From Posidoniimonas corsicana (lineage in GTDB: Bacteria > Planctomycetota > Planctomycetia > Pirellulales > Lacipirellulaceae): DNA of 64,000 bases. Below, piece by piece: positions 1 through 64,000 of the stretch (its first letter is position 1; each line of letters opens with the position of its first letter). A model generated the notes under the pieces. It saw only the letters and a list, made by a program, of their open reading frames with translations. It searched no databases and was not told where the DNA came from. Where the stretch lies: contig NZ_SIHJ01000001.1 of the NCBI RefSeq assembly GCF_007859765.1, positions 4,071,156-4,135,155 of the forward strand, read 5' to 3'. The position numbers and the translations under genes are program-made.

Positions 1-237
1 CTCGCCGACGGCGCAGCGATCTCGTACACCAACGAGGGCGACCGGTGCCTGCGTGAGCAGGACGGCCGCGTGGAGCCCTACCGGCTGCCCGCCGCCGAGC
101 TGCACTGCGAGGTCGACTCCGCCGCCGCGCCCGACTACTTCGAGGTGACCGTGCAGATCGACCCCGCACGCCGCCTGCCGGTCGGCGCCTGCCTGGGCGG
201 CGCCCACCGCCTGCTGCTGGAAGGAGGGTCGCCATGA
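1..237 (+). CDS. C-terminal end of a probable prepilin-like protein (partial)
   Basis: An open frame runs from the window edge to a TGA at 235-237, giving 78 residues with no start. It has no motif I can name; it contains two cysteines in the middle (DRCLRE, LHCEV) and ends LLLEGGSP. Its stop overlaps the ATG of the next gene in an ATGA junction, and the next two genes are pilin-like, so a pseudopilin or minor-pilin role is inferred from context only. The 5' part lies outside the window. Confidence 0.6.
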   Translation, partial: LADGAAISYTNEGDRCLREQDGRVEPYRLPAAELHCEVDSAAAPDYFEVTVQIDPARRLPVGACLGGAHRLLLEGGSP

Positions 238-674
238 CGCCCCGCCCGAACGCCAACCGCCGCGGCGGATTCTCGACGATCGCGGTGCTCGCGTTGTTCG
301 CGCTGGCCGGCGCGTTGTTCCTCGTCTGGACGCGCGACGCGCTGCAGCAGCAGCGGCAGGTGCGATTGAACCACGAGCACGCCCAGGCCGAGCAGCTGGC
401 CGCCGCCGCGTTGTCACGCGCGACGGCTCAGCTCGCGGCCGACGCGGAATACGACGGCGAGGTCTGGCGGCTGACGGCCGACGACCTCGCCCAAACCTAC
501 GACGCCGAAGCGGCGATCTCGGTCGACGACGACGACGATCAGCCAACCACCATCACCGCCGTGGTCACGCTGCCCCCAGGCGACGCGCCGCGGGTCAGCG
601 TCACGCGGTCGACAGTCCTCCACGACACCACCCCTACTAGCGACCCCGACCCCAGTCCGGGAGACTCCCCATGA
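234..674 (+). CDS. Pseudopilin-like single-pass membrane protein
   Basis: 146 residues. A short basic N-terminus (RRGG) is followed by one hydrophobic segment at about residues 13-31 (FSTIAVLALFALAGALFLVW), then a charged, alanine-rich, probably helical stretch and an acidic, proline-rich tail. This resembles minor pilins or GspK/PilX-type proteins, but the classical GFxxxE processing site is absent: no Glu sits at +5. The ATG overlaps the upstream stop (ATGA) and its own stop overlaps the DUF1559 start the same way, so the three genes are probably translated together. The exact family is not recognised. Confidence 0.6.
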   Translation: MTPRPNANRRGGFSTIAVLALFALAGALFLVWTRDALQQQRQVRLNHEHAQAEQLAAAALSRATAQLAADAEYDGEVWRLTADDLAQTYDAEAAISVDDDDDQPTTITAVVTLPPGDAPRVSVTRSTVLHDTTPTSDPDPSPGDSP

Positions 675-1696
675 CCAGAAACAACCGCATCGGTTTTACC
701 CTCGTCGAGCTGCTGGTGGTGATCGCCATCATCGGCATCCTGATCGCGCTGCTCCTGCCGGCGGTGCAGGCCGCCCGCGAGGCGGCCCGCCGCTCGGAGT
801 GCACCAACAACCTGCGGCAGACGCTGATGGCGGTGCACGGCTACGAGTCCGCCCACGAGGTCTACCCCATGGGCGTGTCGAACCCCACCGGGCCGGTGCT
901 CAACCTGCCGCAGGGCGACCACAAGGGCTGGGTCGGGCGGGTGCTGCCCTACCTGGGCGAGCAGGTCCGCTACCGCAACATCGACTGGGAAGTCGGCGCC
1001 TACCACGCCAAGAACAATCCCGTGCGGCAGAGCATCATCGGCATCCTGCTGTGCCCCTCCTGGCCGGGCGACGAGGCCCCCGGCTCCAGCTACGCCGGCG
1101 TCCACAACGACGTCGAGACCCCCATCGACGGCGACAACAACGGCATGCTCTTCCTCAACAGCAAGCTCGGCATGAACGACGTCGAGGACGGCGCCAGCTA
1201 CACCCTGCTGCTCGGCGAGAAGGAGTTCTCCAACGTGCACTCGCTCGGCTGGATCTCCGGCACGCCGTCCACGCTGCGGAACCTCGGGACCAAACTCAAC
1301 GACGAAACCAACTCCACCTGGCGCGGCGCCAACCGCAGCGAGCTGATGGAGCTCCCCCCCTGGTACGAAGAGTCGAACTCCTTCAGCGCGCAGGGCCGGG
1401 GAGAGTTCGGCGGCGAGTTTGGCTTTGGCGGCGACTTCGGAGCTGAGCCCGACGAAGCGGAAGCAGAGACCGACGAGGACGAACAGCCGTCCAACAAGGA
1501 CCCGCTGTTCGCGGTCGGAGGCAACCCCAAGGCGCCGCGGGAGGTGGGTGGGTTCTCCAGCCCCCACCCCGGCATCGTGACCTTCGCCCTGGTCGACGGG
1601 TCCGTGCAGATGTTCAGCAACGACACCGACCTCAAGGTCATGCAGGCGCTCGCCAACCGCAAGGACGGCGTCATGCTTGACAGCACCGATTTCTAG
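671..1696 (+). CDS. DUF1559 domain prepilin-like protein
   Basis: 341 residues. The N-terminus has the prepilin cleavage/methylation signal GFTLVELLVVIAIIGILI with the conserved Glu at +5, followed by the planctomycete-type QAAREAARRxxCxNNLRQ. The C-terminus has the H-x9-DG hallmark (HPGIVTFALVDGSVQ). These two features define the DUF1559 (SBP_bac_10-like) family, which is greatly expanded in Planctomycetes and is thought to be assembled or exported through a type II/IV pilus-like system. Between the two lies an unusual Gly/Phe-rich then acidic low-complexity insert at about residues 240-275. Start: ATG in an ATGA overlap with the gene before. Confidence 0.93.
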   Translation: MTRNNRIGFTLVELLVVIAIIGILIALLLPAVQAAREAARRSECTNNLRQTLMAVHGYESAHEVYPMGVSNPTGPVLNLPQGDHKGWVGRVLPYLGEQVRYRNIDWEVGAYHAKNNPVRQSIIGILLCPSWPGDEAPGSSYAGVHNDVETPIDGDNNGMLFLNSKLGMNDVEDGASYTLLLGEKEFSNVHSLGWISGTPSTLRNLGTKLNDETNSTWRGANRSELMELPPWYEESNSFSAQGRGEFGGEFGFGGDFGAEPDEAEAETDEDEQPSNKDPLFAVGGNPKAPREVGGFSSPHPGIVTFALVDGSVQMFSNDTDLKVMQALANRKDGVMLDSTDF

Positions 1697-1807
1697 GGAA
1701 TTCGCTGGTGTGGCGACATCCTGGCGGCGCGCAGGTAGACTATTAGCTGAGCCTACCGCCCCCAGCCCCGCCGCTCCCTCCGGCCGGACCACGGCCGAAT
1801 TCCCGCT

Positions 1808-4516
1808 ATGGACGATACAGCCCGCCATCGGGTTCCCCCGGCAGCACGGCCCAGGTCTTGCCGCCCCCAACCTGGCCAGCCACGGTGGTTCGGCCTCTGG
1901 GTCGCCGCCGCGGCGCTGCTCTGGGCATCGCCGGCGCCGGCGCAGCAGGACGGCGCCACCGCCAGCAACAGCGCCCCAGCGAGCGAGAGCGCCACGGCCG
2001 CCAACACGGCCACCGCGCCCCCCAGCCCTGACGACGCGGCCAAGCCCGCGCCCGCTGCGGCAGCGCCCGAACAACCGGGCACGGCGCCCAATCCCGAGCC
2101 GATCGTCCTCCGCGAGTACACGGTCCTCCCGAAGGTGGGCGACTACCGGCGGACCATCATTTCACGCGACCCGATCGACGCGCTGATCGTCAGCGGCGAG
2201 TGGAGGATTCCCCAGCCCGGCGACAAGGTGACCGCGGCCGACGGCAAAGAAGCCGCCTGGCGATCAGTCGAGACCGCCGTCGACGGCGTGCTCGCGACCA
2301 AGGAGACCCGCGGCGGCTACGCCGTGGCCACCGTCACGCTCGACCAGGACCGGGTGATGGTCCTGGAGGCCCAGAAGCACGCCGCGGTCCGCGTGAACGG
2401 CGGCTGGCTCGCCGGCGACCCCTACGGCCACGGCTGGCTGCGGCTTCCGGTGCAGCTCGAGGCGGGCGACAACGAGCTGCTGTTCCACATGGCGCAGCCC
2501 GGCTTCCAGGCCCGCCTGGTCGCCCCACCGGCCGACGCTTACTTCATCCCAGAGAACGCCACCCTGCCCGATTTTGTGCGTGGCCAATCAGAAGAACGCT
2601 GGGCGGCCGTGCCGGTCGTCAACGCCACGGGCCAGACGCTCGCCGGCGCCGAGCTGCTACTCTCGCTCGATGGCGGCGAAGAGATCGCCGCCCCGCTCCC
2701 CAGCATCCCGCCGCTCTCGGCCTACAAGGCGCCGATCCGCCTGCCGGCGCCGGCCGCCGACAACCAGGCCGGGCACACGCTGCGGCTCTCGCTCAAGCTC
2801 CCCGGCGCCGACGACCAGTCGCCCGCGCCCGAGGCGACCCTGCGGATCCTCTCCACCGCGCCGGACGAGGCCCACGTGCGGACCTTCGTCAGCAAGATCG
2901 ACGGCGGCGTGCAGCCCTACACGCTGCTGCCGGCCGCCGACTCGACCGACCAAGAAGAACCGCCGGGCGTGATCCTCGCGCTGCACAGCGAGGGCGTCGA
3001 CCACCGCAAGTTCGCCGACAACTACCTCGCCAAGCCGTGGGCCCACATCGTCGCGCCCAGCAACCGGGGCGAGTACGGCTTCGACTGGGAGGACTGGGGC
3101 GCGACCGACGCCATGGAGGCCCTGGCCGACGCGCAGGCCCGCCTGCCGCACGACCCGCGGCGGGTGTACTGCACGGGGCACTCGATGGGCGGCCACGGCG
3201 CGTGGCGGCTGGGCGTGGTCCACCCCGACCGCTTCGCCGCGGTCGGCGCCAGCGCGGGCTGGCTCAGCCTGTGGAGCTACGGCGGCGGCATGCCCGTCTA
3301 TGAGGACCCGACGCCGGTCGAGGCGATGCTGCTCCGCGCCGCCTCGTCCAGCGACACCCTCAGCCAGCTCAACAACCTCGGCGGCCTGGGCGTGTACGTG
3401 CTGCACGGCGACCGCGACAGCCACGTCGGCGTGTCGCAGAGCCGGTTCATGCGGACGCGGCTGGGCGAGTTCCACCCGGACTTCGCCTACTTCGAGCGGA
3501 AGGGCGCGGGCAACTGGTGGGGCGCCGCCTGCTGCGACTGGCCGGCGATGATGGAGTTCTTCCGCGGCCGGTCGCTGCCCGAAGCGGGCCAGACGCGGCG
3601 CGTCGACTTCGCCACGCCCGACCTCGGCCTCGCCGCCAACTGCCACTGGGCCCGCATCGAAACCCAGGACGCGCAGGGCGAGCCTTCGGAGGTCTCGATC
3701 CGGCTGCTCAAGGAGTCCCGCGCGTTTATCGGCGCGACCGAGAACGTGCGTCGGCTGTCGCTCGACCCGTCCGGCCTGGACGGCGACCGGCCGGTCCGCG
3801 TCAAGCTGGACGGCGGCCGCGCGTTCTCGGCCAGGCCGTCCGCCGGCGGCCGCATCTGGCTCTCCCGCGACGACGACACCGGCCGGTGGTCGCAGATCGC
3901 CAACCCGCCGGTCGGCGGCAAGAGCCCCACGCGTCACGGCGGGTTCAAGTCGGCGTTCGACAACAACGCCATCCTGATCTACTCGACCGGCGGCTCCGAC
4001 GAGGAGAACGCGTGGTCGCTCGCCAAGGCGAGGTACGACGCGCAGTCGTTCTGGTGCCGCGGCAACGGCGCGCTGCAGGTGGTGGCCGACAAGGACTTCG
4101 ACGCCGCCCGCCAGCCGAACCGCAACGTGGTGCTGTACGGCAACGCCGACACCAACCTGGCCTGGCCGGCGCTGCTGTCGACGTCGCCGGTGCGGGTCCG
4201 CGGCGGCAAGATCGTGCTCGGCGGCAAGGGCCAGGACCGCGCCGAGGACGACGCCGGCCTCGCCGCGTTGTTCGTCCGCCCCCGCCCCCGCAGCAACACC
4301 GCCACGGTCGGCGTGGTCGCCGGCGCCGACCTGGCCGGCATGCGACTGACCGACCGCATCCGCTACTTCCATTCCGGCGTGGGCCTGCCCGACATCACGA
4401 TCCTGGGCCCCGAGTCCCCCGCCGAGGGCGACTACGGCGTGCGCGCAGTTGGCTACTTCGGCCACGACTGGAGCGTCGACTCCGGCGACATCGCCTGGCG
4501 CGACACGGCGCTGTAG
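1808..4516 (+). CDS. Large secreted alpha/beta hydrolase, prolyl oligopeptidase/esterase type
   Basis: 902 residues. A long basic N-terminus leads into a hydrophobic signal segment at about residues 31-45 ending SPAPAQ, so export is likely. An Ala/Pro/Thr-rich linker follows, then an N-terminal region with a beta-rich look. The catalytic domain has the nucleophile elbow GHSMGG near residue 459 (YCTGHSMGGHGAWR) and a probable acid/His region at YVLHGDRDSHVGV. The C-terminal 300 residues look like another beta-rich domain. This fits the S9 or polyhydroxybutyrate-depolymerase-like esterases common in planctomycetes; the substrate cannot be told. No partner genes are adjacent. Confidence 0.8.
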   Translation: MDDTARHRVPPAARPRSCRPQPGQPRWFGLWVAAAALLWASPAPAQQDGATASNSAPASESATAANTATAPPSPDDAAKPAPAAAAPEQPGTAPNPEPIVLREYTVLPKVGDYRRTIISRDPIDALIVSGEWRIPQPGDKVTAADGKEAAWRSVETAVDGVLATKETRGGYAVATVTLDQDRVMVLEAQKHAAVRVNGGWLAGDPYGHGWLRLPVQLEAGDNELLFHMAQPGFQARLVAPPADAYFIPENATLPDFVRGQSEERWAAVPVVNATGQTLAGAELLLSLDGGEEIAAPLPSIPPLSAYKAPIRLPAPAADNQAGHTLRLSLKLPGADDQSPAPEATLRILSTAPDEAHVRTFVSKIDGGVQPYTLLPAADSTDQEEPPGVILALHSEGVDHRKFADNYLAKPWAHIVAPSNRGEYGFDWEDWGATDAMEALADAQARLPHDPRRVYCTGHSMGGHGAWRLGVVHPDRFAAVGASAGWLSLWSYGGGMPVYEDPTPVEAMLLRAASSSDTLSQLNNLGGLGVYVLHGDRDSHVGVSQSRFMRTRLGEFHPDFAYFERKGAGNWWGAACCDWPAMMEFFRGRSLPEAGQTRRVDFATPDLGLAANCHWARIETQDAQGEPSEVSIRLLKESRAFIGATENVRRLSLDPSGLDGDRPVRVKLDGGRAFSARPSAGGRIWLSRDDDTGRWSQIANPPVGGKSPTRHGGFKSAFDNNAILIYSTGGSDEENAWSLAKARYDAQSFWCRGNGALQVVADKDFDAARQPNRNVVLYGNADTNLAWPALLSTSPVRVRGGKIVLGGKGQDRAEDDAGLAALFVRPRPRSNTATVGVVAGADLAGMRLTDRIRYFHSGVGLPDITILGPESPAEGDYGVRAVGYFGHDWSVDSGDIAWRDTAL

Positions 4517-4837
4517 CGGGCGGCGGACCTTCGGTCTGTTGCGTCTTTCAAAGGCTTAGCCTTCCGGACTCTCCGCGAGGACGCGTGGGACAACGCCTAC
4601 GTGAAGCTGGCCCAGATCGTGTGGCGGGCGTTGGTGGGGGATTGAAGGCTGAGGCAGTAGGAGTCCTGAATGCACAGGGGGTGCTCAGTTGCTAGACTGC
4701 GCAGGACGATGAAGCCTATGCAGCCCTTCGATGTCCGCCTTCACCCAGCTGGTACGTTAGTGAACCCGCAAGCAGCGATAGGGCCTGGTACACTGCACTA
4801 GCCGGGATTGACCACTTAATTGGGAAGGGGCGGTTCG
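4517..4837 (+). other. Intergenic stretch with a possible gene remnant and one repeat copy
   Basis: About 320 bases without a clear gene. At 4562-4645 one frame reads FRTLREDAWDNAYVKLAQ and then stops, which looks like the tail of a former gene (perhaps a transposase, not certain). A 43-base repeat follows at 4683-4725. Base composition drops after about 4680, marking the start of the accessory stretch. Confidence 0.35.
4683..4725 (+). repeat. 43-base direct repeat, copy A
   Basis: Matches 5924-5966 at 35 of 43 positions by my count with no gaps. The core TAGACTGC-CAG-CGATGAAG is shared. It lies upstream of the small gene at 4838 and may be a promoter-type or mobile remnant. Confidence 0.55.
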
Positions 4838-5257
4838 TTGTCTTTCGTTCATCACTACTGCTATACCATAGCGGCCAAGCCGATTCTCCTGAACTGCACT
4901 GAAGTCGACAGGGGCTTTGCCGAGTTGCTAGTAAGTGATCCGTACGTCTACCGTAATCGTGAGTTCATTGGAAAATCGCTCATTACCGATGGAGACCACG
5001 AACAGTTCATCAAGCTATTGTTCTTGGCTGACATGCGAACCGAGTACGAGTCACATTTCTTCGGCGGCACGGCTCCAATCGCCGTTGAGTTCTTCGACAA
5101 GTGGTGGACTTTGACGAAGTCTGATGAACCGCAAGACGTGAAATCTGTGGTTATGCGACTACGAACAGTCGATTTTGAAGAGGTCGTCGGCTCCTTCTCG
5201 GATGCGATGTCTGAACATTTACATCGTCTCCGTAGCGACGATGCCCGCCCTAGCTAA
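4838..5257 (+). CDS. Hypothetical protein
   Basis: About 139 residues, of unrecognised family. It has no signal peptide or membrane segment and reads as a small soluble protein with aromatic-rich stretches (FFDKWWTLTK). Codon use is less GC-rich than in the flanking core genes, as expected in an accessory stretch. No ATG is available. A TTG at 4838 has an AAGGGG-like ribosome site 7-8 bases upstream and is preferred over the TTG at 4820. Function unknown. Confidence 0.5.
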   Translation: MSFVHHYCYTIAAKPILLNCTEVDRGFAELLVSDPYVYRNREFIGKSLITDGDHEQFIKLLFLADMRTEYESHFFGGTAPIAVEFFDKWWTLTKSDEPQDVKSVVMRLRTVDFEEVVGSFSDAMSEHLHRLRSDDARPS

Positions 5258-5391
5258 GGCCATCACATTGGTCCCGGCAGCCTGGGGCTAGAACGCGCCG
5301 GCGTGAAACACCGACGCTGACTTTGGAAAAGGTCGTACAGCACGTTCAAGTTTGACCCGCTCCGGTTAGTCCCCCGCTGCAAAGGCTGGAC

Positions 5392-5715
5392 ATGAACTCA
5401 ATCCGCATAGATGGCTGGTCTAATCCAACCTCCGAGGCGATGTACTCTGAGGGGTTCCCTGAGTCGCCAGAAGTAAGAGCCCAATGGGAACAGGGTGACC
5501 AGTGCGGTGGATGCTCGTTTTTCGCAGCGTTCAACGCTGACTGGGGTTTGTGTTGCAACGCCGACTCAAAGCATCATCTAGAGACGCTGCTAGAACACTT
5601 CTCATGTGCAGAATTCGTCCGCGAGTGCTGGGGGCCGCACAGCTTCACCAGCAATACTGAGTTTCATTGCCGATGCGGTGGCGAACCTGACGCTAACGAA
5701 ACTCCACCGGAATGA
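5392..5715 (+). CDS. Small cysteine-rich protein, possible DUF3027-like fold
   Basis: 107 residues starting at ATG. The middle carries a cysteine and aromatic pattern, QCGGCSFFAAFNADWGLCC, followed about 20 residues later by a His/Phe/Cys motif (LLEHFSCAEF). This pattern resembles small DUF3027-like proteins with CGGC-x-F and DWGxC motifs. The cysteines could bind a metal. A second CRCGG sits near the C-terminus, close to where a 98-base repeat begins, so the tail may have been changed by the repeat. Function unknown. Confidence 0.55.
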   Translation: MNSIRIDGWSNPTSEAMYSEGFPESPEVRAQWEQGDQCGGCSFFAAFNADWGLCCNADSKHHLETLLEHFSCAEFVRECWGPHSFTSNTEFHCRCGGEPDANETPPE

Positions 5716-5725
5716 AACGCCGGAT

Positions 5726-5823
5726 GCCACTGCCAGCTCGCCTGGCAATGTGAAGTGGGTGCCTAGTTCGCACTGCCGGACAAGCCGGACAGTGGCGCAC
5801 CTCCATCGTCGCTAGCGATCGGA
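5726..5823 (+). repeat. 98-base dispersed repeat, copy 1
   Basis: Nearly identical to 6769-6866 and of the same length: only 3 differences in the first 71 bases, then a variable 11-base stretch, then an identical 16-base end (GTCGCTAGCGATCGGA). It contains nested inverted repeats: outer GCCACTG/CAGTGGC, inner TGCCAG..CTGGCA and CCGGACAAGCCGG, so the RNA or single strand could fold. Starts 10 bases after the stop of the cysteine-rich gene. Confidence 0.8.
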
Positions 5824-5923
5824 GTCCTTATCACCGGATTCTAAGCAGGAGTGATTGTCCCGGGCGCCGCAGAGACATGGCAACCGGCGTCGAACCAATA
5901 GGGTCCTTGGACGCACTCGGCTT

Positions 5924-5966
5924 GCTCAGTAGGTAGACTGCCCAGCCCGATGAAGGCGACGCAGCC
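5924..5966 (+). repeat. 43-base direct repeat, copy B
   Basis: Second copy of the element at 4683-4725, same orientation and length. The surrounding 5824-6051 holds no gene I can support. Confidence 0.55.
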
Positions 5967-6051
5967 TACGCTGCGTTGCGACCCAAGCACCATTCAGAGC
6001 GAGGAAGCAGGGCGACGTTGGATGACTTCTCACGGATGATGTGGCAGGATG

Positions 6052-6735
6052 TCAGCGGTTGTCCAAGTAGGGCAAGAGATTCAGTGTGTACTCGATTGAT
6101 CCCGTCCGATTGCTTGTGATTTGGTACAGAGTCTCGCCAATGGTCGATTTTGAGAATCTATCAGTGCAATTGAGGTAGTGAGGACACGCCGTCATCGGAT
6201 CATTGCCTATTACCGCACTATCGGAATCAAACACTCTTGCTTCCCAACACTCACCTATCCGTGGACCGAGACAACGATTCGCGCGAACCCACAGCCTGCG
6301 ATCTTTGGTGGCGCAGGCCAGTTTGTCGATCGTGATTTCTTCCGCAAAGCCACTCTCGCGCACTGCATTTGCGGCGTCAGTTATTGCGGCGGTATCGGAC
6401 CCTACTGCACTAGCGGCTTTGAGAAGTGCCTTCGTTAATTCATTGAGGATGGACTCCTGCTGTATTTCAACAGGGCGGAGCATGTAGTCTCCAACATCGA
6501 AATCTTCGATGTAACACCACGTTACGCCGAGCAATGTGTTAAGCGGCTCTTCTTGCTTGGGCCGCGGCCCAAAAATGACACTAAACTTTGTCGAACCATC
6601 GAGTACGTATCCGCGACCAAGGTGGTGACGAAGCAACTCACGAACGTGATGCCCCGTAGGATGGAAAGCCCAACTCCGCTGATTCGTGTACGTGAGCGGA
6701 CTTTCGCGGATTTCAATCTCGATCAATCGTGCCAT
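6052..6735 (-). CDS. Hypothetical protein
   Basis: 227 residues on the minus strand, beginning ATG and ending in a stop at 6052. No signal peptide or membrane segment is visible, and I do not recognise the family. The middle (about residues 95-125) is alanine-rich and helical; the C-terminal half has four cysteines (ACATKD, RCLGP, CWEAR, ACPHYLNC). Codon use is less GC-rich than in core genes. It lies between the two 98-base repeats, which supports the view that this block was acquired as a unit. Confidence 0.5.
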   Translation of the reverse strand: MARLIEIEIRESPLTYTNQRSWAFHPTGHHVRELLRHHLGRGYVLDGSTKFSVIFGPRPKQEEPLNTLLGVTWCYIEDFDVGDYMLRPVEIQQESILNELTKALLKAASAVGSDTAAITDAANAVRESGFAEEITIDKLACATKDRRLWVRANRCLGPRIGECWEARVFDSDSAVIGNDPMTACPHYLNCTDRFSKSTIGETLYQITSNRTGSIEYTLNLLPYLDNR

Positions 6736-6768
6736 TTACAAGAGACTCCTCACAAGCCACAGCCGGGC

Positions 6769-6866
<98 letters not shown>

Positions 6867-6888
6867 ATTTCCCTCACCGAATTCTACA

Positions 6889-6905
6889 CCGGCGTGAAAC
6901 GCCGG
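6889..6905. repeat. Short GC hairpin (CCGGCGT-GAA-ACGCCGG)
   Basis: Perfect 7-base arms around a GAA loop. A degenerate version (CCGGCGTGAAACACCG) sits at about 5298-5313. It has no T run, so it is more likely a dispersed palindrome than a terminator. Confidence 0.6.
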
Positions 6906-6950
6906 CGCAGCTCATCGGCCAACTGGAACGCGCACCCTGCCGATCACCCC

Positions 6951-7055
6951 GTAGCCCCCTGCTCTGCGGGGGAATTTGTCTGGCGCCAGGTTGGTCTGGC
7001 GCTGTCCGACTCCGCGATAACTCGTTGCTGATCCCCCGGCAAAGCCGGGGGCTAC
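6951..7055. repeat. Inverted repeat with GTAGCCCCC/GGGGGCTAC ends
   Basis: The left end GTAGCCCCC (6951-6959) pairs with GGGGGCTAC (7047-7055). A tight hairpin CCCCCGGC-AAA-GCCGGGGG lies at 7033-7051. A related GGGGGCTAACGCC string follows the HTH gene near 52986. No gene is visible from 6736 to 7627; this stretch holds only repeats and the element remnant. Confidence 0.55.
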
Positions 7056-7179
7056 TAGTCGGGATGCTGGCGACGACGCATCGAGGCGTCGGGCGCCCTG
7101 CCGTCGTGCGTGCCTGCCTGCCGCCGCGTGCGGGGCCGAGATTCCCTACGAACGCGGCCGTATTGTTCGCCACTTTGTT

Positions 7180-7490
7180 GTAGAAAACGGCCACCCAGAG
7201 CGGTCCAATAGATGAACCCTTTCCTTCACGCGCGAACAAGGCGGCGTTGTAGTAGCGCCGACCGCCGCGGTGTGCTGCGCGGTTGGTTCTTGAGCGGAAA
7301 AGTCTTGCCAGCAGCCAGGGAGGTTTTGTCCATTTTGGTCCCTCGTGAGGACCCCAAATCGGACAAAACCCCCGCGTCCCAATCCCAGCCGAACGGAGGA
7401 AACACTGCAATACAAGGGTGAAGCGATCGCTGCGGAGGAAATAGGCGCGGGGTTTTGTCCCCTCCGCTCGTGTTTTTGGACAAAACCAGG
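7180..7490 (+). mobile_element. Decayed relative of the HTH-gene element at 52.1-53.0 kb
   Basis: The left part GTAGAAAACGGCCACCC (7180-7196) matches 52131-52148. The right part has GGACAAAAC boxes at 7361 and 7478, 117 bases apart, as against 119 bases in the HTH gene (52807 and 52926). The second box is preceded in both by near-identical text (TCGTGTTTTTGGACAAAAC). Here the boxes also form hairpins with GGTTTTGTCC at 7322 and 7451. The distance from left part to right part is about 180 bases here and about 675 there, so the coding centre is missing or replaced. Confidence 0.55.
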
Positions 7491-7627
7491 CAGGCCCAAG
7501 AACGGGGGCAATGTCAGGTGTAGAGAACCGCTAGAATCAGCGAAGCGGGTCAATCCGTGAAGGGCTCACTGGGATGCCGAGTCCGAGGTAGGTTGGCGCC
7601 TGTCCCCAAACGGCATGAGGTTTGGAC

Positions 7628-8143
7628 ATGACCACCCCCAGCATGCAGCTCTTCTCCTGCGTTGTCATCTCGATAGCCCTTTGCCCGACGACGGGTTTGG
7701 CGGAACGCAACGCCGACCAACTCCAGGGCCTGTGGTTCGGTGATGGCAGGCATCCGTTCAGCGGGTACGTGCTGCTGGTCCGGGACCATGAGTTTGTCGT
7801 TATGTCGCCGCTGGGAGAATTTAGGTCGCGTTTCGAGCAGGCCCGGGCTGTCGACGGCGTCACGCCGATCGACATCGAGCGGTACGATGGAAAACGCCAA
7901 CTTGGCATTTACAAACTCGACGGCGCCAAGCTGTACCTGGAACTCGCTAGACCGGGTCGACCGCGTCCGACAGTTGCAAGCGTCACACTCGAAGACGGAA
8001 CGCAGCGCTGGGGCGCCACGTTCGATCGTCGGCCAACACAAGACGGGCTATCAGTTCTACACAAGAACCTAGCCGGTGACTTCAGCAGAGAAAGGCCGGG
8101 GCAGGTCAAGGCGTCGATCAAGAGTGTGCCTGTTGTGCGCTGA
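7628..8143 (+). CDS. Secreted TIGR03067-like protein
   Basis: About 171 residues. The N-terminus has a signal peptide (MQLFSCVVISIALCPTTGLA). The mature part begins LQGLWFGDGR and goes on with alternating beta-like strands, typical of the planctomycete TIGR03067 (lipocalin-like) domain, whose members start with an L-x-G-x-W motif. The ATG at 7628 is chosen because GAGG lies 7 bases upstream; a TTG at 7622 is in frame. Function of the family is unknown. It follows directly after the repeat-rich accessory stretch. Confidence 0.6.
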   Translation: MTTPSMQLFSCVVISIALCPTTGLAERNADQLQGLWFGDGRHPFSGYVLLVRDHEFVVMSPLGEFRSRFEQARAVDGVTPIDIERYDGKRQLGIYKLDGAKLYLELARPGRPRPTVASVTLEDGTQRWGATFDRRPTQDGLSVLHKNLAGDFSRERPGQVKASIKSVPVVR

Positions 8144-8260
8144 CGGAGCGCACTGCGCGGAGGCGTGCAGCGCAGGCGCGAAACGCTCGCGGGGCAACGC
8201 CAGCCGCGCAGCTATGCGGAACTCCAAGCGTCCGTTGCAGCTGCAAGCCTTTTGGCGGCG

Positions 8261-8632
8261 CTACTTCCGCGAGTGCAGGCCGAACATGTTGCCCTCGGTG
8301 TCGGTGGCGATCGCGATGAAGCCGTACTCGCCGATGTCGAACTTCGGCTTGAACAACTTGCCGCCGGCCGCCTCGACGCGGCCGGCCTCGACGCCGCAGT
8401 CCTCGCAGCTGAAGTAGATGAGCACCCCGCCGCCGCCCGAGGGGACGCCCTCCATCTTGACCAGCGCGCCGGGCGAGCCCGGCAGGTCGGGCGTCATCGG
8501 GAAGGTGAGCATCTGGATCTCCGGCGCCGGCAGCGGCTCCAGCTTGCAGCCCAGCACCGCCTCGTAGAACGCCTGGGCGCGGGGCATGTCCTGCACGTAG
8601 ATCTCGAACCATCCGACCGGGTTGCGATTCAT
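8261..8632 (-). CDS. VOC (glyoxalase/bleomycin-resistance) family protein
   Basis: 123 residues, one VOC half-module pair. It starts VGWFEIYVQDMPRAQAFYEA, the usual first beta-alpha unit, and ends with the metal-site-like stretch IATDTEGNMFGLHS. These proteins are dimeric metal enzymes or binding proteins acting on varied small molecules; the substrate is not evident. It is transcribed away from the channel gene at 8790, so the 157-base gap probably holds two divergent promoters. Confidence 0.85.
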   Translation of the reverse strand: MNRNPVGWFEIYVQDMPRAQAFYEAVLGCKLEPLPAPEIQMLTFPMTPDLPGSPGALVKMEGVPSGGGGVLIYFSCEDCGVEAGRVEAAGGKLFKPKFDIGEYGFIAIATDTEGNMFGLHSRK

Positions 8633-8789
8633 CGTTCTGCTCCGTGTGAGGGAAAGAGTAGCGACGCCGCGAGTCTAACCCCGCGGCGCGGCGCCCGTCC
8701 ATCGTTTGCCCGTTTCTTCGCGCCGGCGTCGGCCGCGGCGGCCCAGACCGGCGTGGCCGCGTCGCCGTGGATCGGCTAACTTACCCATC

Positions 8790-9635
8790 ATGACCGAGCC
8801 CAAGGACACCGCCGAACGCCGGCTGCTGCCGCCCGGCCCCGCCGAGTGGCAGCGGCGCTGGTACGAGGTGATCTTCGAGTCGGACACGCCGGCCGGCAAG
8901 GCGTTCGACGTGGCGCTGTTGGTCGCGATCGTGGTCAGCATCCTGGTGGTGATGCTCGAGAGCGTCGAGCCGCTGGCCGCCAAGTACGGGCGGGCGTTCG
9001 ACATCATCGAGTGGGTGATCACGCTGCTGTTCACGCTCGAGTTCCTCGCGCGGATGGCGTGCGTGGCGCAGCCGACGCGGTACGTGTTCAGCTTCTTCGG
9101 GGTGGTGGACCTGGTGTCGCTGCTGCCGACCTACCTCAGCCTGTTTGTGGTGGGCGCCGACTCGCTGCTGGTGATCCGCACGCTGCGGCTGCTGCGGGTG
9201 TTCCGGGTGCTGAAGCTGGCGCGGCACGTCAGCGAGTCGCGGACGCTGCTCGCCGCGCTGCGGCAGACCTGGCCGAAGATCACGGTGTTCCTGCTGGTGA
9301 TCTTCTGCGCGATACTGATCTCGGGCACGGTGATGTACCTGATCGAACGCGACCAGGACAGCGGCTTCGAGAACATCCCGATCAGCGTGTACTGGGCGAT
9401 CGTCACGATGACCACCGTCGGCTACGGCGACATCGCCCCCCGCACCGACGCCGGGCGGTTTGTGGCGGCGCTGATTATGCTGTTCGGGTACGCGGTGATC
9501 ATCGTGCCCACCGGCATCTTCAGCGCGGAGGTGCTGACCAGCAACCGCGGCCGCCGCAAGGCGTGCGGCGCCTGCGGCGCGGACGAGCTGTCACCCCACG
9601 CCAACTTCTGCGAGCACTGCGGCGAGCGGGTGTAG
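8790..9635 (+). CDS. Voltage-gated-type potassium channel with C-terminal zinc ribbon
   Basis: 281 residues. Six transmembrane segments are visible from about residue 33 to 245. The S4-like helix carries regularly spaced arginines (IRTLRLLRVFRVLKLARH), and the pore loop has the K+ filter TMTTVGYGD. After S6 the cytoplasmic tail ends with two CxxC pairs (CGACGADELS and CEHCGE), a treble-clef or zinc-ribbon-like end. The ATG at 8790 gives a normal length; an upstream in-frame GTG would add an untypical tail. A 28-residue fragment of a related gene lies at 10690-10800. Confidence 0.9.
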   Translation: MTEPKDTAERRLLPPGPAEWQRRWYEVIFESDTPAGKAFDVALLVAIVVSILVVMLESVEPLAAKYGRAFDIIEWVITLLFTLEFLARMACVAQPTRYVFSFFGVVDLVSLLPTYLSLFVVGADSLLVIRTLRLLRVFRVLKLARHVSESRTLLAALRQTWPKITVFLLVIFCAILISGTVMYLIERDQDSGFENIPISVYWAIVTMTTVGYGDIAPRTDAGRFVAALIMLFGYAVIIVPTGIFSAEVLTSNRGRRKACGACGADELSPHANFCEHCGERV

Positions 9636-9781
9636 CGGCTGAGCGGAAGACTCTGACACCCGTGCGAGACCGCCCCACGCCGGCCGGTTTAGGCGCAACA
9701 ACTTTGACAGCGGTGAGGCGCACAGCCTAACATGAGAGCTACGACTTAGCGCAACCCAGACCTGCCTCCGAGGCGAACTAC

Positions 9782-10687
9782 ATGACGTCACTTCTGAGGG
9801 GTCCGGTCCTCCTCCTACTAACTCTGCTCAGTTTGGCTTTCGACAGCCACGCACGCGAGTTCCAGAACCTGGACTTCGAAGGCACGACGTTTGATTTTGA
9901 ATTGCTCCGCGACACCCATCCGTACCACATCGAAGCCACCCACGACATCAACACGATGATCCCGGGGTGGTCGCTTCGATCAGAGAATGAGGACGGCTCC
10001 GTCTTTAGCGTGTTTGACCCTGATGTTCACTACTACAACTTCGTCGTGGGCGATCTTGGCGAAGGATGGCAGACCCTGCTGGCAAGCACCAATCCGAATC
10101 GGTCGCCCGGTTGGGCCGACTCAGACCGCTACCAGGGTGAACACTTCCTTTACCTTCAGAACGGAAGCCGGTCCGAGCCTAGCAACGTTGGCGTAGAAAC
10201 TTTCTTCCTGAAGAACGTCGCGTTTCAGACGGGCGTCATCCCCGCCGACGCAAAGACGGTGCTTATCCAGTCCGACAGCGTCGACTTCGCCTACGAACAG
10301 GTGGAGGTGACGCCAGAGATCCCCGACGGAATACTCACCATCACCGTGCCAAGGTTTCAAGTGCTGTTCAACGGCTTCGCAGCCGACGTCCGTCAAGTGA
10401 GCCTGGCCAACTACCCCGACGTTTATGACCCGCAACCAGGCACCCCCGCCCCATCGCAGCAGGCCCAATACTGGGCGGCGAACATCGAATCCATAGCCGG
10501 ACTCGAACGAGAACTAGCGGTCCAGCCGTCCCAGTTTGTACGCTACCTCGACTCCGACTTTATCTCGTTCGACAACATCCTGTTCTCGACGACGCCCACG
10601 GCCGGGCGGCCGGTTCGGGCACCAGAGCCATTGGCGGCGTTCCTGGCCGTAGCAGTCCTGCCCGCAACCGCTTCAAGGCGGCGCTGA
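9782..10687 (+). CDS. Secreted protein with PEP-CTERM-like sorting end
   Basis: 301 residues. A clear signal peptide (LLLLTLLSLAFDSHA) is followed by the common PEP-CTERM protein opening FQNLDFEGTTF. The C-terminus has APEP, a short hydrophobic stretch and an RRR end, i.e. a PEP-CTERM/exosortase signal, somewhat weak in the hydrophobic part. The middle is beta-rich without a domain I recognise. It is likely exported and processed at the envelope. The stop lies only two bases before the channel remnant. Confidence 0.75.
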   Translation: MTSLLRGPVLLLLTLLSLAFDSHAREFQNLDFEGTTFDFELLRDTHPYHIEATHDINTMIPGWSLRSENEDGSVFSVFDPDVHYYNFVVGDLGEGWQTLLASTNPNRSPGWADSDRYQGEHFLYLQNGSRSEPSNVGVETFFLKNVAFQTGVIPADAKTVLIQSDSVDFAYEQVEVTPEIPDGILTITVPRFQVLFNGFAADVRQVSLANYPDVYDPQPGTPAPSQQAQYWAANIESIAGLERELAVQPSQFVRYLDSDFISFDNILFSTTPTAGRPVRAPEPLAAFLAVAVLPATASRRR

Positions 10688-10689
10688 CC

Positions 10690-10800
10690 ATGCAATTGGG
10701 CTATGCATTTATTGCAGCCCCCACCGCTATCTTCAGCGCGGAGGCGCTTACCAGCAATCGCGGCCGCCGCAAGGCGTGCGGATGGAACCGTGCCGCTTGA
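10690..10800 (+). pseudogene. Remnant of an ion-channel gene (C-terminal fragment)
   Basis: A 36-codon frame includes GYAFIAAPTAIFSAEALTSN and RGRRKACG, which match the end of S6 and the start of the tail of the channel at 8790-9635 (GYAVIIVPTGIFSAEVLTSN, RGRRKACG). It then diverges to WNRAA and stops before any zinc ribbon. Base changes include several silent ones, so this is not a recent exact copy but the relic of a paralogue or of an old duplication. It probably has no function. Confidence 0.75.
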
Positions 10801-10866
10801 TCCGCGGCGCCCGTAAACGCGTTCGGGACACCACGTGCGTTGGGCTGTTCGACCAACGCCGGACCG

Positions 10867-11631
10867 CTACCTGGCACTCAGGCCCACCGGTTCAAGCGGA
10901 CCAAAGGACTCCTCCCACCAGCCGGCAACGATTGCTACCCCCTGGGGCCGACCATCCTGCAGAGTCACGTAGAACTTTCCGCCGTCACGATCCCACACCG
11001 CAAGCCGACGACCCACCGCCCACTCAGGGAACCCTCGTTCCCCCGCCCGCCGACTGAGTGCGGGCGGGCCGAGTTCGCGGGCGAGCTGGTCTACCGCCGA
11101 TTCGAAGTTGCTCTCCAGCACTCTTTCATAGTCCGTCGACACCTTTAGCGATCCCTTAATGATGGACGGCGTCGGTCGCTTCCTAGCCAGCGCGGCGCGC
11201 GCGGTTTCCAGCGAATCGTCTGGCAGTTCAAAGGCGATCCTTCGTAGCTGCCCAAGGAGTTGCTCGAGTTCACGGTGTACGATCCGCGTGTTCGACACTA
11301 ACAGGGCGCCGTTGGCTGGGAAGGGCCGCACCTCTCCCTCGCCGCCGTTGTCAGCCCATGTTCCACTGCCAACGGTTGAAGTTACCAGGCCGATTAGCTC
11401 GTCGAACGCCGCGGCGTCAAGCGTCGACTCCGCTTGGGCGTCGATCGGCGTCACCAGATCACGAACGTAGTATGTCTTCACCAAGATAGTGGCGTCGTCT
11501 ACATCCTGGTCCTTCTGGCTCCCGCCCCAGCGGTAGCCGGACAGGTAGCCGGCAACGCAGCTCATCAACAGCAGAAGGGAGAATAAGCTGAAGCGGAAGA
11601 GTCGGGCTCTGAGCAATCGGTTCCTACTCAA
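10867..11631 (-). CDS. Membrane-anchored protein with secretin-N-like domain
   Basis: 254 residues. One N-terminal hydrophobic anchor (about residues 12-28) follows a basic start. The next stretch (TYYVRDLVTP, AAFDELIGLVTSTVGSGTWA, and later NGALLVSNTRIVHRELEQLL) is a planctomycete repeat related to the short N-domains of secretins: a VRDLV strand, a helix, W, and an NxLLVSNT strand. The C-terminal third is unassigned. It is probably exposed to the periplasm. It follows the NPYASP protein by 33 bases and may be its operon partner. Confidence 0.6.
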   Translation of the reverse strand: MSRNRLLRARLFRFSLFSLLLLMSCVAGYLSGYRWGGSQKDQDVDDATILVKTYYVRDLVTPIDAQAESTLDAAAFDELIGLVTSTVGSGTWADNGGEGEVRPFPANGALLVSNTRIVHRELEQLLGQLRRIAFELPDDSLETARAALARKRPTPSIIKGSLKVSTDYERVLESNFESAVDQLARELGPPALSRRAGERGFPEWAVGRRLAVWDRDGGKFYVTLQDGRPQGVAIVAGWWEESFGPLEPVGLSAR

Positions 11632-11664
11632 TGAAGCTCCCGTTCGTCGAACTGGCGGGCGACG

Positions 11665-12234
11665 CTAGAGGAGGGCGCCGTCCCAGCCCGGCAATGCCTG
11701 CAAGAACTCTCGACCGCACCCTCGCACCTCGGCGTGCCGATCCGTGATGCACCCAGCGGAGACCACGGGCGTGGTGATTATCGCTGCCACGATGGTCGGT
11801 ACGAACAGCACGACGCTCGCAATCGCCAGCAGACCACTCTCTAGCACGGCGGCCGCCACGAGCCCAGCTACAGCGCTAACGCCTAGAACTGTGCAAACAA
11901 CTTGCCACCACCGTCGGCGGCTGCGGTGTTCGGGACACAGGCCAACAAGAACGGTCGCCTTCCTTCGAACCGCCATAGCGACGACCAGGTAGATCAGAAT
12001 GTTCAAGAGCAGCAGGAGGTAGATCATCGGCGAATGCCACGCGAGGTCGCGACGCAGCTTGTACCCAAGAGCCGGCTCATTGCACTTCACGCAGCGATCA
12101 GGGAACTGAGCGCCGAACGGGACGATAAGGTGCTTAGAATCGACCGCCAGCCGGCGATCATCGGACTCCACGGCCGAGGCAGGTTGCCGCTCCTCAGCCT
12201 GCGGCGACGCGTACGGATTCGTTGGGTCAATCAT
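11665..12234 (-). CDS. Hypothetical membrane protein with NPYASP start and CxxC motif
   Basis: 189 residues. It begins MIDPTNPYASP, a start frequent in planctomycete membrane proteins. A CVKCNEP motif at about residues 48-54 could bind metal. Two hydrophobic pairs follow: about residues 71-87 and about 112-160. The C-terminal end is polar with two more cysteines. Function unknown; likely a cytoplasmic-membrane protein co-transcribed with the gene at 10867-11631. Confidence 0.6.
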   Translation of the reverse strand: MIDPTNPYASPQAEERQPASAVESDDRRLAVDSKHLIVPFGAQFPDRCVKCNEPALGYKLRRDLAWHSPMIYLLLLLNILIYLVVAMAVRRKATVLVGLCPEHRSRRRWWQVVCTVLGVSAVAGLVAAAVLESGLLAIASVVLFVPTIVAAIITTPVVSAGCITDRHAEVRGCGREFLQALPGWDGALL

Positions 12235-12338
12235 GCGGCCGTCATCGCGGTTGGCGGGTCAACGCACAGACTCTAACCCGGGACCGCTACGGCGCCAACC
12301 CGCATCACGTCAATCACCCGTGCGTGGAGGCTGAGCGC

Positions 12339-14276
12339 CTACCCTAGCAGCCCGCGGCCTTCCAGCAGCTCGACAACCTTCGCCGCGCACTCCTCAATGG
12401 ACGATTCGTGCAACGGCAGCACCACGTCGGGGTTTTGGGGGGCCTCGTACTCGGCGGTGACGCCGGGGAAGTCGGCGATCTCGCCGGCGTCGGCCTTGGC
12501 GTACACGCCCTGCTCGTCCTGCTCGCGGCACCACTCGACCGGGGCTGAGCAGTGGGCCACCAGGAACCGGCCCTCGCCGATCGACTCGGCCGCCTTCTGA
12601 CGGACCGCCTCGTGCGGGGCGACGAACGCCGCGATGGTGATCAGGCCGGCATTGTTGAGCGTCTTGGCGACCTCGCTAGCGCGGCGGAGGTTTTCGCTGC
12701 GGTCCTCGGCGGTGAAGCCCAGGTCGCGGCTCAGGCCGCGGCGCATGTTCTGCCCGTCGATCACCGCAACCGCCCTGCCCTGGTCGAACAGCAGCCGCTC
12801 CACCGCGTTGGCGATGGGCGTCTTGCCGCTGGCCGGCAGGCCGGTCAGCAGCACGGTCACCGCCCGCTGGCCGTAGCGGGCCGCCCGCTCGTCGGGCGTG
12901 ACGGCGCTGATGCGGGCCTGGAGGCCCTCGGCGGCCTCCTTGTCCCACGAGTCGCTGGGCTCGTCGGCCTTGCGGTCGAGGATCATGCCGGCGCCCACGG
13001 TGACGTTGGTCACCTGGTCGATGATGATGAACGCGCCGGTGCCCTTGTTCCGCTTGTAGCTGTCCAGCGCGATGGGCGCGTTGAGCTGCAGCTCGGCGCG
13101 GCCGATCTCGTTGAGCGCCAGGGTGGGCGTGGGGCTGCGGTGCAGCGTATTGACGTCGATCTTGTAGCGGAGCGTGCTGATGCGGCCCGGCGTGACCTTG
13201 GCGCCGTGCTTGATGAAGTATTCCTTGCCGGGCGTCATGGCGGATTCGTCCATCCAGACCAGCGTGGCGTCGAACTTGTCGGCCACGGTCGGCACGTTCT
13301 CCGGCCGCACGATCATGTCGCCGCGGCTGATGTCCACCTCGTCCTCGGTGGTGAGCGTGATGGCCAGCGGCGCGAACGCCTCCTGGAGTTCGCCGTCGTA
13401 GGTGACGATCGACTTGACGCGGGTCCGCTTCTTGGAGGGCAGCGCGATGATCTCATCGCCCTTCTTCACGCGGCCCGACGCGATGGTGCCGCAGAAGCCG
13501 CGGAAGTCGAGATTCGGGCGGTTCACGTACTGCACTGGCAGCCGGAAGTCGATCAGGTTCCGGTCCGACGCGATGTGCACGTTCTCCAGGTGGTGCATGA
13601 GGGTCGAGCCCTCGTACCACGGCGTGTTGGCGCTGCGTTCGATCAGGTTGTCACCCTTGAGCGCGCTGATCGGGATGAAGTGCTGGTCCGGCATGTCCAG
13701 GCGGGTGGCAAACTCGCGGTAGTCGCGTTTAATCTCCTCGAACCGCTCCTCCGACCAGCCGACCAGGTCCATCTTGTTCACCGCGATCAGCACGTGCTTG
13801 ATGCCGAGGAGCGACACGATGAACGAGTGCCGCTTGGTCTGCGTCATCACGCCGTGGTCGGGCCGCGCGTCGACCAGGATGATCGCCAGGTCGCACGTGC
13901 TGGCGCCGGTGGCCATGTTGCGGGTGTACTGCTCGTGGCCCGGGCAGTCAGCGATGATGAACTTGCGTTTGGCGGTGGAGAAGTACCGGTACGCCACGTC
14001 GATCGTGATGCCCTGCTCCCGCTCGGCCTTAAGCCCGTCGGTCAGCAGCGCGGGGTCGAACTCACCGCCGGTGGTGCCGTGGGTGGCGCTGGCCTGCTCG
14101 ATCGCGGCGAGCTGGTCCTCGTAGATCATCTTCGACTCGTAGAGCAGCTTGCCGATGAGCGTGCTCTTGCCGTCGTCCACGGAGCCGCAGGTCAGGAACC
14201 GGAGGAGCTCCTTGTTCTCGTGCTGCTCGAGGTACGCGTCGATGTCGGTGGCGATCAGGTCTGACTGATGACTCAT
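12339..14276 (-). CDS. cysNC: Bifunctional sulfate adenylyltransferase subunit 1 / adenylylsulfate kinase
   Basis: 645 residues. The N-terminal GTPase domain has G1 [11 protein letters not shown]3 DCPGHEQY and G4 NKMD, followed by EF-Tu-like beta domains: CysN, which drives ATP sulfurylase with CysD to make APS. The C-terminal about 190 residues are an APS kinase domain (CysC), making PAPS, with P-loop GLPASGKT and [16 protein letters not shown]. The usual kinase motif is DGDxxR or DGExxR; here it is DGQ, so kinase activity should not be taken for granted. The ATG at 14276 is preferred to a start ten codons earlier because MSHQSDLI matches family starts. It lies 262 bases downstream of cysD. 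Confidence 0.95.
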
Positions 14277-14282
14277 GGGGTT

Positions 14283-14420
14283 CACCACAGAGGGCACAGA
14301 GCACACGGAGGGGAAGGGGACGCGGTGGAGGGGTGATCCGCGAGAATCACTTCCAAGCCGCGTTCATTCGCTTCGCCTCACGACAACCGTCTCTGTGGCC
14401 TCTGTGTTCTCTGTGGTTAA
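14283..14420. repeat. CACAGAG-type inverted repeat between cysD and cysNC
   Basis: The left arm (14283-14311) holds CACCACAGAGGGCACAGAG; the right arm (14389-14420) reads, on the other strand, TTAACCACAGAGAACACAGA followed by GGCCACAGAG. Arms of about 30 bases enclose about 77 bases. The structure is like a REP or MITE-type palindrome. No T run follows the stem. Confidence 0.7.
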
Positions 14421-14538
14421 TCCGAACTTAGACAGTGGGGTGCATGGAATGCACCAATGTTTTTGCACGCCTGACTGGCCGACACGGTGAAGCACTCTGT
14501 TCATGTGCTTGTGAGACGGTGCACGGCTTCCGCCTGAA

Positions 14539-15450
14539 TCAGAAGTACCCTTCTTTTTTCTTCTCTTCCATCGAGCCCGCCTGATCGTGGTCGATGACGC
14601 GGCCCTGGCGTTCGCTGGTGGTGGTGAGCAGCATCTCCTGGATGATCTCCGGCAGCGTGGTCGCGGTGCTCTCGACAGCGCCCGTCAGCGGGTAGCAGCC
14701 GAGCGTGCGGAAGCGGACCATCTTCTCTTCAACCACATCGCCCTCTTCGATCGGCATGCGGTCGTCGTTGACGAATATCAGGGTGCCGTCCTTGTTGACC
14801 ACCGGCCGCTTCTTAGCGAAGTAGAGCTCCGGGATTGGGATCTGCTCCAGGTGGATGTACTGCCACACATCCAGCTCGGTCCAATTGGACAGCGGGAACA
14901 CCCGGATGCTCTCGCCCTTCTTCACGCGGCCGTTGTACAGGTTCCACAGCTCCGGGCGTTGGTTCTTGGGGTCCCAGGCGTGGTTCTTGTCGCGGAAGCT
15001 GTAGACGCGCTCCTTAGCGCGCGACTTCTCCTCGTCGCGGCGGGCGCCGCCGAACGCGGCGTCGAACTTGTGCTTGTCGAGCGCCTGCTTCAGGGCGACC
15101 GTCTTCATGATGCGGGTGTGCACGTCCGAACCGTGGGTGAACGGGCCGACGCCGTCCTTCACGCCTTGCTCGTTGATGTGGACGATCAGATCCCAGCCCA
15201 ACTGGTTGCGGACGTAGTTGTCCCGGTACTCGATCATCTCCTTGAACTTCCACGTCGTGTCGACGTGCATCAGCGGGAACGGCGGCTTGCCGGGCGCAAA
15301 CGCCTTCTCCGCTAGGCGGACCATGCAGGCGGAGTCCTTGCCCACCGAGTACAGCATCACCGGGTTGTCGAACTCGGCGGCCACCTCGCGGATGATGTGG
15401 ATGCTCTCGGCTTCGAGCTGCTTGAGGTGCGTGAGGTTGTAGGACGACAT
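14539..15450 (-). CDS. cysD: Sulfate adenylyltransferase subunit 2
   Basis: 303 residues, full length. The N-type ATP pyrophosphatase loop is visible ([17 protein letters not shown]), as are the family motifs [16 protein letters not shown] and [14 protein letters not shown]. The protein adenylates sulfate to APS using ATP, with CysN-mediated GTP hydrolysis. It is upstream of cysNC on the same strand, the normal order, though separated by an unusual 262-base gap holding a palindromic repeat. The supplied sulfur could serve assimilation or sulfation of polysaccharides. Confidence 0.96.
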
Positions 15451-15553
15451 GCGGGCCGGCGGATTGAGAGACGTGAACGGGGGTAAGCGGCGCCTGCGAG
15501 CGGTCAGCCGCGATCGTCAAACCCTCTATCATGGTTGGGTTTGCGGCGGGCGT

Positions 15554-15925
15554 CTAGCCGGATCCGGCTTGATCGGCGGCCTGATTTTGCCGCACGATGA
15601 GCCAGATCGAGCCCACCAGGCCCAGCCCGACTCCCAGCATCTGCAGCACCATCCCCACTACGACCGCCGGCCCCCGGGCCTGGTTCAGTTCTTCCTGCAG
15701 CTCGCTGTACCGCTGCTCCACCGCCACCCGCCGCGGGTCGTCCCGCGGGATGTCCTGCCGGCCGACCAGGTCCATCAGCTCATCGTAGACCTGCTGGTAC
15801 TCGGCCACCTTCTCCGGCGTCCAGACCGCATTGGGGTTGGGGGTCTGCTGCAGGATGATCGACCCCACAATCACCGCAAGTCCGGAGGCGATGCAGGCGA
15901 TAGGGGCCAGGTAGGAGCGTCGCAT
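15554..15925 (-). CDS. Small two-pass membrane protein (paralogue of next gene)
   Basis: 123 residues. The ATG at 15925 (MRRSYLAP) puts a hydrophobic helix at the N-terminus (about residues 8-26) and another near the C-terminus (about 92-114), with a polar, probably helical segment between them (KVAEYQQVYDELMDL). The protein at 15963-16325 has the same layout and the matching string EEYQQAYA, so the two arose by tandem duplication. Family not recognised; function unknown. Confidence 0.6.
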   Translation of the reverse strand: MRRSYLAPIACIASGLAVIVGSIILQQTPNPNAVWTPEKVAEYQQVYDELMDLVGRQDIPRDDPRRVAVEQRYSELQEELNQARGPAVVVGMVLQMLGVGLGLVGSIWLIVRQNQAADQAGSG

Positions 15926-15962
15926 AACGGGGCGGCGAAGAGGGATTCGGGGGGCGGAGCGG

Positions 15963-16325
15963 TTAGCCGGCCGAGTCCGACGCCCGCAGCAGCCAGGCGC
16001 CCGCGGCCGCCAGCGAAACACCGCCGACGGCGATGATCTTACCCCAAACGCCGCGGGCCTGCCGGGCGGTGGCGAGCTGCTGCTGCTTGGCCTGGAAGTT
16101 GGCGCGGGTCTCGTCCAGGCTCAATCCGCCCTCGGACGCGCCGTGGATCGAGGCCTCGTGGGCAGCCGCGTACGCCTGCTGGTACTCCTCGGCCTGCTGC
16201 TCGGACCAGAATGCCGAGTCAGGGACGATGCTCTTCCAGAATAGGCCCACCACTACCGCCGCGATGCCGATCGCTAGCATTGTGTAGGGCAGGAGGGGCC
16301 GGCGGCGGGGCGCGGTATCAGGCAT
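15963..16325 (-). CDS. Small two-pass membrane protein (paralogue of previous gene)
   Basis: 120 residues with the ATG at 16325 (MPDTAPRRRP). Helices lie at about residues 14-31 and 94-113; the middle has AEEYQQAYAAAHEAS. It lies 37 bases upstream of its paralogue and just downstream of the DUF1559 gene, all on the minus strand, so the three may be one transcript. Function unknown. Confidence 0.6.
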   Translation of the reverse strand: MPDTAPRRRPLLPYTMLAIGIAAVVVGLFWKSIVPDSAFWSEQQAEEYQQAYAAAHEASIHGASEGGLSLDETRANFQAKQQQLATARQARGVWGKIIAVGGVSLAAAGAWLLRASDSAG

Positions 16326-16351
16326 AAGAGGGGGAATGGCCCGCTGGGGCG

Positions 16352-17395
16352 CTAGTCGCGGACGACGATCACGGCGCCGTCCGCCACCGAGATCATGTAG
16401 TGCATTGCGAGTTCGTCGATGTTGTTCGGCAGGAACTCGACATGGCCGTCCAGGAACGCCGCGTTCACGCCGCCCGGATGCTGGCTCCGCGGCGCAGCCG
16501 AGATGTACCCGTAGAATTGGTCGTTGCAGGGCATCCCCTCGAGCTGCGCGAGCCCAGGTTCGGGGCACTCGTACAGCACGTCGGGCTGCGGTCCGTTGGG
16601 GTACTGGGTCAGCCCGAGCGAGTTGGTGTTGGGGGTGTAGTCAACCGACAGGCTGGTGGCCTGCTTGGTATTGGGATTGCCGTAATACTGCGGGTGCAGG
16701 TCCATCGCCAGCAGCGATGCTCCCGCCCAGCCCAGCATCCACGCCCCGCGTTGGTCGGCCGGGTCGTCGCGGGTGCGGATCTCGGCCTGCATCAGCGTGG
16801 CGCTCGTGCCGTCGAGCACCTTGCGGAGCCGCATGCCGTAGACGGCGATCGGCCCGGAGCGGAAATAGCTGTCAGCGTGGAAGGGGTTGGAGTAGGCCGC
16901 ATAATTGGCCTTGCCAAAGGCGGCGCCATGTCGCGCGCCGCCGAAGCCGGACGGGGTTTCGAACAGGCGCCCCTGCCCGGCGTCGCTGGGACAGAGCAGG
17001 CCGGGCGGCTGCGCGGCGAGTGTGTCTGCGTCGGATAGCGCCACGTGCCGGTTGAGGTTCAGCTTGTCGTGAAGCGGGCCCTCTTCAAGGTACGGCAGCA
17101 GGTCGCACAACCAACTGTGGTTGGACCCCGATTTGAGATCTACCCGCCAGTCGCTGTACGAGTAATAGACCGCCTCCTCGGGCGCGGCGTAGTGCCCCGC
17201 GCTGGGGAGTATCTTGTTCGAGTCCTCGTAGTTGAGGGTCGAGAGCGCGAGCTGCTTCAGGTTGTTAACGCACTGCACCCGCCGCGCCGACTCGCGGGCG
17301 GCCTGCACCGCTGGCAGCAGCAGCGAGATCAGCACTCCGATGATGGCGATCACCACCAGCAGTTCGACTAGGGTGAAGGCGGTGCGGTGTCGCAT
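16352..17395 (-). CDS. DUF1559 domain prepilin-like protein
   Basis: 347 residues. The N-terminal signal is FTLVELLVVIAIIGVLI with Glu at +5, followed by PAVQAARESARR and CVNNLKQL. The C-terminal H-x9-DG element is HPGGVNAAFLDGHVEF. The middle lacks the acidic insert of the protein at 671-1696 and has the usual length. Such proteins are expected to be exported by a pilus-like system. It heads a minus-strand group with two small membrane proteins. Confidence 0.93.
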   Translation of the reverse strand: MRHRTAFTLVELLVVIAIIGVLISLLLPAVQAARESARRVQCVNNLKQLALSTLNYEDSNKILPSAGHYAAPEEAVYYSYSDWRVDLKSGSNHSWLCDLLPYLEEGPLHDKLNLNRHVALSDADTLAAQPPGLLCPSDAGQGRLFETPSGFGGARHGAAFGKANYAAYSNPFHADSYFRSGPIAVYGMRLRKVLDGTSATLMQAEIRTRDDPADQRGAWMLGWAGASLLAMDLHPQYYGNPNTKQATSLSVDYTPNTNSLGLTQYPNGPQPDVLYECPEPGLAQLEGMPCNDQFYGYISAAPRSQHPGGVNAAFLDGHVEFLPNNIDELAMHYMISVADGAVIVVRD

Positions 17396-17658
17396 CGACG
17401 GCAGGACGAGTCGGGGGCGGTGACTGGGTTAAGTGCTGCTGGGTACGCACAGACCATGGCCCCCTCGTCGGAGGGGGAATTGGCCGGTCTCGGCGTGCCC
17501 TTAACTCTTTGTACCCCAATTGTAAGCGGCGTCTGTGGTTATTCCCACCATTCGGGCAACGGCTGCCCGACCGCTGGGCCCAGCCCCCTGACGACCCTCC
17601 GGCACAACTGTTAAGCTCTACCCCTCTAAACACTTGTACCGCCGCAGGAAACTTGACT

Positions 17659-18396
17659 ATGCGCAGGCGATGGCACGCCCTTGTTGGTCCGATTTTGCTG
17701 ACAGCCGCAGCGGGGCAACCGCTCTCGGCCACCGCTCAGGACCCGCTGCCCGCGGGCCGGCCCGGGGCCACGGCTCAGCAACCCACCTTCGAGCAGGACG
17801 TCAGCTACGCGATCGGCCTGTTTATGGGCCGCGACCTGCTGCAGAAGCAGGTGCCGGTGGACCCCAACCACCTGATGGCCGGCATCCGGGACGCCCTCAC
17901 CAAGGCGCAGCCCCGTATGTCGAACGAACAGATCCAGGCGGTGATGACCCGCTTCGACCAACAAATGAACGAAAGGGCCCAGAAAGAAATGGCCAGCGAA
18001 TCCGAGAAGAACAAAGAAGCCGGCGCAGCGTTCCTCGCAGATAACGCGAAGAAGGACGGCATCCAGACCACCGCTTCCGGGCTCCAGTACCGCGTCCTGG
18101 AAGAGGGAACCGGCGACTCGCCCACCGCCAGCAGCACCGTGAGCTGCCACTACGAGGGCACGCTGATCGACGGCACCGTCTTCGACAGCTCGTACAAGCG
18201 CGGCGCGCCGGCCGAGTTCCCGGTCAACGGCGTGATCAGCGGCTGGACCGAGATGCTGCAGCTCATGAAAGAGGGCGGCAAGGTCGAGGTGTTCATCCCC
18301 AGCAACCTGGCCTACGGCGAACGTGGCGCCCCGCCCGTGATTGGTCCCGGCGCGACGCTGGTGTTCAAGATCGAGCTGCTGAAGGTCCTGCAGTAA
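17659..18396 (+). CDS. FKBP-type peptidyl-prolyl cis-trans isomerase, exported
   Basis: 245 residues. The ATG at 17659 follows an AGGAA site and gives a signal peptide (LVGPILLTAAAGQPLSATAQ). Residues about 45-125 form the helical FKBP_N dimerisation part (YAIGLFMGRDLL, MTRFDQQMNE). The C-terminal FKBP domain has VSCHYEGTLIDGTVFDSSY, PAEFPVNGVISGW and FIPSNLAYGERGAPPVIGP. This is the Mip/FklB layout: a periplasmic foldase. A strong terminator follows at 18414. Confidence 0.93.
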   Translation: MRRRWHALVGPILLTAAAGQPLSATAQDPLPAGRPGATAQQPTFEQDVSYAIGLFMGRDLLQKQVPVDPNHLMAGIRDALTKAQPRMSNEQIQAVMTRFDQQMNERAQKEMASESEKNKEAGAAFLADNAKKDGIQTTASGLQYRVLEEGTGDSPTASSTVSCHYEGTLIDGTVFDSSYKRGAPAEFPVNGVISGWTEMLQLMKEGGKVEVFIPSNLAYGERGAPPVIGPGATLVFKIELLKVLQ

Positions 18397-18413
18397 GCAG
18401 TGAAGCGAACAAG

Positions 18414-18452
18414 AGCCCGCTCGGCTGAGCAGCAGCCGGGCGGGCTTTTTTT
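18414..18452 (+). terminator. Rho-independent terminator after the FKBP gene
   Basis: AGCCCGCTCGGCT pairs with AGCCGGGCGGGCT across a short loop and is followed by a run of seven or eight T. Confidence 0.85.
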
Positions 18453-18935
18453 GTGCGCAAGGTCCTCTCACTTCCCCCCGCAGGGGGGCGGAAGCGATGC
18501 TGCCTCGATCACGCCCGACGCAGTGACCGGCCACGCTTCGGCAGTATGCAGGTCGGCGGTCAACCAATCGGTTGAATAGCAACCAACCTGCCGGTGATTG
18601 TGCGGATCGTCCTCGGTCTAGGGGCTCCTCATCAATTCTTCTGCCGCACGACGGGTTGATTCCCTGGAGCATCGCGTCACCCGCAACGTACGCTTCAGCC
18701 CAAGCGGCAAAAATAGCGTGAATTACCCATACAGCCACTACAACGGGCTGGGGAATCGATTACGATTGGGGGGCATGCGAAAAACGGGAAGCCGCGAGGG
18801 ATTCCGGCCAACCATGCCGCGGGCGAGGCGACTCCCCCGGCCCTGTTTGCAATGAAACTTAGACCCCCTCCGCCGGCAGTCTGCCGGGGAAGGGCAACCG
18901 TTCTTTCTTTAACCGTTCGATGGAGGACAACAGTG
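18453..18935 (+). other. Intergenic region upstream of the YTV gene
   Basis: No supported gene in about 480 bases. The last part, 18860-18935, carries a small stem (CCGCCGGCAGTCTGCCGG) and the AGGA ribosome site. The rest holds no motif I can name. Confidence 0.4.
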
Positions 18936-20303
18936 ATGAGACGTGCGACCCTAGCGTTGCTGCCAGCATTCGCCCTGCTGGTTGCAACCACCCAGGCTTG
19001 GGCGGGCTGCGGCTGTGGTTCGGCTAGCGCCGACTGCGGTTGCGCCGCGGCCAGCAGCGACTGCGGCGGCGGTTGTGGTGACGCGGCGGCCGATTGCGGC
19101 TGCGGCACGACCACCAAGACGACGTACGTCCCGACGTACGAGACCGTGATGAAGACGGTCACGTCCACCGAGTACGTGCAGGAGCAGCGTGAGCGCACCT
19201 ACACCGTGTACAAGCGGGTCCCTCGCACCGAGGAGAAGACCTCCACCTACACCGTGATGGAGCCGCAGACCGAGGAGAAGGAAGTCACCTACACGGTGCA
19301 CGTCCCGACCTACGAGGAGAAGACCTCGACCTACACGGTCATGGTTCCCACGTCGGAGGAGAAGGAAGTCACCTACACCGTGATGGTCCCCTCCTACGAG
19401 GAAAAGACCTCGACCTACACGGTCATGGTCCCCACGACCGAGGAGAAGGAAGTCACCTACACGGTTAAGGTTCCTCAGTACAGCGAGAAGGAAGTCACCT
19501 ACACGGTCAACGTTCCTCAGCAGGAAGAGAAGACCGGCACCCGCACCGTCACCAAGCGCGTCCCCGTCGAGACGACCCGCACCGTGACCGTCAACACCGG
19601 CCACTGGGAAACCCAGATGGTTGAGGTTGGCTGCGGCGGTTCGAGCGATGGCTGCGGCAGCTGCGGTGGCTGTGACAGCGGCTGCGGTTGCGAGAGCGGC
19701 TGCGGCGGCTGCGGCTGCGGCACCCGCACCGTGTGCAAGCGCGTCTGGGTTGGCGGCTGCGAGACCAAAGAGGTCCCCTGCACCACCTACGAGTGCGTGA
19801 CCGAAGAGGTCCCGTACACCTACACCGTCTGCACGATGGTCCCCGAGGAGCGCACCAAGACGGTTAAGGTGTGCAACTACGTCGACGAGGAGCGCACCAA
19901 GACGGTCTCCGTCACCAAGTGCGTCCCCGAAGAGCGCACCAAGACCTACAAGGTCTGCAAGATGGTCCCCGAGGAGCGCACCAAGACGGTTACCGTCACC
20001 AAGTGCGTCCCCGAGGAGCGCACCAAGACCTACAAGGTCTGCAAGATGGTCCCCGAGGAGCGCACCAAGACGGTTACCGTCACCAAGTGCGTCCCCGTCG
20101 AGAAGACCCGCACCTACACCGTCACCACCTACGACTGCGTGCCGGAAGAGAAGACCCAGACCTACACGGTCTGCGTCCCTCAGACGGTCACCAAGGAAGT
20201 GCCGGTTAAGGTTTGCAAGATGGTCGCCCAGACCGTCGAGGTCCCCGCCTGTGGCGGTGGCTGCGGCGGTTGCGCCGAGCCCGCCCCGTGCGGCTGCAAC
20301 TGA
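18936..20303 (+). CDS. Cysteine-rich YTV-repeat cell wall protein
   Basis: 455 residues. A signal peptide (LALLPAFALLVATTQAWA) is followed by a Cys/Gly-rich block. A first array of YTV repeats follows (YTVMVPTSEEKEVTYTVMVP type, about residues 90-215), then a second very Cys/Gly-rich block around residues 228-268. A second array follows (VPEERTKTYKVCKMVPEERT type), and a Cys-rich end. The YTV motif (Pfam YTV) is described for planctomycete wall proteins such as those of Rhodopirellula. The cysteines could form disulfide crosslinks in the wall. The ATG at 18936 has AGGA upstream. A strong terminator follows, suggesting a single, well expressed gene. Confidence 0.9.
   Translation: MRRATLALLPAFALLVATTQAWAGCGCGSASADCGCAAASSDCGGGCGDAAADCGCGTTTKTTYVPTYETVMKTVTSTEYVQEQRERTYTVYKRVPRTEEKTSTYTVMEPQTEEKEVTYTVHVPTYEEKTSTYTVMVPTSEEKEVTYTVMVPSYEEKTSTYTVMVPTTEEKEVTYTVKVPQYSEKEVTYTVNVPQQEEKTGTRTVTKRVPVETTRTVTVNTGHWETQMVEVGCGGSSDGCGSCGGCDSGCGCESGCGGCGCGTRTVCKRVWVGGCETKEVPCTTYECVTEEVPYTYTVCTMVPEERTKTVKVCNYVDEERTKTVSVTKCVPEERTKTYKVCKMVPEERTKTVTVTKCVPEERTKTYKVCKMVPEERTKTVTVTKCVPVEKTRTYTVTTYDCVPEEKTQTYTVCVPQTVTKEVPVKVCKMVAQTVEVPACGGGCGGCAEPAPCGCN
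19902..20069 (+). repeat. Two near-perfect 84-base tandem units inside the YTV gene
   Basis: Units at 19902-19985 and 19986-20069 encode 28 residues each (TVTVTKCVPEERTKTYKVCK plus MVPEERTK) and differ at only a few bases. A third, partial unit begins at 20070. The base-level identity points to recent duplication or gene conversion. Confidence 0.9.
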
Positions 20304-20335
20304 GGCGCTAACAAGCGACGCTAGCTGAAGACCCT

Positions 20336-20374
20336 GGCGGGCCGGAACCCTTGGTTCCGGCCCGCCTTTTTTTT
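20336..20374 (+). terminator. Rho-independent terminator after the YTV gene
   Basis: GGCGGGCCGGAACC pairs with GGTTCCGGCCCGCC and is followed by eight T. Confidence 0.92.
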
Positions 20375-20486
20375 GTTGCATCGATCCGCAGCCGGTCGGC
20401 GGCCGTCTGTCATCCGCCTTGGGTGATCGCGGGGGCTCTGCTACAAGTCCCGCCTACCCGTGCCTGCTGCCCCCACTAGTACGTGT

Positions 20487-21503
20487 ATGCGTCGAACGGC
20501 CGCCACAACCCTGCTGCTAGCAGCCTGCCTGCTGACCGCCCACACCGGTCATGCGCAGGAGATCCGCCGGCTGCCGCCCCCGCCTGAACTGGCGGCGACC
20601 GTCGCGATGGCCGACCCGGCGGAGCTGCCGGCGCCCACCCCTGCGCCCGAACCGGCTGCCGAAGAAGCCCCGGCGCCCGAGCTGGCCGCACCCGCTGCCG
20701 CGTCGGCCGAACCGTCCTTGGAGGAACCGCCCTCCATGGAGCCCCCCGTCGAAGAACTGTCGGCGGACCTGATCCCGGAGATCGTCCAGCCCAGCGTTCC
20801 CGAGCCCGAGCCGGGCCCGCAGTGGTACACCCCGACCTACTGGTTCGGACCCACCCCCTGGGACACGGGCGTGGAGTTCGGACTCAACGGCTCAAGCGGC
20901 ACGGGCGACACGCTCAGCACCCGCGCGGGCGGCTACCTCAAGCGCAAGACCGACCGCGGCAAGCTGGACACCAGCCTCTACCACAACCGCACGAAGAGCG
21001 ACGGCGAAGAGACGCAGAACAACGCCCGGCTCGACTTCCGGTACGACTGGCTGTTCGGCAAGTCGCCGTGGACGCTGTACTTCAACAACCAGTCGTTCTA
21101 CGACCGGTACCAGGCGTTCGACCTGAGCATGAACGTCAACCTGGGTGTGGGCTACCAGTTCTTCGACGCCGACGACGTGAAGCTGGCGTTGAGCCTCGGT
21201 TCAGGAGCCATCCGCAAGTTCGGCGGCGTCCGCGACGAGTGGGTGCCGGAAGCGCAGGGCGGCCTCAACTGGGAGCAGAAGATCTCCGACTCCCAGACCT
21301 TCAACGCCAAGCTGGACTACTTCCCTGAGTGGGGCGATCTGAACAGCTACCGTCTGGTCAGCGACATCAGCTGGCAGATCCAGCTCTCGCAGCCGTCGAA
21401 CACCAGCCTGAAGTTCTCGCTGACCGACCGCTTCGACAGCAACTCCGACGGCGTCAACCCGCACAACACCAACTACTCGGTGCTGCTGCTGTGGAAGCGG
21501 TGA
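20487..21503 (+). CDS. DUF481 family outer-membrane beta-barrel protein
   Basis: 338 residues. The ATG at 20487 opens a signal peptide (TTLLLAACLLTAHTGHAQ). Residues about 20-110 are Pro/Ala/Glu-rich low complexity. The rest is a DUF481 (YdiY-like) barrel with amphipathic strands: WDTGVEFGLNGSSGTGDT, LDFRYDWLFGKSPWTLYF, YSVLLLWKR ending in a charged-aromatic strand. YdiY-type proteins are of unknown function and some are salt-induced. The periplasmic low-complexity arm may span to the wall. It follows the YTV gene but has its own start region. Confidence 0.85.
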   Translation: MRRTAATTLLLAACLLTAHTGHAQEIRRLPPPPELAATVAMADPAELPAPTPAPEPAAEEAPAPELAAPAAASAEPSLEEPPSMEPPVEELSADLIPEIVQPSVPEPEPGPQWYTPTYWFGPTPWDTGVEFGLNGSSGTGDTLSTRAGGYLKRKTDRGKLDTSLYHNRTKSDGEETQNNARLDFRYDWLFGKSPWTLYFNNQSFYDRYQAFDLSMNVNLGVGYQFFDADDVKLALSLGSGAIRKFGGVRDEWVPEAQGGLNWEQKISDSQTFNAKLDYFPEWGDLNSYRLVSDISWQIQLSQPSNTSLKFSLTDRFDSNSDGVNPHNTNYSVLLLWKR

Positions 21504-21577
21504 CCGGCGGTGGCCGCCGGACCGCAGATTGGCTAGCATAGGCAGCTCCCCCAGACGTCCCCCCGAGCCGGCGACCG

Positions 21578-22087
21578 ATGCCCGATCTGAACGCGACGCC
21601 GCCCCGGGCGCCCCTTCCCGATCCCCGGCTCGCGCAGCTCCAGCAGGTGATCAACACCGAGATCCCCATCTGCCAGAAGCTGGGGGTGGTGGTCGAGGGA
21701 ATCGACGACGGCGCGCTGGTGATGTCTTGCCCGCTGGAGCTCAACCACAACCACCAGGCCACCGCGTTCGCGGGCAGCCTGAACGCGTTGTGCACCATCA
21801 CCGGTTGGGGCGCCACCTACCTGGAGGTGCAGCCGCTCGACCCCGAGGCGGTGATCGTCATCCGCCGCAGCACGATCAAGTACCACCGCCCGGTCGACTC
21901 GCCCAGCATCGTGGCCCGCTGCCGGATGGTGACCGACGCCCAGCGGGCGTATTTCGCGGAGATGTTGGCCGAGAAGGGCCAGGCGAAGCTGGATCTGGCG
22001 ATCGAGATCGATCACGGCGTCGTCGAAGACCGGCCAAGGGTAGTATTTGCCGGCTCGTACGTCGCGACCTCCAAGCAGACCGCGTAG
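21578..22087 (+). CDS. YiiD C-terminal type thioesterase
   Basis: 169 residues, single hot-dog fold. Recognisable strings are NHNHQATAFAGSLNALCTIT and GWGATYLEV, followed by VIRRSTIKYHRPVDS, as in the YiiD_C thioesterase family acting on acyl-CoA or acyl carrier substrates. No membrane segment. The gene is 74 bases after the DUF481 gene; the link may be positional only. Confidence 0.8.
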   Translation: MPDLNATPPRAPLPDPRLAQLQQVINTEIPICQKLGVVVEGIDDGALVMSCPLELNHNHQATAFAGSLNALCTITGWGATYLEVQPLDPEAVIVIRRSTIKYHRPVDSPSIVARCRMVTDAQRAYFAEMLAEKGQAKLDLAIEIDHGVVEDRPRVVFAGSYVATSKQTA

Positions 22088-22175
22088 CACAGCGGCCTCG
22101 TCGCCCAAGAGCCGGTTCTCCCCCTCCGTAAGCGCATTGCTGCGCGATAAACGCCGTTGGCGGCCGGTATTGCCT

Positions 22176-22250
22176 GCGATTGCCATTTTGGCAGTCGCAA
22201 ACCTTCTCCACTAGGTGGCGACACAGGCCATCGACTGCCAAAATGGCGAC
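22176..22250 (+). promoter_or_regulatory. Pair of TGCCA-TTT-TGGCA palindromes upstream of hsp20
   Basis: 22176-22198 reads GCGATTGCCATTTTGGCAGT plus CGC; 22232-22250 reads CGACTGCCAAAATGGCGAC. Each is a palindrome with TGCCA/TGGCA arms, and each is close to the inverse of the other; the centres are about 54 bases apart. Their place 160-235 bases before the hsp20 start suggests an operator or two binding sites for one regulator. The gap 22088-22410 has no other feature. Confidence 0.5.
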
Positions 22251-22410
22251 GCCCCGGGCGACCGCTGCGACGGTATAAAACGCAAATCATTACCAAAAAA
22301 CAACTTAAATCCACAACGGAGAATTGGCGCCGAGGTTGCATTTCCCTTCTGCGTGGCCGCTGAGAGCCCATCGAAACCAACCCCGTTTCTCTCATACACA
22401 GGAGTGGACC

Positions 22411-22839
22411 ATGCAGAACACCACCCACAAGAATCGTCTGTCGGAAGTCTTCCCCGGCTCGCTCGCTGAGGTCGACACCCTCTTCAACCAGTTCTTCGGC
22501 CAGGGTCCGGCCAACCGCGGCCTGTCCGCGTGGCGGGCGCCCGCGTCGCTGTGGGAAGAGGACGACCGGTACTTCATCGAGGTCGACGCGCCTGGCGTCG
22601 CCCGCGACGCGGTGGACGTCACCTTCGACAAGGGCGTGCTGACCATCGCGCTGGAGCGGTCGCACGGCGATCAGAAGTACCAGCACAACGAACGCGGCTT
22701 CGGGAAGGTCACCCGGACCATCACGTTGCCCGACACGGTCGACCCCGAGTCGATCGAGGCCGGCCTGGCCGACGGAGTGCTGAAGGTCTCGGTCGCCAAG
22801 ACCCCCGAGTCCCAGCCGCGTAAGATCGAGCTGAAGTAA
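22411..22839 (+). CDS. Small heat shock protein, Hsp20/alpha-crystallin family
   Basis: 142 residues. The ATG at 22411 is preceded by GGAG. A short N-terminal arm (LAEVDTLFNQFFGQ) leads to the alpha-crystallin domain: LWEEDDRYFIEVDAPGVARD, KGVLTIALERS, then the typical ADGVLKVSVAKTPESQPRKI end. An ATP-independent holdase that binds unfolding proteins. The double palindrome upstream is a candidate heat-shock operator; no CIRCE element was seen. A strong terminator follows. Confidence 0.95.
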   Translation: MQNTTHKNRLSEVFPGSLAEVDTLFNQFFGQGPANRGLSAWRAPASLWEEDDRYFIEVDAPGVARDAVDVTFDKGVLTIALERSHGDQKYQHNERGFGKVTRTITLPDTVDPESIEAGLADGVLKVSVAKTPESQPRKIELK

Positions 22840-22872
22840 CAACGCCCCACGGCAGCGATGCACGGGAGTTTG

Positions 22873-22906
22873 GGCGGCGGCGCCAAGTGGCGCCGCCGCC
22901 TTTTTT
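22873..22906. terminator. Terminator between hsp20 and fluC
   Basis: Perfect 12-base stem GGCGGCGGCGCC with AAGT loop and six T on the plus side. It lies between convergent genes; the minus side lacks a good T run. Confidence 0.88.
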
Positions 22907-22913
22907 ATTGCGC

Positions 22914-23297
22914 TCAGGCCGACGGCGCGGCGAGCGCGCGGGCCAGCGCGACGCCGGCGGCGGTCGCCGCTAGGCCGATCACCAGGTTGCTTAGCACATT
23001 CGCCGCCGCCAGACCCCACTCGCGCTGCTCAAGGTACAGCACCGTCTGCAGGCCGAACGTCGAGAAGGTAGTCAGCGCGCCGAGGAAGCCCACGGTCACC
23101 GCCGGGTGGGACAGCATGGACAGCCGCCCGTTCGACGCGAAGCCGTCGTGGACGAGGGCGCCCAGCACGAAGCACCCGGCTACGTTGACAACCAGCGTCG
23201 CGTAGGCGAACCGCGTCCCCAGCAGGGCCATCCCGACTCCGTGCCGGCAGAGGGCGCCCAAGGCGCCGCCGATTGCGATGGCGAGGAGTTTGGTCAT
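22914..23297 (-). CDS. crcB: Fluoride efflux channel FluC (CrcB family)
   Basis: 127 residues, four membrane helices. The ATG at 23297 gives MTKLLAIAIGGALGALCRHG, the usual family start, and the motifs NVAGCFVLGAL and GFLGALTTFSTFG are present. Fluc proteins are dimeric fluoride channels. I looked for a fluoride riboswitch in the 225 bases upstream and did not find the conserved pattern. Convergent with hsp20. Confidence 0.92.
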   Translation of the reverse strand: MTKLLAIAIGGALGALCRHGVGMALLGTRFAYATLVVNVAGCFVLGALVHDGFASNGRLSMLSHPAVTVGFLGALTTFSTFGLQTVLYLEQREWGLAAANVLSNLVIGLAATAAGVALARALAAPSA

Positions 23298-23522
23298 TCT
23301 GACTGGGGCGTTGGTTGCGTAGGATTCAGTGCGTGCGCAGCGGCGCCCTGCTCGGGCCCGGCGCCTTCTACTCAATCCATCGGCACGGGTTATGCGGATT
23401 CCTTACCGCAACTTAACTATCCAACCCATCCTGCCGATCCATCCCTTGGATGCAGGATAGGAGTGCGCATCTGCCCAGCCGGGTAGCTAGGCCGGGTGCG
23501 CACCGCAACACGGATCGTTGCA

Positions 23523-26216
23523 ATGGAATCGAAACGGATTGAGATCGCACCCTACGCCCTCTACACCCTCGCCGCGGGCGCGCTGACGCTCAGCTGGGTG
23601 GCGCTCGAACTGTGCGTCGACAGCAAACCCGAGCGCCCCCGGTACGCGCCCCGGTCGATCACGGCGGCGGCGGTCCCCTGCCGACCCGCCCCACGGATGG
23701 TCGCCACGGCCCGCGAGGCCGGCTACCGCCCCTCGCTGGCGGCGTTGCTGCCCCAAACATCCAACTACGTGGAAGCGACCCCCGGCCCTGTCCGCGTGCC
23801 GCTTCCTCTGCACGCGCAGGCGTCGGAGCTGGTTGCCCTGGCGCCCGCCCGGCCGCTGTGGACCGCGCGTGACGCGCAGCCGTGGCGGCTGTTCGGGGCT
23901 GACACCCTCGGCGCCATCCGCCGCGGCGGCGCGGCGATCGGCCGGGCCCACAACGAGGCCGCCCGGCGGATCGATCTCCGCCCGCTGGTCGATCGCCTGG
24001 CCCGCCTGCAGCCGCCCGCCGAGCCGGAGATCATCCGCTCGCCGGCCGGGCTGACCGGCCCGATCCGTGTTGCGCCCGGCGACCGCCTGGCCATGGTGAA
24101 CGACTCCGCCCGACACGCCCGCCCGAAGCTGACGATCCGCCAGCGTGACTCGCTCGACGGGCTGCTGGACGATATCCGCCTCGAGGACCAGGCCTCCTCG
24201 CCCGACAGCCTGCTGCGCTCGGAGCTGACGGCGTTGCTCGACCTGCCGGACTGCGAGGCGTGGGCGCGCGAGGCGCTCAGGCAACTCGACCTGCTGACCA
24301 CCGGCGCCGAACCGGCCGCCGACGGCTACGCGGCCGGCGCCGACGCCTTTGCCCGGCACGCGGAACGCGGCCTGGCCGAGGCCGAGCACTTCCGCTCCGC
24401 CCGGGCGCGGGTTGAGCTCCGCAAGGCCGCCTACGCGGTGCTGCGCCGGGCGCCCACCTGGCGGATCGCCGCGCAGCTCAAGGAGCGGGACGCGCTGGTC
24501 GCGACCGCGGACGCGGACAAGTCGAACCAAGAACTCCGCCGCCGGCTCCGCCGCTTCGCCGCGCAGGTGGGGGCCTCGCACGAGGGGGACGGCTGGCGGC
24601 GCTACCTCAAGCTGATGCAGCTCGAGCGGGCGCTCGACGCGCCGCGCGCCGACAACGGGCAGGCGCGGCGCGACCTGGCACGTGAGATCCTCGCGCGGCT
24701 GGCCGCCGACAGCCTGGACGACCAGCAGCGCACGTTCACGTCCACCGGCGTGGTGGCCGCGTTGACCGACGAGCTGCACCTGGCGGCGGTCGACCACGTC
24801 GACGTGCCGCGGCTGGTGAACGACCTAGAGCTCTACGAGCTGAAGCCCAACCCAGAGCTCGCCGAGCGGATCGCGACGCGGCGGAACCTGCTCCGCCGGT
24901 CGGCGGCCGAGGGGCACCAGCAGCTGGCCAGCCAGATCGAGCAGAACTACCGCAACGCCAACGTGCGGGTGGCGCTCGCCGCCCACCTGCTGCAGCGGCT
25001 GCTGCCACAGCCGCAGCCCGAGGCGCAGCCGGTGGCCGAGCGGATCGCCGGGACGCCGGTTCGCGGGTCCGCGCTCACCAGCACCGACATCCGCCTGCGG
25101 CTCACGCCCGACCCGCGGGCGTGGCGGATCACGCTGGAGGCGCGTGGCGCCGTGACCGCGCGCACCGTGGCGGACGGCGGCCCCGCTCAGCTCAGCACGC
25201 ACGGCGACACCGCGTTCGTCGCCCAAAAGCCGCTGGTGATCCACCGCCGCGGTGTGGAGACCTACGCCGCCGACTGCTTCGCCGAGAGCCAGTCGCAGCT
25301 GCTGGGCATCCGCACCAACTTCGACGGCGTGCCGCTGGTGTCGAGCCTGGTCCGCTCGCGGGCGCAGGAGGAGTTCCGCCGCAACCAGGGCCGCGCGCGC
25401 TGGGAGACCGAGTCGCGAGTCGGCGCCCGGGTGAGCGGCGAGCTCGACGAGCAGGCCGACGCGTTCGTCGCCAAGCTGCAGCAGCGGTACGAGCGGGCGG
25501 TCCTGGCGCGGGCCGAGTCGCTGCGGCTGGAGGTCGAGCCGATCGAGGTCCGCACGACCGAGCAGCGTCTGATCGCGCGGCTGCGGTTCGCCAACAACCG
25601 CCAGCTCGCCTCCCACACGCCCCGCAACCGGGCGCCGGCCGACAGCCTGTTCAGCATGCAGCTGCACGAGTCGATGCTGAACAACGCGCTGGACGGCATG
25701 GACCTGGGCCGCGGGACCCTCACCCCGGAAGAGCTGCGGGCCGTGGTCGCCGAGCGTCTGTCGGTCGACCTGCCCGCGGGCGAGCCGCAGGACCGGGTGG
25801 TTGAGTTCGACTTCGCGGCCGAGCAGCCGGCGCGGGTCGCGCTGGGCGACGGGCACATCGAGCTGGTGCTGGCTTTCGACCGGCTGCGGGTCGACAACGC
25901 CCGCTTCCAGGACTTCATCGTGCACGCGTACTTCCACCCGCGGGCGACGATCGACGGCGTGTGGCTTGACCAGGCCGACCCGGTGCAGATCGAGGGCCGG
26001 ATGCGGTCCGGGCGGCGGGCGCAGCTGCACGCGGTGTTTGGCAAGATCATGCCGCCCGGGCGGACGCTGGCGGTCGCGGCCTCGACGCCCGAGCAGCGCC
26101 GCACGCTGGCGGGGTTGATGGTCACGCAGCTGCTGATCGACGACGGCTGGCTGGGCGTGGCCCTGGGGCCTGAGGCGCCGCAGCGGACCGCGGTCACCAA
26201 TCGGTACCTCAAGTAG
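23523..26216 (+). CDS. Large membrane-anchored protein of unknown function
   Basis: 897 residues from the ATG at 23523. One hydrophobic segment (ALYTLAAGALTLSWVALEL, about residues 10-28) near the N-terminus anchors it, leaving a very large, mostly soluble, arginine- and alanine-rich body outside. Helical regions dominate up to about residue 480 (many RLRRFAAQV-like stretches); the C-terminal half has beta-type text with TSTDIRLRLTPDPRAWRITL and DGVPLVSSLVRSRAQEEFRR. I do not recognise a domain. Its stop is 12 bases from the convergent cls gene. It could be a planctomycete envelope protein. Confidence 0.75.
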   Translation: MESKRIEIAPYALYTLAAGALTLSWVALELCVDSKPERPRYAPRSITAAAVPCRPAPRMVATAREAGYRPSLAALLPQTSNYVEATPGPVRVPLPLHAQASELVALAPARPLWTARDAQPWRLFGADTLGAIRRGGAAIGRAHNEAARRIDLRPLVDRLARLQPPAEPEIIRSPAGLTGPIRVAPGDRLAMVNDSARHARPKLTIRQRDSLDGLLDDIRLEDQASSPDSLLRSELTALLDLPDCEAWAREALRQLDLLTTGAEPAADGYAAGADAFARHAERGLAEAEHFRSARARVELRKAAYAVLRRAPTWRIAAQLKERDALVATADADKSNQELRRRLRRFAAQVGASHEGDGWRRYLKLMQLERALDAPRADNGQARRDLAREILARLAADSLDDQQRTFTSTGVVAALTDELHLAAVDHVDVPRLVNDLELYELKPNPELAERIATRRNLLRRSAAEGHQQLASQIEQNYRNANVRVALAAHLLQRLLPQPQPEAQPVAERIAGTPVRGSALTSTDIRLRLTPDPRAWRITLEARGAVTARTVADGGPAQLSTHGDTAFVAQKPLVIHRRGVETYAADCFAESQSQLLGIRTNFDGVPLVSSLVRSRAQEEFRRNQGRARWETESRVGARVSGELDEQADAFVAKLQQRYERAVLARAESLRLEVEPIEVRTTEQRLIARLRFANNRQLASHTPRNRAPADSLFSMQLHESMLNNALDGMDLGRGTLTPEELRAVVAERLSVDLPAGEPQDRVVEFDFAAEQPARVALGDGHIELVLAFDRLRVDNARFQDFIVHAYFHPRATIDGVWLDQADPVQIEGRMRSGRRAQLHAVFGKIMPPGRTLAVAASTPEQRRTLAGLMVTQLLIDDGWLGVALGPEAPQRTAVTNRYLK

Positions 26217-26228
26217 CCGGGGCGGGCG

Positions 26229-27704
26229 TCACAGCAGCGGGGCGACCAGCCGCGCCACGTTCTCCGCCAGGTGCACCAGCGGGGGGCGGTTGATGAGCGC
26301 CTCGAGCGTGAGCGGCTGGGAGCTCTCGATGTACTCGCCTTGCAGCGCCCGGAGCTGGCGGGTGAAGCCATCGTCGTAGACGCCCAGCGTGAGCTCGAAG
26401 TTGAGGTGCAGGCTGCGGGGGTCGAGGTTGAGCGAACCGAACAGGCACCAGTGGCCGTCCACCGTGACGCTCTTGGTGTGCAGCAGCCCGCCGTCGAACA
26501 GCCGGACCCGCACGCCCGCGCGGATCAGCTCGGCGTAGAACGCGTTGCTGGCGAACCGCACGAGCAGCGAGTCGACCCGCGCCGGCACCACCAGGGTCAC
26601 CTCCACGCCCCGCAGCGCCGCGCTGGCCAGGGCCATCTGCATCGGCTCGTCCGGAACAAAGTAGGGCGTGGTGAGCACCACCTCCTCGCGGGCGGAGTAG
26701 ACCGCCATGACCAGCGCCCGCTCCATCGCGTTCTGCCCGTACGCCGGGCCGGACGGCACCGCCTGCACCACGCAGTCGCCGGCCGGGGGAAGCGGGTAGG
26801 GGCCGCTGAGCAGTTTCAGCTCCTCGATGTCCTCACCGACCTCGACGCTCCAGTCCGCCAGGAACGTGATGGCCATCGCCTTGACCGGCGGGCCCTCGAT
26901 GCGGGTCATGGCGTCGATCCACTGCCCCACGCCCGAGTCCTGCTTGAAGTACCGCGGGTCAACCAGGTTCATGCTGCCGGTGAACGCGACCTGCCCGTCG
27001 ATGATCACGTTCTTGCGGTGCAGCCGCAGGTCGAAGCGGACGAACAGCATCCTCCAAAGCCCGCCCGGCAGCGCGGCGTGGACCTCGACGCCGGCGTCGC
27101 GGAGCCGCTTGGGCGTCGGCCCGCGGAGGAAGTCGCGGCTGCCCAACGCGTCCAGCAGCACGCGGCACTTGACGCCGCGCCCGGCGGCGTCGATCAACGC
27201 CTGCACCACCTCGTCGGCGCGGCCTCCGGGGTGCCAGATGTAGAACTCCATGAGCACGGTCTCTTCCGCGTCGGCGATGTCCTCAAGAATGGCGTCGAAC
27301 ACCTCGCCCCACGAAGGCAGCAGCGTCATCCGCCCGCCGGACAGCGGGGGGAAGCCGAGCGTGCGCTCGGCGAGCTGCGCGAACGGCTGCCCGCCGTGCG
27401 ACGCGTCGAGCTGCGTGTGCGAGTCGCTCAGCTCCTCCAGCCACTTCACAACCGGCTTGGTCAGCAGCTTGAACCGCTGGATGCGGCGGGACCCCAGCCG
27501 CAGCTCGCCGAACATCAGGTACACCAGCGGGCCGGCCACCGGGAAGCCGCCCACCACCAGCACCCACGCCAGCGACACGCCAACCGGCAGTCCCCGCATG
27601 ATCACGCGCGCGACGATGCCCAGCTGCAGCAGGATGTGGGCCAGAACTAGGATGCCGTAGTAGTCGGTGGCGGCGTGGTAGAGGTCGTTCAGCAGCTCAT
27701 TCAT
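26229..27704 (-). CDS. cls: Cardiolipin synthase, phospholipase D family
   Basis: 491 residues. Two N-terminal membrane helices (about residues 15-35 and 41-65) precede two PLD catalytic motifs: HRKNVIIDGQVAFTGSMNL and HTKSVTVDGHWCLFGSLNL. It condenses phosphatidylglycerol (or PG with PE) to cardiolipin at the membrane. Its first codons overlap the end of the EEP gene on the same strand by 8 bases, so the two are translationally coupled, an association worth noting because both act on phosphodiesters. Confidence 0.92.
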   Translation of the reverse strand: MNELLNDLYHAATDYYGILVLAHILLQLGIVARVIMRGLPVGVSLAWVLVVGGFPVAGPLVYLMFGELRLGSRRIQRFKLLTKPVVKWLEELSDSHTQLDASHGGQPFAQLAERTLGFPPLSGGRMTLLPSWGEVFDAILEDIADAEETVLMEFYIWHPGGRADEVVQALIDAAGRGVKCRVLLDALGSRDFLRGPTPKRLRDAGVEVHAALPGGLWRMLFVRFDLRLHRKNVIIDGQVAFTGSMNLVDPRYFKQDSGVGQWIDAMTRIEGPPVKAMAITFLADWSVEVGEDIEELKLLSGPYPLPPAGDCVVQAVPSGPAYGQNAMERALVMAVYSAREEVVLTTPYFVPDEPMQMALASAALRGVEVTLVVPARVDSLLVRFASNAFYAELIRAGVRVRLFDGGLLHTKSVTVDGHWCLFGSLNLDPRSLHLNFELTLGVYDDGFTRQLRALQGEYIESSQPLTLEALINRPPLVHLAENVARLVAPLL

Positions 27705-28443
27705 GCGCGTGTGTGGAGTCGGTCAGCTGGAAATCGACGATCAGCGGCAGGTGGTCGGACGCGCGCCGCGCCACGGCGATCCGCCCGGCGAACGCCCCGT
27801 CGGCGGCCAGGTCGCCGCGGTAGAACACCCGGTCGAGCGCCCTCACCGGCGCGGCGGCCGGGAAGGTCCGGATGCTCTTCTCGGCCGACTCGTAGCCACA
27901 CGGCGCCATCGCCACGCGGCCCAGGTCGTTGTAGACGTCGTTGAAGTCGCCCGCCACGACCACCGGCGTGTGCGCGGCGAACCCGCCCAGGAAGTCGCAC
28001 GCGTGCAGCCGCGTGAGCTGCCGCTTGCGCTCGAAGCCGGCCAGCCCCAGGTGCACGTTCACCAGCCCCACCGTGCGGTGGCCGCCGTCGAGCGGCATCC
28101 AGCAGCGGGCCATCAGCGCCTGCCGCCGCTTCTTGAAGCGGATAGTGAGGTCCAGGTCGCACGCGTCGGACAGCGGCCAGCGGCTCAGGATCGCGTTGCC
28201 GTAGTGCCCGTCCTTCACCCGCACATTGCGCTGGTAGCAGCGGTATTGGTAGCCGCAGTGGTCGGCCAGCATCTCCGCCTGCTGGTGGAACTGAGAACGC
28301 TTGACCCCCTCGTCCACCTCCTGCAGGAACACCACGTCCGCGGCGTAGTGGTCGAGCACCTGCTGGATCCGCTCCGGGCGGTAGCGGCGGTCGACGCCGC
28401 CGATGCCCTTGTGGATGTTGTAGGTCAGCAGGCGGAACGACAT
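27697..28443 (-). CDS. Endonuclease/exonuclease/phosphatase (EEP) family protein
   Basis: 248 residues with the ATG at 28443 (MSFRLLTYNIHKGIGG). EEP motifs are complete: TYNIHKG, FLQEVDEG, VVVAGDFNDVYNDL and the catalytic SDHLPLIVDF near the end. No signal peptide. EEP proteins hydrolyse phosphodiester or phosphomonoester bonds in nucleic acids, lipids or sugars. Coupling to cls, seen in E. coli as the ybhP-clsB pair, suggests a membrane-lipid role. Confidence 0.9.
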   Translation of the reverse strand: MSFRLLTYNIHKGIGGVDRRYRPERIQQVLDHYAADVVFLQEVDEGVKRSQFHQQAEMLADHCGYQYRCYQRNVRVKDGHYGNAILSRWPLSDACDLDLTIRFKKRRQALMARCWMPLDGGHRTVGLVNVHLGLAGFERKRQLTRLHACDFLGGFAAHTPVVVAGDFNDVYNDLGRVAMAPCGYESAEKSIRTFPAAAPVRALDRVFYRGDLAADGAFAGRIAVARRASDHLPLIVDFQLTDSTHAHE

Positions 28444-28542
28444 GCGGCCGGGCGACGAGCGGGACGAGGGGCGTAAGGGGGACAGCCCGATTCTCGTTGC
28501 CGCGGGCGGCGGCGGCAAGCGGCGGCCCGCCCGGGCCTCGCG

Positions 28543-30540
28543 TCAGGCGGTGAGCGCAAGGGCCGCGCGGTAGGTGACAAAAGCGGCTGCGTAGGCCAGC
28601 ACGCTCATGTAGCCCAACTGGAACACGGCCCACTTCCAGCTGCCCGTCTCGCGGGCGGTGACCGCCTGGGTCGGCAGGCACTGCATGGCCAGCACGTAGA
28701 ACACCAGCAGACTCAGGCACGTGGCGGTGGTGAACACGGGCGAGCCGTCCGCGTGGCGCGAGTTCCGCACGGCGCCGATCAACGAGTCCTCGTCCTCCGG
28801 CTCGTCCCCCAGCCCGTACAGCACCGACAGCGTGGACACGACAACCTCGCGGGCGGCGAACGAGCTGACCACGCCGACGCTGGTCTTCCAGTCGAACCCC
28901 AGCGGCGCGAACAGCGGCTGAATTCCCTTTCCGATCCGGCCCGCCAGTGAGTGCTCGAGCTGCGCCTCCTGCAGGGCGAGGTCGGCTGAATCGGCGTCGA
29001 GCGCCTCGATCCGCTGCCGGTCCGACGCCGGCAGGTCCGCCAGATCGGTCTTGGGGTAGGTGGCCAGCGCCCACATCACGATGGTGATCAGCAGGATCAC
29101 CGTGCCGGCGTTTTTGATAAAGGCCCAGCACCGCGCGGCGGTCTGGATCAGCGCGTTGCGCAGCGAGGGGAGGCGGTAGTTGGGAAGCTCGATCACCAGC
29201 GGCCGCGCGTCGCCGGGCAGCAGCGTCGCCTTGAACAGCCAGGCCATCACAAACGCCGCCACGATGCCCAGCACGTAGCTGGCCGCGAACAGCAGCGCGC
29301 CCTTCAGCCAGGCGTCGCCGAACAGGAGCGCGGCCACCATGGCGTACACCGGCAGCCGGGCGGAGCAGGTCATCAGCGGCAGCACCAGGATGGTCGCCAG
29401 CCGGTCGCGGCGGTCCTCGATTACGCGGGCGGACATGATCGCGGGGATCGCGCACGCGTGCGCGGAGAGCATCGGCACAAACGCCTTGCCGGGCAAGCCG
29501 ACCCGCGCCATCAGCCGGTCCATCACGAACGCCGCCCGCGCCAGGTAGCCAGAGTCCTCCAGCAGCGCGAGCATAAAGAACAGGATCGCGATCTGCGGCA
29601 GGAACACCAGCATGCCGCCGACGCCGCCGATCACGCCGTCGGTGATCAGGCTGTTGAAGTCGCCCGGCGGCAGCCACTCGGCGATCGTCGCGCCGGTCAG
29701 CGCGAACAGCTGGTCGATCAGGTCCATCGGCACGGTCGCCAGGCTGAAGATCAGCAGGAACGTGACCAGCATCACCACGCCGAAGATCCCCAGGCCGAGC
29801 ACGCGGTGGGTCAGCACCGAGTCGAGCAGTTCGGTTACGCGGGCGGGCGCCTCGACGCCGCCACGCAGCGCGCGGGCGCCAACCGCCTCCGCCCAGTCGT
29901 ACCGGTCGGAGTACCGGCAGCCCGAGCACGATCCGCAGGCCGCCGCGGCGTCGAACGCCGGCGGCTCGAGCCGGCCCAGCAACGCGTCCAGCTCCGCGCG
30001 CAGCCCGTCCAGCCCGGTCTTGTTCTTGGACGACACCGCCGCCACCGGGCAGCCCAGCGACTCGCTCAGCACGTCGAGGTCGATCTCCAGCTTCTGGCGG
30101 TCGGCCAGATCGCTCATCGTCAGCGCGACCACGGTCGGGATGCTGAGCTCCAGCACTTCGGCGGCCAGGAACAGGTTGCGCGACAGGTTGGTCGAGTCGA
30201 GCACCAGCAGCACCGCGTCCGGCGCCTCGTGCCCGGCGAGATCGCCGCACAGCGCGTCGCGGGCGACCTGCTCGTCCGGGGTCGAGACCTCCAGCGTGTA
30301 CAGGCCGGGCAGGTCCAGCAGCACCACGGTGTGCTCGGGCAGGCGGAGCGCGCCCACACGGTGCTCGACCGTGGTGCCAGAGAAGTTGGCGGTCCGCGCC
30401 CGGAGCCCCGTGAGGCGGTTGAACAGGCTCGTCTTGCCGGCGTTGGGATTGCCAACCAGCGCAACCGTAAAGCTCTCGGACCGCGGGCGCGCGCCGGGGC
30501 CGGAGATCACATTCAGTTCAGGAAGGTTCGCGCTGCTCAT
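28543..30540 (-). CDS. feoB: Ferrous iron transporter FeoB
   Basis: 665 residues. The N-terminal G domain has G1 GNPNAGKTSLFNRL and G3 DLPGLYTL; the position of the usual G4 NxxD reads TMSD. A Cys cluster CGSCSGCRYSD follows at about residues 199-209. The membrane domain carries Gate-type regions with about eight to ten helices. It imports Fe(II) across the inner membrane together with FeoA, which is encoded 45 bases upstream. Confidence 0.95.
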   Translation of the reverse strand: MSSANLPELNVISGPGARPRSESFTVALVGNPNAGKTSLFNRLTGLRARTANFSGTTVEHRVGALRLPEHTVVLLDLPGLYTLEVSTPDEQVARDALCGDLAGHEAPDAVLLVLDSTNLSRNLFLAAEVLELSIPTVVALTMSDLADRQKLEIDLDVLSESLGCPVAAVSSKNKTGLDGLRAELDALLGRLEPPAFDAAAACGSCSGCRYSDRYDWAEAVGARALRGGVEAPARVTELLDSVLTHRVLGLGIFGVVMLVTFLLIFSLATVPMDLIDQLFALTGATIAEWLPPGDFNSLITDGVIGGVGGMLVFLPQIAILFFMLALLEDSGYLARAAFVMDRLMARVGLPGKAFVPMLSAHACAIPAIMSARVIEDRRDRLATILVLPLMTCSARLPVYAMVAALLFGDAWLKGALLFAASYVLGIVAAFVMAWLFKATLLPGDARPLVIELPNYRLPSLRNALIQTAARCWAFIKNAGTVILLITIVMWALATYPKTDLADLPASDRQRIEALDADSADLALQEAQLEHSLAGRIGKGIQPLFAPLGFDWKTSVGVVSSFAAREVVVSTLSVLYGLGDEPEDEDSLIGAVRNSRHADGSPVFTTATCLSLLVFYVLAMQCLPTQAVTARETGSWKWAVFQLGYMSVLAYAAAFVTYRAALALTA

Positions 30541-30585
30541 GTCGGCAGCCAGTCTATCCGGATGCTGGCGGCGGCGGGGAGGGCA

Positions 30586-30861
30586 CTAACACGTGCTCAG
30601 CGTCACACGCGCGGCCAGCTCTGCGGACAGCCCTACCCGTGAGTTGAGAACCTGCACGATCAGAGGATTGCCGGCCGACACGACCCGCACGGTCCGCCCG
30701 GCGCAAACGCCCAACGCCTTGAGCCGGCTGGCGTCGGAAGTCTCGACCGCCACCTCGGCGACCCGACCCGCTTCGCCCGTGCGCAGCTCACCCAGCAGAC
30801 GCAGCGCGGGGGCTGGCGCGGAGGGAGTGGGCGAAGTGGAGGTATTGGCGAAGGCCGACAT
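30586..30861 (-). CDS. feoA: FeoA domain protein
   Basis: 91 residues with the ATG at 30861. After a Thr/Pro/Ala-rich arm the SH3-like FeoA domain is seen (LGELRTGEAGRVAEV, LKALGVCAGRTVRVV, LIVQVLNSRVGLSAELAARV). FeoA helps FeoB iron import. The gene leads the feoAB pair, and a Fur-box-like palindrome is placed 26 bases upstream of its start. Confidence 0.92.
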   Translation of the reverse strand: MSAFANTSTSPTPSAPAPALRLLGELRTGEAGRVAEVAVETSDASRLKALGVCAGRTVRVVSAGNPLIVQVLNSRVGLSAELAARVTLSTC

Positions 30862-30886
30862 GTCAGATCTCCGGGGCAAACCGTGA

Positions 30887-30901
30887 TGAGACTCAATCTC
30901 A
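30887..30901 (-). promoter_or_regulatory. Fur-box-like palindrome upstream of feoAB
   Basis: The 15 bases TGAGACTCAATCTCA have perfect TGAGA/TCTCA arms, resembling Fur sites of the TTGAGAATnATTCTCAA type. The place directly before feoA supports iron-responsive control; this is inference from the motif. Confidence 0.5.
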
Positions 30902-31098
30902 CCTCGGCTGTAACAAGAATACTCCGCGGCCGTATAAGCGACAAGAGGCAGCCGGCTATCCACCTCCGGTCGGCATTTTGGGACCCATTCCGTGAGCGCC
31001 GACTGCGCCCGCCACTAGCGGTAGGGCGGCAGCCGGCAGGCAACTATGATGGGAGTTTCAGCCAGCCGGCCCGCCGGCGCCCCCGTAACCAGGCGTCT

Positions 31099-32667
31099 AT
31101 GACCACGACGGACACCGACCACTCAGTCCTGCCCGCGCTCGGCGCCGCTGAGGCGGCGCGGCTGATCGCCAACCGCGAGATCACCTCCCGCGAGGCGACC
31201 GAGGCGTGCCTCGCGCAGATCGCCCGACTCAACCCTGCGCTCAACGCTATCACCCATCCCCGCGAGGCGGCGCTGGCCGAGGCCGACGCCGCCGACGCGC
31301 GGCAAGCGGCAGGCAAGCCGCTCGGCCCGCTGCACGGGCTGCCGGTCACCATCAAGGACTGCTTCGCGGTCGCCGGCAGCGAGACCACGCTCGGCATCCC
31401 CGGCTTCAGCCCCGGCCCCGACCAAGCCGACTCGCCGCTCGTGCGGCGGCTCCGCGCGGCGGGCGCGGTGATCGTCGGCAAGACCAACGTGCCGCAGGGG
31501 ATGCTGCTGCACGAGTGTGAGAACTCGCTGTACGGGCTCACCCTGCACCCCACCGACGCCGAGCGCTCGCCGGGCGGTTCGAGCGGCGGTGAGGCGACCG
31601 CGGTTGCGGCCGGCATGAGCCTGCTCGGCCTGGCGAGCGACCTCGGCGGCAGCACCCGCCACCCGGCGCACAGCTGCGGCCTGGTGGGCTACAAGCCGAC
31701 CAGCGGCCGGCTGACCATCCAGGGCTCCAAGCGCACGATGCCGGGCATGCGATCGCTGATTATTCAGCCCGGCCCAATCTGCCGCACCACCGCCGACGCG
31801 GACCTGGCTATGCGGGTGCTCGTTGACCCGACCGCGGCGCCCAAACAGTCCGACGAGCGCAACACCCCGTGGCCCGACTACCGCGACGTCGATGTGGCCG
31901 GCCTGCGGGTCGTCTACTGGACGGACAACGGGGTGGCCGCACCGTGCGCGGCGATCCGCCGCGCGGTCGAGCAGTCGGCACGGCATCTGGCAGACCTCGG
32001 CGCCGACGTGGTCGGAGTATCGATGCCGGACCCCGATGAGATGCTGCGGGTCTACTTCGGCCTGATCTCGGCTGACGGCCTGCGGTCGTTCGGGCGGCTG
32101 GTGAAGGGCAGAAAGAAGACCGGCCAGGTGCGGCGTCAGCTGCGGCTCGCCAAGTACCCGCAGTCGGCCCGCAACGCGATCGCGCTGGGGCTGTCAGCGT
32201 TCGGCCAGCCGGGCTTGGCGAAGCTGCTGCGGCTGACGGGGCCCCGCTCGGCCGACCAGTACTGGCAGCTCACGTCCGCGGCCGACGCGTACCGCACCCG
32301 GTTCTGGGAACAGCTCGACGGGGCGTTCGGCGGCCGCCCGGTCGACGCGGTCATCAACCCGCCGCACACGCTGCCCGCGCTGCGTCACGGGTCGGCGCTC
32401 CACCTGCTGCTCGAGGCCTCGCACTGCTACCTAGCCAACCTGCTAGACGCCCCGGCCGGCGTCGTGCCGGTAGGCGAGGTGACCGCGGAAGACGAGCGGG
32501 CCGAGCTGGCTGCGGGCAGCGGCGCGTGGGCGGTGGAGGACCGGCTGCGGCGCCAGAACGCGGCGGGCAGCGCCGGCCTGCCAATCGGCGTGCAGGTCAT
32601 GGCACGGCCGTGGCGGGACGACGTCGCGCTGGCGGTGATGAGCGCCCTGGAATCGGCCAACGGTTGA
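31099..32667 (+). CDS. Amidase signature family hydrolase
   Basis: 522 residues with the ATG at 31099; the frame stays open upstream but those codons are not amidase-like. The Ser-cisSer-Lys triad is visible: Lys in GLPVTIKDCF, cis-Ser in SPGGSSGGEAT, nucleophile Ser in ASDLGGSTRHPAHSCG. The family hydrolyses amide bonds (including GatA, fatty acid amide hydrolases and others); the lack of gatB/gatC neighbours argues against GatA. Substrate unknown. Confidence 0.9.
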   Translation: MTTTDTDHSVLPALGAAEAARLIANREITSREATEACLAQIARLNPALNAITHPREAALAEADAADARQAAGKPLGPLHGLPVTIKDCFAVAGSETTLGIPGFSPGPDQADSPLVRRLRAAGAVIVGKTNVPQGMLLHECENSLYGLTLHPTDAERSPGGSSGGEATAVAAGMSLLGLASDLGGSTRHPAHSCGLVGYKPTSGRLTIQGSKRTMPGMRSLIIQPGPICRTTADADLAMRVLVDPTAAPKQSDERNTPWPDYRDVDVAGLRVVYWTDNGVAAPCAAIRRAVEQSARHLADLGADVVGVSMPDPDEMLRVYFGLISADGLRSFGRLVKGRKKTGQVRRQLRLAKYPQSARNAIALGLSAFGQPGLAKLLRLTGPRSADQYWQLTSAADAYRTRFWEQLDGAFGGRPVDAVINPPHTLPALRHGSALHLLLEASHCYLANLLDAPAGVVPVGEVTAEDERAELAAGSGAWAVEDRLRRQNAAGSAGLPIGVQVMARPWRDDVALAVMSALESANG

Positions 32668-32677
32668 GCGCGCCGGC

Positions 32678-33112
32678 CTAGCCGCCCGACGCCGCCTTGC
32701 CCCAGGCGGTGACCACCAGCTGCCGGCCGCTGGCGTGGTCGCGGTGCTCGCACAGGTAGATCCCCTGCCAGGTCCCCAGCGCTGGCCGCCCGCGCGAGAT
32801 GGGCGCCATCACGCTGCTGCCGGTAAGGGTCGACTTCACGTGGGCCGGCATGTCGTCGGGCCCCTCGCAGGTATGGACGTACGGCATGCTCTCGGGCGCG
32901 ATGGCCGAGAGCGCCATCTCCATGTCGACCCGCACGTCGGGGTCCGCGTTCTCGTTGAGCGTCAGCGACGCCGATGTGTGCTGGATGAACACGCACAGCA
33001 TGCCGACCTCGAGCTCCTGCAAGCCCGGCACAGCATCCAGCACCTCACTGGTAATTAGGTGGCAGCCACGCCGCTTCGCGCGGAGGCGCACGGTCTCTTG
33101 AATCCAATGCAT
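32678..33112 (-). CDS. YjbQ family protein (UPF0047)
   Basis: 144 residues with the ATG at 33112 (MHWIQETVRL). Typical strings are CVFIQHTSASLTLNENADPD, VKSTLTGSSVMAPISRGRPA and LGTWQGIYLCEHRDH. The conserved His/Glu/Asp residues form the family's active site; thiamine-phosphate synthase activity in vitro is reported for some members, but the cell role is open. Convergent with the amidase gene. Confidence 0.92.
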   Translation of the reverse strand: MHWIQETVRLRAKRRGCHLITSEVLDAVPGLQELEVGMLCVFIQHTSASLTLNENADPDVRVDMEMALSAIAPESMPYVHTCEGPDDMPAHVKSTLTGSSVMAPISRGRPALGTWQGIYLCEHRDHASGRQLVVTAWGKAASGG

Positions 33113-33572
33113 CGAGCAGCCCTCGGCGTGCGATCGTCGGCACAAAACAGCGTTGGTGTGAATCGTAAAAGCGCGCTGTGCCCGACCGGCTCAGACGCTG
33201 CGGACAACCTCACCAAACCACGTCCTCTCGGTCAAGTCACCGCATGCGGCAAGGTTTAGCTGACGGGCGTGTCAAGCGGGGTGGAAACCCAGGAAATGGC
33301 GGTACAAAAAACTTGACTTTGAAACCCCGCCGGTAATAATCGGCTACTTGATTCGGGCGACCAAGGATCGACAACGGGCCCGGGGCTTTTGGCCCCCGCT
33401 GAAGCGGCCCTCCCTCCCCCACCTGAAAACGCCCTCCCGCCGGGCCGGATGCTCCCCGCATCCCCGAGCCACGGCGATCCGTAACGGAATACGCAACGTA
33501 TTAAAGCCCTGATTCCAGTCGGTCGGCGCTCAGCGTCTGGCCGCACCGACGCAGAACAGAAAGTATAAAGCG
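33113..33572 (+). other. Intergenic region holding the promoter of the small gene at 33573
   Basis: About 460 bases without a supported gene. It holds the promoter-like pair at 33313-33340, then about 230 bases of GC-rich leader, and CAGAAAGTATAAAGCG just before the start. Confidence 0.45.
33313..33340 (+). promoter_or_regulatory. Sigma-70-like promoter
   Basis: TTGACT at 33313-33318 and TAATAAT at 33334-33340 (15-17 base spacer depending on register), in an otherwise GC-rich stretch. It points to the gene at 33573 with a leader of about 220 bases. Confidence 0.55.
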
Positions 33573-33803
33573 ATGCCAGACCCGACCCTGAAGAATGTAT
33601 TCGAAGCCATCCTGAAGTACGGCCACGACGAGGACTTTGTGCCCCGCGAGGACGACGAGTTCATCCCGACCACGGCGCCCGCCGGTTCGGACGAGAAGCT
33701 CGAGATCCTGGCCGAGCGGATCCGCCAGGGCCACCCGCTGTGGCACGAAGAGGACCGGGCCGACTACTCCGGCCTGACCGGCGTGGTGCGTCCCCGCGAC
33801 TGA
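33573..33803 (+). CDS. Small acidic protein of unknown function
   Basis: 76 residues, ATG start, very acidic in the first half (DEDFVPREDDEF), then LEILAERIRQGHPLWHEEDR and a polar end. No signal or membrane segment. I do not recognise a named family. A strong upstream promoter-like pair and a perfect terminator 30 bases after the stop make this a good candidate for a highly expressed single gene. Confidence 0.7.
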   Translation: MPDPTLKNVFEAILKYGHDEDFVPREDDEFIPTTAPAGSDEKLEILAERIRQGHPLWHEEDRADYSGLTGVVRPRD

Positions 33804-33829
33804 TGCGGCAGCGCTAGCTGACTCAATAC

Positions 33830-33862
33830 AAGGCCCCGCGGATCTCCGCGGGGCCTTTTTTT
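33830..33862 (+). terminator. Rho-independent terminator
   Basis: AAGGCCCCGCGG-ATCT-CCGCGGGGCCTT stem followed by a T run. Confidence 0.92.
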
Positions 33863-33954
33863 GTGCGCGGCTTAGTAAGGGCTCAGCACCGGGGCGGCGA
33901 AGCCGTGCACGTCCCGCCCGCACAGGTGTCTACCGGCGATCGGCCATGCGCACG

Positions 33955-35220
33955 CTACACGAGCGCGGCGGCTAACCGGCCGTCGGCCACGCCAGTCGCC
34001 CTCGCGCGGACGAACTCGCCCGCCGTGACGGGCGCCAGCACCGTGGGCGCGTAGCGGCAGGCGGTGCCGATCATCGGCCCGCCCGGTTCGGCCAGCGGCG
34101 ACTCGACCAGCACGGTCAGCTCGCGGCCCACCAGGCTCTCGAAGTACGCGTCCCGCAGCTCGTGCTCGACGCGGGTCAGCTCGTGCACGCGGGCCTTCTT
34201 CACGTCGCCGGGCAGCTGGTCGGGCATGGTTGCGGCCGGGGTGCCGCGGCGGGCGCTGAACGGGAACACGTGGATCTTGGAAAACCCTGCCTGGCGGCAG
34301 ACGTCGACCGTCTGTTGGAACTCGGCGTCGGTCTCGCCGGGGAAGCCGACGATCACGTCGGTGGTGATGGCGGGCTGGTCGAGCCGCTCACGCAGCAACC
34401 CGCAGCGGTCGACAAACCGCTGCGAGCCCCAGCGGCGACGCATCCGCCGCAGCACGCTGTCGGAGCCCGACTGCATCGAGATGTGCAGGTGCGGCGCGAC
34501 CTTGTCCGGGTGCGCGGCCATGACGTCGATCAGCTCGCGGGTGGTTTCGGTCGCCTCGATGCTGGACAGGCGCACGCGGAAGTCGCCATCGATGCTGGCG
34601 AGCTGCTCGACCAGGTGCGCGAGCCGCGTCCACTCTTCCTTGGGCAGGTCGCGGTTCCAGTCGACGCCGTAGTGGCCCAGGTGGATGCCGGTCAGCACCA
34701 CCTCGCGGTAGCCGTTGTCGACCAGCCGGCGGACCTCGTCCTCGATGTGCTCCAGGGGCCTGCTGGTCAGCTTGGGCCGCACGTGGGGGATGATGCAGAA
34801 GCTGCAACGCAGCAGGCAGCCGTCCTGCACCTTCACGTACGCGCGGTGGCGTTGCCCGAAGCCCGACACGCCGGTCGGCACGTCGGTCACACCGAAGCGG
34901 CCGAGCAGGTCGCCCAGCTCCCGCTTGTCGGTCAGCACCTCCGTGACGTTGGGCAGCGCGGCCACTTCTTCCGGCGCGCGGGTCGCGTAGCAGCCCATCA
35001 CCACGATCTTCGACGCCGGGTTGTCCCGCGCCAGCCGGCGGATCACCTGCCGGCTCTTCGAGTCGCCCTCGCCGGTCACCGTGCAGGTGTTCACGATGCA
35101 GAGGTCGGCCTGCTCCCCGTCGCCCGCGTCACGGTAGCCGATGGTAGCAAGCCCCTCGCGGACGAACTCGGTCTCGTACTGGTTAACCTTGCAGCCGAGG
35201 GTGTGGGTCTTGAGTAGCAT
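33955..35220 (-). CDS. mtaB: tRNA t6A37 methylthiotransferase MtaB
   Basis: 421 residues. The N-terminal UPF0004 domain has three cysteines (LGCKVNQYE, VNTCTVTGEGDSKSR, VMGCYATR), which bind one iron-sulfur cluster. The radical-SAM motif is DGCLLRCSFC. The C-terminal TRAM part is at the end. LGCKVNQYE and the length match MtaB rather than MiaB or RimO. It adds methylthio to t6A at tRNA position 37. Confidence 0.93.
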   Translation of the reverse strand: MLLKTHTLGCKVNQYETEFVREGLATIGYRDAGDGEQADLCIVNTCTVTGEGDSKSRQVIRRLARDNPASKIVVMGCYATRAPEEVAALPNVTEVLTDKRELGDLLGRFGVTDVPTGVSGFGQRHRAYVKVQDGCLLRCSFCIIPHVRPKLTSRPLEHIEDEVRRLVDNGYREVVLTGIHLGHYGVDWNRDLPKEEWTRLAHLVEQLASIDGDFRVRLSSIEATETTRELIDVMAAHPDKVAPHLHISMQSGSDSVLRRMRRRWGSQRFVDRCGLLRERLDQPAITTDVIVGFPGETDAEFQQTVDVCRQAGFSKIHVFPFSARRGTPAATMPDQLPGDVKKARVHELTRVEHELRDAYFESLVGRELTVLVESPLAEPGGPMIGTACRYAPTVLAPVTAGEFVRARATGVADGRLAAALV

Positions 35221-35223
35221 TGC

Positions 35224-35672
35224 GGATCGGGGATTGCGGATTGCGGACTACTTGTTTCTTGAAGTATTGATCGATGCCACGATCATCGATAGCAACTCGT
35301 TTGCTTCGGCGAGCAACGGCTCAACAAGCTCTGCCCTTATCAATTCGGAATCCACCAGCAGCTCGATCCAGTACATCGACTCATCGCATTCCTCCTCGCA
35401 GATCCCCAGCTTCGCGCGAAACTCGGCGGCCGACCTAGCCCGGCAAGCCGCGCGGTAGTTTGCGCCAACCGACGTGCCGGAACGGAGCAGCTGGTTGCCC
35501 AACACCCGTCCGATCCGGTCGTCACCCAGACTCTGCACCAATTTAACCACCCGCAGACCAAACGCCTTGGTGCGCTGCTTAAACTCTTCCTGCTTCGACA
35601 TTCAGTCCCCCACCCGCCATCTTGCCCCAGGACTTACTCCAATCTGCAATCAGCAATCCGAGATCCGCAATC
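35224..35672. mobile_element. Inverted-repeat-flanked cassette with a four-helix-bundle gene
   Basis: Left arm 35224-35246 holds GGATTGCGGATTGCGG; right arm 35641-35672 read on the other strand holds GGATTGCTGATTGCAG, a 14 of 16 match. Only the small gene at 35248-35601 lies inside. The right arm reaches the stop codon of clpS. A third copy of the left arm is at 44443-44465. Confidence 0.5.
35248..35601 (-). CDS. Four-helix-bundle protein (23S rRNA intervening-sequence type)
   Basis: 117 residues. Recognisable features are the N-terminal helix FGLRVVKLVQSL, the motif QLLRSGTSVGANYRAACRAR, EFRAKLGICEEECDESMYWI and LLAEANELLSMIVASIN, typical of the TIGR02436/S23 family of small helical bundles. 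In some bacteria such genes sit in 23S rRNA insertions; here it is in an intergenic place. Role unknown. It sits between inverted repeats. Confidence 0.92.
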   Translation of the reverse strand: MSKQEEFKQRTKAFGLRVVKLVQSLGDDRIGRVLGNQLLRSGTSVGANYRAACRARSAAEFRAKLGICEEECDESMYWIELLVDSELIRAELVEPLLAEANELLSMIVASINTSRNK

Positions 35673-36027
35673 AGTTCGCTTCCTCAATCGTCGCGGTCAT
35701 CGACCCCTTGCAGTTCTTCATGTGCTCGTCTTTGCCGTAGGCGTGGATCTGGTCGCGTTTGAGTTCGGCGTGCTCCTTGGTGGTGGTGATCACGACCACC
35801 TTGCCTTTCTGGTCGACCGTCTCGGCCATCTTGAAGCACTTCTCGGTGGTGTAGCCGAACAGCTCGCGGAGCATCAGGATCACGTACTCGTAGGTGTGCT
35901 CGTCGCTGTCCCACAGCACGACGTTGTACTTGGGGATCGGGGGCCGGTCTCGCTCCTTCTGCGGTGCCTTCTTCGGCGCGACCACGACCCCTTCGCCCGG
36001 TTCTTCGTGAGCGGATTGCTCGTCCAT
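35671..36027 (-). CDS. clpS: ATP-dependent Clp protease adaptor ClpS
   Basis: 118 residues with the ATG at 36027; an earlier in-frame start would add 14 codons. After a disordered arm (KKAPQKERDRPPIPKY) the ClpS core follows: NVVLWDSDEHTYEYVILML, TTEKCFKMAETVDQKGKVVV, THTTKE-like end. ClpS brings N-degron substrates to ClpA/C-P. The stop overlaps the right arm of the four-helix cassette. Confidence 0.9.
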   Translation of the reverse strand: MDEQSAHEEPGEGVVVAPKKAPQKERDRPPIPKYNVVLWDSDEHTYEYVILMLRELFGYTTEKCFKMAETVDQKGKVVVITTTKEHAELKRDQIHAYGKDEHMKNCKGSMTATIEEAN

Positions 36028-36157
36028 CAGGGGCCTCGGCAATGGGGGTGTGCGGTGGTGGTTGTCCAAACACCGCAGTATATTAGACCGATCCTCGACT
36101 CACCACGGCGCCCGCCAGGGCGCCATCACCCCAGCCAACCAGCATTAGCCGGCGTTT

Positions 36158-37525
36158 ATGGGCAAGATTGCCGATTACCTCGATTCGCAGCAACAGGCCC
36201 GCGAGGGGCGACTCTTCGAGCTGCTCCGCATCCCCAGCGTGAGCGCCGACCCGGCCCACCAGGCGGACGTGGCGCGGGCGGCGGAGTGGGTCGCCGGCAG
36301 GATCAAGGAGATGGGCCTGACGCCCGAGGTGATCCCCACCGACGGGCACCCGCTGGTCTACGCCGAGACGCCCCCCGTGCCCGGCGCGCCGGTCGCGTTG
36401 GTCTACGGCCACTACGATGTGCAGCCGCCCGACCCGCTGGACGAGTGGATCACCCCGCCGTTCGAGCCCACCGTCCGCGACGGCAATGTCTACGCGCGGG
36501 GCGCCACCGACGACAAGGGGCAGATGCTGACCCACCTGGAGGGCGCCGCGGCGGTGCTGGCCTGCGAGGGGAAGCTGCCGCTGCAGCTCAAGTTCCTGAT
36601 CGAGGGCGAGGAGGAGGTCGGCAGCGAGCACCTCGGCCCCTTCATCGAAGCCAACAAAGACAAGCTGGCGTGCGACTGCGTCGTGATCAGCGACAGCGGG
36701 CAGTTCGCGCCCGGCGTGCCGGCGATCACCTACGGCCTCCGCGGCATCGCCTACTACGAGGTGCTGCTGACCGGCCCCAAGCAGGACCTGCACTCGGGCA
36801 GCTTCGGCGGAGCGGTGACCAACCCAGTGAACACGCTGGCCAAGCTGCTCGGCTCGCTGACCGACGAGCAGGGACGGATCCAGATCCCCGGCTTCTACGA
36901 CGATGTCGTGCCGCTGGAAGACCGCGAGCGGCAAGAGTTCGCCGGCCTGCCGTTTGACGAGGAGCGGTTCAAGCGGCAGCTCGCCGTCGACGGCCTGTCG
37001 GGCGAAGAAGGCTACACCACGCTCGAGCGTCGCTGGGCCCGCCCAACCTGCGACGTCAACGGCATCTGGGGGGGCTACCAGGGCGCCGGCGCCAAGACCG
37101 TGCTGCCCGCCAAGGCGGGCGCCAAGGTCAGCTTCCGCCTGGTCCCCAACCAGAAGCTCGACAAGGTCTACGAGGGCCTGAAGCAGTTCCTCGAGCCGCA
37201 GCTCCCTCCGGGCATCAAGATGGAGCTCGTCGATCACCACGGCGGGGCGGGGGTCAAGTTCCCGCTCGACAGCCCCTACATGGCGGCCGCCTCGGCGGCC
37301 ATCGAGCAGGGGTTCGGGACCCAGCCGGTGTTCATCCGCGAAGGGGGCTCCATCCCCATCGTCGACGACTTCGCCCGCAAGCTGGACGCCGACGTGCTGC
37401 TCCTGGGCTGGGGCCTGGACGACGACAACACCCACAGCCCCAACGAGAAGTTCTGCCTGGCCGACTTCCACCGCGGAGTGCGGTCGAGCGCAGCACTCTG
37501 GCTGGAGCTGGGCTCGGCGAGTTAA
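36158..37525 (+). CDS. M20 family dipeptidase
   Basis: 455 residues. M20 metal and catalytic motifs are present: VYGHYDVQPPDPLDEW, YARGATDDKGQML, IEGEEEVGSEHL, ISDSGQF and LHSGSFGGAV. The long inserted lid domain follows. Near the C-terminus, FIREGGSIPIV and NDDNTHSPNEK-like text with LGWGLDDDNTHSPNE completes the metal site. It is a cytosolic di-zinc exo- or dipeptidase (no signal seen); the substrate is not evident. Confidence 0.93.
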   Translation: MGKIADYLDSQQQAREGRLFELLRIPSVSADPAHQADVARAAEWVAGRIKEMGLTPEVIPTDGHPLVYAETPPVPGAPVALVYGHYDVQPPDPLDEWITPPFEPTVRDGNVYARGATDDKGQMLTHLEGAAAVLACEGKLPLQLKFLIEGEEEVGSEHLGPFIEANKDKLACDCVVISDSGQFAPGVPAITYGLRGIAYYEVLLTGPKQDLHSGSFGGAVTNPVNTLAKLLGSLTDEQGRIQIPGFYDDVVPLEDRERQEFAGLPFDEERFKRQLAVDGLSGEEGYTTLERRWARPTCDVNGIWGGYQGAGAKTVLPAKAGAKVSFRLVPNQKLDKVYEGLKQFLEPQLPPGIKMELVDHHGGAGVKFPLDSPYMAAASAAIEQGFGTQPVFIREGGSIPIVDDFARKLDADVLLLGWGLDDDNTHSPNEKFCLADFHRGVRSSAALWLELGSAS

Positions 37526-37672
37526 ACTCCCACATCGCTGATAGTGAATCGACGCGTCCGGGCCGCTCCAAACGACCCGCGACGCGGCCCGCGGGAGGCC
37601 ATCTCCCCGGGGGAGGGGCTGCTATTGTTGGGGCAATCAACAACAAGCAACGAAACACGCGGTTGAAACAAG

Positions 37673-38971
37673 ATGCTTGATAAGCGGTACATCATCGAAA
37701 ACCCGGAGCTGGTTCAGGAGAACTGCAACGTCCGGGGCGTGAAGGCGGACGTGGCCCGCTTCGTTCAGCTCGACGGCGAGCGCAAGACGCTGATGCAGGA
37801 GGTCGAAGAGAAGTCACGCCAGGCCAACGAGGTCAGCAAGTCCATCGGCAAGGCCAAGGACAACGACGAACGCGAGGCCCGCAAGGAAGAGGGCCGGCGG
37901 CTGCGTGAGGAGAAGGACGCGTTGCAGTCGCAAATCGACCGCATCAGCGCCGAGGCCGACGCCATCCACCGCGCGATGCCCAACCTGACGCACCCCGACT
38001 CGCCCCGCGGCGGCGAGGACGCCAGCCGCGAGATCCGCCGCGGCGATCTCGAGGTCCGCCAGCCCAGCTTCCCCGTGCTGGACCACGTCGAGCTGGGCGA
38101 GCAGCACGACCTGATCGACTTCGAGGGCGGGTCGCACGTCGCGGGCCAGGGCTTCTACTACCTCCGCAACGAGGCCGTGCTGCTGGAGCTCGCGCTGCAG
38201 CGGTACACGATCGACCTGTTGATGCGGGAGGGCTTCACGCCCACCATCACGCCCGACCTGGCGCGGGGCGAGGTGCTGCAGGGCGTGGGGTTCATCCCCC
38301 GCGGACCAGAGACCCAAATCTACAGCGTGGAGAACTTCGACCTGAACCTGGTCGCCACCGCCGAGATCACCCTGGGCGGGCTGCACGCGGGCAAGATCCT
38401 CGAAGAGGAGGACCTGCCGATCAAGCTGTGCGGCGTGAGCCACTGCTACCGGACCGAGGCGGGCGCCGCCGGCCGCGCGTCGCGCGGGCTATACCGCGTG
38501 CACCAGTTCACCAAGGTCGAAATGTTCGCCTTCACCACGCCGGAGCAGAGCGAGGACATGCTCAATATGTTCTGCGACCTGGAGTGCGAGATCTTCAACG
38601 GGCTGGGCCTGCCGTTCCGCGTGCTGGACATCGCCACGGGCGACCTGGGCGGCCCCGCGTACCGCAAGTTCGATCTCGAGGCCTGGATGCCGGGCCGCGG
38701 CGACCACGGCGAGTTTGGCGAGGTGACCAGCACGTCCAACTGCACCGACTACCAGGCGCGGCGGCTGAATATCCGCTACCGCAAGAAGGGCGAGAAGGGC
38801 ACGCACTTTGTCCACACGCTCAACGGCACCGCGGTCGCCATCAGCCGCGCGCTGATCGCCATCATGGAGAACTGCCAGCAGCCGGACGGCTCGATCCTGA
38901 TCCCCGAGGCGCTGCGGCCCTACGTCGGCAAGGACCGGATCGGGTCGTCGTCGGACGAGGATGATGAGTAG
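37673..38971 (+). CDS. serS: Serine-tRNA ligase
   Basis: 432 residues. The N-terminal coiled coil (about residues 30-105, RQANEVSKSIGKAK) binds tRNA. Class II motifs are visible: motif 2 CYRTEAGAAGRASRGLYRVHQ split at its usual place and motif 3 LNGTAVAISRALIAIMEN. It joins Ser to tRNA-Ser and tRNA-Sec. Monocistronic, with an acidic SSSDEDDE tail. Confidence 0.96.
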   Translation: MLDKRYIIENPELVQENCNVRGVKADVARFVQLDGERKTLMQEVEEKSRQANEVSKSIGKAKDNDEREARKEEGRRLREEKDALQSQIDRISAEADAIHRAMPNLTHPDSPRGGEDASREIRRGDLEVRQPSFPVLDHVELGEQHDLIDFEGGSHVAGQGFYYLRNEAVLLELALQRYTIDLLMREGFTPTITPDLARGEVLQGVGFIPRGPETQIYSVENFDLNLVATAEITLGGLHAGKILEEEDLPIKLCGVSHCYRTEAGAAGRASRGLYRVHQFTKVEMFAFTTPEQSEDMLNMFCDLECEIFNGLGLPFRVLDIATGDLGGPAYRKFDLEAWMPGRGDHGEFGEVTSTSNCTDYQARRLNIRYRKKGEKGTHFVHTLNGTAVAISRALIAIMENCQQPDGSILIPEALRPYVGKDRIGSSSDEDDE

Positions 38972-39061
38972 GGGCCGGGCACGCGGCGTGAACGCTGATT
39001 GAACCCGGCAGCGGCGTTCCCTGCCAACAACGGCTAAGAGCCATCGCCCAGGGCCAAGCCG

Positions 39062-39496
39062 ATGAGTACTACAAACGCAGGCCGGCACGCCAGCCCTCCG
39101 CGGCGAGCAGGCGTTCGACCGGTGTTTGTTGCATTCCTCATCCTGGGACCGCTAGCGGTCCTGCCCTGCCTGGTGCTGCTGCCGGCGCAGGTGTCCGCCC
39201 GGGCAGCGTGGGGGAAGCAGCCGCGACTCTGGTGGCGCCTCGGGACCATTGCTTCGGTCGCCGCCGCCGTGCTGCTTACGGTCCCGGCCTCGCCCCTCTG
39301 CGTAGGCCTTGAGAGGCCGATCGACCCCACGCCTCTGCTGGAAGGCGATCGCTATGACGTGTCGGTGCGATCGATCCTGGCCGCCCAGTGCGTGCTGCTG
39401 AATGCGGCGCTCATTGGCTGCGCCGCGTTGCTGCCATTGTCGTCGGCCTCGGCGTGGTCCACACTTGCGGAGCGTCGTCGAGCGTCCCATCGATAG
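39062..39496 (+). CDS. Hypothetical multi-pass membrane protein
   Basis: 144 residues, with three hydrophobic segments: about residues 20-42, 60-77 and 108-127. A basic arm leads in. No recognised domain. The stop is 44 bases before the DUF4166 gene, so the two may be co-transcribed. Confidence 0.55.
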   Translation: MSTTNAGRHASPPRRAGVRPVFVAFLILGPLAVLPCLVLLPAQVSARAAWGKQPRLWWRLGTIASVAAAVLLTVPASPLCVGLERPIDPTPLLEGDRYDVSVRSILAAQCVLLNAALIGCAALLPLSSASAWSTLAERRRASHR

Positions 39497-39540
39497 TGTG
39501 TCGCCGCGTACGGCTTCCCTTGCACAGAAACAGACCTGCT

Positions 39541-40230
39541 GTGGAGCCATCCCCGTCAATCGTGCAGCGAGCGATGGGCGACGCCTACGCCAGGCTCCAC
39601 CCGCGCATCCAAGAGCAGTACAGCATCACGAGTTCTTCCCACGCCGCGTTCATTGGGCAGGGCGTGATGGACGAGGTCTGGCACGGGAGGTGGTATGTCG
39701 TGCCGTTTCTGCACGTCGGCGCCACCCGGCGGATCCTGTTCCCAGAGGTCAGCCAAGGCGTGCCGTTCGAGATCCGCAACTACGCGTACCTTGATGGGCT
39801 TGGACGCGAGACCGTGACCTGGAAACGCACGTTTCGTTTCCCCAACCGCATACGCGAGTTTGACGAGTACTTCGTCTTTAGCGAGCGACGAAACGGCCCC
39901 GTGCTGTACGCGGGCACTCACCAGCACCTGTCGGTCGACCTCAACTTTGCCGCCGAAGACGACGGCTCGCTTGTCGTACGCACGACCGGGCAACGACTGC
40001 ACACGGGGCCACTAAGCTTCGCATTCCCACGCTTCTTCTCCGGCGATGCGCTCGTGCGAGAGTCGTTCGACGACTCGAGCCAGCGGTTCCTGGTGGACGT
40101 CTCGATTTCGAACCGGTTCTGGGGGCCCATCCTCGGCTACCGGGGATGGTTCAACCTCGAGCGATCGGATTGTGCGCCCGACGAGATTCTCGACGGCGTC
40201 CGACCGGTCCGCGTTGTTGGCCGGCACTAG
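39541..40230 (+). CDS. DUF4166 domain protein
   Basis: 229 residues from a GTG at 39541 (VEPSPSIVQRAMGDAYARLH); an ATG at 39574 is a shorter choice. The text (DAYARLHPRIQEQYS, WYVVPFLHVG, FPFEIRNYAYLDGLGRETVT-type region, FRFPNRIREFDEYFVF, FAFPRFFSGDALVRES and NRFWGPILGYRGWF) matches the DUF4166 family, a beta-rich domain of unknown function often found with short-chain dehydrogenase-like proteins. Not secreted by sequence. Confidence 0.75.
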   Translation: MEPSPSIVQRAMGDAYARLHPRIQEQYSITSSSHAAFIGQGVMDEVWHGRWYVVPFLHVGATRRILFPEVSQGVPFEIRNYAYLDGLGRETVTWKRTFRFPNRIREFDEYFVFSERRNGPVLYAGTHQHLSVDLNFAAEDDGSLVVRTTGQRLHTGPLSFAFPRFFSGDALVRESFDDSSQRFLVDVSISNRFWGPILGYRGWFNLERSDCAPDEILDGVRPVRVVGRH

Positions 40231-40748
40231 CCAGACGCGGCCCTAACCGGCACGAGCGTGGCAGCAAGTCTCGTCCACAGCATACCTCGCGGGCGTTGGA
40301 GCCACCGCCGAAGGACCATCAGTTGTCTGAGCCTAAGACATGTGCCTGCCAGCCAATTGCTTGCGGCTCGACGTGATCCACCTGGCGCTCGGTGCGCCCG
40401 CAGAGCCAACTTCGGGCAATCCCCGGCTGAAGCTAACCCCGCCGCTTTCTCCAACCGATTACAAACAAACCACTTACGGCAACAGACCGGTAGAATCGGT
40501 GCCGCTTTGGTCGCTGACGACAGGCGTTGCCGAAGTTGGCGGGATGCGAAGCCCGTCGGGACTGGCGGGTGGGCCATCGCGGGCCACGTTGACCCCCATC
40601 AGATAGCCGAGTATTCTACTGGGCTCCCCAGGACCGATCGGCCCGGTCCTGGTGGTTTAAATCCTTAATTGGCCGGATGTTACCAACGCCGGACGCCCCA
40701 CCCAATCGGAGGGGACATAGCCGGTGTGCCACGATCAGGAGATTTGGT
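40231..40748 (+). promoter_or_regulatory. Leader region of rpsB with a hairpin at 40628-40652
   Basis: No supported gene in about 500 bases. A perfect inverted repeat CCAGGACCG (40628-40636) / CGGTCCTGG (40644-40652) lies about 100 bases before the rpsB start and is followed by a T/A-rich stretch (TTTAAATCC). It may be a leader structure for ribosomal protein control or a weak terminator for upstream transcription. AGGAG at 40737-40741 is the ribosome site. Confidence 0.4.
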
Positions 40749-41522
40749 TTGTCGACCCTCGTCAAAGAGCTAGTTGAAGCAGGCGTCCACTTCGGTCACC
40801 GTTCGAGCCGGTGGAACCCGAAGATGCGGCCGTACATCTACGCCCGCAAGAACACCATCCACATCATCGACGTCCGCGAAACGATCCGCGGCCTGCTGCG
40901 GGCGAAGAAGTATCTGGCGGACGTCGCGGCCCGTGGCAGCCTGATCCTGTGGGTCGGCACCAAGCGCCAGGCGGCCGAGAGCGTTGAGCGCGAGGCGTCG
41001 CGCTGCGGCATGCCGTTCGTCGCCGAGCGGTGGCTGGGCGGCACGCTCACCAACTTCCGCACCATCCGCGACCGCCTGTCCCGCCTGGAAGAGCTGGAGG
41101 GCATCCGCCAGTCGGACGCGCTCAACTCGTACTCGAAGAAGGCCCAGGCGTCGTTGAACCGCGAGTACAAGAAGATGTACCGCAACCTCAACGGCATGCG
41201 GACGATGAACCGCCTGCCCGAGTGCATGGTCGTCATCGACCCGAAGAAGGAAAAGAACGCCGTCAAAGAGGCCCGCAAGCTGGGCATCGCCGTGGTCTCG
41301 CTGATCGACACCGACTGCGACCCGGACACGGTGGACCTGCCGATCCCGGGCAACGACGACAGCATGCGTTCGATCGAGATGATCACCAAGATCCTGGCCG
41401 ACGCGATCGTGGCCGGCAAGACGCAGCAGGCGATGCAGCAGCAGGCGGCTTCCGAGGGCTCGGACAAGCCGGCCGAGGCCCCAGCCGAAGCGGTCGCCGC
41501 GGGCGAGGCGTCCGAGGGCTAG
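40749..41522 (+). CDS. rpsB: 30S ribosomal protein S2
   Basis: 257 residues. The start is a TTG at 40749 with AGGAG 7 bases upstream; it gives the family start [20 protein letters not shown]. Other matches: [40 protein letters not shown] and [13 protein letters not shown]-like text ([20 protein letters not shown]). The C-terminal tail is Ala/Glu-rich and disordered. It heads the rpsB-tsf-pyrH-frr order. Confidence 0.96.
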
Positions 41523-41618
41523 GCCCCCGCGACCGCCCATCCCATCCCCCAACCGGCGCCGCGTGTCCGCGGGCGCCACGGCTGACACTCCACACCGACT
41601 CCACAGGAGCAACACCCC

Positions 41619-42455
41619 ATGGCAGAGATCACTGCCGCATTGGTCAAAGAGCTGCGGGAGCAGACCCAGCTCCCCATGATGAAATGCAAGAAGGCCCTCG
41701 TCGAAGCGGGCGGCGACATGGAAGCCGCCAAGAAGCAGCTGCGTGAAGAGGGCGCCAAGTTCATCGACGGCCGCGGCGACCGCACCACCGAGGAAGGCCG
41801 CATCGCGATCTTCACCTCGGACAAGGCCGGCGCGATCATCGAGCTGCAGGTCGAGTCGGCCCCCGTGGCCGGCAACGACGAGGTAGTGCAGCTGGCCAAG
41901 GACCTGGCCGAGCAGCTCGCCACCGGCCCCGGCGCCGCGACCCCGGACGATCTGTGGGAGCAGCCCTGCCCCAGCAAGTCGGGCCAGACGCTCAAGGAGG
42001 TCCGGGACGAGATCGTCAACAAGATCCGTGAGGTGTTCCGCCTGCCGCGGATCTGCCGCATCGACGGCCCCTGCGGCGGCTACGTGCACCACGACGGCAA
42101 GACCGGCGTGCTGCTGTCGGCCGAGGGCGGCGACGACACGCTCGCCAAGAACATCGGCATGCAGGTGGTCGCCATGAAGCCGGCGGCCGCCACCAAGGAG
42201 GAGCTCGACCCGGCCATCGTCAAGGCCGAGGAAGACATCCAGAAGGAGCGGGCCCGCTCCGAGGGCAAGCCGGAGAACATCATCGAGAAGATGATCGTCG
42301 GCCGCATGAAGAGCTTCTACGCCGAAAAGGTGCTGGAAGAGCAGCCCTACATCCACGACGACAAGAAGACCGTCGGCCAGGTCGCCAAAGAGGGCGGCAT
42401 GAAGATCAAGAGCTTCACGCTCTGGAAGGTCGGCGAAACAACGGCCGACGCCTAG
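41619..42455 (+). CDS. tsf: Translation elongation factor Ts
   Basis: 278 residues. The N-terminal UBA-like helices read LVKELREQTQLPMMKCKKAL followed by VEAGGDMEAAKKQLRE; the EF-Tu exchange core and the C-terminal region (GRMKSFYAEKVLEEQPYIHD) are complete. EF-Ts recycles EF-Tu-GDP. It follows rpsB by about 95 bases and ends in a strong terminator, which cuts it off from pyrH. Confidence 0.95.
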   Translation: MAEITAALVKELREQTQLPMMKCKKALVEAGGDMEAAKKQLREEGAKFIDGRGDRTTEEGRIAIFTSDKAGAIIELQVESAPVAGNDEVVQLAKDLAEQLATGPGAATPDDLWEQPCPSKSGQTLKEVRDEIVNKIREVFRLPRICRIDGPCGGYVHHDGKTGVLLSAEGGDDTLAKNIGMQVVAMKPAAATKEELDPAIVKAEEDIQKERARSEGKPENIIEKMIVGRMKSFYAEKVLEEQPYIHDDKKTVGQVAKEGGMKIKSFTLWKVGETTADA

Positions 42456-42475
42456 GCCGCACCGAGAAACCCACA

Positions 42476-42505
42476 AGCCCCGGAGTTCGCTCCGGGGCTT
42501 TTTTT
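42476..42505 (+). terminator. Rho-independent terminator after tsf
   Basis: AGCCCCGGA-GTTCGC-TCCGGGGCT stem with a run of seven T. Confidence 0.92.
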
Positions 42506-42619
42506 CTGTCAGGACATCGAGGAAGTCGGGGGAACACTCATACGCGCTGATCCCGCTCGCCAACTACCATGGAGGGGTTTTCCGCATTGATCCGGGAACC
42601 CCAACCAAGGTGTGAAGTG

Positions 42620-43003
42620 ATGTACGAGGACGAAGGGTACCGGCTGATGGGCGCTGCCTTTGAGGTGCACAATCGCATAGGATATGGCCTCTCGGAGGAG
42701 GTGTACCAGCAGTGCTTGGAGATCGAGCTAGAGTTGCAGGGGATACCGTTCGAGGCCAAGCAGGAGATCCGCCTGCACTACCGCGGACGAGCGATCGAGA
42801 AACGGTATATTCCTGACCTGAGGGTCTTTGACGCCGTTGTCGTTGAGCTCAAGGCGGTCGCCGAGTTGACCCCAGACCACGAAGCTCAGCTGTTCAACTA
42901 CCTCCGGATTGCGAGACAGCCCGTCGGCTACCTGATCAACTTCGGACAAAAAGGCGCCGTGCAGTGGAAGCGATTCATCCTCTCCGACCTGCACCACTGC
43001 TGA
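42620..43003 (+). CDS. GxxExxY family protein
   Basis: 127 residues from the ATG at 42620 ([20 protein letters not shown]), which is the family start; an ATG at 42569 is in frame but adds untypical text. The signature [17 protein letters not shown] matches GxxExxY (TIGR04256), and [17 protein letters not shown] with E-x-K is PD-(D/E)XK-nuclease-like. Function unknown. It lies between tsf (after its terminator) and pyrH, breaking a usually contiguous group. Confidence 0.88.
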
Positions 43004-43070
43004 ATCGCCCCCAATCGTATTAGCGTCCATTAGTGTTCCCCCCTTCGCGCCGCCCACCCAAACACCGCCC

Positions 43071-43808
43071 ATGTCGTCGCCCTACAAACGAGTCCTGCTG
43101 AAGCTTTCCGGCGAGTCGTTCGCCCCCGCCGGGCAGCGTGGCATCAGCATGGAGGAGGTGGTGGACATCGCCTCGCAGACCATCAAGGCCCAGAAGCTGG
43201 GCGTGCAGATCGGCATCGTGATCGGCGGTGGCAACATCCTCCGCGGCGCGCAGTTCACCGCCGGCGCCCGCAGCATCCAGGAGGCCACCGGCCACTACAT
43301 GGGCATGCTGGCCACGGTGATCAACGGGCTGGCGTTGCAGGACGCGCTCGAGTCGCTCGGCGCCGAGACTCGGCTGATGAGCGCCATCAAGATGGACGGC
43401 GTGGCCGAGCCGTTCATCCGCCGCCGCGCGAAGCGGCACATGGAGAAGGGGCGGATCGTGATCTTCGCCGCCGGCACCGGCGCGCCGTTCGTCACGACCG
43501 ACACCGCCGCCGCGCAGAAGGCGCTCGAGCTGGAGTGCAACATCCTCATGAAGGCGACCCGCGTCGACGGCGTCTACAGCGACGACCCCGAGACCAACCC
43601 CCACGCCGTGCTGTACGAGCACCTCAGCTTCGCCCAGGTGCGCGAGAAGAACCTGCGGGTCATGGACTCGACCGCCATCGCCCACTGCATGGAACACGAC
43701 CTGCCGATCCTGGTGTTCAACTACCGGACCGACGGCAACATCGAACGCGCCGTCCGCGGCGAGGCCCTCGGCACCCGCGTCGACAGCACGCAGCCGACCA
43801 CCGCGTAG
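43071..43808 (+). CDS. pyrH: UMP kinase
   Basis: 245 residues. Amino acid kinase motifs: [47 protein letters not shown] and [17 protein letters not shown]. It phosphorylates UMP to UDP with ATP as a hexamer regulated by UTP and GTP. frr follows 70 bases downstream. Confidence 0.96.
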
Positions 43809-43878
43809 CGGGCCGCGGCCCGCACCACTTGTCGTCCCCCTTGTACAACCCGACTAGACCCCAACCTCCCCGATCATC

Positions 43879-44439
43879 ATGAGCGTAGACGAAGTCCTGA
43901 TGGACGCCGAAGAGCGGATGGAGAAGGCGGTGGCCCGCCTCAAGAACGACCTGACCGGCATCCGCACCGGCCGGGCGAACCCCGGCATGGTCGACTCGCT
44001 GAAGGCCGAGGTGTACGGCTCGCCCACGCCGATCAAGCAGATCGCCAGCGTCAGCGCGCCCGAGCCGCAGCAGCTGGTGATCCGCCCCTTCGACCCGGGC
44101 ACCATCAAGGACATCGAGAAGGGCATCATCGCCAGCGACCTCGGCCTGGCCCCGCAGTCCGACGGCAAGGTCATCCGGCTGAACATCCCCGCGCTCTCCG
44201 GCGACGTGCGCAAGAAGATGGTCGCCCGCACCAAGGAGCTTTCCGAGGAGTCGAAGGTCAGCATCCGCAACGTCCGCCGCGACGCCAACAAGGCGCTCGA
44301 CCAGCTCGAGAAGGACAAGGAGCTGAGCGAGGACGAGTGCAAGACCTACAAGGACGACATCCAGGAGCTGACCAACAAGTTCGAGGGCCAGGCCAGCGAA
44401 CTGGCCAAGACCAAAGAGGCCGAGGTGCTTGACGAGTAG
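43879..44439 (+). CDS. frr: Ribosome recycling factor
   Basis: 186 residues, standard length. Matches: RMEKAVARLKNDLTGIRTGR, YGSPTPIKQIASVSAPEPQQ and IPALSGDVRKKMVARTKELS. RRF with EF-G splits post-termination ribosomes. The last gene of the rpsB group here. Confidence 0.96.
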   Translation: MSVDEVLMDAEERMEKAVARLKNDLTGIRTGRANPGMVDSLKAEVYGSPTPIKQIASVSAPEPQQLVIRPFDPGTIKDIEKGIIASDLGLAPQSDGKVIRLNIPALSGDVRKKMVARTKELSEESKVSIRNVRRDANKALDQLEKDKELSEDECKTYKDDIQELTNKFEGQASELAKTKEAEVLDE

Positions 44440-44442
44440 TCC

Positions 44443-44465
44443 GGATCGGGGATTGGCGATCGCGG
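44443..44465 (+). repeat. Copy of the four-helix cassette left arm
   Basis: Matches 35224-35246 at 20 of 23 positions by my count. No gene is attached; 44466-44656 is otherwise plain. Confidence 0.5.
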
Positions 44466-44656
44466 AATTCGGATGGGACGAAGTGTCGCGGCTCCGCCGC
44501 GCATCAATCCCACGCAACCCGGTGCTAGCACCGCCCAAACTCTTCTCTTGCCCCGATTCCCGCAGGCGCGTTAATCTTCCTGCCCCGATACACCCGGCGT
44601 GCGCGCTCCCGTTGCGTATCGCCCTCGCCTTTGACCCGGTTTATGGAGAAACCGTC

Positions 44657-46555
44657 ATGGCCCGCATGGATGCCGTTGTTGACCCCCGCGTGGTGCGTTC
44701 GCGCCGACTCGTGATGGCGGTCGTTACGATCGCCGTGGTAGGCGGCGCGATCGCCGTCCGCTCGTTCAGCACCCCGACCGCCGAGGCCCAGGCGCCCGGC
44801 GCCCAGACCGCCGCGGCCCCGCCCGCGCGGCCGGCCCGCCCCGCCGCCCCCCAGCACGACGTCATGGCCATCGTCAACGGCCAGGACGTCAGCCGCCCCG
44901 CGCTGGCGCAGGCCTGCGTCGAGCGGTTCGGCGAGGACGTGCTCGAGGCGCTGGTCAACAAGCGGCTGATCGAGCACCACTGCCGCAACCGCGGGATCAC
45001 CATCACCCAGGACGAGATCGAGGCCGAGATCGACCGCATGGCCAAGCGGTTCAAGCTGGGCCGCGAGCAGTGGCTCGGGCTGCTGCAGGACGAGCGCGGC
45101 GTCACGGCCGAGGAGTACAAGCGGGACATCCTGTGGCCCACCCTCGCGCTGCGTCGGCTGGCCGCCGAGGACCTGGTGGTGAGCGACGAGGAAATCCAGA
45201 AGGCCTACGAGAGCCGCTACGGCGCCGCCGTGCAGGTCCGGCTGATCGTGGTCGAGAACCAGCAGCTCGCCGAGCAGCTCCAGCGTCAGCTGACCGCCAG
45301 CCCGGACGACTTCGCCCGCGTGGCGATGCAGAAGAGCGTGGACGTCAACAGCGCGTCGATCGGCGGCCTGATCCAGCCGATCCGCCCCCACATCGGCGAG
45401 CCGACTGTTGAGCGTGCGGCGTTTGCGCTGCAGCCCGGGCAGGTGTCGAAGGTGCTGCCGGTCGGCGAGCAGTTCGCGATCCTCAAGTGCGAGAGCCACC
45501 TGCCGCCCCGCAAGGTGGCGCCGGCCGCCGTGCGCAGCGAGCTGGAGGAGGGCATCCGCGAGGAAAAGCTCCGCGTGGTGGCCGCCGGCCTGTTCGAGAA
45601 GCTGCAGAACGCCGCGACCATCAAGAACGTGTACAACGACCCCCAGCTCAGCCAGGCCATGCCCGGCGTGGTGGCGACCGTCAACGGCGAGTCGATCACC
45701 ATGCTCGAGCTCGGCAAGGAGTGCCTGGCCCGCCACGGCGAGGAGGTGCTCGACGGGCACGTGTCGCGGATGCTGCTGGAGCAGGAGCTCAAGAAGCTGA
45801 ACGTCACGGTCGGCAACGACGACCTCCGCGCCGAGATGGCCCACGCCGCCACGCTGGCCGGCGTGACCACGCAGGACGGCCAGCCCGACCTGGCCAAGTG
45901 GGCCAAGATGGCGCCGGAAGAGCAGGGCGTGAGCTACGAGGTTTACGTCCGCGACTCGGTCTGGCCCTCGGCCGCGCTGAAGAAGCTGACCCGCGACAAG
46001 GTCCAGGTGACCGAGGACGACATGAACAAGGGCTTCGAGGCCAACTTCGGCGAGCGGGTCCGCGTCCGCGCGATCGTGCTCGGCGAGATGCGCCGCGCCC
46101 AGGAGGTCTGGGACAAGGCCCGCGCCAACGACTCGATGGAGATGTTCGGCAAGCTGGCCGAGGAGTACTCGATCGAGCCGACCAGCCGGGCGCTCTCCGG
46201 CGAGGTGCCGCCGCTGCGTAAGTTCGGCGGCCAGCCCCAGCTGGAGGAGGTCGCGTTCAAGCTCGCCGCGGGCGAACTGTCCGGCATCGTGCAGGTGGGC
46301 GACAAGTTCGTGATCCTCAAGTGCGAGGGCCGCACCAAGCCGGTCGAAGTGACCCCGGCCGAGGTGCGTGACACGCTCTACCCAGACCTGTACGAGAAGA
46401 AGATGCGGATCGCCATGGCCGAGCGCTACGAGGAGATCCGCAAGTCGGCACGCATCGACAACTACCTGGCCGGCACCACCCAGGCGCCCGTCGCTAAGCA
46501 GTCCGCCGAGGCCCGCCGCGACACCAAGGTCCGCCAGACCGGCGCGGTCCGCTGA
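44657..46555 (+). CDS. SurA/PrsA-like peptidyl-prolyl isomerase with two repeated halves
   Basis: 632 residues. The ATG at 44657 (GGAG upstream) gives a basic arm and a signal anchor (LVMAVVTIAVVGGAIAV). Two homologous halves follow. The first runs from AIVNGQDVSRPALAQACVER to AILKCESHLPP; the second from ATVNGESITMLELGKECLAR to VILKCEGRTKP. Each has a SurA_N-like helical part and a parvulin-like part. It should act in the periplasm as a chaperone/foldase. A terminator follows. Confidence 0.85.
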   Translation: MARMDAVVDPRVVRSRRLVMAVVTIAVVGGAIAVRSFSTPTAEAQAPGAQTAAAPPARPARPAAPQHDVMAIVNGQDVSRPALAQACVERFGEDVLEALVNKRLIEHHCRNRGITITQDEIEAEIDRMAKRFKLGREQWLGLLQDERGVTAEEYKRDILWPTLALRRLAAEDLVVSDEEIQKAYESRYGAAVQVRLIVVENQQLAEQLQRQLTASPDDFARVAMQKSVDVNSASIGGLIQPIRPHIGEPTVERAAFALQPGQVSKVLPVGEQFAILKCESHLPPRKVAPAAVRSELEEGIREEKLRVVAAGLFEKLQNAATIKNVYNDPQLSQAMPGVVATVNGESITMLELGKECLARHGEEVLDGHVSRMLLEQELKKLNVTVGNDDLRAEMAHAATLAGVTTQDGQPDLAKWAKMAPEEQGVSYEVYVRDSVWPSAALKKLTRDKVQVTEDDMNKGFEANFGERVRVRAIVLGEMRRAQEVWDKARANDSMEMFGKLAEEYSIEPTSRALSGEVPPLRKFGGQPQLEEVAFKLAAGELSGIVQVGDKFVILKCEGRTKPVEVTPAEVRDTLYPDLYEKKMRIAMAERYEEIRKSARIDNYLAGTTQAPVAKQSAEARRDTKVRQTGAVR

Positions 46556-46584
46556 TTGGCGCCCTGCTGATCTTCAAACGCACC

Positions 46585-46613
46585 AACCCGGCCCGCGAGG
46601 GCCGGGTTTTTTT
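46585..46613 (+). terminator. Rho-independent terminator after the isomerase gene
   Basis: AACCCGGCCC-GCGA-GGGCCGGGTT with a T run. Confidence 0.92.
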
Positions 46614-46694
46614 GTCGCCCGGGCGGCACGGGAATAACATGACCAGTGAGCCGCCGGGTTGTCCGGACGGAGTCCTAGGCTGGGAGGACGGGCG

Positions 46695-47945
46695 ATGAAT
46701 GGCACAGACCTCTGTAAAACCGCGTTGCTGTGCGGCCTGTTCCTGGCGGCCACCGCGGCCGCCCAGGCGCAGGAGCGGCCCGCGATCGATCAGCAGCTCA
46801 ACGACGGGCAGCTTCAGGCCGCGGCCGACGCGCTGGCCGAACACCTCGACAACTCCCCGGACGACGACCTCGCCCGCTTCCAGCTCGGGACCGTGCAGTT
46901 CCTGCAGGCGGTCGAGCGGCTCAGCCAGGCGGGCGTGCGGTACGGCGCGCGGACGCAGGCGGGCTGGATCCCCTTTCTGCGGGTCGGCGCCGCGGCGGGC
47001 AACAAAGACAACGCGCAGGTGGTCCGGTACGAGGACCTCCGCGCGATGATCGAGCGGTTCCAGTCCGACGTGCAAACCGCCGAACAGACGCTCGCCCAGG
47101 TCGACGATGACGACCTCCACTGGGACCTCAATTTCGATCGCGTCGCGATGGACGCCGATGGCGACGGCCGGATCGCCGACTCGGAGCGGCTGGACGTCAC
47201 GTTCCGCGTGCTGATGAACCGCCGCCAGCAGAACGACCGCGGCAAGCCGATGGTGGTCGGTTTCGACTCGGCGGACGTGTACTGGATGCGGGGCTACTGC
47301 CACGCGGTGATGGCGATGGCCGACGTCGTGCTGGCCTACGATCAGCAGGACCTGTTCGAGCGCACCGCGCACGCGTTCTTCGCTAACCCGGACACCGAGT
47401 TCGCCAACGAGCGGGGCGAGGTCGAGCCACTCCACCGCCGCGGCATCTTCAACACCGAGGACCTGTCGGACTTCGTCGCGGCGGTGCACCTGCTGAACTT
47501 CAAGCTCCGCGAGCCCGCCCGGCTCCGCGACGCGCGCGACCACCTGCTGACAATGACCGACCTGAGCCGCGCGAGCTGGAAGCTGATCCAGGCCGAGGAC
47601 GACAACCACCTGGAGTGGATCCCCGGCGCCGACCAGCAGAGCGTGATCACCAACCTGAACGTGTCGGCCGCTCGGATCGAAGCCTGGCACACCTTCCTCG
47701 ACGAGGCCGAAGCGATCCTCAACGGCGAGAAGCTGGTCCCGTTCTGGCGGCGCGGCTTCGAGGGCGGGGTGAACATCAACCGCGTGCTGACCGACCCCCG
47801 CGACCTGGACGTGGTGCTGTGGGTGCAGGGCACGGCCGCCCTGCCCTACCTCGAGCGGGGTGAGCTGAGCTCCAAGCGTTCCTGGGACCAGCTGCAGCGG
47901 GTGTTCCGCGGCGATTTCCTCGGCTTCGCGTTGTGGGTCAACTAA
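46695..47945 (+). CDS. Exported protein with an EF-hand-like loop, unknown function
   Basis: 416 residues from the ATG at 46695 (GGGAGG upstream). A signal peptide (LLCGLFLAATAAAQAQ) precedes a TPR-like helical stretch (DGQLQAAADALAEHLDN). DADGDGRIADSERLDV, near residue 155, resembles a calcium-binding EF-hand loop. The rest is helical with conserved-looking aromatic positions. I do not recognise a family. It could be a calcium-responsive periplasmic protein. Confidence 0.7.
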   Translation: MNGTDLCKTALLCGLFLAATAAAQAQERPAIDQQLNDGQLQAAADALAEHLDNSPDDDLARFQLGTVQFLQAVERLSQAGVRYGARTQAGWIPFLRVGAAAGNKDNAQVVRYEDLRAMIERFQSDVQTAEQTLAQVDDDDLHWDLNFDRVAMDADGDGRIADSERLDVTFRVLMNRRQQNDRGKPMVVGFDSADVYWMRGYCHAVMAMADVVLAYDQQDLFERTAHAFFANPDTEFANERGEVEPLHRRGIFNTEDLSDFVAAVHLLNFKLREPARLRDARDHLLTMTDLSRASWKLIQAEDDNHLEWIPGADQQSVITNLNVSAARIEAWHTFLDEAEAILNGEKLVPFWRRGFEGGVNINRVLTDPRDLDVVLWVQGTAALPYLERGELSSKRSWDQLQRVFRGDFLGFALWVN

Positions 47946-48042
47946 TGACCTAACGCCAGGTCTAGACGAACGGTACACAGAGATTTGGGTGGTGGGGGCG
48001 CTCCCCACCCAATGCGTCAACAAACATCTGGAGCTGCCCAAA

Positions 48043-48357
48043 TTGGACAACCAGACGACCACCACCACGCCCCTGGGGGCGTGCTGCCTAAACTGCGCCG
48101 CGGCATTGGAGCGACGCGCCCAGCAGCTCGACTCCTGCCCCCAGTGCGGACGCGAGTTCGACTGGCGGGACGAGTCCAGCTGGGCCGCTAGCTACTGGCA
48201 CACCCGGGCGGCCAGCCGCCAACTGGGCGCCATCGGCGCCGTGCTGACCGCCGTGTTCGCGTTGGGGGCGGTCCAGTCCGGCACGTTCTCGTGGGTGCTG
48301 GCGTTTGTGCTGGCGGGCATTATTACCGGCAATTTCGCGTACCGCGGGCTGCGGTAG
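48043..48357 (+). CDS. Small membrane protein with zinc ribbon
   Basis: About 104 residues. Two cysteine pairs, CCLNC and CPQCG, are 18 residues apart, making a zinc ribbon. Two hydrophobic segments follow at about residues 59-75 and 80-97. A TTG at 48043 has GGAG 9 bases upstream; a GTG at 47989 would add 18 less typical residues. Function unknown. Confidence 0.55.
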   Translation: MDNQTTTTTPLGACCLNCAAALERRAQQLDSCPQCGREFDWRDESSWAASYWHTRAASRQLGAIGAVLTAVFALGAVQSGTFSWVLAFVLAGIITGNFAYRGLR

Positions 48358-48739
48358 CGGCGGCCGCCGGCCCGGCTCGCCTTGCCCGGCGGCCGATTTG
48401 TGCTATGCTTATCGGATTACCAAGGTGTGAGACCTTCCGGCCCCCGCCTTACGTTTCCGGCCGGTCGTGTTCATTCAAATTCGACGTAAGCTACTGCCCC
48501 AGGCGGCCTGCCGGACCTAATCGGCGCCCATTCCCGGGGATTCTTGCTATCGAGGGCGATTGATTCTCTTGCCCCTTACGGCCTCCGCCACGCGTTGTGG
48601 CGTTGGTTCCCGTTGTCTTGTGACGCGGGACGCAGGCCGCCCTTAGCAACCGCCCCGCGACGCGTGGGGCCCCGCCGCTCGAGCTGCGCCCAGGGTTCGC
48701 CCCGCGCGCCGGCCGGCGCACACGAAAGAAACACTGTTG
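48358..48739 (+). promoter_or_regulatory. Long leader of the DEAD-box helicase gene
   Basis: No supported gene in about 380 bases. A promoter-like pair TTGCCC / TATGCT (16-base spacer) lies near 48380-48410, leaving a leader of about 330 bases. Long leaders are common upstream of cold-inducible RNA helicase genes; no named RNA motif was recognised. Confidence 0.35.
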
Positions 48740-50209
48740 ATGGATTTCTCTGAACTCGGCCTGGCCGACGCGTTCCTCCAGGCCACCGACCTGCTGGGCT
48801 ACGACACGGCCACGCCCATCCAGGCCAAGGCGATCCCGGTCGTGCTGGCCGGCGGCGACCTGATCGGCTGCGCCCAGACCGGCACCGGCAAGACCGCCGC
48901 CTTCACGCTGCCCACGCTGCAGCGGCTGATGGACACCATGCCGCCCCGCCCCCCCAAGCAGACGATCGACGGCAAGCGCCGCAAGGTGAAGCGTCAGCCC
49001 CGCCCGCTGCGGGCGCTGGTGCTGTCGCCCACGCGTGAGCTGGCCGCGCAGATCGGCGCCAGCTTCGACAAGTACGGCAAGTTCACCCCGCTGCGGCAGA
49101 CGGTGATCTTCGGCGGCGTGTCGCAGTTCCACCAGGTCAAGGCGCTGCAGAACGGCGTCGACACGCTGGTCGCCACGCCGGGCCGGCTGCTCGACCTCAA
49201 GGACCAGGGCCACATCGACCTGTCGAAGGTCGAGATCCTGATCTTCGACGAGGCCGACCAGATGCTCGACATGGGCTTCCTCCCGGCGCTCAAGAAGATT
49301 GTCGCGGCCGTGCCCCAGCAGCGCCAGACGCTGATGTTCTCCGCCACCATGCCGACCGAGATCCGCCAGCTCGCCCAGCAGTGGCTCACCAACCCCGAGT
49401 CGATCGAGATCGGCGTGGTGTCCAAGCCGGCCGACAAGGTCAAGCAGTCGGTGCACATGGTGGACAAGAAGAAGAAGCAGCACCTGCTCGCGCACTTCCT
49501 CAAGTCGACCCGCCGCGACCGCACGCTGGTCTTCAGCCGCACCAAGCACGGCGCCGACAAGATCGTCAAGCACCTCGAGCGCGAGGGCGTGAAGGCGGCG
49601 GCCATCCACGGCAACAAGAGCCAGAACGCCCGCAACCGCGCGCTGGCCCAGTTCAAGGGCAAGAACCCGCCGGTGCTGATCGCCACCGACATCGCCGCCC
49701 GCGGCCTGGACATCAGCGGCGTGTCGCACGTGATCAACTTCGACCTGCCCGAAACGCCCGAGACCTACGTGCACCGCATCGGCCGCACCGCGCGGGCGGG
49801 CGCCGAGGGGGCGGCCGTGTCGTTCTGCGCCGGCGACGAGCACGGCCTCTTGAAGCAGATCGAGCGGCTGACCAAGCGGTCGATCCCGGTCGAGGCCACC
49901 ATCAAGGGCTTCGAGCCGACCGACCCGATCAGCTACGGCTCCGGCCCCGCGCGGAAGGGCAAGCCGGGCGGCGGCGGCCAGTCGCGCAACAAGAGCCGCG
50001 GCTACGCCAAGGGCGGCCCCGGCAAAGGGGGCTCCAGCAGCCGCCGCTCGGGCAGCGCTAACGGCAGTGGCGGCAGCGGCGGCGAGTCCGCCACGGGCGA
50101 ACGCCGCTCGGGCCAGAAGCAGCGGCGTCGCCGCCGCGGCCTGACCAAGGGCAGCGCGGTCGCCGCCGGCAAACGCCGCCCGTCGGGCCGCAAGGACAGC
50201 GTGGCCTAA
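48740..50209 (+). CDS. DEAD-box RNA helicase (RhlE-like)
   Basis: 489 residues from the ATG at 48740. All motifs are visible: Q motif (GYDTATPIQAKAIPVVL), I AQTGTGKT, Ia PTRELAAQ, Ib TPGRLLDL, II DEAD, III SATM, IV LVFSRTKHGADKI, V ATDIAARGLDI, VI HRIGRTAR. The C-terminal tail is Gly/Ser/Arg-rich (GKPGGGGQSRNKSRGY), as in RhlE-type helicases that remodel RNA and ribosome precursors. A terminator follows. Confidence 0.94.
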   Translation: MDFSELGLADAFLQATDLLGYDTATPIQAKAIPVVLAGGDLIGCAQTGTGKTAAFTLPTLQRLMDTMPPRPPKQTIDGKRRKVKRQPRPLRALVLSPTRELAAQIGASFDKYGKFTPLRQTVIFGGVSQFHQVKALQNGVDTLVATPGRLLDLKDQGHIDLSKVEILIFDEADQMLDMGFLPALKKIVAAVPQQRQTLMFSATMPTEIRQLAQQWLTNPESIEIGVVSKPADKVKQSVHMVDKKKKQHLLAHFLKSTRRDRTLVFSRTKHGADKIVKHLEREGVKAAAIHGNKSQNARNRALAQFKGKNPPVLIATDIAARGLDISGVSHVINFDLPETPETYVHRIGRTARAGAEGAAVSFCAGDEHGLLKQIERLTKRSIPVEATIKGFEPTDPISYGSGPARKGKPGGGGQSRNKSRGYAKGGPGKGGSSSRRSGSANGSGGSGGESATGERRSGQKQRRRRRGLTKGSAVAAGKRRPSGRKDSVA

Positions 50210-50240
50210 CGCGATCGACGCGGACAATCAGAAATCCACC

Positions 50241-50276
50241 AACGCCGGCGGGGCTTCCCGCCGGCGTTCTTTATTT
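50241..50276 (+). terminator. Terminator after the helicase gene
   Basis: AACGCCGGCGGG pairs with CCCGCCGGCGTT; a short T-rich tail follows (CTTTATTT). Confidence 0.75.
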
Positions 50277-50294
50277 GGATGCCGGGCGCGTCGG

Positions 50295-50357
50295 GCAGGT
50301 GCTCGCACCTGCCTTGCGTCTGGGATAAGCTGCCATTGGTAGGTGCGAGCACCTACC
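50295..50357. repeat. Pair of AGGTGC-GAGCACCT palindromes
   Basis: GCAGGTGCTCGCACCTGC (50295-50312) and GGTAGGTGCGAGCACCTACC (50338-50357) are each near-perfect palindromes sharing the GGTGC core. They sit in the gap before the gene at 50452 and could be binding sites or a dispersed repeat. Confidence 0.6.
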
Positions 50358-50451
50358 CTACGCACCTGCGCGGGATCGCACAATCGTAGCGGATGCTGCG
50401 GCGTTGATCGAAGAATAGCGTCGCCGCAGAACTTTGGTGGGAGTTTGACCG

Positions 50452-51696
50452 ATGCGTTTCTTTACCACGACCTGCGTCTTGACGCTTTTCACTTCGATGT
50501 TGCTCTACGCAAGCCCTGCTCAGGACGCTCCTTCCGCAGCATTGGCTGGATCGGAGCCGGCCGCTTCAGGTTCAAGGCTTGTCGATGAGATGTCAGCAAT
50601 CGTCAGCAACCGCAGCCAACGTGACAGGTCATGGATCGACCCTCTCCAGTATACCAGGCTCGCCAAGCCGCTCGCTGAGAAGTATTCCCCAAAGGAGATC
50701 CTGAACGCATCAGAAGTTGCGCTGCCAAGACATCCCGACTTCTACGGCGGCATTCTTGTTCACTTGATGCAGGACGCCGACGTTCTGAGCACCGTGAGCG
50801 GCTGGATTGCGGCGGGAAAGCACCGGTTTGAGAGGCCAGCGTTGTACAGGGCGATGTCTTATGCGCCACCGGAGTTACTTCGGGAGGCGATTGAATCCCT
50901 GTTATCCGATTCTTTTCGCGGTACAAATCTGCGACCTGGAGATGTTGCGACACTCTCATCGCTGCTTGCAATCGTTGGCGACCGAGGTTCGCTCCCCACA
51001 CTGGTCAACACTCAACGAAGCTGGCGGGGTGCATCGAGTACGTCTATGCACGGTCAACTATCTGCATTTCTTGGGGATGGCCAGTTTCTCTCAGGCGATA
51101 CTGACTACTTGAGAAGCCGGCTGAATGGCCCCCTGACTTCGGCCATCGGCGCTCGAAACAAGCTCGAGCTGCAGTTCTTTCGGTGGAACCTATGCGAAGA
51201 TCCATTGGCTGAGCAACAAGCGATAAACCACTTCGCAAAAGAGATGATCGCTGACCGCATGCGATCCCATTCCGTAGACTTCCCACTAGAGTTCCTCCGC
51301 ACGAAGTATTCGAGCAGTGATCGGCAGTTGCCGGGGGAAGCGACCACAGGAACCGGCCTCGCCATCGCACTCGCGGAGTACGATGACAGGCGCCGCAAGT
51401 TACTACACAGCATCGCTGAATTGGCAGCGGAGGCTGAGCACGGTGATTCTATTTCTCTAGGAGAACTGCTAAGAATTGATGATCCGGCAGCGGTGGACGC
51501 GGTTAAGAACCTGCTGAGATCGAGCATTGGTGATCTTGAGAGCGGCCAGTCGCTCAACCAGGAGGTCGTTAAGAAGGTTGCATGGTCAGGCGGCGAAGAG
51601 ATCAAGCAGTTTCTCCAGGAGCTGAGCCAAGACCCACGACTCTCCGAGGCTGAACGCACGTTCCTCAGCGAAACCGCGGCTTCTATGAGTTACTAG
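50452..51696 (+). CDS. Exported protein of unknown function
   Basis: 414 residues. Signal peptide: RFFTTTCVLTLFTSMLLYAS. The mature part is helical, with repeated short alpha segments suggestive of HEAT-like or alpha-solenoid folding (PPELLREAIESLLSDSF, TTGTGLAIALAEYDD, GEEIKQFLQELSQDPRLSE), but no family is recognised. Codon use is less GC-rich than in the core genes, so it may be acquired. It stands upstream of the HTH-gene element. Confidence 0.6.
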   Translation: MRFFTTTCVLTLFTSMLLYASPAQDAPSAALAGSEPAASGSRLVDEMSAIVSNRSQRDRSWIDPLQYTRLAKPLAEKYSPKEILNASEVALPRHPDFYGGILVHLMQDADVLSTVSGWIAAGKHRFERPALYRAMSYAPPELLREAIESLLSDSFRGTNLRPGDVATLSSLLAIVGDRGSLPTLVNTQRSWRGASSTSMHGQLSAFLGDGQFLSGDTDYLRSRLNGPLTSAIGARNKLELQFFRWNLCEDPLAEQQAINHFAKEMIADRMRSHSVDFPLEFLRTKYSSSDRQLPGEATTGTGLAIALAEYDDRRRKLLHSIAELAAEAEHGDSISLGELLRIDDPAAVDAVKNLLRSSIGDLESGQSLNQEVVKKVAWSGGEEIKQFLQELSQDPRLSEAERTFLSETAASMSY

Positions 51697-52217
51697 CCGC
51701 GTCCTGTTCAGCCCCATCCTGTTCAAGCGATCGCGGTGGGCGTTGGCTTTGCTGCCGCCCACTCTGCAAACTAGACGACCGCACACAGCGGCCAACGGCC
51801 CCACGACCACCGCGGCCAGCACGTTGGGGCGTCCGAGTGTATCGCCGTTTCTCCGAAACGGCGTTCGTCACTGCTCGGAGAGCTGTGGATACCTTCTGTG
51901 TCGTGACCTCTATTCCAACCAGTCCGTAGGCCAGATCAAGCGGCGCATGACGCTGCGTTAGCTAACCGACGCGGCCGCCGCGCTGCTCCGGCGGAATCGA
52001 TCTGGCTGCGGTGAGAAGGCCGAATTGCCGGAACGGCGCGGCGGTTGGGCGTGGCGGGGTGGCTTGCTTTTCGCGCCGCTTGGTCCGGCCTACGGCGGCG
52101 CCTCGAACGCTGTTTTTTCCGGGGTTTTTGGTAGAAAACAGGCCACCCTGTCGGATAGAAAGGGGTGTGTACGCGTGTACACACTCGCTTTCTAAACGCT
52201 ATCGATGGGGGGTAACC
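51697..52217 (+). other. Intergenic region with hairpin and the left part of the HTH-gene element
   Basis: About 520 bases without a supported gene. A hairpin CGCCGTTT-CTCCG-AAACGGCG lies at 51843-51863 without a T run. At 52131-52148 lies GTAGAAAACAGGCCACCC, shared with 7180 and 61547. At 52166-52183 lies a TGTGTAC-GCGT-GTACACA palindrome, about 35 bases before the HTH gene start, a possible autoregulatory site. Confidence 0.5.
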
Positions 52218-52994
52218 ATGAGTCGGCCACGGGTGCTCGATGAGACCAAGCGGCGAGAGGTTTGCGCGCTGCTCACGGCGGGGATGACGCTCGGCAGCGC
52301 GGCCGAGTACGTGGGGTGCAGCGTCAAGACGATCCGCCGCGAGCGGGACGGCGATGACGACTTCGACCTCCAGGTGCGACGGGCCAAGATGGCCGCGCGG
52401 CTGGGGCCGCTGCAGGCGGTGCGGCGCGCGGCGGAAACGCACTGGCGGGCCGCGGCCTGGCTGGTGGAGCGGCAGGAGCGGCGCGACAAGCAACGCCGCG
52501 TGGACCGGCGGCGGCGGGTCGAACTGGAGCGGATGGTGGGCCAGGTGAAGGAGGTGGTGCGGCGCGAGGTTCCCAGCCTGCCACAGCAGTGGGCCATCGA
52601 GGAGCAGATCGACCAGATCGCTACCGGCCGAAAGCCGCGCGACCCAGAGCCAAGCCTGCCGGAAGTCGATCAACCGGCGCCGCCCGTCAGGGCGAAACGC
52701 GAATCGCCGATCCCGGCCGCGCTGCGGGAGATTGCCGAACGCGTCGCCGCCACAGTCGACGAGCAGCCGCCGGCTGGCCAATCGTCCGACGCCGATGCGC
52801 CGGATCGGACAAAACCCCCGGAGGTCACACAGGCCACAAATGCGGCGGAACCCGCGGCAGAAGTGCCGAACGGCGATGAGCCGCCAACGAGTGAGCCGGG
52901 TTCTGTCCCCTCGCTTCGTGTTTTTGGACAAAACGAGTTGGACAAGGAGAAGCAAAGTTTAGCGGCGGAGCCGGTGAGAAGAACCGGGGGCTAA
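52218..52994 (+). CDS. Helix-turn-helix protein of a planctomycete element
   Basis: 258 residues. The ATG at 52218 has a GGGG-rich ribosome site. The N-terminal third is an HTH of the terminase-small-subunit or resolvase kind: REVCALLTAGMTLGSAAEYV followed by GCSVKTIRRERDGDDDF. A basic helical middle (LVERQERRDKQRRVDRRRRV) follows. The C-terminal 90 residues are low complexity and coincide with GGACAAAAC repeats, so this part of the protein may be encoded by repeat DNA. Probably a DNA-binding protein; whether it moves itself is unknown. Confidence 0.65.
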   Translation: MSRPRVLDETKRREVCALLTAGMTLGSAAEYVGCSVKTIRRERDGDDDFDLQVRRAKMAARLGPLQAVRRAAETHWRAAAWLVERQERRDKQRRVDRRRRVELERMVGQVKEVVRREVPSLPQQWAIEEQIDQIATGRKPRDPEPSLPEVDQPAPPVRAKRESPIPAALREIAERVAATVDEQPPAGQSSDADAPDRTKPPEVTQATNAAEPAAEVPNGDEPPTSEPGSVPSLRVFGQNELDKEKQSLAAEPVRRTGG

Positions 52995-53122
52995 CGCCCC
53001 GCGGCTGAAGAGGGGAGCTCAGGTACAGCGCAACGAGTTTGGCGCCGCTACGAGCCCTCGGCGTCAGCCGGGGGAGCAGCGCGAATAAGCCCGGCGGCTA
53101 ACCGCGGTGGGTGCGCGGTGGG

Positions 53123-54829
53123 TTAGGCGGCGTCAACGGCTACAGGTTGCTCGCTGCGGCGGGGGCGTGTGCGCGGGCCGTTGAGCATCCGCCCGATCCA
53201 CGTGTAGCGGACCAGCCAGTCGTAGCTGAGCAGCAGGAGCGCGCTGACCACGCCCAGCAGCAGGCCGATCTTGCCGAGCGACGGGAACACCCAGCCGGCG
53301 ATCAGGTACTGCCCGATGATCACCACCGGCAGGTGCGCCAGGTAGAGCCAGTACGACGAGTCGGACAGGTACCGCATGACGCGGCTCTCATCGCTGTAGA
53401 CCGCGGCGAACAGGCCCATCGAGCCGAACACCATCAGCCAGACGTACAGCACCTGCAGCAGCGAAGCGAGCGGGTGGAACCACGCGGGGTCGAGCCACGC
53501 GTCGCGGAGGCCCCACGGGCCGAGCGTGACCTCGTACCCGAGCGGGAACACCACCAGCAGCGCGACCGGCAGCGTCCACCGCCAGCCGCGGGTCAGGCGG
53601 CCGGCGCCGTCGTGCGCGTCGTAGTACCAGGCGCCGACGAAGAAGAACAGCGCGTAGTACAGCAGGATGTGCGGCGCCGGGATCAGGCCGGTGGACGTGT
53701 CGGGGCCGTAGAGGGTTTCGAGCTCGCCCATCATCCACTGCGGCACGAGGGTCGCGGGCACGAGCCACAGCCACCGCAGCGGCGACAGCAGCGCCGCGGC
53801 CGGCGGGCCGCGCCACGCGAACCGGTCGGCCAGCCACGCGTAGACCGCGAACGCCGGGATCAGCCAGCACAGGTACCACAAGAACCACAGGTGGTGGAAC
53901 ACCGGGAAGTAGACCAGCATGAAGTACAGGCCGCTGATCAGCGCGTTGCTGGCGGGCGGGGGCGGCGCGCCGTCGGCGCCGGCGGCCTGCTCGAGCATCG
54001 GGATCAGCGCCGCGCGGCCCTCCTCGACCTGCGTGCGGCTGACCTCGATGCCGATCAGCTCGGAGAAGAACCTGGTGGTGACCCAATCGACCCGGGCGTT
54101 GTCGAGCGGCGTCGAGCCCAGGCGGTTGGTCGCCGTGGGGTTGGCGTCGTGGGCGAGCAGCAGCCGGCAGCACTCGTCCCGTCCAAAGAAGGCCGCGACG
54201 TGCAGCGGGGTGTCCTGGTCGCGGCTGCCAAAGTCTGGGTCGGCGCCGCTCTCCAGCAGGTACGCGACCAGCTCGTCGTGCCCGAGGGCGATCGCCGAGC
54301 CGAGCGGCGTGGCGCCGCTCCCGGGGTGGCGGAGGTTGAGGTCGGCGCCCGAGTCCACGTACGCACGCACCGGTTCGAGCTGGCCCCCGTTGACGGCTTC
54401 CCAGAACTGCTCGGCCTGCGTGGGCGGGGCGGACGAGTCGTCGGGCTTAGCGGCCAGTTCTCCCGCGATTGCGACGAAGATGAACGCGGCCCAGGTGGCG
54501 GGGACGATGGTGAACATCCCAACGAACAGCGGCAGGCCGATCCGCCGCGCGCGGTGCGTGAGCAGCGCCTTCAGGCCGCGGCTCCGCCACAGCATGGCGG
54601 TGAAGAACCCGCTGAGGAGGAAGAACAGCGGCATGCGGAACCCGTGGATCGCCGCCATTAGCAGGTCGTACACGCCGTTGGCCGAGACGTCGGTCACCGG
54701 CCACGCGGCGGCGGTCTGCGGCGCGAACGAGAGGATCACGTGCAGCACGATGCCCAGCAGCATCGCGACCGCGCGGAGCGCGTCGAGGTCGTGGCGGCGG
54801 GCGGGGCGGTCTGGCAGCGGCTGGGCCAT
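53123..54829 (-). CDS. Acyltransferase with ankyrin repeats inserted
   Basis: 568 residues with the ATG at 54829. An acyltransferase-3/OpgC-type membrane protein: LDALRAVAMLLGIVLHVILS starts the family, and GFRMPLFFLLSGFFTAM and RRIGLPLFVGM are conserved. After about residue 125 comes a soluble insert of ankyrin repeats (about 137-262: GADLNLRHPGSGATPLGSAI, GADPDFGSRDQDTPLHVAAF, NPTATNRLGSTPLDNA). The acyltransferase helices resume at about residue 290. It probably moves acyl groups onto an envelope glycan, with the repeats as a binding module. Confidence 0.85.
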   Translation of the reverse strand: MAQPLPDRPARRHDLDALRAVAMLLGIVLHVILSFAPQTAAAWPVTDVSANGVYDLLMAAIHGFRMPLFFLLSGFFTAMLWRSRGLKALLTHRARRIGLPLFVGMFTIVPATWAAFIFVAIAGELAAKPDDSSAPPTQAEQFWEAVNGGQLEPVRAYVDSGADLNLRHPGSGATPLGSAIALGHDELVAYLLESGADPDFGSRDQDTPLHVAAFFGRDECCRLLLAHDANPTATNRLGSTPLDNARVDWVTTRFFSELIGIEVSRTQVEEGRAALIPMLEQAAGADGAPPPPASNALISGLYFMLVYFPVFHHLWFLWYLCWLIPAFAVYAWLADRFAWRGPPAAALLSPLRWLWLVPATLVPQWMMGELETLYGPDTSTGLIPAPHILLYYALFFFVGAWYYDAHDGAGRLTRGWRWTLPVALLVVFPLGYEVTLGPWGLRDAWLDPAWFHPLASLLQVLYVWLMVFGSMGLFAAVYSDESRVMRYLSDSSYWLYLAHLPVVIIGQYLIAGWVFPSLGKIGLLLGVVSALLLLSYDWLVRYTWIGRMLNGPRTRPRRSEQPVAVDAA

Positions 54830-54920
54830 GTTTGCGTTCCGGGGCGGGGCGGCCTCAGTGTAGCGGAAGAGAGTCCTTCGCCCGGGCGGCCGGGATCTTG
54901 GCGTAGGCAGGCGGAAACGG

Positions 54921-56978
54921 CTACCGGCGGCGGCGGCGGATCGCCAACGCGGCCCAGGCCGCCGGCGCGAGCAGCCACGCGGCTGGTTCGGGGACCGCCC
55001 CAACGCCGGCGGCGGGCAGCCGGGCGCCGTAGTTCATCCGCCAGACCTGGTAGTCCGCCTGGGTTACCTGGCCGTCGCCGTTGCCGTCGGCGCCCTGGCC
55101 GGGGGCGGCGACCGAGTTGCCCAGGGCGTCGCGCCACACGGTGTAGTCGGCCGCGTCGACCGAGCCATCGGCGTTGTAGTCGCCCAGCAGGAACGGGAGC
55201 GTAAGTGACTCTACCGTGCCGTCCTCGGCGAGCTGCACTTGGGCCACGTGCTCGGCGCCCGCCCAGGTAACGGTCACCAGCTGCTGGCCCTTAAACGCCC
55301 GCAGGGAAGCCTCGCCTTGGTCGTTAGTGGCGAGCGACTCGTCGGTCCACCACTCGCCGAACACCAGGTCGATGAACGCCTGGCCGTTGGGCTTGATGCT
55401 CCAGTCGCTGCGGAACAGGGCGGCGTCGGGCGCGAAGTGGGCGTCCTCCCAGAAGCCCCACATCACCACGTCCGACACGCCCTCGTGGGCGAACATCGCG
55501 GTCATGAAGTCGCGGAGGTACTCGGCCTGGAGCTGCTCGTCGGTGGTGTTGTAGTCGAACTCGGTGACCTGCACGTCGAGGCCCAAGTCGGCGTAGCGGT
55601 CGACGATCTGCCACAGGCGCTCGGGGCCGGTGAGGCTGGCGTCGGAGAAGTGCCCCTGCAGGCCGACGCCGTCGACCGGCGCGCCGGCGTCGATGAGGGC
55701 TTCGAGCTGGTCCTCGAGCAGCCGCTGGTTAGACGTGTCGACCCCGCCGCCCGAGGTGAGGATGCCGTACTCGTTGAGGTAGAGCCTGGCGTCGGGCGCG
55801 GCGGCGGCGGCCAGCTGGAACCATTCGGCCATGGCGGCGTCGCCCTCGGGCAGGTTGTCCATGATGTCGTGGTTGGCGCGGGGCTCGTTCACGACGTCCC
55901 ACCAGCCGATGCGTCCGGAGAACTCGCCGGCCAGGTCGGCGATGTGGCCGGCCACCCGGTCGCGCAGCTGCTGCTGCTCGGCCGTGTTGAGCGGCGCGCC
56001 GGCCAGCAGCGAGCGAACGTCCGCCGGCAGGTTAGACTCGCCCGGCCAGACCAGCACGTGCCCGCGGGCCGCGATGCCGTGCGACTCAAGCCAGTCGAGC
56101 GTCTGCGCGGCGCCCGCGCGGGTGAAGTTGCTCCCCCACTCGCCTTCCCAGGGAGGCCACTTGAGGTTGTTTTCGATGGTCGCGATGTTGAACAGCTCGG
56201 CCACCTTGTCCTTGTAGTCGTCGTGCACCGGGTTGTTGTCGCGGAGGCGGACCGCCTGCACGGCGGAGCCGAAGCCGAACGCGTGCGACTGCTGCCGCAC
56301 CCGCACGCCGGCCCCGGCGACCTCCGCGCCGCTGGCGTCGGTCACGCGGACGGTGAGGTCGGCCTTGCGGACGGCGTCGATCCGCGCGGCGGCCTCGGCC
56401 CGCCAGGGCGCGTCGGGCGCGTGGCCCTCGTACGGCGGGGGCGGCGGGGCGTCGGTGCTGACCAGCAGGTTGTCGAAGGTGAGGTCGAACGGCTCGGGCG
56501 AGGCCCACTGCCCCTCGACGGCCCAGTTGGTGATCTGCGACAGGTCCGGCGGCGTGTCGACGAAGCCGCTGCCGTCGTACACGGCGTCGGGCTCGGCCAG
56601 CGTGTTGAGCGAAGTCAGCCGCACCGGTTCGCCCGGCGTGTAGCCGCTGGCGTTGAAGTTCCACCGCCCGGACAAGCCGGACGCGTCGTTCAATTGAACC
56701 AGGAAGAAGTCGGTCCCATGGGCGGCGTTCGGTGTGAAGTCGACCACCAGCCGCCCGTCGGCGAAGCCCGAGAGGTCGAGCGTCTGGTTCACCACGCCGG
56801 CGCCCCAGCCGTCCGCCGGGTCATACAACCGGACGCTGCCGGCATCGGACTGCTGCTCGAAGCCGCCGTAGGTGTAGGAGAACCCCGCGCCATCGAAGTC
56901 GGAAAGCACGAATTCATCGCCGCGGCAGACCACCGCGGCGGCAAGCAACAACACAACAGCAGGGGCGGAGCGGAGCAT
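54921..56978 (-). CDS. GH10 endo-1,4-beta-xylanase with dockerin and PEP-CTERM
   Basis: 685 residues with the ATG at 56978. A signal peptide (APAVVLLLAAAVVCRG) is followed by a carbohydrate-binding-like beta domain (about residues 22-175), then GH10: acid/base Glu in WWDVVNEPRANHD, nucleophile Glu in DVQVTEFDYN. A short beta module follows, then a dockerin-like pair (DYNADGSVDAADYTVW, DGNGDGQVTQADYQVW), then PEP-CTERM (AVPEPAAWLLAPAAWAALAI, RRRRR). It degrades xylan outside the cell and is probably sorted to the envelope by exosortase. Confidence 0.93.
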   Translation of the reverse strand: MLRSAPAVVLLLAAAVVCRGDEFVLSDFDGAGFSYTYGGFEQQSDAGSVRLYDPADGWGAGVVNQTLDLSGFADGRLVVDFTPNAAHGTDFFLVQLNDASGLSGRWNFNASGYTPGEPVRLTSLNTLAEPDAVYDGSGFVDTPPDLSQITNWAVEGQWASPEPFDLTFDNLLVSTDAPPPPPYEGHAPDAPWRAEAAARIDAVRKADLTVRVTDASGAEVAGAGVRVRQQSHAFGFGSAVQAVRLRDNNPVHDDYKDKVAELFNIATIENNLKWPPWEGEWGSNFTRAGAAQTLDWLESHGIAARGHVLVWPGESNLPADVRSLLAGAPLNTAEQQQLRDRVAGHIADLAGEFSGRIGWWDVVNEPRANHDIMDNLPEGDAAMAEWFQLAAAAAPDARLYLNEYGILTSGGGVDTSNQRLLEDQLEALIDAGAPVDGVGLQGHFSDASLTGPERLWQIVDRYADLGLDVQVTEFDYNTTDEQLQAEYLRDFMTAMFAHEGVSDVVMWGFWEDAHFAPDAALFRSDWSIKPNGQAFIDLVFGEWWTDESLATNDQGEASLRAFKGQQLVTVTWAGAEHVAQVQLAEDGTVESLTLPFLLGDYNADGSVDAADYTVWRDALGNSVAAPGQGADGNGDGQVTQADYQVWRMNYGARLPAAGVGAVPEPAAWLLAPAAWAALAIRRRRR

Positions 56979-57065
56979 ACGCGGGTCCCGGACCGGGAAG
57001 ACAAGCCAACGCCCGCCCAGTATACCGCCCCGCTGCAGCGGCGGCGAACAACCGACCCGCACCGC

Positions 57066-57419
57066 CTACCCGGGCAGCCCCTCCAGCTCGAACACCGGGC
57101 GCACCTCGACCGTGCCCTTCTTGGCCGGCGGGATGCTGGCGGCGAAGGCGAGCGCGTCGTCGAGCGTGGGGACGTCGATCACGTAGAAGCCGCCGAGCTG
57201 CTCGGTGGTCTCGGCGAAGGGGCCGTCGGTCACGCGCCGCTCGCCGTCCCGCACGCGGACGCTGACTGCGGTCGCGACCGGGTGCAGCGGGCTGGCCATG
57301 AGGTACTGCCCCTTGGCGGCGAGGTTGTCGCAGAGCTTGGCCGACTCGGCCATGCATTCCGATCGTTCCTGTTCGGTCCACGCCTCCTCGGCGCCGTAAA
57401 CCAGCAACATGTACTTCAT
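57066..57419 (-). CDS. YciI/DGPF domain protein
   Basis: 117 residues. MKYMLLVYGAEEAWTE starts it, and the hallmark DGPFAETTEQLGGFYVIDVP is in the middle. YciI-like proteins have a ferredoxin-like fold and no settled role; DGPF proteins occur with ECF42 sigma factors. Last of nine closely spaced minus-strand genes. Confidence 0.9.
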   Translation of the reverse strand: MKYMLLVYGAEEAWTEQERSECMAESAKLCDNLAAKGQYLMASPLHPVATAVSVRVRDGERRVTDGPFAETTEQLGGFYVIDVPTLDDALAFAASIPPAKKGTVEVRPVFELEGLPG

Positions 57420-57449
57420 TGCGGGGTTCCTTCGCGGATGTGCATCGGG

Positions 57450-57932
57450 TTACTTGGCGGCTTGCTGGAGCGCAGCGATGTCGATTTTCTCCATCTGCAT
57501 GATTGCGCTGATTACCTTCTCGCTACTAGCCGGGTCGGCGATCAGTTGCTCGACGCAGTCGGGGACGATCTGCCACGACACCCCGTAGCGGTCCTTGAGC
57601 CAGCCGCACTGCAGGTTGCTGCCGCCTTGGGCCAACTTTTGCCAGTAGTGGTCGACCTCGTACTGCGTTTCACACACGACCTGCAGCGAGAGCGCCTCGC
57701 TGAACTCGGCGCGGGGGCCGTTCAGCGCAGTGAACGAAACGCCGTCCAGCACGAACGCGACCGTGAGCGCCGTGCCGGGGGTCTTGCCGTGGATCTCTCG
57801 CCCGGCCTCGCCGTACCGCGAGATGGCGTTGATTTTGGAGTTGGGGAAGACGGACACGTAGAACTCGGCCGCCTGCTCGGCCTGATCCTCGAACATCAAG
57901 CATGGCACAACGCGTGGGCCTTTGATCGGCAT
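57450..57932 (-). CDS. VOC/PhnB-like protein
   Basis: 160 residues with the ATG at 57932 (MPIKGPRVVPCLMFEDQAEQ). PhnB-type VOC text: AAEFYVSVFPNSKINAISRY, VAFVLDGVSFTALNGP, CGWLKDRYGVSWQIVP. A single-chain double module acting probably as a dimer. Position inside the operon suggests it is part of the sigma-factor regulon. Confidence 0.88.
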   Translation of the reverse strand: MPIKGPRVVPCLMFEDQAEQAAEFYVSVFPNSKINAISRYGEAGREIHGKTPGTALTVAFVLDGVSFTALNGPRAEFSEALSLQVVCETQYEVDHYWQKLAQGGSNLQCGWLKDRYGVSWQIVPDCVEQLIADPASSEKVISAIMQMEKIDIAALQQAAK

Positions 57933-57969
57933 GGGGGTCTCCTGTTGGTTCCTGACGTCGGCGGCATCA

Positions 57970-58701
57970 CTAACCGCCGTAGGTTGGCCGCTGCGGCCAG
58001 CCCGGGGGCGATTCTTCAAAGTCTTCCTGCCGGCCGTACGGGGTTTGGTCGAGCAGGCTGTAGGCGTCGGTCAGCCGCTCCACGCCCCGTGCGTACGTGG
58101 AGTAGGTGTGGTAGGGCTCGCCACCGACCGAGAAGAAGACGCTCAGGCCGTGTGTCTCGCCGTTGGCGAACCACGGCTCGCCGTTGCTCCGCGCGATCAC
58201 CTCCTGCTCGTCACGGTAGTTGTGCTGTAGCGGAACAACCCCGCGGTCCAGCGTGACGTGGTAGTCGTAGTTGAAATCGCTGTCGTGCGACGAGCACCAC
58301 GGCAGCGTCCAGCCTTGGTCTTCCTTGTACGCGGCCAGCTTCTCGTACGGCGCCCGCGAAACGAGCAGCAGCGTGGTGTCGCGTTCCGCCAGCATCGACA
58401 GGTTCCCCAGTGCGTTGACAAAGTCGGTGCAGCCGCTGCAGCCGCGATCCCAGTCTGGGTCATACATGAAGTGATACACGATCAACTGCCGCCGGCCCTC
58501 GAACAGATCGGGCAGGCCGAGCTCGCCATTGGGCCCGGTGAACCGGTAGGCCTTTTGGACCCGCTCCATAGGCAGCCGGCGGCGCATCGCAGTGATGCGG
58601 TCGTACTGCCGGGTGAGTTCTTTCTCAGCCGCGAGCAGGTCTTTTCGCCGTGCAAGCCACTCATTGTGGTTGACGACGGGCGGGTGCGATATGGCGGTCA
58701 T
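57970..58701 (-). CDS. DUF899 domain protein
   Basis: 243 residues with the ATG at 58701 ([20 protein letters not shown]). DUF899 (thioredoxin-like) features: [40 protein letters not shown] and [15 protein letters not shown]. The CSGC pair is at the place of a thioredoxin CxxC active site, so redox activity is likely. It is in the middle of the operon. Confidence 0.88.
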
Positions 58702-58711
58702 TGGGGGGTTC

Positions 58712-59014
58712 CTATTCGTGATCGGCGACAGGCGCCGTGGGTTGTCCACCGCTGCAAGGGCGGCGGGTCAGAGCCCGCCACGTCTCCAGGGCGACGACAG
58801 CGGCGGGCAGCAGGAGGGCGGCGCCGATTGCGTAGTAGAGCGTCGCGGCAAGGCGGGCCGAAACACTCACCCCCGCCAGCACCATGATCCATCCAGCCAG
58901 GCAGAGGGGGCACTTTGGCAGGAGCAGGAACCCGGCGAGTGGCGCCAGCCCGCCCGCGGCGCCAACCACCCTGGGCAGGACGCCTCGTTGCTTTTGCTTG
59001 CAGCATGCTTTCAT
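58712..59014 (-). CDS. Small cysteine-bearing membrane protein
   Basis: 100 residues with the ATG at 59014. It begins MKACCKQKQ and has a second pair KCPLC; two or three hydrophobic segments lie at about residues 16-30, 40-55 and 62-80. The N-terminal CC plus the CPLC could bind or carry a metal such as mercury or copper, or act in redox. No family is named with confidence. Ten bases before the DUF899 gene. Confidence 0.6.
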
Positions 59015-59033
59015 CGTGGCGTGCCGGAAGGGG

Positions 59034-59462
59034 TTAGCTCTGCTTGGCATTCAGCTCGAGGCGCATCTGTTCTTCGCGTTCGGCCAGGCCCTCCGGCGCG
59101 GCGTCGGCAAAGTCCTCGATTGTGTAGAGCGGCCGGATCTCGATCTCGGAGTCTTCCGGCATCGGGTTGGGGCAGCGTTTGACCCAAGCGACGGCGTCGT
59201 CCAGCGAGTCGACCTCCCACAGCCAGTAGCCGGCGACCAGCTCCTTGGTCTCGGCGAAGGGGCCGTCGATCACGGCGCGGTCGGCGCCGCTGAACCTGAC
59301 CCGCAGCCCCTGGGAGCTGGGCTTCAGGCCCTCGCCCGCCAGCATGACGCCGGCCGCGACGAGCTCCTCATTGAACTTTCCCATCGCGGTCAGCAGCTCC
59401 TCGCTGGGGAGCTGCCCCGCCTCGGACGACTCGGTCGCTTTGACCAACACCATTACCTTCAT
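59034..59462 (-). CDS. YciI/DGPF domain protein
   Basis: 142 residues. MKVMVLVKATESSEAGQLPS starts it and the hallmark DGPFAETKELVAGYWLWEVD is present. Long C-terminal helix. Second DGPF protein of the operon, close to the small membrane protein gene. Confidence 0.9.
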   Translation of the reverse strand: MKVMVLVKATESSEAGQLPSEELLTAMGKFNEELVAAGVMLAGEGLKPSSQGLRVRFSGADRAVIDGPFAETKELVAGYWLWEVDSLDDAVAWVKRCPNPMPEDSEIEIRPLYTIEDFADAAPEGLAEREEQMRLELNAKQS

Positions 59463-59507
59463 CGAACCTCTCCTGGGATTGAATGCTATGAACGGCTACG
59501 CCGCGTC

Positions 59508-59855
59508 CTACCTGGCGGGGGCTTCCTCGAGCCGGCGGACCTCGACCGTGCCGCTCTGTGCGGAAGGGAACCGGCTGGCGATGGCCACGGCCTCGTCCAG
59601 CGTGTCGACGTCCACCAGCACGTATCCGCCGAGCTGCTCCTTGGTCTCGGCGAACGGCCCGTCGCGGCAGGTCGCCTGGCCGTCGCGAACGAGTACGCTG
59701 ACGGCCGTGGCGACCGGCTCCAGGGGCGACGCGGCCACGTACTTCGACTCGGCGTGCAGCTCGCGGCAGATCTGCAGAGCGTTCTCCATCTCGCCCGGCA
59801 GCTCCTCGGCGGTGAACGCGTCCTCGCGGTTGTACATCAGCAGCAGGTACTTCAT
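59508..59855 (-). CDS. YciI/DGPF domain protein
   Basis: 115 residues. MKYLLLMYNREDAFTAEELP starts it and DGPFAETKEQLGGYVLVDVD follows. It is coupled to the next upstream gene by a 4-base gap. Confidence 0.9.
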   Translation of the reverse strand: MKYLLLMYNREDAFTAEELPGEMENALQICRELHAESKYVAASPLEPVATAVSVLVRDGQATCRDGPFAETKEQLGGYVLVDVDTLDEAVAIASRFPSAQSGTVEVRRLEEAPAR

Positions 59856-59859
59856 CCGG

Positions 59860-60255
59860 CTACTCCCCCACCCCTGCCGCCTGGTCGCGCTGGGCGATCA
59901 GGGCGTTGATGGTCTCGTCCGCGGGCCGGACCTCGAACGGCCCGAACCGCACGCCCGGGTGCTTGGACATCAGCGCGATGGCGTGGTTGAGGTCGCGGGC
60001 CTCGAGCAGCAGGATGCCGCCGAGGTGCTCCTTGGTCTCGGAGTAGGGGCCGTCGGTGACGGCGGCCTTGCCGTTCTGGTGGCGGAGCACAACGCCCGCT
60101 TCGCCGCCCTGCAGGGCCTCGCCGCCGAGGAAGTGCCCGCCCCGACGCAGCTCGTCGTCGTAGGCGAAGCACTCCTCCATGCCGGCTTTCATCTCCACCT
60201 CGCTCATCGCGGCGAACTTCGACTCGTCGTAATAGCCGAGGCAGACAAACTTCAT
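59860..60255 (-). CDS. YciI/DGPF domain protein
   Basis: 131 residues. It begins [20 protein letters not shown] and the hallmark reads [20 protein letters not shown], i.e. DGPY rather than DGPF. The end DQAAGVGE is close to the start of the following gene. DGPY is a natural variant of the family. Confidence 0.9.
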
Positions 60256-60294
60256 CGTGCTGGTTCCTTTGCGGGTGGAGCGAGGGCAGTGGCG

Positions 60295-60777
60295 CTAGGA
60301 CTGGGGCGCCTGCTGGATGGCCTCTTTCATGGCCTCGTTCACCTCTTCGGGCGTGAGGTCCTTGATGTGGGTGGCGAACGACCAGCAGTGGCCGAACGGG
60401 TCGACGACCACCGCGTAGCGGTCGCCCCAGAACATGTCGGCGGGCGGCATGCGGGGGGTAGCGCCGGCGTCGACCGCCTGCTGGAACGCGGCGTCGCAGT
60501 CGTCGACATGGCGGTGCAGCGTGACCGGCGTGCCGCCCAACGCCGCCGGGTTGCGCTGCGCGCCGTCGCAGTACTCAGGGAACTCGTCGGCGAGGAACAC
60601 GAACTGCTCACCGATCCGGATGCAGGCGTGCATCAGCCGCTCGCCGCCCGGTTCCGGCAGGCGCATCTGCTCCTCGGCGCCGAACGCCTGCTTGTAGAAC
60701 TCGATCGCGTCGGGCGCCGAGCTGCAGACCAGGTGGGGGATGACGCCGTTGAACTGTTCGGGGTTGCTGTTGGACAT
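60295..60777 (-). CDS. VOC family protein
   Basis: 160 residues. VOC text: GVIPHLVCSSAPDAIEFYKQ, AFGAEEQMRLP, FVFLADEFPEYC and DRYAVVVDPFGHCWSFATHI. The closest known kind is the PhnB-like/glyoxalase group. A long helical tail follows. Second gene of the operon. Confidence 0.9.
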   Translation of the reverse strand: MSNSNPEQFNGVIPHLVCSSAPDAIEFYKQAFGAEEQMRLPEPGGERLMHACIRIGEQFVFLADEFPEYCDGAQRNPAALGGTPVTLHRHVDDCDAAFQQAVDAGATPRMPPADMFWGDRYAVVVDPFGHCWSFATHIKDLTPEEVNEAMKEAIQQAPQS

Positions 60778-60807
60778 GGTTCGCTCCGTTGGATACTGGA
60801 TGGTTGC

Positions 60808-61374
60808 TTAACGCTTGCGGGCGTACTTGATTTCCATGCCCTTCTGCCAGGAACCGTCGTCCTGCTGCACCGAGGAGGTGAAAGTCAGATGATCGTCGTC
60901 CTGCACCTCGAGGACCTCTTTAAACTTGCTCAGCCCGCCGGGCTTCATCGGGCAGGGGCCCTCGCACAGGAGGGTAAGCTGGTTGCGTTTGTCGTTCAGT
61001 TGGCCCCGGTAGTCCCACTGGTAGTCGGACATCGAATCGATCCAAGTCCCGACGAACTGCTGTTTCTCCGCGTTGAATCCGAGCGTTTGCAGCCCTACGT
61101 ACGGGGCGCCCATCATCTCGCCGCGGTGCTCGGACTGGATCCAGAATTTTCCGAGCGGCCTGGTGGCGGCCGTGCCGCGGCTGGTCATCGCGGGCTGGCC
61201 GGGCATGTGGATCGTGACAGTCGTTTCCCACTCTCCGGCCAGCTTCTGCTGCAGCCACTCGTGCTGCTTGGTGGGCTTCGGCATCTCCGGCATAGGGGGC
61301 GTTTCTTGCGCATGAGCGCTGGTCCAGACGGCCGAAAGAATCAACAACACGTGGACCGGTACGATAACTCGCAT
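60808..61374 (-). CDS. DUF1579 domain protein, exported
   Basis: 188 residues. Signal peptide at the start (RVIVPVHVLLILSAVWTSAH). DUF1579 text: KPTKQHEWLQQKLAGEWETT, STRGTAATRPLGKFW-like start with SRGTAATRPLGKFWIQSEHR, and QFVGTWIDSMSDYQWDYRG. It is the first gene of the operon, and the candidate ECF promoter lies just before it. Family role unknown. Confidence 0.88.
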   Translation of the reverse strand: MRVIVPVHVLLILSAVWTSAHAQETPPMPEMPKPTKQHEWLQQKLAGEWETTVTIHMPGQPAMTSRGTAATRPLGKFWIQSEHRGEMMGAPYVGLQTLGFNAEKQQFVGTWIDSMSDYQWDYRGQLNDKRNQLTLLCEGPCPMKPGGLSKFKEVLEVQDDDHLTFTSSVQQDDGSWQKGMEIKYARKR

Positions 61375-61438
61375 GACTTGCTCCAGATGGGGAAAAGGAT
61401 GGCGACGTTGCTCCGCCGCCTCGTGGTTCTACCAGGTA

Positions 61439-61465
61439 GTCGAACGCCCGGCGCGATGCTCGACA
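61439..61465 (-). promoter_or_regulatory. Candidate ECF42-type promoter of the DUF1579-DGPF operon
   Basis: On the minus strand TGTCGA (61460-61465) is followed by a 17-base spacer and CGAC (61439-61442). A second TGTCGA is at 61506-61511, without a well-spaced -10. ECF42 targets are reported to have a TGTCGA -35 and a CGA-type -10. The leader to the ATG at 61374 is about 60 bases. Confidence 0.5.
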
Positions 61466-61546
61466 GGCGCCCGGAAAGAATTCGAAAGAATCTCGACTAG
61501 TACCGTCGACAGCGTTCCAACTAGAGCGTCAATCAACCCGATTTCA

Positions 61547-61562
61547 GTAGAAACCGGCCACC
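61547..61562 (+). repeat. Third copy of the GTAGAAA-GGCCACC motif
   Basis: GTAGAAACCGGCCACC resembles 7180-7196 and 52131-52148; CTAATAGGGGGAG follows, as GGATAGAAAGGGG does at 52154. No HTH gene is attached here. Confidence 0.45.
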
Positions 61563-61606
61563 TGAGGCCCTCTAATAGGGGGAGTCGCTCACAGCTGAGC
61601 CTCGAG

Positions 61607-62854
61607 CTAGCCGATCTCGGCCAGGCGGCTCTCGAGGAACCGCCGCTCGGGTGCCTGCTGGGTGAGGGCCAGGGCCCGCTGGTAGGCCTGGCGGGCGTCG
61701 TCGCCGCGGCCTAGCCGGCGGCACAGGTCGGCTCGGGCGGCGTGGGCCAGGTGGTAGTCGACCAGGTCGCCACGGGAGAGGATGGCGTCGATCAGCTCCA
61801 GGCCTGCTTCGTACCCGTCCCGCATCGCCACGGCCACCGCTCGGTTGAGCTCGACCACCGGCGAGGGTTGGGCCCGCAGCAGGAGGTCGTAGTAGTCGAC
61901 GATGCGCGACCAGTCGGTCTGGCCGGCGGCGGGCGCCTCGGCGTGCGTGGCGGAGATGGCCGCCTGCAGCGTGTACGCGCCGACGGGGCCCGACGCGAGC
62001 GCCCGGGCGACCAGCCGCCGCCCCTCGTCGATGAGCGCCGCGTCCCAGCGGGTGCGGTCCTGGTCCTCCAGCAGCACAAGGTCGCCCGCCGGGCTGGTGC
62101 GGGCATCGCGGCGGGATTCGTGCAGCAGCATCAGCGCCACCAGCCCCATCACCTCGGGGTCCGGCAGCAGGTCCAGCAGGATTCGGCCCAGCCGGATCGC
62201 CTCGATGGTGAGGTCGGGACGCAGCGCGGCCTCGCCGGCCGAGGCGCTGTAGCCTTCGTTGAACACCAGGTAGACCACCGACAACACGGAGTCGAGCCGG
62301 TCTGGCAGTTCGCGGACGCCCGGCGCCTCGAATGGAATCTCCGCTTCGCGGATCTTCGCCTTGCCGCGGACAATCCGCTGCGCGATGGTCGCGTTCTTGG
62401 TAAGGAACGCACTGGCCACCTCGTCGGTGGTCATGCCGCACACTTCGCGGAGGGTGAGCGCGACCTGCGTCTCGGGCGGCAGGGCGGGGTGGCAGCAGGT
62501 GAAGATCAGCCGCAGGTGGTCGTCGCGGAAGCGGGCCTCGTCGAGCTCCTCGGGACGGGGGGCGGGCTGATGAACCCGTTCGCCCAGGTCGCCCACGGAC
62601 GCGTCGAACCGGGACTGGCGGCGGATGGCGTCGATCGCCTTGAAGCGGGCGGTCGACACCAGCCAGGCGCGGGGGTTGGCGGGCACGCCGTCGGCGGCCC
62701 ACTGGGTGAGCGCCGCGGCGAACGCCTCGTGCAACGCGTCCTCGGCCAGGTCAAAGTCGCCGATCAGGCGGACGAGCGTGGCGAAGACGCGACGGGACTC
62801 GTCGCGGTAGATCTCACCGACCCGCTGCTCGACATCGTCCGGCGCGGCGCCCAC
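61607..62854 (-). CDS. ECF42-like RNA polymerase sigma factor
   Basis: 415 residues from a GTG at 62854, placed by its 1-base gap (TAG-C-GTG) from the upstream gene. Region 2 reads RLIGDFDLAEDALHEAFAAA and NPRAWLVSTARFKAIDAIRR; region 4 reads LREVCGMTTDEVASAFLTKN and ATIAQRIVRGKAKIR. A long C-terminal extension, about 200 residues, includes VVYLVFNEGYSAS, LDLLPDPEVMGLVALMLLHE and TPR-like helices, as in ECF42 (DUF6596-type). ECF42 sigmas lack an anti-sigma factor and are controlled through the extension in studied cases. Confidence 0.93.
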   Translation of the reverse strand: MGAAPDDVEQRVGEIYRDESRRVFATLVRLIGDFDLAEDALHEAFAAALTQWAADGVPANPRAWLVSTARFKAIDAIRRQSRFDASVGDLGERVHQPAPRPEELDEARFRDDHLRLIFTCCHPALPPETQVALTLREVCGMTTDEVASAFLTKNATIAQRIVRGKAKIREAEIPFEAPGVRELPDRLDSVLSVVYLVFNEGYSASAGEAALRPDLTIEAIRLGRILLDLLPDPEVMGLVALMLLHESRRDARTSPAGDLVLLEDQDRTRWDAALIDEGRRLVARALASGPVGAYTLQAAISATHAEAPAAGQTDWSRIVDYYDLLLRAQPSPVVELNRAVAVAMRDGYEAGLELIDAILSRGDLVDYHLAHAARADLCRRLGRGDDARQAYQRALALTQQAPERRFLESRLAEIG

Positions 62855-62855
62855 G

Positions 62856-64000
62856 CTACTCGGCCGCCGCGGCGGCACGCTTGCCGCCCACCGGCTGATC
62901 GGGGAAGCGCTTGCTCCACTCGTCGATCTTCTCGGCGGCCAGGTTCTTGCCGGCGAGCAGCAAATCGAGGTCCTCGCGGAGGGTCTCTTCCAGGCTCGGC
63001 GCGAGGCCAACATGAACCACCTGCACCCGGCCGTCCAAGCCGATGATCACCGTTGTGGGCAGGCCCTCGATGGCGTACCGCGCGCCGGCCTGACCGTCGA
63101 CGTCCATCGCGACGTTGACGTCAAACTCCTTGGACGCCAGGAAGTTGGTGACCGCCGCGGCCTCCTCTCCCTGGTTCACGGCGTACAGCACCACGCCCTT
63201 GGCGGCGTACTCGTCGGCCACCTTGTCGATGATGGGCATCGCCTGCACGCAGGGCCCGCACCAGGTGGCCCAGAAATCGAAGATAATCACCTTCTTGCCG
63301 ACCAACGCGCCCAGGTCGATCGGCTGACCGGCGGTGTCGAGGGCGTCAAACAGCGGGGCCTTCTTGCCGAGCAGCTCGTTGGGGGGCGTGGGCGCCATCA
63401 GCGCGTACTCGACTTCCCAGGCGCCCTCGGGCGCCTTCATCGCGAACGCGTCTGCGGGAAGGCCGGGCTTCGGGTCGTAGTTCTTGATCTCGAACTTCAT
63501 CTGGAAAGAGAAGTTGTCGAACTGCTTCGCCTGCGGCGCCTTCTTCGACACCTCCTCCAGGTCAGGTTTGACGCGGACCAGCCGTGGGGAGTCGCCGGTC
63601 AAGAACCACGCGTCCCAGGTCATGCCGCCGGCCACGTAGCGGGCGTGGTGGAGCGTCTGCTCGCCTTCCTGCTCCTCGCCGAGGTACTCGGCGCCGGTGA
63701 TGTCCTCGATCACCACGTCGGTGGTCTCGGGGTCGAGCAGGCTCAACAGCAACGGGCCGAACCCGTTGCCGAGCTGGCCCGCCAGCGGCGAGGAGGCGAA
63801 CTCGCCGATGCCGCCGGCCGTGTCCTCCACCGAGTACTGGTCGTAGGGCAGCACGTAGGTCATGGTCCGCTTGCCGTCGGAGCGGACCCAGAACTCGTTG
63901 GCCGGCTTCACGAGTTCGAACTGGTACTTGTCGCCCTTGGCGGTCTTGATCGAGAAGACCTGCTGCTGGGTGTCCTCACGCTCGCCGGCGACGATGTCGA
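62856..64000 (-). CDS. DUF2092/TlpA-like thioredoxin protein (5' end outside the window)
   Basis: Frame open to the window edge; about 381 residues are seen. The first part (VRSDGKRTMTYVLPYDQYSV, SLLDPETTDVV, ARYVAGGMTWDAWFLTGDSP, VRVKPDLEEV) matches DUF2092. The C-terminal domain is TlpA/redoxin-like: APLFDALDTAGQPIDLGALV, FDFWATWCGPCVQAMPIIDK and GLPTTVIIGLDG. The WCGPC active site makes it a probable thiol reductant at the envelope. Its stop is 1 base before the sigma-factor start. Confidence 0.9.
   Translation of the reverse strand, partial: DIVAGEREDTQQQVFSIKTAKGDKYQFELVKPANEFWVRSDGKRTMTYVLPYDQYSVEDTAGGIGEFASSPLAGQLGNGFGPLLLSLLDPETTDVVIEDITGAEYLGEEQEGEQTLHHARYVAGGMTWDAWFLTGDSPRLVRVKPDLEEVSKKAPQAKQFDNFSFQMKFEIKNYDPKPGLPADAFAMKAPEGAWEVEYALMAPTPPNELLGKKAPLFDALDTAGQPIDLGALVGKKVIIFDFWATWCGPCVQAMPIIDKVADEYAAKGVVLYAVNQGEEAAAVTNFLASKEFDVNVAMDVDGQAGARYAIEGLPTTVIIGLDGRVQVVHVGLAPSLEETLREDLDLLLAGKNLAAEKIDEWSKRFPDQPVGGKRAAAAAE

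Follow-up and report, generated by a model that had tools for sequence, protein, structure and literature searches.

INTRODUCTION

The described systems closest to the locus analyzed here are the TerS/pac modules of phages, the REPIN/RAYT repeats, and the insertion sequences with their MITEs. The pac site of phage P22 is part of terS itself, and in SPP1 several contacts are used; the recognition of DNA by TerS in pac phages is described as weak and hard to study in vitro (PMC9611059). The REP palindromes carry at one end a GTAG or CGTC tag (PMC3733652).

The present locus is found in the planctomycete Posidoniimonas corsicana (Lacipirellulaceae), in a window of 64,000 nucleotides, i.e., the whole stretch of DNA analyzed (contig NZ_SIHJ01000001.1, positions 4,071,156 to 4,135,155). 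As in phages, the protein is TerS-like in sequence and in N-terminal fold, and its candidate array of boxes overlaps the 3′ part of its own gene, like pac in terS of P22 (PMC9611059). Unlike in phages, more than 100 arrays of putative sites are dispersed here, and no phage genes were noted adjoining the window copy. With REPIN/RAYT systems, the locus has in common that short palindromes are scattered in many copies over a genome and that few loci contain the gene; in contrast to them, this gene encodes a TerS-like protein instead of a Y1 transposase, the stems are without the GTAG/CGTC tag, and the elements have a promoter-like motif at one side and a fixed multi-box array. As with insertion sequences and their MITEs, short members retain the outer parts of the long member without the gene, whereas neither terminal inverted repeats nor target duplication were seen and no catalytic domain was recognized. 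The TerS-like protein and the dispersed palindromic arrays are each of a known kind. Their combination is without counterpart in the literature searched, where no description of an element with a TerS-like gene and dispersed arrays was found (preprints and subscription journals were poorly covered).

RESULTS

The element of the window and its copies

The initial annotation had placed at 52131–52994 an element made of a left motif, a TGTGTAC palindrome, an HTH gene, and two boxes 119 bases apart in the tail of the gene. The sequence observations hold; the boundaries and the meaning change. The left motif GTAGAAAACAGGCCACCC (52131–52148) has 0.01 matches expected at three mismatches or fewer, and the palindrome occurs once against 0.07 expected. 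The gene has the extent proposed and both GGACAAAAC boxes lie within its coding tail (Table 1). The spacing of 119 bases between these boxes is real, and the pair is only part of a genome-wide array. In the alignment, three close copies share limits at ∼51924 and 53009, so that the common unit is wider than had been thought and includes an upstream inverted repeat (the label “GTAG-type REP” for it is borrowed from PMC3733652). Outside these limits, the flanks of the three copies are unrelated. The left motif had also been reported at 7180 and 61547; variants do exist there, one base shorter (GTAGAAAACGGCCACCC and GTAGAAACCGGCCACCT), and the full 18-mer has no second copy within the window at three mismatches or fewer.

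Table 1. Features of the gene-bearing element and of related elements in the window
Feature	Positions	Strand	Basis or remark
Unit common to three close copies (long member and upstream inverted repeat)	51924–53009	+	Alignment; limits approximate
Left arm of upstream GTAG-type inverted repeat (REP-like)	51924–51946	+	23 nt, 91% complementary to 52073–52095
Right arm of upstream GTAG-type inverted repeat	52073–52095	-	Pairs with 51924–51946
Left motif, promoter-like: GTAGAAAACAGGCCACC, then TAGAAA at 52156–52161	52131–52161	+	Sequence; putative promoter
TGTGTACGCGTGTACACAC palindrome, candidate operator	52166–52184	.	Present in all three close copies
Gene for 258-aa terminase-small-subunit-like HTH protein	52218–52994	+	PHROGs, fold model
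Array box 1, GGACAAAAC	52807–52815	+	Sequence
Array box 2, GTTCTGTCC, one change from GTTTTGTCC	52900–52908	-	Sequence
Array box 3, GGACAAAAC	52926–52934	+	Sequence
Short (gene-less) member: left motif at 7180, hairpins at 7324–7368 and 7453–7485	7180–7485	+	0 hairpins expected by chance
Lone left motif and TCTAAT box, promoter-like half-element	61547–61577	+	No box array within 450 nt downstream

With 52100–53000 as the BLAST query against the own genome (40 of 242 candidates scored), three full copies of ∼1.1 kb are found at 90% DNA identity: that of the window, C4:22869-23767, and C1:1040170-1041067. A fourth copy, partial and diverged, has the same layout, and at least 36 short matches are limited to query positions 793–847, the second half of the array. 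A fifth, distant homolog occurs at C5:209925 (28% identity). At the ends of the three-copy unit, which are approximate, no terminal inverted repeat or target duplication was seen by eye. Such features are absent from many known elements. As far as tested, no known insertion-sequence type fits (three copies at 90%, Pfam matches below cut-off), as had been supposed. The neighboring gene at 53123–55003 (minus strand) appears, by eye, to code for a membrane protein of the acyltransferase type into which ankyrin-like repeats are inserted.

Gene-less arrays coupled to the left motif

Hairpins of the form TTTTGTCC-N8-38-GGACAAAA number 216 in the own genome and 119 in the sister species, with none in reversed controls. 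The exact array GGACAAAA-N80-92-TTTTGTCC occurs 127 times in the own genome and 88 times in the sister species, against 0 in the reversed control of both. The same array is found 12 times in one relative (G028), seven times in another (G027), at most twice in five others, and not at all in the remaining 70 of the 79 genomes. In 839 kb of DNA, mostly chosen for holding hairpins, there are 173 exact boxes (7.7 expected; eight in the reversed control), of which three are isolated.

A set of 60 two-hairpin arrays of the own genome was drawn mostly from hairpin-selected windows and search loci and includes one diverged gene copy (L004); the finder admits up to two substitutions per hairpin, so that strongly changed hairpins are missed and compensated pairs are admissible. 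In this set, the left motif is present on one side in 58 at three errors or fewer, and on the other side in eight; the remaining two arrays have it at four errors, with a −10-like box. The distance from motif to array is 65–206 nt where no gene lies between and 531 nt in the diverged gene copy. Conservation by column begins ∼7 nt before GTAG and stops right after the second hairpin, in a set of 59 arrays from which one is left out (L035, no left motif at three errors or fewer) and in which the first L096 array stands in the wrong orientation, its motif being on the other side. Elements other than that of the window have the same left motif followed by a TCYAAT-like box, with the spacing kept, which gives a promoter-like layout; in the sister species, a −10 pattern of the own type precedes only four of 12 exact arrays. 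In the initial annotation, a left motif spread through the genome without regard to the HTH gene, and with no sharp limits, was held to speak against such an element. Half of this is observed: the motif is mostly gene-less, yet it is tied to the array and its conservation has sharp limits. Because of this coupling, and because conservation starts and stops sharply, the left motif belongs to the element.

The elements are intergenic and without fixed orientation to their neighbors, as judged with a home-made ORF caller; of 40 downstream genes, 20 point in the same direction as the element, so that a role as cis-regulatory leader is unsupported. Their orientation relative to replication is, by eye, mixed. 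Since motif and array are coupled and dispersed between genes, the unit of the window is the gene-bearing, “long” form of an element family, most members of which are gene-less and “short.”

Two relatives show other arrangements. In G028, the 12 arrays (e.g., C21:36097-36198) have the same outer boxes with another inner sequence, and its HTH homolog (L129) has no such boxes nearby. In G016, another family of 40-nt palindromes, TTTTGTCCCAN..TAGGGGTCCCATGTTTTGGGACAAAA, occurs at 26 places (e.g., C4:56846-56885), separate from the tail of the HTH gene (L121).

Resemblance of the protein to terminase small subunits

The window protein matches the terminase small subunit family phrog_4102 of PHROGs (E 2.7e-10), and so does every one of 30 homologs, with E-values no higher than 0.001. 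Four of these 30 match in addition phrog_4646 (a transposase family) and three a DNA-binding family. With Pfam, the window protein gives only weak matches below cut-off, and with NCBIfam none; no transposase catalytic domain was recognized in it with Pfam, NCBIfam, or PHROGs.

Modeled with AlphaFold2, the first 140 residues (pLDDT 93.7, pTM 0.67) have Sf6 TerS as best fold match, with Z 9.3 and rmsd 1.3 over 60 residues in a second-look aligner that re-ranks only the matches of Foldseek, to which the Z ranking is thus confined. The E-value of Foldseek itself for this match is 0.13. The HTH and the start of the long helix align with Sf6 TerS, and the fold evidence covers residues 4–63 only. A sequence search of the PDB ranks a different protein first (8vd6, E 2.1e-5) and gives Sf6 gp1 E-values of 0.24–0.31. 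In sequence and in the predicted fold of its N-terminal part, the protein of the repeated gene resembles the terminase small subunits of phages. The family phrog_2, which we take to be a large-terminase (TerL) family, gives in the own genome one weak partial match (E 1.1e-4, 118 of 807 positions). Packaging by a large terminase of the host itself is unsupported as far as this one TerL family goes.

Gene lineages and box types

Homologs of the gene occur in 59 of 79 relatives, with up to 11 per genome, and at 40 loci of the public collection (among others in Aeoliella straminimaris, Bythopirellula polymerisocia, Lacipirellula limnantheis, and Adhaeretor mobilis); viral contigs contain two distant homologs. 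In P. corsicana and the sister species, two separate gene lineages, A and B, are both present. The A genes of the two species share 74% identity in their first 95 residues; for the B genes, the identity is 69%–80% between species and 91%–97% within each. The base following GGACAAAA differs with the lineage: all eight boxes of the two A genes have G there (GGACAAAAG), and 26 of the 27 boxes of the nine B genes have C (GGACAAAAC), a match of gene and box that concerns two lineages in two related species and not independent events. The same two box types, A and B, occur in the gene-less arrays, the 59 arrays being split 26/33 by script, with L063 and one L083 array assigned to B although their inner boxes look like A.

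In the six B copies of the sister species, GGACAAAA is followed by TTTTGTCC 94 nt on (106 in one copy) and by GGACAAAA or GGACAGAA 25 nt further, with the boxes inside the coding tail. In Aeoliella, the eight gene copies (84%–93%) end in an array with stems GTTTTGGG/CCCAAAAC. There, the tail of the gene is dispersed also without the gene, and a promoter-like motif with a TYYAAT box can be recognized by eye upstream of eight of the 14 gene-less tails shown.

Of 29 homolog loci, 13 have a sequence similar to the left motif, GAAWN2-5GCCAC, in the 300 nt before the gene; it is present in 35 of 3861 background pieces and in none of the 29 reversed controls. Upstream of the other 16 loci, no such sequence was found. 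Its occurrence before homologs suggests that the left motif is an old promoter of the gene family. Relaxed sites of the GTAC type occur upstream of 19 of 48 homolog loci (a set with near-identical copies and loci fetched twice) and in 212 of 5795 background pieces. Control of the palindrome by LexA was considered and found unsupported: the lexA-like gene of L069 has no GWWC-N4-GWWC site between −400 and +200 nt. In Bythopirellula polymerisocia (L250), an HTH homolog (3001–3354) lies directly upstream of recA (∼3709 onward), which may be coincidence.

Retention and gain or loss of elements between species

Of 20 windows of the sister species, five are syntenic with windows of the own genome: two of them share an element, one has lineage-specific elements, and two are ambiguous. 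The two shared elements are at orthologous sites in both species, with middles that no longer align. At the lineage-specific locus, each species carries an element absent from the other. None of the syntenic windows offers a clean empty site. The gene has been amplified separately, with three close copies in the own genome, six in the sister species, and eight in Aeoliella; Lacipirellula limnantheis has five copies in two groups, 93%–97% within groups. Between the sister species, elements are therefore in part retained and in part gained or lost. Of the suggestion that the unit is “mobile or repeated,” the second term is borne out by the three copies at 90%; for the first, there is presence or absence between sister species at one locus only. 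No recombinase tied to the element was found, one of the five Y1 transposase loci having an ordinary element nearby. Because orthologous elements are kept, others are lineage-specific, and the gene is amplified per lineage, the comparison fits a slow spread of the elements with long retention.

DISCUSSION

We give about even weight to an explanation in which gene-bearing long members and gene-less short members belong to one family, with the TerS-like protein binding the array. A long member would be composed of a promoter (the left motif), a palindromic candidate operator, the orphan TerS-like gene, and an array of GGACAAAA boxes over the 3′ end of the gene; a short member would be a promoter and an array with just 65–206 nt between them, probably derived from a long member through loss of the gene body. 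The boxes alternate in strand at near-fixed spacing, and the protein most likely binds them as an oligomer presenting several HTHs. We infer the promoter activity of the left motif, the binding of protein to array, and the spreading of the element.

The short members might instead be genes for structured non-coding RNAs, with the left motif as promoter and the boxes as RNA stems, one of which was captured by the HTH gene. The promoter-like motif, the kept spacing, and the sharp start would suit such genes, as would the layout of the boxes in hairpins and the retention of orthologous elements while their middles diverge. We nevertheless hold this to be unlikely. Substitutions in the box pairs of the 59 arrays comprise 57 uncompensated and 0 compensated cases, which favors protein sites over RNA stems; the argument lowers the case for an RNA role without removing it, because invariant box pairs are uninformative on pairing. 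The mean mismatches per box, for boxes 0–3, are 0.54/0.04/0.04/0.15 in type A and 0.91/0.03/0.09/0.09 in type B: the two inner boxes are nearly invariant, whereas box 0, which pairs with one of them (box 1), is loose, contrary to what RNA stems would lead one to expect. No Rfam family reaches the gathering score in the window, and at six element loci there are, besides a neighboring tRNA, four miRNA-type matches far below cut-off, none of which is credible. Selection seems to act on the sequence and the spacing of the boxes, as on protein-binding sites.

There are two further explanations. If the arrays were REP/REPIN sequences mobilized by a RAYT-type Y1 transposase, with the HTH gene as a passenger, one would understand the high copy number of the palindromes, the five Y1_Tnp matches over cut-off in the genome, the GTAG-type inverted repeats adjoining some gene copies, and the element ∼320 nt from one Y1 locus (L058). 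That element, however, comes with a left motif of its own, like an ordinary member, and the searched boxes are absent from the fetched flanks of the other four of the five Y1 loci. By eye, no GTAG/CGTC tag stands next to the stems in the 59 arrays, and the one-sided promoter has no counterpart in the description of REPs in PMC3733652, as far as its available part goes. On this evidence, a Y1-driven family appears very improbable. The remaining explanation dispenses with a mobile system: the gene copies would come from duplicated segments or from flanking repeats that recombined, and the arrays would be ancient sites, regulatory or bound by nucleoid proteins, which the gene shares by chance. 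Other repeats able to recombine do flank the copies, target duplication was not seen, and two elements are orthologous in both species. Against it stand the separate amplifications of the gene (three copies in the own genome, six in the sister species, eight in Aeoliella, and five in Lacipirellula limnantheis), the promoter, gene, and array that remain together, and the locus with elements in one species only. We judge it as unlikely as the RNA genes.

Under the preferred explanation of long and short members with a protein that binds their arrays, the binding most likely resembles the one proposed for phage TerS at pac. A small DNA-binding protein seems to have coevolved with a large set of sites that match it. 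Once bound, the arrays may act in regulation or have a structural role, or they may be mobilized by a borrowed enzyme. More tentatively, and with distinctly less confidence than in the preferred explanation, one can envisage a phage packaging-initiation module turned free-standing: an orphan TerS-like protein with more than 100 coevolving, pac-like arrays on the chromosome, most of them behind a copy of the promoter of the gene. If true, this would be a class of self-spreading or chromosome-acting elements that depend on the recognition of sites by TerS instead of on a transposase.

More than 100 candidate arrays of nearly constant geometry in a natural genome, together with two protein lineages whose box types correspond, would allow the recognition code to be read directly. 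The elements would also add a repeat family that is not tied to Y1/RAYT transposases, and they would account for the conspicuous intergenic repeats in this family of planctomycetes.
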